Position numbers and translations under genes: made by a program. From Nitrospinae bacterium RIFCSPLOWO2_12_FULL_45_22 (GTDB lineage: Bacteria > 2-12-FULL-45-22): a stretch of 15,841 nucleotides of DNA. Shown here one piece after another: positions 1 through 15,841 of the stretch (position 1 is its first letter; each line of letters opens with the position of its first letter). The notes under the pieces are model-generated. The model made no database searches, was not told the origin of the DNA, and was given only the letters and a program-made list of their open reading frames with translations. The stretch spans positions 7,723 to 23,563 of the forward strand of contig MHDQ01000300.1 in NCBI GenBank assembly GCA_001803565.1, read 5' to 3'.

Positions 1-1014
1 AAATATTGTTCCAGGAATATCCCCCGCTGGGCACCTATCTCTTTCCAGGGGTTTATTTACCACACAGCGGGTGCTGATGCGGTGCGGGAGGTGGCATTCG
101 CCTTGGCCCCAGCTATTGCTGTGACAGAGACTTGTATGGAACTGGGCCTACACCCGGATGAGTTTGTGTCCCGCTATGGCTTTCATTTTGCTGCGGATGA
201 CGATTTTTTTGAATCTATAGCCAAGATTCGGGCCTTCAGACGGATATGGGCAAAGATAGCTAAGGAGAGGTTTGGTTGTAAGAGCCCTAAATCCCTCCAG
301 CCTATCCTACAGATAGAGACCTCTACTACCTCACTGACAGCCCAGCAGCCCATGAACAATATTATCCGGGCTGCGTTGCAGACCCTGGCAGCGGTACTCT
401 CGAGCCCAAATTCTATCTGGACAACCCATTATGATGAAGCCCTCTCTATTCCAACAGAAGAATCAGCGGTCCTGTGTGTCCGGACGCAACAGATCATTTA
501 TCATGAGACCAAAGTAGCTAATGTAGTAGACCCACTGGGCGGCTCATACTATGTAGAATGGCTCACGCATAAACTGGAAGAAGAAATCACTAAACTCTTG
601 AGTAAGATTGATGAAATGGGTTTTTTCCAGTGCTGGCGTACCGGATGGTTCAGGAAAGAGACAGAAAAATCTGCTTATGAGTGGCGAAAGGGATTAGAAA
701 AAGGAGATAATATAAAAGTAGGGCTTAATAAGTACGTTACTGAAGGGGAGGCTAAAGTGCCTATATTCCGGGTTGATCCGCAGGTAGAAGAGATAGCTAT
801 TGAGCGGGTAAAGAGATTTCGGGCTGAGCGCAATAGTGACGTTACTCAAGCCAGCTTAAGAGAGCTAAAAGGGGTTGCCCGGCAAGTTAATCAGGACTGG
901 CCCCAGGGGGGAGACTTAATGCCGGCTGTGCTGAATGCCGTGCGGGCGGAGGCTACCTTACAAGAGATAATGGATGTGCTCAAAGGAGAATTTGGCTGGG
1001 GCTTTGTCTACTGA
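1..1014 (+). CDS. B12-dependent acyl-CoA mutase (methylmalonyl-CoA mutase type), large subunit, 5'-partial
   Basis: The frame is open from base 1, and the first in-frame residues (KYCSRNIPRWAPISFQG) already match the family, so the GTG at 82 is internal and the 5' part is cut by the window edge. About 337 residues remain of a usual 540-560. The family rearranges the carbon skeleton of acyl-CoAs using adenosylcobalamin. Visible family blocks are AGADAVREVAF, IWAKIAKERFG, SLTAQQP.NNI, DEALSIPTEES, RTQQII and VDPLGGSYYVE, then the typical C-terminal LMPAVLNAVRAEATLQEI. There is no B12 domain; that is the next gene, 82 bp downstream. The canonical GYHIREAGA is replaced by GFIYHTAGA, and several other positions that line the substrate or adenosyl pocket in methylmalonyl-CoA mutase differ (see findings). 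Membership of the fold is clear. The substrate is unknown; methylmalonyl-CoA should not be assumed. Confidence 0.9.
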   Translation, partial: KYCSRNIPRWAPISFQGFIYHTAGADAVREVAFALAPAIAVTETCMELGLHPDEFVSRYGFHFAADDDFFESIAKIRAFRRIWAKIAKERFGCKSPKSLQPILQIETSTTSLTAQQPMNNIIRAALQTLAAVLSSPNSIWTTHYDEALSIPTEESAVLCVRTQQIIYHETKVANVVDPLGGSYYVEWLTHKLEEEITKLLSKIDEMGFFQCWRTGWFRKETEKSAYEWRKGLEKGDNIKVGLNKYVTEGEAKVPIFRVDPQVEEIAIERVKRFRAERNSDVTQASLRELKGVARQVNQDWPQGGDLMPAVLNAVRAEATLQEIMDVLKGEFGWGFVY

Positions 1015-1020
1015 TTCAAA

Positions 1021-1075
1021 AAGCGATCAGCGAAATTGTTGTTGCTGAAAGCTGACGGCTGATTGCTGAACGCTT
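1021..1075. repeat. Short copy of the GTAAGCGTTCAGC-family inverted repeat
   Basis: The ends AAGCGATCAGC (1021-1031) and GCTGAACGCTT (1065-1075) are inverted copies with one mismatch. The right arm GCTGACGGCTGATTGCTGAACGCTTAC closely matches the right arms of the longer copies at 12747-12892 and 15475-15620. It fills most of the 82-bp gap between the two mutase subunit genes, so it would be transcribed with them. No clear flanking direct repeat is visible. Confidence 0.75.
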
Positions 1076-1096
1076 ACATTTTGGGGGAGTAAAAAA

Positions 1097-1492
1097 ATGG
1101 CTACCGGAAAAAAGATCAGGGTACTATTAACAAAATCGGCTATGGATGCCCATGATCGGGGTGTAAGGACCGTCGCGAGGACCCTACGGGATGCGGGTAT
1201 GGAGGTCATATTTACTCGCTTTGAATTGCCAGAAGATATTGTTAAGCCTGCCCAGGAAGAAGATGTAGATATAATTGGAATAAGCTCTTCTAATAGTGCC
1301 CATAACTACTTTGCCTCTGAGGTCAGGGAACTATTAAGGCAAAGAGATATGGGCCATATCCAGGTAATTTTAGGGGGAATAATACCAGAAGAGGACATCC
1401 CGGCACTGAAGGGGTTAGGTATCAAGGGGGTCTTCGGCCCCGGTACGCCTACCAGCCAGATCGTAGATTTTATCCGCTCGCAATTCACCTGA
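1097..1492 (+). CDS. B12-binding small subunit of the acyl-CoA mutase
   Basis: A 131-residue stand-alone cobalamin-binding domain that should pair with the upstream large subunit to form the holo-mutase. The base-off/His-on motif DxHxxG is intact (DAHDRG, residues 17-22; His19 would be the lower axial cobalt ligand). The GG of the nucleotide-loop pocket is also present (LGGIIPEEDIP, about residues 91-101), as is the closing FGPGT. The middle motif, normally SxL (GLSSLSGAH), reads GISSSNSAH, so the usual Leu is Ser. The start is an ATG preceded by GGGGGAG at a suitable distance. The length is normal for split mutases, as in archaea and many anaerobes. Its stop codon TGA lies in the outer arm of the hairpin that follows. 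Family assignment is secure; substrate specificity is not set by this subunit. Confidence 0.93.
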   Translation: MATGKKIRVLLTKSAMDAHDRGVRTVARTLRDAGMEVIFTRFELPEDIVKPAQEEDVDIIGISSSNSAHNYFASEVRELLRQRDMGHIQVILGGIIPEEDIPALKGLGIKGVFGPGTPTSQIVDFIRSQFT

Positions 1493-1596
1493 TGTTATTA
1501 CGTTATTGGGTTATTAGGTTATTATAGATGACCCATAACTCCCTCGCCTAATCACCCAATAACGTAATAACCTAATAACGTAATAACCCAATCAGG
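1488..1596. repeat. Long AT-rich inverted repeat between convergent genes
   Basis: The left arm from 1488 (CCTGATGTTATTACGTTATT, then GGGTTATTAGGTTATTA) is complementary to the right arm ending ...AATAACGTAATAACCCAATCAGG at 1596. A GTTATTACGTTATT unit is repeated in both arms, and a TGGG insert is present in only one. The outermost CCTGA/TCAGG bases contain the stop codon of the B12 subunit (1490-1492) and of the oppositely oriented SDR (1592-1594). Its position suggests it folds at the 3' end of both transcripts and may act as a bidirectional terminator or 3' stabiliser. No U-tract is present to prove termination. Confidence 0.8.
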
Positions 1597-2332
1597 GTTG
1601 CCAGCCACCGCTAACGACAATATTAGCCCCGGTAATATTGCTGGCCTTATCGGAACACAGAAAAGATACGAGAGCAGAAATATCTTGAGGAGTGCCTAAG
1701 GCAGAAGCCGGTATCCTTTTTATCCATTCTGCCCTGTCTGGTTCAGAAAGATCGTCCTTATCAATTATCCCCGGAGAGATCACATTAACCGTGATACCAT
1801 TTTGGGCCTCGGCCTGGGCCAGGGATTTAGACAGGATAAGGACCCCCGTTTTAGCAATGGCATAAGGGACTATCCGATGCCGTGCCTTGAGGTAGTGCGC
1901 ACCACTAAAGGCGATATTTATTATCCTGCCCCAGTGTAGCTGGCGCATGTATTTTAAAGCGGAATGACAGCAATAAAAGCAGCTATGGAGATTGGTAGCC
2001 AGGATATATTGCCAATCTTCAACAGAAACTTGCGCTAACTCGGCATCCAGGAAAGGGCCAACATTATTGACCAGGATATCTATCCGGCCAAAGGTCTCTC
2101 CAGCATCTTTTATTAACCTGGCCGCTCCTTCGGCTGTGGAGACATCGGCCTGGAGGGCAATGGCCTGACCGCCTTGCTGGTCAATATCTGCCACTACCGA
2201 TAATGCTGCCTCTTTGCTAGTCAGATAATTTATAACCAGGCTGGCCCCTTCCTCAGCAAGCTCCCAGGCGATGGCACGACCTATTCCCCGGGCACTGCCG
2301 GTCACCAGAGCCACTTTACCCTTTAGAAACAT
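1592..2332 (-). CDS. SDR-family oxidoreductase (3-oxoacyl-ACP reductase-like)
   Basis: A classical short-chain dehydrogenase/reductase of 246 residues from the preferred ATG at 2332 (MFLKGKVALVTG); a TTG-initiated extension to 2362 is possible but adds residues unusual for the family. The cofactor loop is TGSARGIG (residues 11-18). The structural motif is NNVG (89-92) instead of the usual NNAG. The catalytic set is Ser143, Tyr157 and Lys161 (YAIAK), with one residue more than usual between Ser and Tyr. The C-terminus ends in the family-typical ITGANIVVSGGW. The SDR fold and NAD(P)H use are secure. It resembles FabG, but without other fatty-acid genes nearby the substrate is unknown. It is the last gene of the minus-strand block, 148 bp after coaX, with a palindromic repeat between them. 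Confidence 0.9.
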   Translation of the reverse strand: MFLKGKVALVTGSARGIGRAIAWELAEEGASLVINYLTSKEAALSVVADIDQQGGQAIALQADVSTAEGAARLIKDAGETFGRIDILVNNVGPFLDAELAQVSVEDWQYILATNLHSCFYCCHSALKYMRQLHWGRIINIAFSGAHYLKARHRIVPYAIAKTGVLILSKSLAQAEAQNGITVNVISPGIIDKDDLSEPDRAEWIKRIPASALGTPQDISALVSFLCSDKASNITGANIVVSGGWQP

Positions 2333-2383
2333 AACAAAAATCCCGTATAACAGCTTGCTCAAATAATTTATCCCAGAAATTTT

Positions 2384-2452
2384 TGTAGTGGTCGAGCTTG
2401 CTCGACATCTCTGCCGTCAACTGAGCTAGGCAGAGCAAGCTCTGCCACTACA
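2384..2452. repeat. Cloverleaf-like palindromic repeat with two nested hairpins
   Basis: The outer stem TGTAGTGG (2384-2391) pairs with CCACTACA (2445-2452). Inside are two perfect hairpins: GTCGAG-CTTG-CTCGAC (2391-2406) and GGCAGAG-CAAG-CTCTGCC (2429-2446). The two inner hairpins carry related AGCTTGCTC / GAGCAAGCT cores. The element sits between coaX and the SDR and would be transcribed if they form one operon. Confidence 0.85.
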
Positions 2453-2480
2453 GGAGAAAAAAGACGGCCCCCATTTTTCC

Positions 2481-3251
2481 TCAGGCCCGTTTATTCCTCT
2501 CAAAGATTATTTGTAGGCCTTTTAGGGTCAGGAATGGGTCAACATCTTTTATGGTTTCAGAAATAGGGGCAATGAGGCCGGCTAAGCCACCGGTAGCGCC
2601 AACAGAGGCCTCTTCGCCTAGCTCTTTTTTAATCCGGTTGACTATGCCATCTACCAGGCTAACATAACCATAGATAACGCCTGACTGGATGCTATGGACG
2701 GTATTCTTCCCAATAACGCTCCGGGGTTTAATCAGATCAACCCGGGGTAGTTTAGCCGCCTCATGGAAAAGGGCCTCGGTAGAGATAGTTATCCCCGGTG
2801 CGATAACCCCGCCCAAGTAATCCCCTTTTCTAGATATCACATCAAAGGTAGTAGCCGTACCAAAATCTACTATTATGGTGGGACCACCATATTTTTCGTA
2901 AGCGGCTACGGCATTAACAATCCGGTCAGCCCCTACCTCCCTGGGGTTATCTACCAGAAGCTGGATGCCGGTCTTTATCCCTGGCCCAATAATCATGGGT
3001 GTGATACCCAGATAGCGCTCAAACATCTCCATCATTACTGGCAGCAGAGGAGGTACTACACAGGCCATAATAATATCGGTAATGTCCTGAAGATTGATCT
3101 GGCTCAAGCTAAAAAGGTAACGGATCAATAAGCCGTATTCATCAGCGGTCTGATTTTTTCTGGTAGCGATCCGCCAGTCATTGACTAACTGCCTACCTTC
3201 AAAGATCCCCAGGACAATATTTGTATTACCTATATCAGTTGCTAAAAGCAT
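2481..3251 (-). CDS. coaX: Type III pantothenate kinase
   Basis: Catalyses ATP-dependent phosphorylation of pantothenate, the first step of CoA synthesis, in the cytoplasm. The 256-residue length is normal. ASKHA-fold motifs in order are DIGNTN (6-11, phosphate loop), NPREVGADRIVNAVAA (102-117; Asp109 is the expected catalytic base), VDFGTATTFD (128-137), GGVIAPGI (147-154), SIQSGVIYGY (187-196) and ATGGLA (219-224). The start is ATG with a modest AGGAT upstream. It lies downstream of nadC on the same strand, but a 217-bp gap holding a long inverted repeat separates them. The frequent partner birA is absent. Identification is secure. Confidence 0.96.
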   Translation of the reverse strand: MLLATDIGNTNIVLGIFEGRQLVNDWRIATRKNQTADEYGLLIRYLFSLSQINLQDITDIIMACVVPPLLPVMMEMFERYLGITPMIIGPGIKTGIQLLVDNPREVGADRIVNAVAAYEKYGGPTIIVDFGTATTFDVISRKGDYLGGVIAPGITISTEALFHEAAKLPRVDLIKPRSVIGKNTVHSIQSGVIYGYVSLVDGIVNRIKKELGEEASVGATGGLAGLIAPISETIKDVDPFLTLKGLQIIFERNKRA

Positions 3252-3261
3252 ATTCCGATCC

Positions 3262-3454
3262 TGACACTGTCACATTTACCGAGGGGAACCCGACTAAATA
3301 AATCCTAAGCACTAAATCCGAAATAATGTCAAAGTTCAAAATCCAAAGCCCAAAACCATTTGCCATTAGGATTTTATCATTAGGATTTTGGTCATTTGAA
3401 TTTGTTTAGGATTTAGAATTTCGCATTTAGAATTTATCTAATTTAACAGTGTCA
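3262..3454. repeat. 193-bp AT-rich inverted-repeat element between nadC and coaX
   Basis: The ends TGACACTGT (3262-3270) and ACAGTGTCA (3446-3454) are perfect inverted copies. The interior is an imperfect long palindrome built from AAATCCTAA / TAAATTC-like units, for example AAATCCTAAGCACTAAATCC on the left against TTTAGGATTTAGAATTTCGC on the right. The left terminus TGACA-C-TGTCA is itself palindromic. No direct repeats were found immediately outside the ends. It occupies nearly the whole nadC-coaX gap. Confidence 0.75.
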
Positions 3455-3468
3455 CAAACTTTTGCCCT

Positions 3469-4311
3469 TTAGGTTTTTTCTACCAACATATGGATATCAA
3501 CCGCGGGGGCAGAATGGGTCAGCCTACCGAGGGAGATGAAATTTATGCCTGTCTGGGCTACAGCCCGGATATTATCCGCATTTATGGCACCAGAAGCCTC
3601 TACCCATGCCCGGCCAGCAATATATTTTACTGCCTCAGTCATTTCCTGGCCGCTCATATTATCCAGCATAATTACTTCAGCACTGGCTTCTATGGCCTCC
3701 TTTACCTGCGCCAAATCCCTCACTTCAACCTCTATTTTCATCAGAGGAGGGATATTTTGCCGGGCTATTCGGATAGCTTCTCTCACTCCCCCAACCAGGG
3801 CTAAGTGATTATTCTTGATTAATACGCCCTGACTAAGATTAAAGCGGTGGTTCTTGCCTCCACCCACTGTAACCGCATATTTTTCTAATTGCCGCCAGCC
3901 CGGCGTAGTCTTACGGGTATCCAGTATCTCTACCTTGTATCCCTGAACCTGCCGCACATATTCGGCAGTAAGGGTAGCTATGCCTGAGAGCCGTTGTAGG
4001 AAATTGAGGGCTAACCGCTCTCCGGTCAGGATAGGCCGGGCCTTACCCTGGATCGCGGCTATCCTATCGCCCCTTTTTAACCTACTACTATCTTTACTAA
4101 GGGCCCTGAAGGACAAAGAGGGGTCTAGGCGGTGGAATACGGCTTGAGCCACCTCTAGACCCGCTAATACCAGCTCTGATTTGGCAATAATAGTCCCTTT
4201 AGCCATTAACCCCGAGGGGATCAAACTATCCGTAGTAATATCCCCTGAGCCAATATCTTCTATTAAAGATATTTCCAGGAGTTTAAGGGTATGGGATGTG
4301 AGAAGGGACAT
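3469..4311 (-). CDS. nadC: Nicotinate-nucleotide pyrophosphorylase (quinolinate phosphoribosyltransferase)
   Basis: Converts quinolinate and PRPP to nicotinate mononucleotide in de novo NAD synthesis. The 280-residue length is typical. Motifs are EDIGSGDITTD (18-28), GERLALNFLQRLSGIAT (97-113), DTRKTTPGWR (131-140), VGGGKNHRFNLS (149-160) and LIKNNH (164-169), with IEVEV and IMLDNM blocks later in the barrel. These include the basic residues that bind quinolinate and PRPP phosphates. The ATG is only 4 bp after the valS stop, and its purine-rich ribosome site GGAGAAG lies inside the end of valS, so the two genes are almost certainly translated from one mRNA. nadA and nadB are not in the window. 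Confidence 0.96.
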   Translation of the reverse strand: MSLLTSHTLKLLEISLIEDIGSGDITTDSLIPSGLMAKGTIIAKSELVLAGLEVAQAVFHRLDPSLSFRALSKDSSRLKRGDRIAAIQGKARPILTGERLALNFLQRLSGIATLTAEYVRQVQGYKVEILDTRKTTPGWRQLEKYAVTVGGGKNHRFNLSQGVLIKNNHLALVGGVREAIRIARQNIPPLMKIEVEVRDLAQVKEAIEASAEVIMLDNMSGQEMTEAVKYIAGRAWVEASGAINADNIRAVAQTGINFISLGRLTHSAPAVDIHMLVEKT

Positions 4312-4315
4312 GTTT

Positions 4316-6973
4316 TTAGGACATCTTCTCCAATGACTTTCTTAAATTTTCTGCCTTTTCTCTGAGGGCTTGCTCCTTCTGGATATTCTTCTCCAGGATA
4401 GCCCTTGGTACCTTCGCCCTAAAAGATTCATTGGATAGTTTTGCTTCAACAAGCCTTAGCTCCTCTTCTATCTTTGCTAATTCGCGGCTCAATCTCTTCC
4501 CTTCACTCTGCCAGTCTATAGTGGTAGGGGGTAAGACAAATATCTCGGTCTTATATACCAGGGCCGATACGGCCTTTTTAGCCGTACTATCCCAGGCACC
4601 AATCTTTAACTTTTCTACCGAAGCCAGGAGTACAATATGGTGCTGATGTCTCTCTATTATGGCTAATTCCCCTGGTTCCTTAGGATCAAGCACTACCTCG
4701 ATCTTACACCCTGGCGGGATATTTAACTCACCCCGGATATTCCTGATAGCACCAATGACCTCCATCAGAAAGCTCATCTCTTCTTCTATCTGGGGGGCGA
4801 TCCAGGCTTCCTGGGTTTTTGGGAAAGGGGCTACCATTATGCCCTCGCCAGCAACGGATAGTTGCTGCCAAAGCTCCTCGGTAATAAAAGGCATGAAGGG
4901 ATGGAGCAGGCGCAGGCTCTTATCCAGGACGAAGGCCATTACTTGCTGGGCTACCAGCTTAGATGGGGTGGACTGCCTGAGCCGGGGCTTTATCAGCTCC
5001 AGATACCAGTCGCACAATTCATGCCAGAAGAATTGATAGATGTTGCTGGCGGCTTCATTGAACTTATATTCTTCCAGGGCTATATTTACCTGGCCAATAA
5101 CTCTATTTAGCCGGCTGATAATCCAGCGGTCTTCGGTTTCCATATGGTGCTGGTCTGCGAGCTTCAGTTCTTCAATTTGGCCACACAAATCCGTAAGGTT
5201 CATTAAGGCGAAGCGGAGGGCATTCCATACCTTATTAGCAAAGTTCCTATAGCCCTGGATGCGCTCCTCTGAGAGGAAGATATCCCGCCCTTGGACGGCA
5301 AAAGCTGCCAGGGTAAACCGGAAGGCATCTGCACCGTAGCGCTCAATCATCACTAACGGATCAATGACATTACCCCGGCTCTTGCTCATCTTCTTCCCTT
5401 CTGCATCCCTGACCAGGGCATGGATATACACTTCTCTAAAAGGCACCTCTCCCATAAACTTTAAGCCCATCATGATCATGCGGGCAACCCAGAAGAACAG
5501 GATATCAAACCCTGTGACTAAGACCGAGGTAGGGTAAAAGACCTCCAGGTCACGGGTTTTGTCGGGCCAGCCCAGGGTCGAGAAAGGCCATAAGGCCGAG
5601 CTGAACCAGGTATCCAACACATCGGTCTCTTGCGATAGGTTGGGGCTGCCACATTGCTGGCAGGCCCGCGGCTCTTCCCGGTCTACCGTGATCGCCTCAC
5701 AAGCCTGACAATGCCAGGCCGGGATACGGTGTCCCCACCAAATCTGACGCGATATGCACCAATCCCGGATATTATGCATCCATTCAAAATAGGTCTTTTC
5801 CCAGGAAGTTGGTATGATCCTCACCCGGCCTTCGTTAACGGCCTGGATAGCTGGTTTTGCCAGCGGTTCCATCCGGACAAACCATTGACGCGATAGATTA
5901 GGCTCTACAATAGTCTTGCAGCGATAGCAATGCCCTACACTATGGCTATAGTCTTCCTTTTTCTCCAGGTAGCAAGCCTGTTCCAGGTCTCCCAGTAAGG
6001 CCTTGCGGCATTGAAACCGGTCCATACCAGCATATTTGCCGGCCTCAGCCGTCATCCGACCATCTTCGCCAATGACCTTTATCTGCGCTAACTGATGCCG
6101 CAAACCCATCAAGAAATCGTTAGGATCATGGGCGGGCGTAACTTTTAATACACCGGTGCCAAAGGCAATATCTACATATTCATCGGCAATCAATGGTATC
6201 TTTCGGTTGAGGATAGGGAGATAGAGTTCCTTACCCAGATAAGGAATATAACGACTGTCATTAGGATTCACGGCTACTGCGGTATCGCCCAGGATGGTCT
6301 CGGGCCGCGTAGTAGCCACGGTCAGATAACCATCGCCTTCTACTAAGAAATACCGGACATAGTAGAGATGACCTTTTATCTCCTCATGCTCTACTTCCAG
6401 GTCAGAGAGGGCGGTCTGGCACCGGGGACACCAGTTGATGATATAGTTATCTCGATAGATGAGGCCCTCCTGGTATAACCGGACAAATACCTCTTTAACG
6501 GCCCGGGAGAGCCCCTCATCCATAGTGAATCGCTCCCGCTGCCAGTCACAAGAGCTGCCTAGTTTTTTCAACTGCTCGATAATGGCACGGCCTGACTCTT
6601 CCCGCCATTGCCACACCCGTTGAATAAACCTCTCCCGGCCATACTGGTATCTATTGCTACCTTCTTTAAGGAGCTGCTGCTCGATTACATTTTGAGTGGC
6701 TATGCCAGCATGGTCTGTCCCCGGGAGCCACAGGGCATTATAACCTTGCATCCGCTTCCAGCGCACCAGAATATCCTGTAAGGTATTGTTGAGGGCATGG
6801 CCCATATGGAGCGAGCCAGTGATATTAGGGGGGGGGATAACTATGGTAAAGGGTTCAGCCGGGGCATCTGTCCGGGCATGGAAATAGCCCTTTTCCAGCC
6901 AGTAACGGTACCACTTTTCTTCAGTGATAGCCGGGTCATAAGTCTTAGCTAATTGGGCTTTATCTGTTCTCAT
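4316..6973 (-). CDS. valS: Valyl-tRNA synthetase
   Basis: Charges tRNA-Val. At 885 residues it is full length for the bacterial enzyme. It carries the class I signature (PPPNITGSLHMGHALN, HIGH box at 56-59) and the KMSKS loop (528-532). The CP1 editing domain has TVATTRPETILGDTAV (218-233) and GVLKVTPAHDPNDF (274-287). Zinc-type Cys pairs are C182/C185, C349/C352, C422/C425 and C438/C441. The C-terminal ValS coiled-coil arm spans roughly 820-885. The ATG at 6973 has no clear Shine-Dalgarno sequence. It lies 34 bp after the DUF502 gene on the same strand, and no T-box leader is seen. A run of nine C on the coding strand (6828-6836) encodes the Pro residues before the HIGH box. Confidence 0.98.
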   Translation of the reverse strand: MRTDKAQLAKTYDPAITEEKWYRYWLEKGYFHARTDAPAEPFTIVIPPPNITGSLHMGHALNNTLQDILVRWKRMQGYNALWLPGTDHAGIATQNVIEQQLLKEGSNRYQYGRERFIQRVWQWREESGRAIIEQLKKLGSSCDWQRERFTMDEGLSRAVKEVFVRLYQEGLIYRDNYIINWCPRCQTALSDLEVEHEEIKGHLYYVRYFLVEGDGYLTVATTRPETILGDTAVAVNPNDSRYIPYLGKELYLPILNRKIPLIADEYVDIAFGTGVLKVTPAHDPNDFLMGLRHQLAQIKVIGEDGRMTAEAGKYAGMDRFQCRKALLGDLEQACYLEKKEDYSHSVGHCYRCKTIVEPNLSRQWFVRMEPLAKPAIQAVNEGRVRIIPTSWEKTYFEWMHNIRDWCISRQIWWGHRIPAWHCQACEAITVDREEPRACQQCGSPNLSQETDVLDTWFSSALWPFSTLGWPDKTRDLEVFYPTSVLVTGFDILFFWVARMIMMGLKFMGEVPFREVYIHALVRDAEGKKMSKSRGNVIDPLVMIERYGADAFRFTLAAFAVQGRDIFLSEERIQGYRNFANKVWNALRFALMNLTDLCGQIEELKLADQHHMETEDRWIISRLNRVIGQVNIALEEYKFNEAASNIYQFFWHELCDWYLELIKPRLRQSTPSKLVAQQVMAFVLDKSLRLLHPFMPFITEELWQQLSVAGEGIMVAPFPKTQEAWIAPQIEEEMSFLMEVIGAIRNIRGELNIPPGCKIEVVLDPKEPGELAIIERHQHHIVLLASVEKLKIGAWDSTAKKAVSALVYKTEIFVLPPTTIDWQSEGKRLSRELAKIEEELRLVEAKLSNESFRAKVPRAILEKNIQKEQALREKAENLRKSLEKMS

Positions 6974-7007
6974 ATTTCAATTTGGCAGCACAAAGACCCA
7001 CGGGGTG

Positions 7008-7628
7008 TTAAGCCAGTAGCTCCTTTTCTCGCCCCCTGGGTACTACGGCGCCGCCGGAGACAACCATTTTTATCCCATCTTCAACACTCATAGACAGGGG
7101 GATAAGCTCCTGGCGCGGAACGATAATGAGCCTGCCAGAAGTAGGGTTCGGGGTCACGGGGATAAAGACATTTGCTAAGGTCTCGCTGGTATGTTCCTGG
7201 GCCTCCCAATAATTATCACAGGTAATAAAGCCCAGGGAATAGATGCCCTTACGGGGGTATTCTACCAGCACTACCTGGCGGAAGCTATTCCGGTCTGTAA
7301 CGGTAACAGTCTCCAGGAATTGCTTGGCAATCTGATATATATTCCGTACCAGAGGGATCTGGTTGAGCAACTGTTCTCCTAATCTAACCAATTTCTTTCC
7401 GATAAAATTAGTTGCTACTAACCCTACTAGAAAAACAGCCACTATAGTAATAGTCACCCCTAAACCCGGGATATTATACCCTAATAAGGTCTTAAATAAT
7501 GGGGAAAATAAACGGTCCAATCGGGTAAAGAGAAAAGAGAGGAGGAAGATAGGGATCGATACCGGTATGATCACCAATAATCCTGCCAGAAAGATATTCC
7601 TCAGCTTATGTCTTATCCTTTTCAGCAT
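7008..7628 (-). CDS. DUF502 family inner-membrane protein
   Basis: A 206-residue protein of the uncharacterised DUF502 family. The preferred start is the ATG at 7628 (MLKRIRHKLRNIF), which leaves a basic N-terminus directly before the first membrane segment. A GTG at 7664 in the same frame would add 12 residues but overlaps a repeat arm. Two hydrophobic segments are visible, at about 12-34 and 55-75, followed by a soluble domain. Family-typical blocks are IPGLGVTITI (53-62), IPLVRNIYQIAKQF (91-104) and PVTPNPTSGRLIIV (157-170). The function is not established for the family. It lies between secF and valS on the same strand, separated from secF by a 130-bp hairpin. No strong ribosome site is visible. 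Confidence 0.9.
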   Translation of the reverse strand: MLKRIRHKLRNIFLAGLLVIIPVSIPIFLLSFLFTRLDRLFSPLFKTLLGYNIPGLGVTITIVAVFLVGLVATNFIGKKLVRLGEQLLNQIPLVRNIYQIAKQFLETVTVTDRNSFRQVVLVEYPRKGIYSLGFITCDNYWEAQEHTSETLANVFIPVTPNPTSGRLIIVPRQELIPLSMSVEDGIKMVVSGGAVVPRGREKELLA

Positions 7629-7650
7629 ATGCAATATTCTTGTAACTATT

Positions 7651-7780
7651 CCACAGCAGAGCACGCAGAGATATCTATATCGTAAGGGATGAGGAGTTAG
7701 CAGTAAGTAGTTAACTCCTCCCGGCTCACTGCTTACTCCTCACAACCCAGATATATTTGCGCTCTCTGCGTGCGTTGTGG
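7651..7780. repeat. 130-bp inverted repeat between secF and the DUF502 gene
   Basis: The outer arms GCACGCAGAG (7661-7670) and CTCTGCGTGC (7764-7773) are perfect complements, extended outward by CCACA/TGTGG. The inner arms GAGGAGTTAGCAGTAAG (7691-7707) and CTCACTGCTTACTCCTC (7725-7741) match at 15 of 17 positions. Smaller self-complementary pieces (AGTTAACT) lie in the loop. It would form a long hairpin in a secF-DUF502 transcript. Confidence 0.85.
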
Positions 7781-7790
7781 TGAGCAGTTA

Positions 7791-8699
7791 TTATTTCTTT
7801 TTCCTGGTTCTTTTTGCTGGCCACAAGAGCAGTATTGGGCTGGCAATGTATATAGTGGAATAGGTTCCGCTAATAACCCCTATTATTAGAGCAAAGGCAA
7901 AGTCATGAATGACCTCTCCGCCAAGAAAAAATAAAGCCAGGACTGTTATGAAGACAGTAAAAGAGGTCAGGATGGTACGACTCAGGGTCTCATTGACACT
8001 GATATTTATAAGCGTAGCTAACTCGGTGTTTTTGCTCAATTTCTTGAGGTTCTCCCGCACCCGATCAAATAATACTATGGTATCATTAATAGAATAGCCA
8101 ATTATAGTCAGCAGGGCCGCTACTACCGGGAGGGTAATCTCTTTGTTAGCTAAAGAGAAAAATGCTACCGTTACCCAAACATCATGGATCAAGGCCAAGA
8201 TCCCACCGGACGCCCAAAGCCACCCAAACCTATAAGTCACATAGCCATACATTGCCGCAAAGGATAAGACAAGGGCGATGATAGCCTCTTTTTGTAGCTC
8301 TTTACTTACCTGGGGGCCTACGGTCTCGGTGCGTCTCTCCTCCCAGTTGTTCTGTGGGAAAGATTTATGGATAGCCTGTATAAGGCGGTTTTTTAGCTCC
8401 TCAGGGGCCTCGGAAGACTGGGGCGCCCGGATCAAGACCTCGTGTCCATCGCCAAATTCTTGAATCTGGGCCTTTGCCCAGCCAATCTTACTCAGACTAT
8501 CGCGCAACTGGTTCAGGGGTACAACCTTATCCGACCTTAACTGCACCAGGAGTCCACCACTGAAGTCTACTCCATAATTGGGACCACCTTTCAGGATCAT
8601 AGAGATAGTCCCTGCCAGGATAACCAACCCTGAGAGGGCAAGACAATAGTATAGCTTTCCTACAAAATCTATCTTAGTACCCGGCTTTATCCATTCCAT
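7791..8699 (-). CDS. secF: Protein translocase subunit SecF
   Basis: A 302-residue inner-membrane subunit that uses the proton gradient to aid Sec-dependent export and normally works with SecD. It has a first membrane segment at about 16-36. The periplasmic P1-like domain begins with NYGVDFSGGLLVQL (41-54) and ends TVGPQVSKEL (126-135). Five further segments follow, with the RND/SecF signature GYSINDTIVLFDRVREN (201-217). The start at 8699 is chosen because GGGAGAAG (8705-8712) precedes it at good spacing; a further-upstream in-frame start at 8735 lacks this. The first 13 bp overlap the end of tatC, showing translational coupling. secD, usually next to secF, is not in the window. Confidence 0.96.
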   Translation of the reverse strand: MEWIKPGTKIDFVGKLYYCLALSGLVILAGTISMILKGGPNYGVDFSGGLLVQLRSDKVVPLNQLRDSLSKIGWAKAQIQEFGDGHEVLIRAPQSSEAPEELKNRLIQAIHKSFPQNNWEERRTETVGPQVSKELQKEAIIALVLSFAAMYGYVTYRFGWLWASGGILALIHDVWVTVAFFSLANKEITLPVVAALLTIIGYSINDTIVLFDRVRENLKKLSKNTELATLINISVNETLSRTILTSFTVFITVLALFFLGGEVIHDFAFALIIGVISGTYSTIYIASPILLLWPAKRTRKKK

Positions 8700-9442
8700 A
8701 TTATCTTCTCCCTTCCAAAAATCCGCACCAACCACACACTTATCTCATAAAGAACTACTAAAGGCCCGGCCAACAGCAGCATATTATAGGCATCCGGCGT
8801 GGGGGTCAGGATAGCGGCTGCAATAGTGAGCAGCATTATAGCATAGCGACGATTCCGGGATAGAAAATGGTGATTAACTATCCCAACCCTGCCCAGAAGT
8901 ACTAGCACTAACGGGAGCTGAAAAGTTATACCGAATGCCATGATCATTACCAGACAAAAAGAAAAATATCTATCTGCTGATATTAAAGGTCTTATGTGCT
9001 CCCCACCATAACCAAGTAGAAACTGTAGCCCAGCGGGTAATACTACCAAAAAGCATAGTGCAGAACCTAAAAAAAAGAGGGTGGCAGCAATCAGGATTAT
9101 ACCTATGAAATATTTCTTATAAAACGTATAGGTAGGATTGCTATGGAAAAAAGTACCGCCTATGGCCAAGATCTCAGCAAAAATAAAAGGCATCGCCAGA
9201 AAAATGGCGGTAAAAAAAGAGATTCTCAGCCTTACCCAAAAGGCCTCAGTAACAGAAAATACTGCTAAAGCACCCCTCACGGGCTTGTCCAGTAGATTCA
9301 TTACCGGCCCACTAAAAGGGTATGCCGCAACGCTCAAAATAACTAATCCGGCAAAGACCCGTATGAATCTCCACCGAACCTCCTCCAGCCTCTCCTGTAC
9401 CCCTTGCCAATCTAAGACCCTGCCTTGATCTTGCAAAACCAT
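8687..9442 (-). CDS. tatC: Sec-independent translocase TatC (divergent)
   Basis: A polytopic membrane protein, the substrate-receptor core of the twin-arginine translocase. It has 251 residues with about six hydrophobic segments. Family features are the N-terminal RLEEVRWRF (18-26, equivalent to HLxELRxRL; Glu21 matches E. coli Glu15), TEAFWVRLRISFF (65-77), the AFGITFQLPLVLVLL block (169-183) and ILTPTPDAYN...PLVVLYEISV (211-236). The segment after the second membrane helix is divergent. By hand alignment the position of E. coli Glu103, which contacts the twin-arginine signal, is Tyr108. The ATG at 9442 has only a weak AAGAG upstream. It is the first gene of the tatC-secF unit. No tatA/tatB is in the window. 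Confidence 0.92.
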   Translation of the reverse strand: MVLQDQGRVLDWQGVQERLEEVRWRFIRVFAGLVILSVAAYPFSGPVMNLLDKPVRGALAVFSVTEAFWVRLRISFFTAIFLAMPFIFAEILAIGGTFFHSNPTYTFYKKYFIGIILIAATLFFLGSALCFLVVLPAGLQFLLGYGGEHIRPLISADRYFSFCLVMIMAFGITFQLPLVLVLLGRVGIVNHHFLSRNRRYAIMLLTIAAAILTPTPDAYNMLLLAGPLVVLYEISVWLVRIFGREKIIWNG

Positions 9443-9773
9443 TCTCTTGTTATATTTTAACCATTCCGGGCCATCAAATAAACCTCAAAAGGGCCTTAAT
9501 TTGATAATATCGGATTTGTTTTTTTTGACAGGATTTACAGGATAAAACAGGATAAATACAAAAGACAAAAAAAATTTGTAAATCCTGCTAATCCTGTCTA
9601 AAAAGTCCTGCCGAAGAATGAAGATAGCCACAACTGCGTTAATTTAGTTATTTTATTCTATTTGTCCTCTTAGGGGAAGGAGAAAAATCGGCTTTAAAGG
9701 TTGTTCAAATTAAACCGCTGGGATTAGGGCTCTTATTTTGACTGGGGTAAGTAGTATGTTGGAATACAGGGTT
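9443..9773. other. Intergenic region between the MEMO-like gene and tatC
   Basis: This 331-bp stretch has no credible gene. It contains an ACAGGAT-type inverted repeat (9521-9605). The remainder (about 9606-9773) shows no motif I can name and no convincing hairpin plus T-run. Just upstream of tatC, on the minus strand, are TTGATG and TATAAC spaced 17 bp, but TATAAC ends only 6 bases before the ATG, so I do not call it a promoter. Confidence 0.7.
9521..9605. repeat. ACAGGAT-type inverted repeat
   Basis: The left arm TTTTTTGACAGGATTTACAG (9521-9540) and the right arm CTGCTAATCCTGTCTAAAAA (9585-9604) are complementary with few mismatches. The left side also carries three tandem-like ACAGGAT units (9528-9553). 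A short A-rich loop with a repeated AAAGACAAAA sits between them. It belongs to a different sequence family from the other repeats here. Confidence 0.8.
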
Positions 9774-10574
9774 CTAACAGATAATTATGCCGCCATACCC
9801 TACTACTTGTTGATAGTCACCAGTGATGTCTCCTGAAGTCATATATTTCACCAGATCGGCTTTTGCTGCCCCCATTTGGAGGGTAGCCTGCAAAGCAATT
9901 ACCGCAGGGATAAAACCACACATAGATATGTTATTGCTAATAATAGTTTGATACAATCCTGTGGGGTCTAAGGTCAGAATCCGGTCAATGGCCAGCCGGT
10001 CTCGAGCTTCAGCAATTTTCTGCGGTTCATAGTGGGTAAAGTCGCTGCTGGCCACGATAACTACCGATTGGTCACAGGCCTTTATCGCCCTGGCAATGGC
10101 AGTGCCAATCTCCAGACAAATAGATAAATCTAGTTGCTGCAAAACTGCCGGTACTATATCAAAATCGCTGGTAAGATACTGGATAAATGGGAGTTGTAGC
10201 TCTAAAGAATGTTCTTGCGCATGGGCATACTGATCTTCCTGTAGATATTCAGTACTGGCCATCATGGCTTTAGCTAAGGTAGAGTTAATCTTTATCGGCC
10301 CATTAGGCATCTCCCACTCTCCTGACGCTATTAGTGCGGCAGGGCTACCGATTCCTTTATGATTCGGCCCCAGAATAATGAAGGTACGTGGTAGTTGAAT
10401 ACAGGAATAAACTGCCCCAGCTACTGCCCCGGAATATTTGATACCCGCATGGGGCGAGACGATAGCCAAAACCTTTTTCTTCGGAGCCATTAAATCTATA
10501 TATGGTTTAAGTTCCTTCTTTAGCCTCTCGCCATCCTTTTCATAAAAATAACCTGCTACCGCTGGTTTGCGCAT
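9774..10574 (-). CDS. amrB: MEMO1 / AmmeMemoRadiSam system protein B
   Basis: A 266-residue protein of the MEMO1 family, related in fold to extradiol (LigB-type) dioxygenases. It starts with the family-typical RKPAVAGYFY. Conserved metal- or active-site candidates are His42 (SPHAG), His72 (GPNHKG), EHSLELQLPF (121-130), SSDFTHY (176-182) and Cys219 (MCGF). His42, His72 and Cys219 correspond by eye to the His, His and Cys of human MEMO1. In many bacteria and archaea this gene sits beside AMMECR1 and a radical-SAM gene, hence the system name; neither partner is here. The ATG at 10574 follows GGGAGGTG at about 10 bases. It has its own well-matched promoter about 120 bp upstream. The biochemical role is not settled. 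Confidence 0.93.
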   Translation of the reverse strand: MRKPAVAGYFYEKDGERLKKELKPYIDLMAPKKKVLAIVSPHAGIKYSGAVAGAVYSCIQLPRTFIILGPNHKGIGSPAALIASGEWEMPNGPIKINSTLAKAMMASTEYLQEDQYAHAQEHSLELQLPFIQYLTSDFDIVPAVLQQLDLSICLEIGTAIARAIKACDQSVVIVASSDFTHYEPQKIAEARDRLAIDRILTLDPTGLYQTIISNNISMCGFIPAVIALQATLQMGAAKADLVKYMTSGDITGDYQQVVGYGGIIIC

Positions 10575-10692
10575 GGAGTATAAGCACCTCCCTTAAATAC
10601 GCCCCCACTCCTCTGCCGCCTGGCTTTCTCTAGCTTAATTATTGGGGGTTAAGGGGCGGGGCAAAAAAGCAAAAATTATCCTGCTCCCAAAA

Positions 10693-10721
10693 ATACTACC
10701 ACCTTACAATAGCTTTGTCAA
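10693..10721 (-). promoter_or_regulatory. Sigma70-type promoter for the MEMO-like gene
   Basis: On the minus strand a consensus -35 TTGACA (10716-10721) is followed after exactly 17 bp by TAGTAT (10693-10698), which matches 4 of 6 bases of the -10 consensus. It points to the MEMO-like gene with a leader of about 110 bases that is C-rich in its middle. It suggests that gene is transcribed separately from pilT. Confidence 0.6.
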
Positions 10722-10744
10722 AAATGCCACATCCTCAGGGAATC

Positions 10745-11812
10745 CTAGCCCTCACCTTCTTTAATAAGCCGGATAAGTTCGTCAGGCAAAGAGGATCGTG
10801 CTATAGCCTCCTCGTAGTCAATACACCCATCCAGGTAGAGTTTCTGTAAAGACTGATTCAAGGTTTGGGAGCCATATTTGGCCCGTTCCATGAGCATCAT
10901 AGAATAGATATTATGAATTTTACCTTCCCGGATAAGGTTCTGAATAGCAGGGCTGGGGATCAAAATCTCCAGGGCCAGAACCCTTCCCAGGACATCCTTT
11001 CTGGGGAGCAAGAGTTGAGACAGGATAGCTATGAGGGTAAGAGAGAGCTGCCCGAGGACTTGCTTCTGCTGAGAAGCCGGGAAATAATCAAGAATACGAT
11101 GGATAGTCTGGGCACTATTATTAGTATGGAGGGTAGCGATGGATAAGTGGCCGGTTTCGGAAATGCTCAGGGCAGTCTCAATAGTCTCCTGATCCCGCAT
11201 CTCCCCTATAAAAACTACATCCGGGTCCTGCCTCAAGACATATTTTATAGCCTCTCTGAAAGATTCTGTATCAGAATATACCTCTCTCTGGCTTACCAGG
11301 CACCTCTTATGAGGATGAAGATATTCTATCGGGTCTTCGATGGTGACAATATGTCCTTGCAGCTCGGAATTGATCCGGTCTATCATAGCCGCTACCGTAG
11401 TAGATTTTCCACTACCACTAGGACCGGTTACCAAGATCAATCCTTTAGGTTTTTTGACAAAATCTTCCAATATCAGCGGGAGCCCCAGATCTTCGAATGA
11501 AGGGATTTTGAAAGGAACAGTCCTTATGGCGGCACTGATGCTGCCCCGTTGGGAGAATATGTTGGCCCGGAACCTACTCAATCCCTTTATGCCAAAGGAG
11601 ATATCCAACTCGTTTCTCTCCCGGAACTTCTGTCTCTGCGTTTCCGTCAAAAGTGAGAAACATAACTCCTTAGCCTCACCAGGGGCTAGCGGGGGTAGGT
11701 CTAAGGGTTTCAATTTGCCATCTACCCGGATCCGAGGTGAAGAATTTGCCGATATATGAAGATCAGAGGCCCCTCTCTTCACCATCTCTTCCAACAAGCG
11801 GTCAATTTTCAT
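10745..11812 (-). CDS. pilT: PilT-type twitching ATPase
   Basis: A hexameric secretion-type ATPase that powers type IV pilus retraction at the cytoplasmic membrane. It has an N-terminal domain beginning with RGASDLHISANSSPRIR (14-30). Numbering counts two adjacent Met codons. Walker A is GPSGSGKST (131-139), Asp box IVTIEDPIEYLH (156-167), Walker B DVVFIGEMRD (199-208) and His box TLHTNNSAQTIHRI (228-241). The C-terminal AIQNLIREGK (290-299) is close to the AIRNLIRE motif needed for retraction in PilT. Two ATGs are adjacent (11815 and 11812). The GGTGGAG ribosome site is better spaced for the second, so I use 11812. No other pilus genes are in the window, and PilU cannot be excluded. Confidence 0.93.
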   Translation of the reverse strand: MKIDRLLEEMVKRGASDLHISANSSPRIRVDGKLKPLDLPPLAPGEAKELCFSLLTETQRQKFRERNELDISFGIKGLSRFRANIFSQRGSISAAIRTVPFKIPSFEDLGLPLILEDFVKKPKGLILVTGPSGSGKSTTVAAMIDRINSELQGHIVTIEDPIEYLHPHKRCLVSQREVYSDTESFREAIKYVLRQDPDVVFIGEMRDQETIETALSISETGHLSIATLHTNNSAQTIHRILDYFPASQQKQVLGQLSLTLIAILSQLLLPRKDVLGRVLALEILIPSPAIQNLIREGKIHNIYSMMLMERAKYGSQTLNQSLQKLYLDGCIDYEEAIARSSLPDELIRLIKEGEG

Positions 11813-12017
11813 CATCTCTCCACCTCTGGATAATCAGAAAATAATGTCCTCACAAAACCCAGTTAAAATGAATGCTGATGGTGGTTAAGCTGACTAGGCG
11901 CTTCATTGCAGCACCCCCGGGATAAACGTAACAGTTCACCTATTTTGTAAATGTTTAGCCGACTAAAGTCTTCTAAAAATAAGCCGCAAAAATGCGCAAA
12001 AGGAACAAAAAACAATA

Positions 12018-12114
12018 TGAACCACAAAGCCACAAAGAACACTAAGAAAAAGAAGGGTAGCATCTCGAGGATGGTCAATTGAATTCTTTGTGTCCTTGGT
12101 GTCTTTGTGGTTAT
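12018..12114. repeat. CCACAAAG-type inverted repeat
   Basis: The left arm AACCACAAAGCCACAAAG, continuing to about 12048, is complementary to the right arm around 12084-12113, which ends CTTTGTGGTT. About 25 of 29 positions agree by eye. Within each arm an ACAAAG/ACCAAGGACA unit recurs. The loop of about 35 bases is AG-rich (AAGAAAAAGAAGGG). It belongs to a different family from the neighbouring repeats. Confidence 0.8.
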
Positions 12115-12198
12115 AAACTTAACCAGAATTTTCTTGTGCCTTTTTGTGGCTAAACTATTACCCTATTTTTTATTGTACTTAATCTTTTAAATAATGTA

Positions 12199-12204
12199 TA
12201 TAAT
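12199..12204 (+). promoter_or_regulatory. Probable -10 element for the cupredoxin-like gene
   Basis: A perfect TATAAT lies 63 bp before the ATG at 12268. The best -35 candidate, TTGTAC (12173-12178), is 20 bp away, longer than optimal, so the promoter is plausible but not secure. Confidence 0.4.
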
Positions 12205-12255
12205 AAGATAGAACACAGAGGGTTAACTGTCCATTGGTCTGGGCAAAGATTAAGA

Positions 12256-12263
12256 AAGGAGGT
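12256..12263 (+). promoter_or_regulatory. Consensus ribosome binding site
   Basis: AAGGAGGT sits four bases before the ATG at 12268. It is the strongest Shine-Dalgarno in the window and fixes the start of this unassigned secreted protein. Confidence 0.85.
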
Positions 12264-12267
12264 AATC

Positions 12268-12735
12268 ATGTCTCTCTCAAGAGTAAGGTTTTTTGGTCTA
12301 GTAGGCATTATTATTTTATCAACTATTATTCAGTCTCCCGCCCAGGAGAAGAAAGAAAATCGTTATGGTATAACAGGTAAAGATTTGGAGAATAGGGTGG
12401 TAACCATAACTACCTTTGAGGGATTAGAGCCGGCAGAGGTCTCTTCCAGCAAAGGAACAACCGTCATCTGGGTTAACCATAGCGTGAATGATATGCGTAT
12501 TGTATTTAAAGAGGGCGATCAGGTAACGGTTTCTTGTATTAACCCGGTAAACTTTTCTCTGCAGAAGGATGGTGCCTTTCAGTCAGATCTCATCCCCCAC
12601 GGTGGTACGGCCAGTATCTGCTTTGTGGAGGGAGGTGAGTATAAATATCAGCTCCTTAAGGTAGCCGGGCCAGAGAGCCGGGACCCTTCTAAGCTAGGTA
12701 ATTTTAAGCAAAAGGGGACAATAAAAATCCAATAA
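12268..12735 (+). CDS. Secreted cupredoxin-like protein of unknown function
   Basis: A 155-residue exported protein. A basic N-terminus and hydrophobic core (residues 8-21) are followed by a likely signal-peptidase site after SPA (about residue 25). The mature part has the strand pattern of a plastocyanin-type domain: VTITTFEGLEPAEVSSSKG (45-63), TTVIWVNHS (64-72), RIVFKEGDQ (77-85), GAFQSDLIPHGGTASICF (102-119), EGGEYKYQLL (121-130) and KGTIKI (149-154). The usual type I copper ligands are not visible: the first His position reads MRIVF, and there is no C-x-H-x-M at the end. Cys90 and Cys118 could instead form a disulfide. It stands alone, with its own ribosome site and probable promoter, and is followed by a repeat. 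The fold is inferred by eye; the function is unknown. Confidence 0.75.
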   Translation: MSLSRVRFFGLVGIIILSTIIQSPAQEKKENRYGITGKDLENRVVTITTFEGLEPAEVSSSKGTTVIWVNHSVNDMRIVFKEGDQVTVSCINPVNFSLQKDGAFQSDLIPHGGTASICFVEGGEYKYQLLKVAGPESRDPSKLGNFKQKGTIKIQ

Positions 12736-12746
12736 TGGTAACATTT

Positions 12747-12892
12747 AAGCGTTCAGGTATCAGCCGTCAGCTTTCAGCAAAGGTTTGGTGAGTAGTTAAT
12801 TGGTGAATGGTTAATTAGTAATACTCACCACTCACCAAGTGACCCATTAACCAGTAAAATGCTGACTGCTGATGGCTGAGTACTGAATGCTT
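12747..12892. repeat. GTAAGCGTTCAGC-family inverted repeat, long copy
   Basis: The ends AAGCGTTCAGGTATCAGCC (left, from 12747) and the complement of GGCTGAGTACTGAATGCTT (right, to 12892) form the arms. ACATTT occurs directly outside both ends (12741-12746 and 12893-12898), a possible 6-bp target duplication. The interior holds a second hairpin around TTGGTGAGT / ACTCACCAA and TGGTTAAT / ATTAACCA. The right end overlaps the stop codon of the minus-strand dehydratase gene. It separates that gene from the convergent cupredoxin-like gene. Confidence 0.85.
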
Positions 12893-14174
12893 ACATTTGC
12901 TGTGCCTCGAGCATGGTAAAGTAGTCATGGATCCTGGCCTTCATCTGGGAGGCTGGAACAATCATAGGATTACCGGCGTCCATATCCAGGATTAAGCTGG
13001 GGATGCCGGTATATCGCTTGACCTCTTCAATCACTACCCTGTTGCGGCCACAGCCGTGCTTACAGCCAAAATGGGCAAAATATATACAAGAATCGCACCG
13101 GGATTCTCTGGCCTTTTTCCCTATCTCCTGGGCAACCCAGTGATAGGGCATGATAGCGGTCTTTACCGCCAGGTTGGAACAAAAGGTCTTTCGGGCCAGG
13201 CACAAAAAGGGATCGCTGGTATCCATTACCGGCTCCAGGGGATAACTATTGGCCAAATCAACCGTTACTACTGCACCATATTCCTGCTCCATCCAGTCAA
13301 AGAGCTTCATATACCAGAATGGAGGAGCGCCATTAGTGACTATTCGATGTTTTTCAACTGGTACCACGCCCTCGCTGCGGTCGGCCTTAGCTTTAGTTTC
13401 TTCATAGAGGGCCTTCATAAATAGAGTTGTCTTCGGTAATCCTTCACTGGCCATGCGGGGGCCAAAAAAGGAGAAGGCATCCCGGGCCCCTAAAGGAGAT
13501 GGCACCCGGTCCCTCAGGTCCATTAGCTTCATAGAATATTCGTGACATTCAGCGGAATTCCTTAGCAATTCCCGGAGCCTATCCAGGTCCATCTTCTTAC
13601 CGGTTTGCTCTTCCAGGAACCGGACCATATCTTGCAGCTCGCGCTTGAAGTGCTCTATGGCTTCATCATCGAACCGATAGGGGAAATTGCAATAAAATAT
13701 AGGAGTATTATACATATCAGCCATGACGTCGAACATGGCTGATTGAGAGTCGCAGGGTTGTGGCCCGGCACAGACGATAAAATCTGGCCGCCCCACTAAG
13801 CCCGTTTGGGCTGCCCCTATCGTCGCAAGATGGGGCGAGCAAGATTCTTTATCAAAGCCATAAGCCTCGCCTAAATCAAAGTACTCATAACCACGGCCTG
13901 AGGCCAGAAGCTGGATAATATACTGTTCTACCACAAAGGGGACAATATCCATGGCCAGGACTATCTCCGGTGGGAACAATAAGCCAACCCAGGCTAGCTT
14001 CTTGCCTTGCTCCCGGGCGTAATAAATCCTCTCAAAGTATTCTTTCATTATCTCATAAAGGATCTCCTTGCTCTTAGGAATCTTAGGGTTTTGACGGGCG
14101 CTATTGATCCTCTGCTCAAACCCTTCAATCATACCCTCGATAGAATCTCTTTGCAAAAGGGCAGTTGTATCCAT
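12891..14174 (-). CDS. 2-hydroxyacyl-CoA dehydratase / benzoyl-CoA reductase family subunit (HgdA/BcrB-like)
   Basis: A 427-residue subunit of the family with ATP-driven, [4Fe-4S]-dependent radical dehydratases and class I aryl-CoA reductases. The N-terminal region includes GKKLAWVGLLFPPEIVLAMDIVPF (57-80), the family's first Rossmann-like segment. Likely cluster-ligand and conserved Cys regions are SCSPH (Cys112), VCAGPQPCDSQ (Cys135, Cys141) and a C-terminal Cys-rich block with Cys360, Cys363, Cys371 and Cys375. After this comes the typical ending GIPSLILDMDAGNP (390-403). Its ATG directly abuts the TAA of the 370-residue partner, and the ribosome site GGAGGAG lies within the end of that gene. 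The length fits BcrB-type subunits. The substrate cannot be read from the sequence, and no activator ATPase (BcrA/HgdC type) is present. The stop codon lies in the end of the repeat at 12747-12892. Confidence 0.88.
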   Translation of the reverse strand: MDTTALLQRDSIEGMIEGFEQRINSARQNPKIPKSKEILYEIMKEYFERIYYAREQGKKLAWVGLLFPPEIVLAMDIVPFVVEQYIIQLLASGRGYEYFDLGEAYGFDKESCSPHLATIGAAQTGLVGRPDFIVCAGPQPCDSQSAMFDVMADMYNTPIFYCNFPYRFDDEAIEHFKRELQDMVRFLEEQTGKKMDLDRLRELLRNSAECHEYSMKLMDLRDRVPSPLGARDAFSFFGPRMASEGLPKTTLFMKALYEETKAKADRSEGVVPVEKHRIVTNGAPPFWYMKLFDWMEQEYGAVVTVDLANSYPLEPVMDTSDPFLCLARKTFCSNLAVKTAIMPYHWVAQEIGKKARESRCDSCIYFAHFGCKHGCGRNRVVIEEVKRYTGIPSLILDMDAGNPMIVPASQMKARIHDYFTMLEAQQM

Positions 14175-15287
14175 TTATCTCTCCTCCTCAATCTGTTCAA
14201 AGAAGGCCTGGACCCGGGTCCTCAATTGTCCGGCCCCACCGCTCATATATTCCCTCTGTAAGCTTAAAACCGGGATGCCTATTTCGCTGAATCCTTTCTT
14301 GATAATAGGAAAGGCACCACCATAAGGCCCACAAAACTTTATATTCTCATGGATCAAACCCTCTACCCGGTACTCTTTGGCTAATCCCTGTAAGTGATCA
14401 ACCCGTATCTTTTGGGGGCGCATCCGGGCACAGGGTGTCCGGGTAAGATAGCGATTAGCTAATGCCTCTATAGGGTCTCCTTCTTCGGCCACCAGGTCCC
14501 AGAAATAACGGGTGCCATTACATAGATCATCCATTACCACTATGCTCCCTAGCTCTTCTATAGACCGGATATATTCAGGATCGTCCAGCTCACTGCCGGT
14601 GATCATTAGCCTGATCCGACCATTCTGTGAGCCTTTCCTGGCCTTGATCTCCTTAAGATAGACCTCTAGCATGGTGTTATATTCATGCTTGGGTATCACT
14701 AAGCCGGCCAAAACGACATCCATTATCTCTGCACCGCTAATAGGCGGACAGTCTTGCTTGCGTAATTCATATAGCTTCCTGAGTAAGTATCTAGTCTTGT
14801 TATAGACAGCAATGGCATCCTTTAACCCAGTGTCCGTTATTTTTGTGCCGAAGAATTCCTCTACCGTTCTTTTTAAAAGGATCAACTCCTTGGTAAAAAA
14901 ATCGAGGGTAGACTCACTCTGTTTGCAGGGAACCCCAATTATATGTTTAAAAGGGGTAGGCAAAAAGGCGCTCCAGACATCATAGAGCCGCCTCATGTGG
15001 TCACAGGCATTGATCCCCACATATCCATCCAAAAAACCGTAATTATGTCTAAATGCCTCTTCTAAACAGTTCCGGACAAAGGAGCAGATATTAGAATACA
15101 TATAGGCATCTGCAATAGGTGTTTCTTCTGCCCGGCCCAGGATTCTGATAGGCAATAGACCTGCCGCATATAATATCTCTTCTGGTACGTAAGTACAAGT
15201 CCAGCCTACTATCTTCTGCCCCTCTTCTTTCCTCTTCCTTAACAATTCATATCTATTGTTAAATAGCTTTCTAAATTCTTCTTGCAT
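14175..15287 (-). CDS. 2-hydroxyacyl-CoA dehydratase / benzoyl-CoA reductase family subunit (HgdB/BcrC-like)
   Basis: A 370-residue partner of the following gene, with the family hallmarks. These are GWTCTYVPEEILYAAGLLPIRI (28-49), YSNICSFVRNCLEEA (64-78; Cys68), GYVGINACDHMRRLYDVW (88-105; Cys95), RTPCARM (283-289; Cys286) and KFCGPYGGAFPIIKKGFSEIGIPVLSL (317-343; Cys319). The ending GGAGQLRTRVQAFFEQI is standard for this family. Cys68, Cys95 and Cys319 are the likely [4Fe-4S] ligands. The ATG follows GGAGGA at 7 bases. It is the first gene of a two-gene operon, in the same small-then-large order as bcrC-bcrB. Whether the enzyme dehydrates a 2-hydroxyacyl-CoA or reduces an aromatic CoA ester cannot be decided here. 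Confidence 0.9.
   Translation of the reverse strand: MQEEFRKLFNNRYELLRKRKEEGQKIVGWTCTYVPEEILYAAGLLPIRILGRAEETPIADAYMYSNICSFVRNCLEEAFRHNYGFLDGYVGINACDHMRRLYDVWSAFLPTPFKHIIGVPCKQSESTLDFFTKELILLKRTVEEFFGTKITDTGLKDAIAVYNKTRYLLRKLYELRKQDCPPISGAEIMDVVLAGLVIPKHEYNTMLEVYLKEIKARKGSQNGRIRLMITGSELDDPEYIRSIEELGSIVVMDDLCNGTRYFWDLVAEEGDPIEALANRYLTRTPCARMRPQKIRVDHLQGLAKEYRVEGLIHENIKFCGPYGGAFPIIKKGFSEIGIPVLSLQREYMSGGAGQLRTRVQAFFEQIEEER
14181..14189 (-). promoter_or_regulatory. Ribosome site embedded in the end of the upstream dehydratase gene
   Basis: On the minus strand GAGGAGGAG lies just before AGATAA-ATG. The upstream gene's TAA and the downstream gene's ATG are adjacent with no gap, which fixes the start at 14174 and implies translational coupling of the two subunits. 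Confidence 0.85.
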
Positions 15288-15392
15288 GATAAAATCCTCC
15301 GTTACTTTACTAAGCTTGAAGCACTACGCTAAAAAGGTCCTTTGCCAGAGCCATCTCTACACGATTCCACAAAGAACAAGGCAATACTCCGT

Positions 15393-15420
15393 ATTATAAT
15401 TAATATCCACCCCTTTTCAA
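15393..15420 (-). promoter_or_regulatory. Sigma70-type promoter of the dehydratase operon
   Basis: On the minus strand -35 TTGAAA (15415-15420, 5 of 6 consensus bases) is followed after 16 bp by a perfect -10 TATAAT (15393-15398). Transcription would start near 15386 and give a leader of about 100 bases to the ATG at 15287. No operator palindrome is obvious around it. Confidence 0.7.
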
Positions 15421-15474
15421 GCGAAAAATTTCCTGTTTCCTGAACAGTACCTAAAAATTTCTACAACCAGGTAG

Positions 15475-15620
15475 GTAAGCGTTCAGCCGTCAGCTATCAG
15501 TGGTCAGCAAAACAAACCAACCAACGGGTTATGAACAAGTCCCGGTCTTAGGAGCGGAAGGCTGGTTTTAGTATCTCCTTGTTTTTACTGAAAGCTGACG
15601 GCTGATAGCTGAACGCTTAC
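15475..15620. mobile_element. MITE-like element of the GTAAGCGTTCAGC family with 8-bp direct repeats
   Basis: This 146-bp element has perfect 13-bp terminal inverted repeats: GTAAGCGTTCAGC at 15475-15487 and GCTGAACGCTTAC at 15608-15620. Directly outside both ends is CCAGGTAG (15467-15474 and 15621-15628), the pattern of a target-site duplication. Inward of the ends, the arms carry CGTCAGC and TATCAGC units in swapped order. It has no coding capacity. Related copies lie at 1021-1075 and 12747-12892. Confidence 0.8.
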
Positions 15621-15841
15621 CCAGGTAGTATCCTTTTCAAAATTTCACCGCTTTCCTATCTTCTAAAACCATCCACCATACAACAATTTTCAGAAGCAAC
15701 TCCAGCCAATTTTCCTTGGCATGGAGTAGGGATGAGGAATAAAGTAATGTCGTTATCTTTCTGGTTAGTCAATATCAAATATTACTGGAGTTTCCCCAAA
15801 ATTTTATCCTTACTTTAGATAATTGTAGGTTCAGAGAGGTT

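Follow-up and report, generated by a model that had tools for sequence, protein, structure and literature searches.

A predicted B12-dependent acyl-CoA mutase from a Nitrospinae bacterium with an ordinary scaffold and an almost wholly replaced substrate pocket

The first gene of the analysed stretch of DNA (the window, 15,841 nt; G000:C300:7723-23563, from a 3.67-Mb assembly of 321 contigs) codes for what is predicted to be the large subunit, hereafter Q, of a two-protein AdoCbl acyl-CoA mutase; the substrate would be new and probably bulky, and the hydrogen-bond donor would have moved, a reading to which we give a probability of roughly 0.6. Judging from its alignments, the scaffold of Q is ordinary and its substrate pocket is almost wholly replaced.

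The open reading frame at window positions 1-1014 (plus strand) is open at its 5′ end and matches positions 189-512 of the PF01642 profile (E=3.7e-104, 349.6 bits against a cut-off of 22.1), which places it in the superfamily. It lacks a start only on account of a 7-N scaffold gap (L011:7716-7722) immediately before the first window base. The N-terminal part of about 200 residues, which the initial annotation had asked to be obtained, was recovered upstream of this gap as residues 1-223, with the frame starting at L011:7040. The 7-mer aaatatt occurs at both gap edges, each of which reads ...KY in translation, and the 7-N run is therefore probably a scaffolder gap placed over a true overlap. 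The full large subunit has about 560 residues, its frame being open on both sides of the gap, and it is followed by a small cobalamin-binding subunit (PF02310, E=1.1e-20), in which the DxHxxG motif of B12 subunits is present as DAHDRG.

G000:C300:7040-7715 (upstream of the window on the same contig, across the 7-N scaffold gap): large subunit, residues 1-223
Window 1-1014, plus strand: acyl-CoA mutase large subunit, C-terminal 337 residues (224-560), from the open reading frame and PF01642
Window 1097-1492, plus strand: small subunit of 131 aa, cobalamin-binding; DAHDRG cobalt-ligand motif and GG loop present

The C-terminal half of Q was modelled with AlphaFold (pLDDT 79.8), and the model matches methylmalonyl-CoA and 2-hydroxyisobutyryl-CoA mutase structures with VIA Z values of 22-23.5. 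Since the cobalt-ligand motif is kept and the model of the C-terminal half fits mutase structures, the radical chemistry of Q is most likely intact.

Pocket positions, numbered as in P. shermanii, were read by aligning the window part and whole Q with HMMER to solved chains, among them 1e1c, a P. shermanii methylmalonyl-CoA mutase chain carrying H244A, which marks position 244 directly. The alignment is gap-free through the GFI motif, with G242-Y243-H244 of the canonical enzymes reading G-F-I (the H244I codon occupies window nt 55-57).

Window 49-57, plus strand: Gly-Phe-Ile codons at positions 242-244 (Y243F, H244I), from the alignment to solved chains
Window 184-186, plus strand: His at position 287, candidate relocated hydrogen-bond donor, where Phe stands in 40 of 40 His244 rows
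Window 310-318, plus strand: Gln328 (canonical His) and Glu330 (canonical Gln), from the alignment
Window 409-438, plus strand: Asn361 (canonical Gln), Thr366 (canonical Asn) and the kept Glu370, from the alignment

All the substitutions proposed earlier by eye (Y243F, H244I, H328Q, Q330E, Q361N and N366T, with Glu370 kept) are thus borne out. The alignment of the upstream half adds R82A, R87Q, Y89G, S114F, S164V, T166G, T195H and Q197I. The Arg207 of the canonical pocket is absent, with M in its place, but the alignment around this position is gapped. Glu370, an adenosyl ribose contact, is retained in 56 of 56 aligned rows. Two other explanations of the missing His244 had been put forward with the initial annotation, neither of which holds. 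A two-residue shift that would make the YH next to GFI the catalytic pair is ruled out by the alignment and by a 59% identical orthologue, which has SFQGYGFQESGA in the same register, and an assembly error in GFIYHT is rejected, as the motif is 49 bases in from the window edge and shows no gaps against the same orthologue.

Among 35 canonical mutases, 104 columns are at least 95% invariant, 20 of them in a pocket list based on the 1REQ literature rather than on coordinates, and 84 outside it. Q keeps 62 of the 104, namely 59 of the 84 scaffold columns and only 3 of the 20 pocket columns (S239, S362 and E370). The changed columns (17/20 in the pocket versus 25/84 elsewhere; Fisher p=1.5e-5) indicate, as far as alignment columns go, that pocket change in Q exceeds chance. 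In the same test the control 2-hydroxyisobutyryl-CoA mutase 4r3u lost 3 of 20 pocket columns and 5 of 84 elsewhere, with no significant bias. Canonical mutases have a pairwise identity of 0.817 in the pocket versus 0.549 elsewhere, the order being reversed in none of 406 pairs; for the clade of Q the values are 0.316 versus 0.474, with the pocket lower in 72 of 78 pairs. The initial description of a rewritten active site therefore stands as far as the replacement of the pocket is concerned, but the pocket is a changing one across the family and no single new motif is fixed.

The orthologue mentioned above, L075 from genome G110, belongs to another phylum and was obtained, together with a set of sister mutases, from 395 genomes sampled in the phylum to which the Desulfobacterales assembly G063 belongs. 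It is 59% identical to Q overall and 61% over the window part, over which the sisters show 50-56% identity. A scan of an 84,980-species collection gave no close orthologue of Q (best match 47%), and plasmid records contained only mutases with less than 45% identity to it. Q and L075 have nine derived pocket letters in common (R87Q, S114F, S164V, T195H, S241Q, S285G, F287H, H328Q and Q330E), so this particular pocket appears to be held in two phyla; T366 is common to both as well. Q is very unlikely to be a paralogue that is decaying or has lost catalysis, as its missing catalytic His and numerous missing substrate contacts, in a genome with 11 mutase large subunits, might lead one to suspect: the frame is open on both sides of the gap, the codon-position GC resembles that of the housekeeping neighbours, dN between Q and L075 is 0.31 with dS saturated, the adjoining B12 subunit is intact, and both the nine common letters and E370 have been kept.

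In a tree built without the pocket columns, Q pairs with L075 (support 100/99), L084 joins them at 100/99, and a 15-row clade including all three is supported at 100/100. This clade excludes the methylmalonyl-CoA mutases of human, mycobacteria and Propionibacterium as well as the 2-hydroxyisobutyryl-CoA mutase group. Forcing Q into the 2-hydroxyisobutyryl-CoA mutase (4r3u) clade, with which Methylibium and Xanthobacter homologues cluster and Q does not, is rejected (AU p=5e-76). Placement inside a characterised clade, named initially as the outcome that would speak against a new specificity, was thus not found for the groups on the tree, where ICM-type enzymes are represented by unlabelled canonical sequences only and ECM, PCM, IaaG and alkylsuccinyl-CoA mutases are not among the rows. 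The separate deep clade initially named as the outcome in favour of a new specificity was recovered, with His244 absent throughout and Q328, E330 and T366 shared by Q and L075, but the residue at 244 is not conserved, being I, G, S, F, Y, V, A, N or E. R87, S114, T166 and T195 are changed in 18 of 18 clade members. A literature search, covering few subscription journals, found no paper describing the clade. On the tree evidence Q belongs to an uncharacterised acyl-CoA mutase family in anaerobic microbes, set apart from MCM and HCM.

Position 287 is non-Phe in 28 of the 32 rows without His244, mostly Gln, His or Tyr, and within the clade all but one of 18 rows have Gln or His there. A separate mutase group (L027, L028, L029, L030, L048, L065 and L068) has another non-canonical pair, Asp244 with Tyr287. 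The association between the two positions is strong by raw count, yet it amounts to at most two independent pairs given ancestry; co-evolution of 244 and 287 is accordingly put forward as a hypothesis, and common ancestry alone could explain the association. The earlier suggestion of either a different acyl-CoA or a different hydrogen-bonding scheme finds support here, the latter gaining weight from the change of F287 to His or Gln. In methylmalonyl-CoA mutase, His244 contacts the thioester carbonyl and helps to protect radicals, and the title of a study of 2000 by Thoma, Evans and Leadlay that bears on this role is cited in PMC11599936.

As in methylmalonyl-CoA mutase, the adenosyl radical would abstract a hydrogen from the acyl-CoA, a neighbouring group would shift by one carbon and the hydrogen would then be restored. 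With the short-carboxylate clamp Arg207, the wedge Tyr89 (now Gly) and several Ser/Thr lining residues gone, the acyl group is likely to be larger and less polar, and the pocket may fit a bulkier and more hydrophobic one, for example an aryl, alicyclic or alkyl-substituted acid. The hydrogen bond to the thioester, made by His244 in known mutases, would come from another part of the pocket, most likely from His287 (Gln287 in sisters), perhaps together with His195; both candidate donors are common to Q and L075. Loss of the protective His244 may be tolerable in an oxygen-free cell. The CoA binding mode of Q is uncertain because Arg82, Arg87 and Ser114 are also lost, positions that we take, on the basis of the literature rather than coordinates, to hold CoA. 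Along with S164, T166 and S285, these believed CoA-tunnel positions are altered across much of the clade, which is what would be expected if the clade bound a ligand that is not a classical acyl-CoA or used the scaffold for chemistry different from a 1,2-shift. We regard this as most improbable, as genes for acyl-CoA enzymes and CoA ligases abound at the sister loci and the parts that generate the radical are preserved.

The small subunit gene in the window is followed by an SDR and then by CoaX-, NadC- and ValS-like frames (named from reading the translations), with no catabolic genes; these neighbours being housekeeping ones, the context of Q is silent on its substrate. Between convergent genes at window 1495-1595 there is an AT-rich inverted repeat (gttattacgttattgggttatta / taataacctaataacgtaataac), which is probably a bidirectional terminator. 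A dispersed intergenic repeat, ctgaaagctgacggctgat.gctgaacgcttac, occurs at window 1042-1077 and 15476-15622, the latter copy having an inverted counterpart some 100 bases off and being MITE-like. The window also contains one of the genome's approximately 33 pairs of HGD-D genes, whose products resemble 2-hydroxyacyl-CoA dehydratase/benzoyl-CoA reductase:

Window 12891-15287, minus strand: HGD-D pair (HgdB- and HgdC-like)

A functional link between Q and this pair, about 12 kb away, was considered and dropped, since with 66 HGD-D genes in 3.67 Mb one within 15 kb is fairly likely by chance. Apart from these 66 genes and the 11 mutase large subunits, the genome (G000) encodes four PFL-like glycyl radical enzymes; very large sets of anaerobic radical and CoA enzymes were seen in G000, G259, G110, G234 and G282, with G259 (2.8 Mb) having 30 mutases, 21 HGD-D genes and 25 glycyl radical enzymes. 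Elsewhere in G000, locus L070 (G000:C318:1-14000) combines an HGD-D pair, a divergent mutase (Asn244) with its small subunit, a PFL-like enzyme, an activase-like radical SAM protein and two hydrogenase-maturation-like frames (HypA/HypB by eye), and L012 (G000:C286) has two tandem mutase large subunits (Glu244, Asn244) with two small subunits between them and an adjoining molybdopterin-oxidoreductase-like gene. Three HGD-D genes, L128 (G000:C148:3053-4153), L129 (C53:6777-7883) and L130 (C231:5340-6494), have an in-frame TGA at a Cys conserved in their relatives, possibly an iron-sulfur ligand; the homologue in the window has TGC at this site. Together with a tRNA-Sec scoring above the cut-off in G000, this suggests selenocysteine at the TGA position of all three, while the hairpins in the 48 nt 3′ of the TGA are only modestly better than shuffles.

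The sister loci are richer in catabolic genes. Clusters L077-L079 contain benzoyl-CoA-reductase-like pairs and BadH-/BadI-like, cyclohexanecarbonyl-CoA-dehydrogenase-like and MaoC-like hydratase genes, acyl-CoA dehydrogenases are found at sister loci as well, and the genes close to L075 include a phenylacetate-CoA-ligase-like one, another for an acyl-CoA ligase and others for LivK-type binding proteins. By analogy, these surroundings favour ring-containing or branched acids as substrates of the clade, which for Q itself is only a lead.

Q could alternatively belong to a group characterised elsewhere, with a known specificity, namely the (2-aminobenzyl)malonyl-CoA/phenylsuccinyl-CoA mutase IaaGH or an alkylsuccinyl-CoA mutase acting after fumarate addition. 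The bulky substrate of IaaGH (PMC8360864) resembles the one proposed for Q, and several of these genomes encode glycyl radical enzymes, one directly upstream of L084. The L084-side enzyme, however, scores best against the glycerol dehydratase/formate C-acetyltransferase group, at a level well below curated cut-offs, and lower against benzylsuccinate synthase; closer to dehydratases than to X-succinate synthases and apparently truncated, it was rejected as a fumarate-addition partner. No glycyl radical partner adjoins the window gene, and we consider membership of such a group unlikely, though deserving of real weight. Our preferred reading remains a new, probably bulky substrate. A tentative extension of it, for which we see some but clearly lesser prospects, is that Q represents a large new radiation of His244-free B12 mutases (up to 30 mutases per genome), holding the thioester from position 287 and rearranging many aromatic, alicyclic and branched acids in anaerobes, with Q itself catalysing a hitherto undescribed rearrangement of a carbon skeleton.

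The substrates of the acyl-CoA mutases known so far are few and small, and the pocket of these enzymes hardly varies. A clade in which the radical machinery is retained while the pocket changes faster than the scaffold would suggest that anaerobic degradation involves many carbon-skeleton rearrangements still to be assigned, and its members may serve as natural test cases for whether His244 acts in thioester stabilisation, in protecting radicals from oxygen, or in both. The closest solved relative of Q is 2-hydroxyisobutyryl-CoA mutase (4r3u, E=3e-106), which likewise has separate large and small subunits, the same fold and the same B12 chemistry parts but possesses His244, Phe287, His328, Gln330 and Asn366, all replaced in Q. 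Methylmalonyl-CoA mutase (1req, 2xij, 6oxc) shares with Q the fold, Glu370 and the cobalt-ligand motif of the B12 part, whereas Q is without Tyr89, Arg207, Gln197, Tyr243, His244, His328 and Gln330; at the diagnostic Tyr89/Arg207/His244 it has G, a residue other than Arg (M, in a gapped alignment) and I. The isobutyryl-CoA mutase pattern of Phe89, Gln207 and His244 does not fit either, Q having G89, no Gln207 and I244. The Desulfobacterota-group mutases L075-L079 and L082-L084 belong to the deep clade of Q, lack His244 and mostly have His or Gln at 287, although most pocket letters vary between subclades. By description, a possible analogue is IaaGH, an anaerobe's B12 mutase acting on a bulky aromatic dicarboxylic ester, which converts esters of the phenylsuccinyl-CoA and benzylmalonyl-CoA type into each other (PMC8360864).
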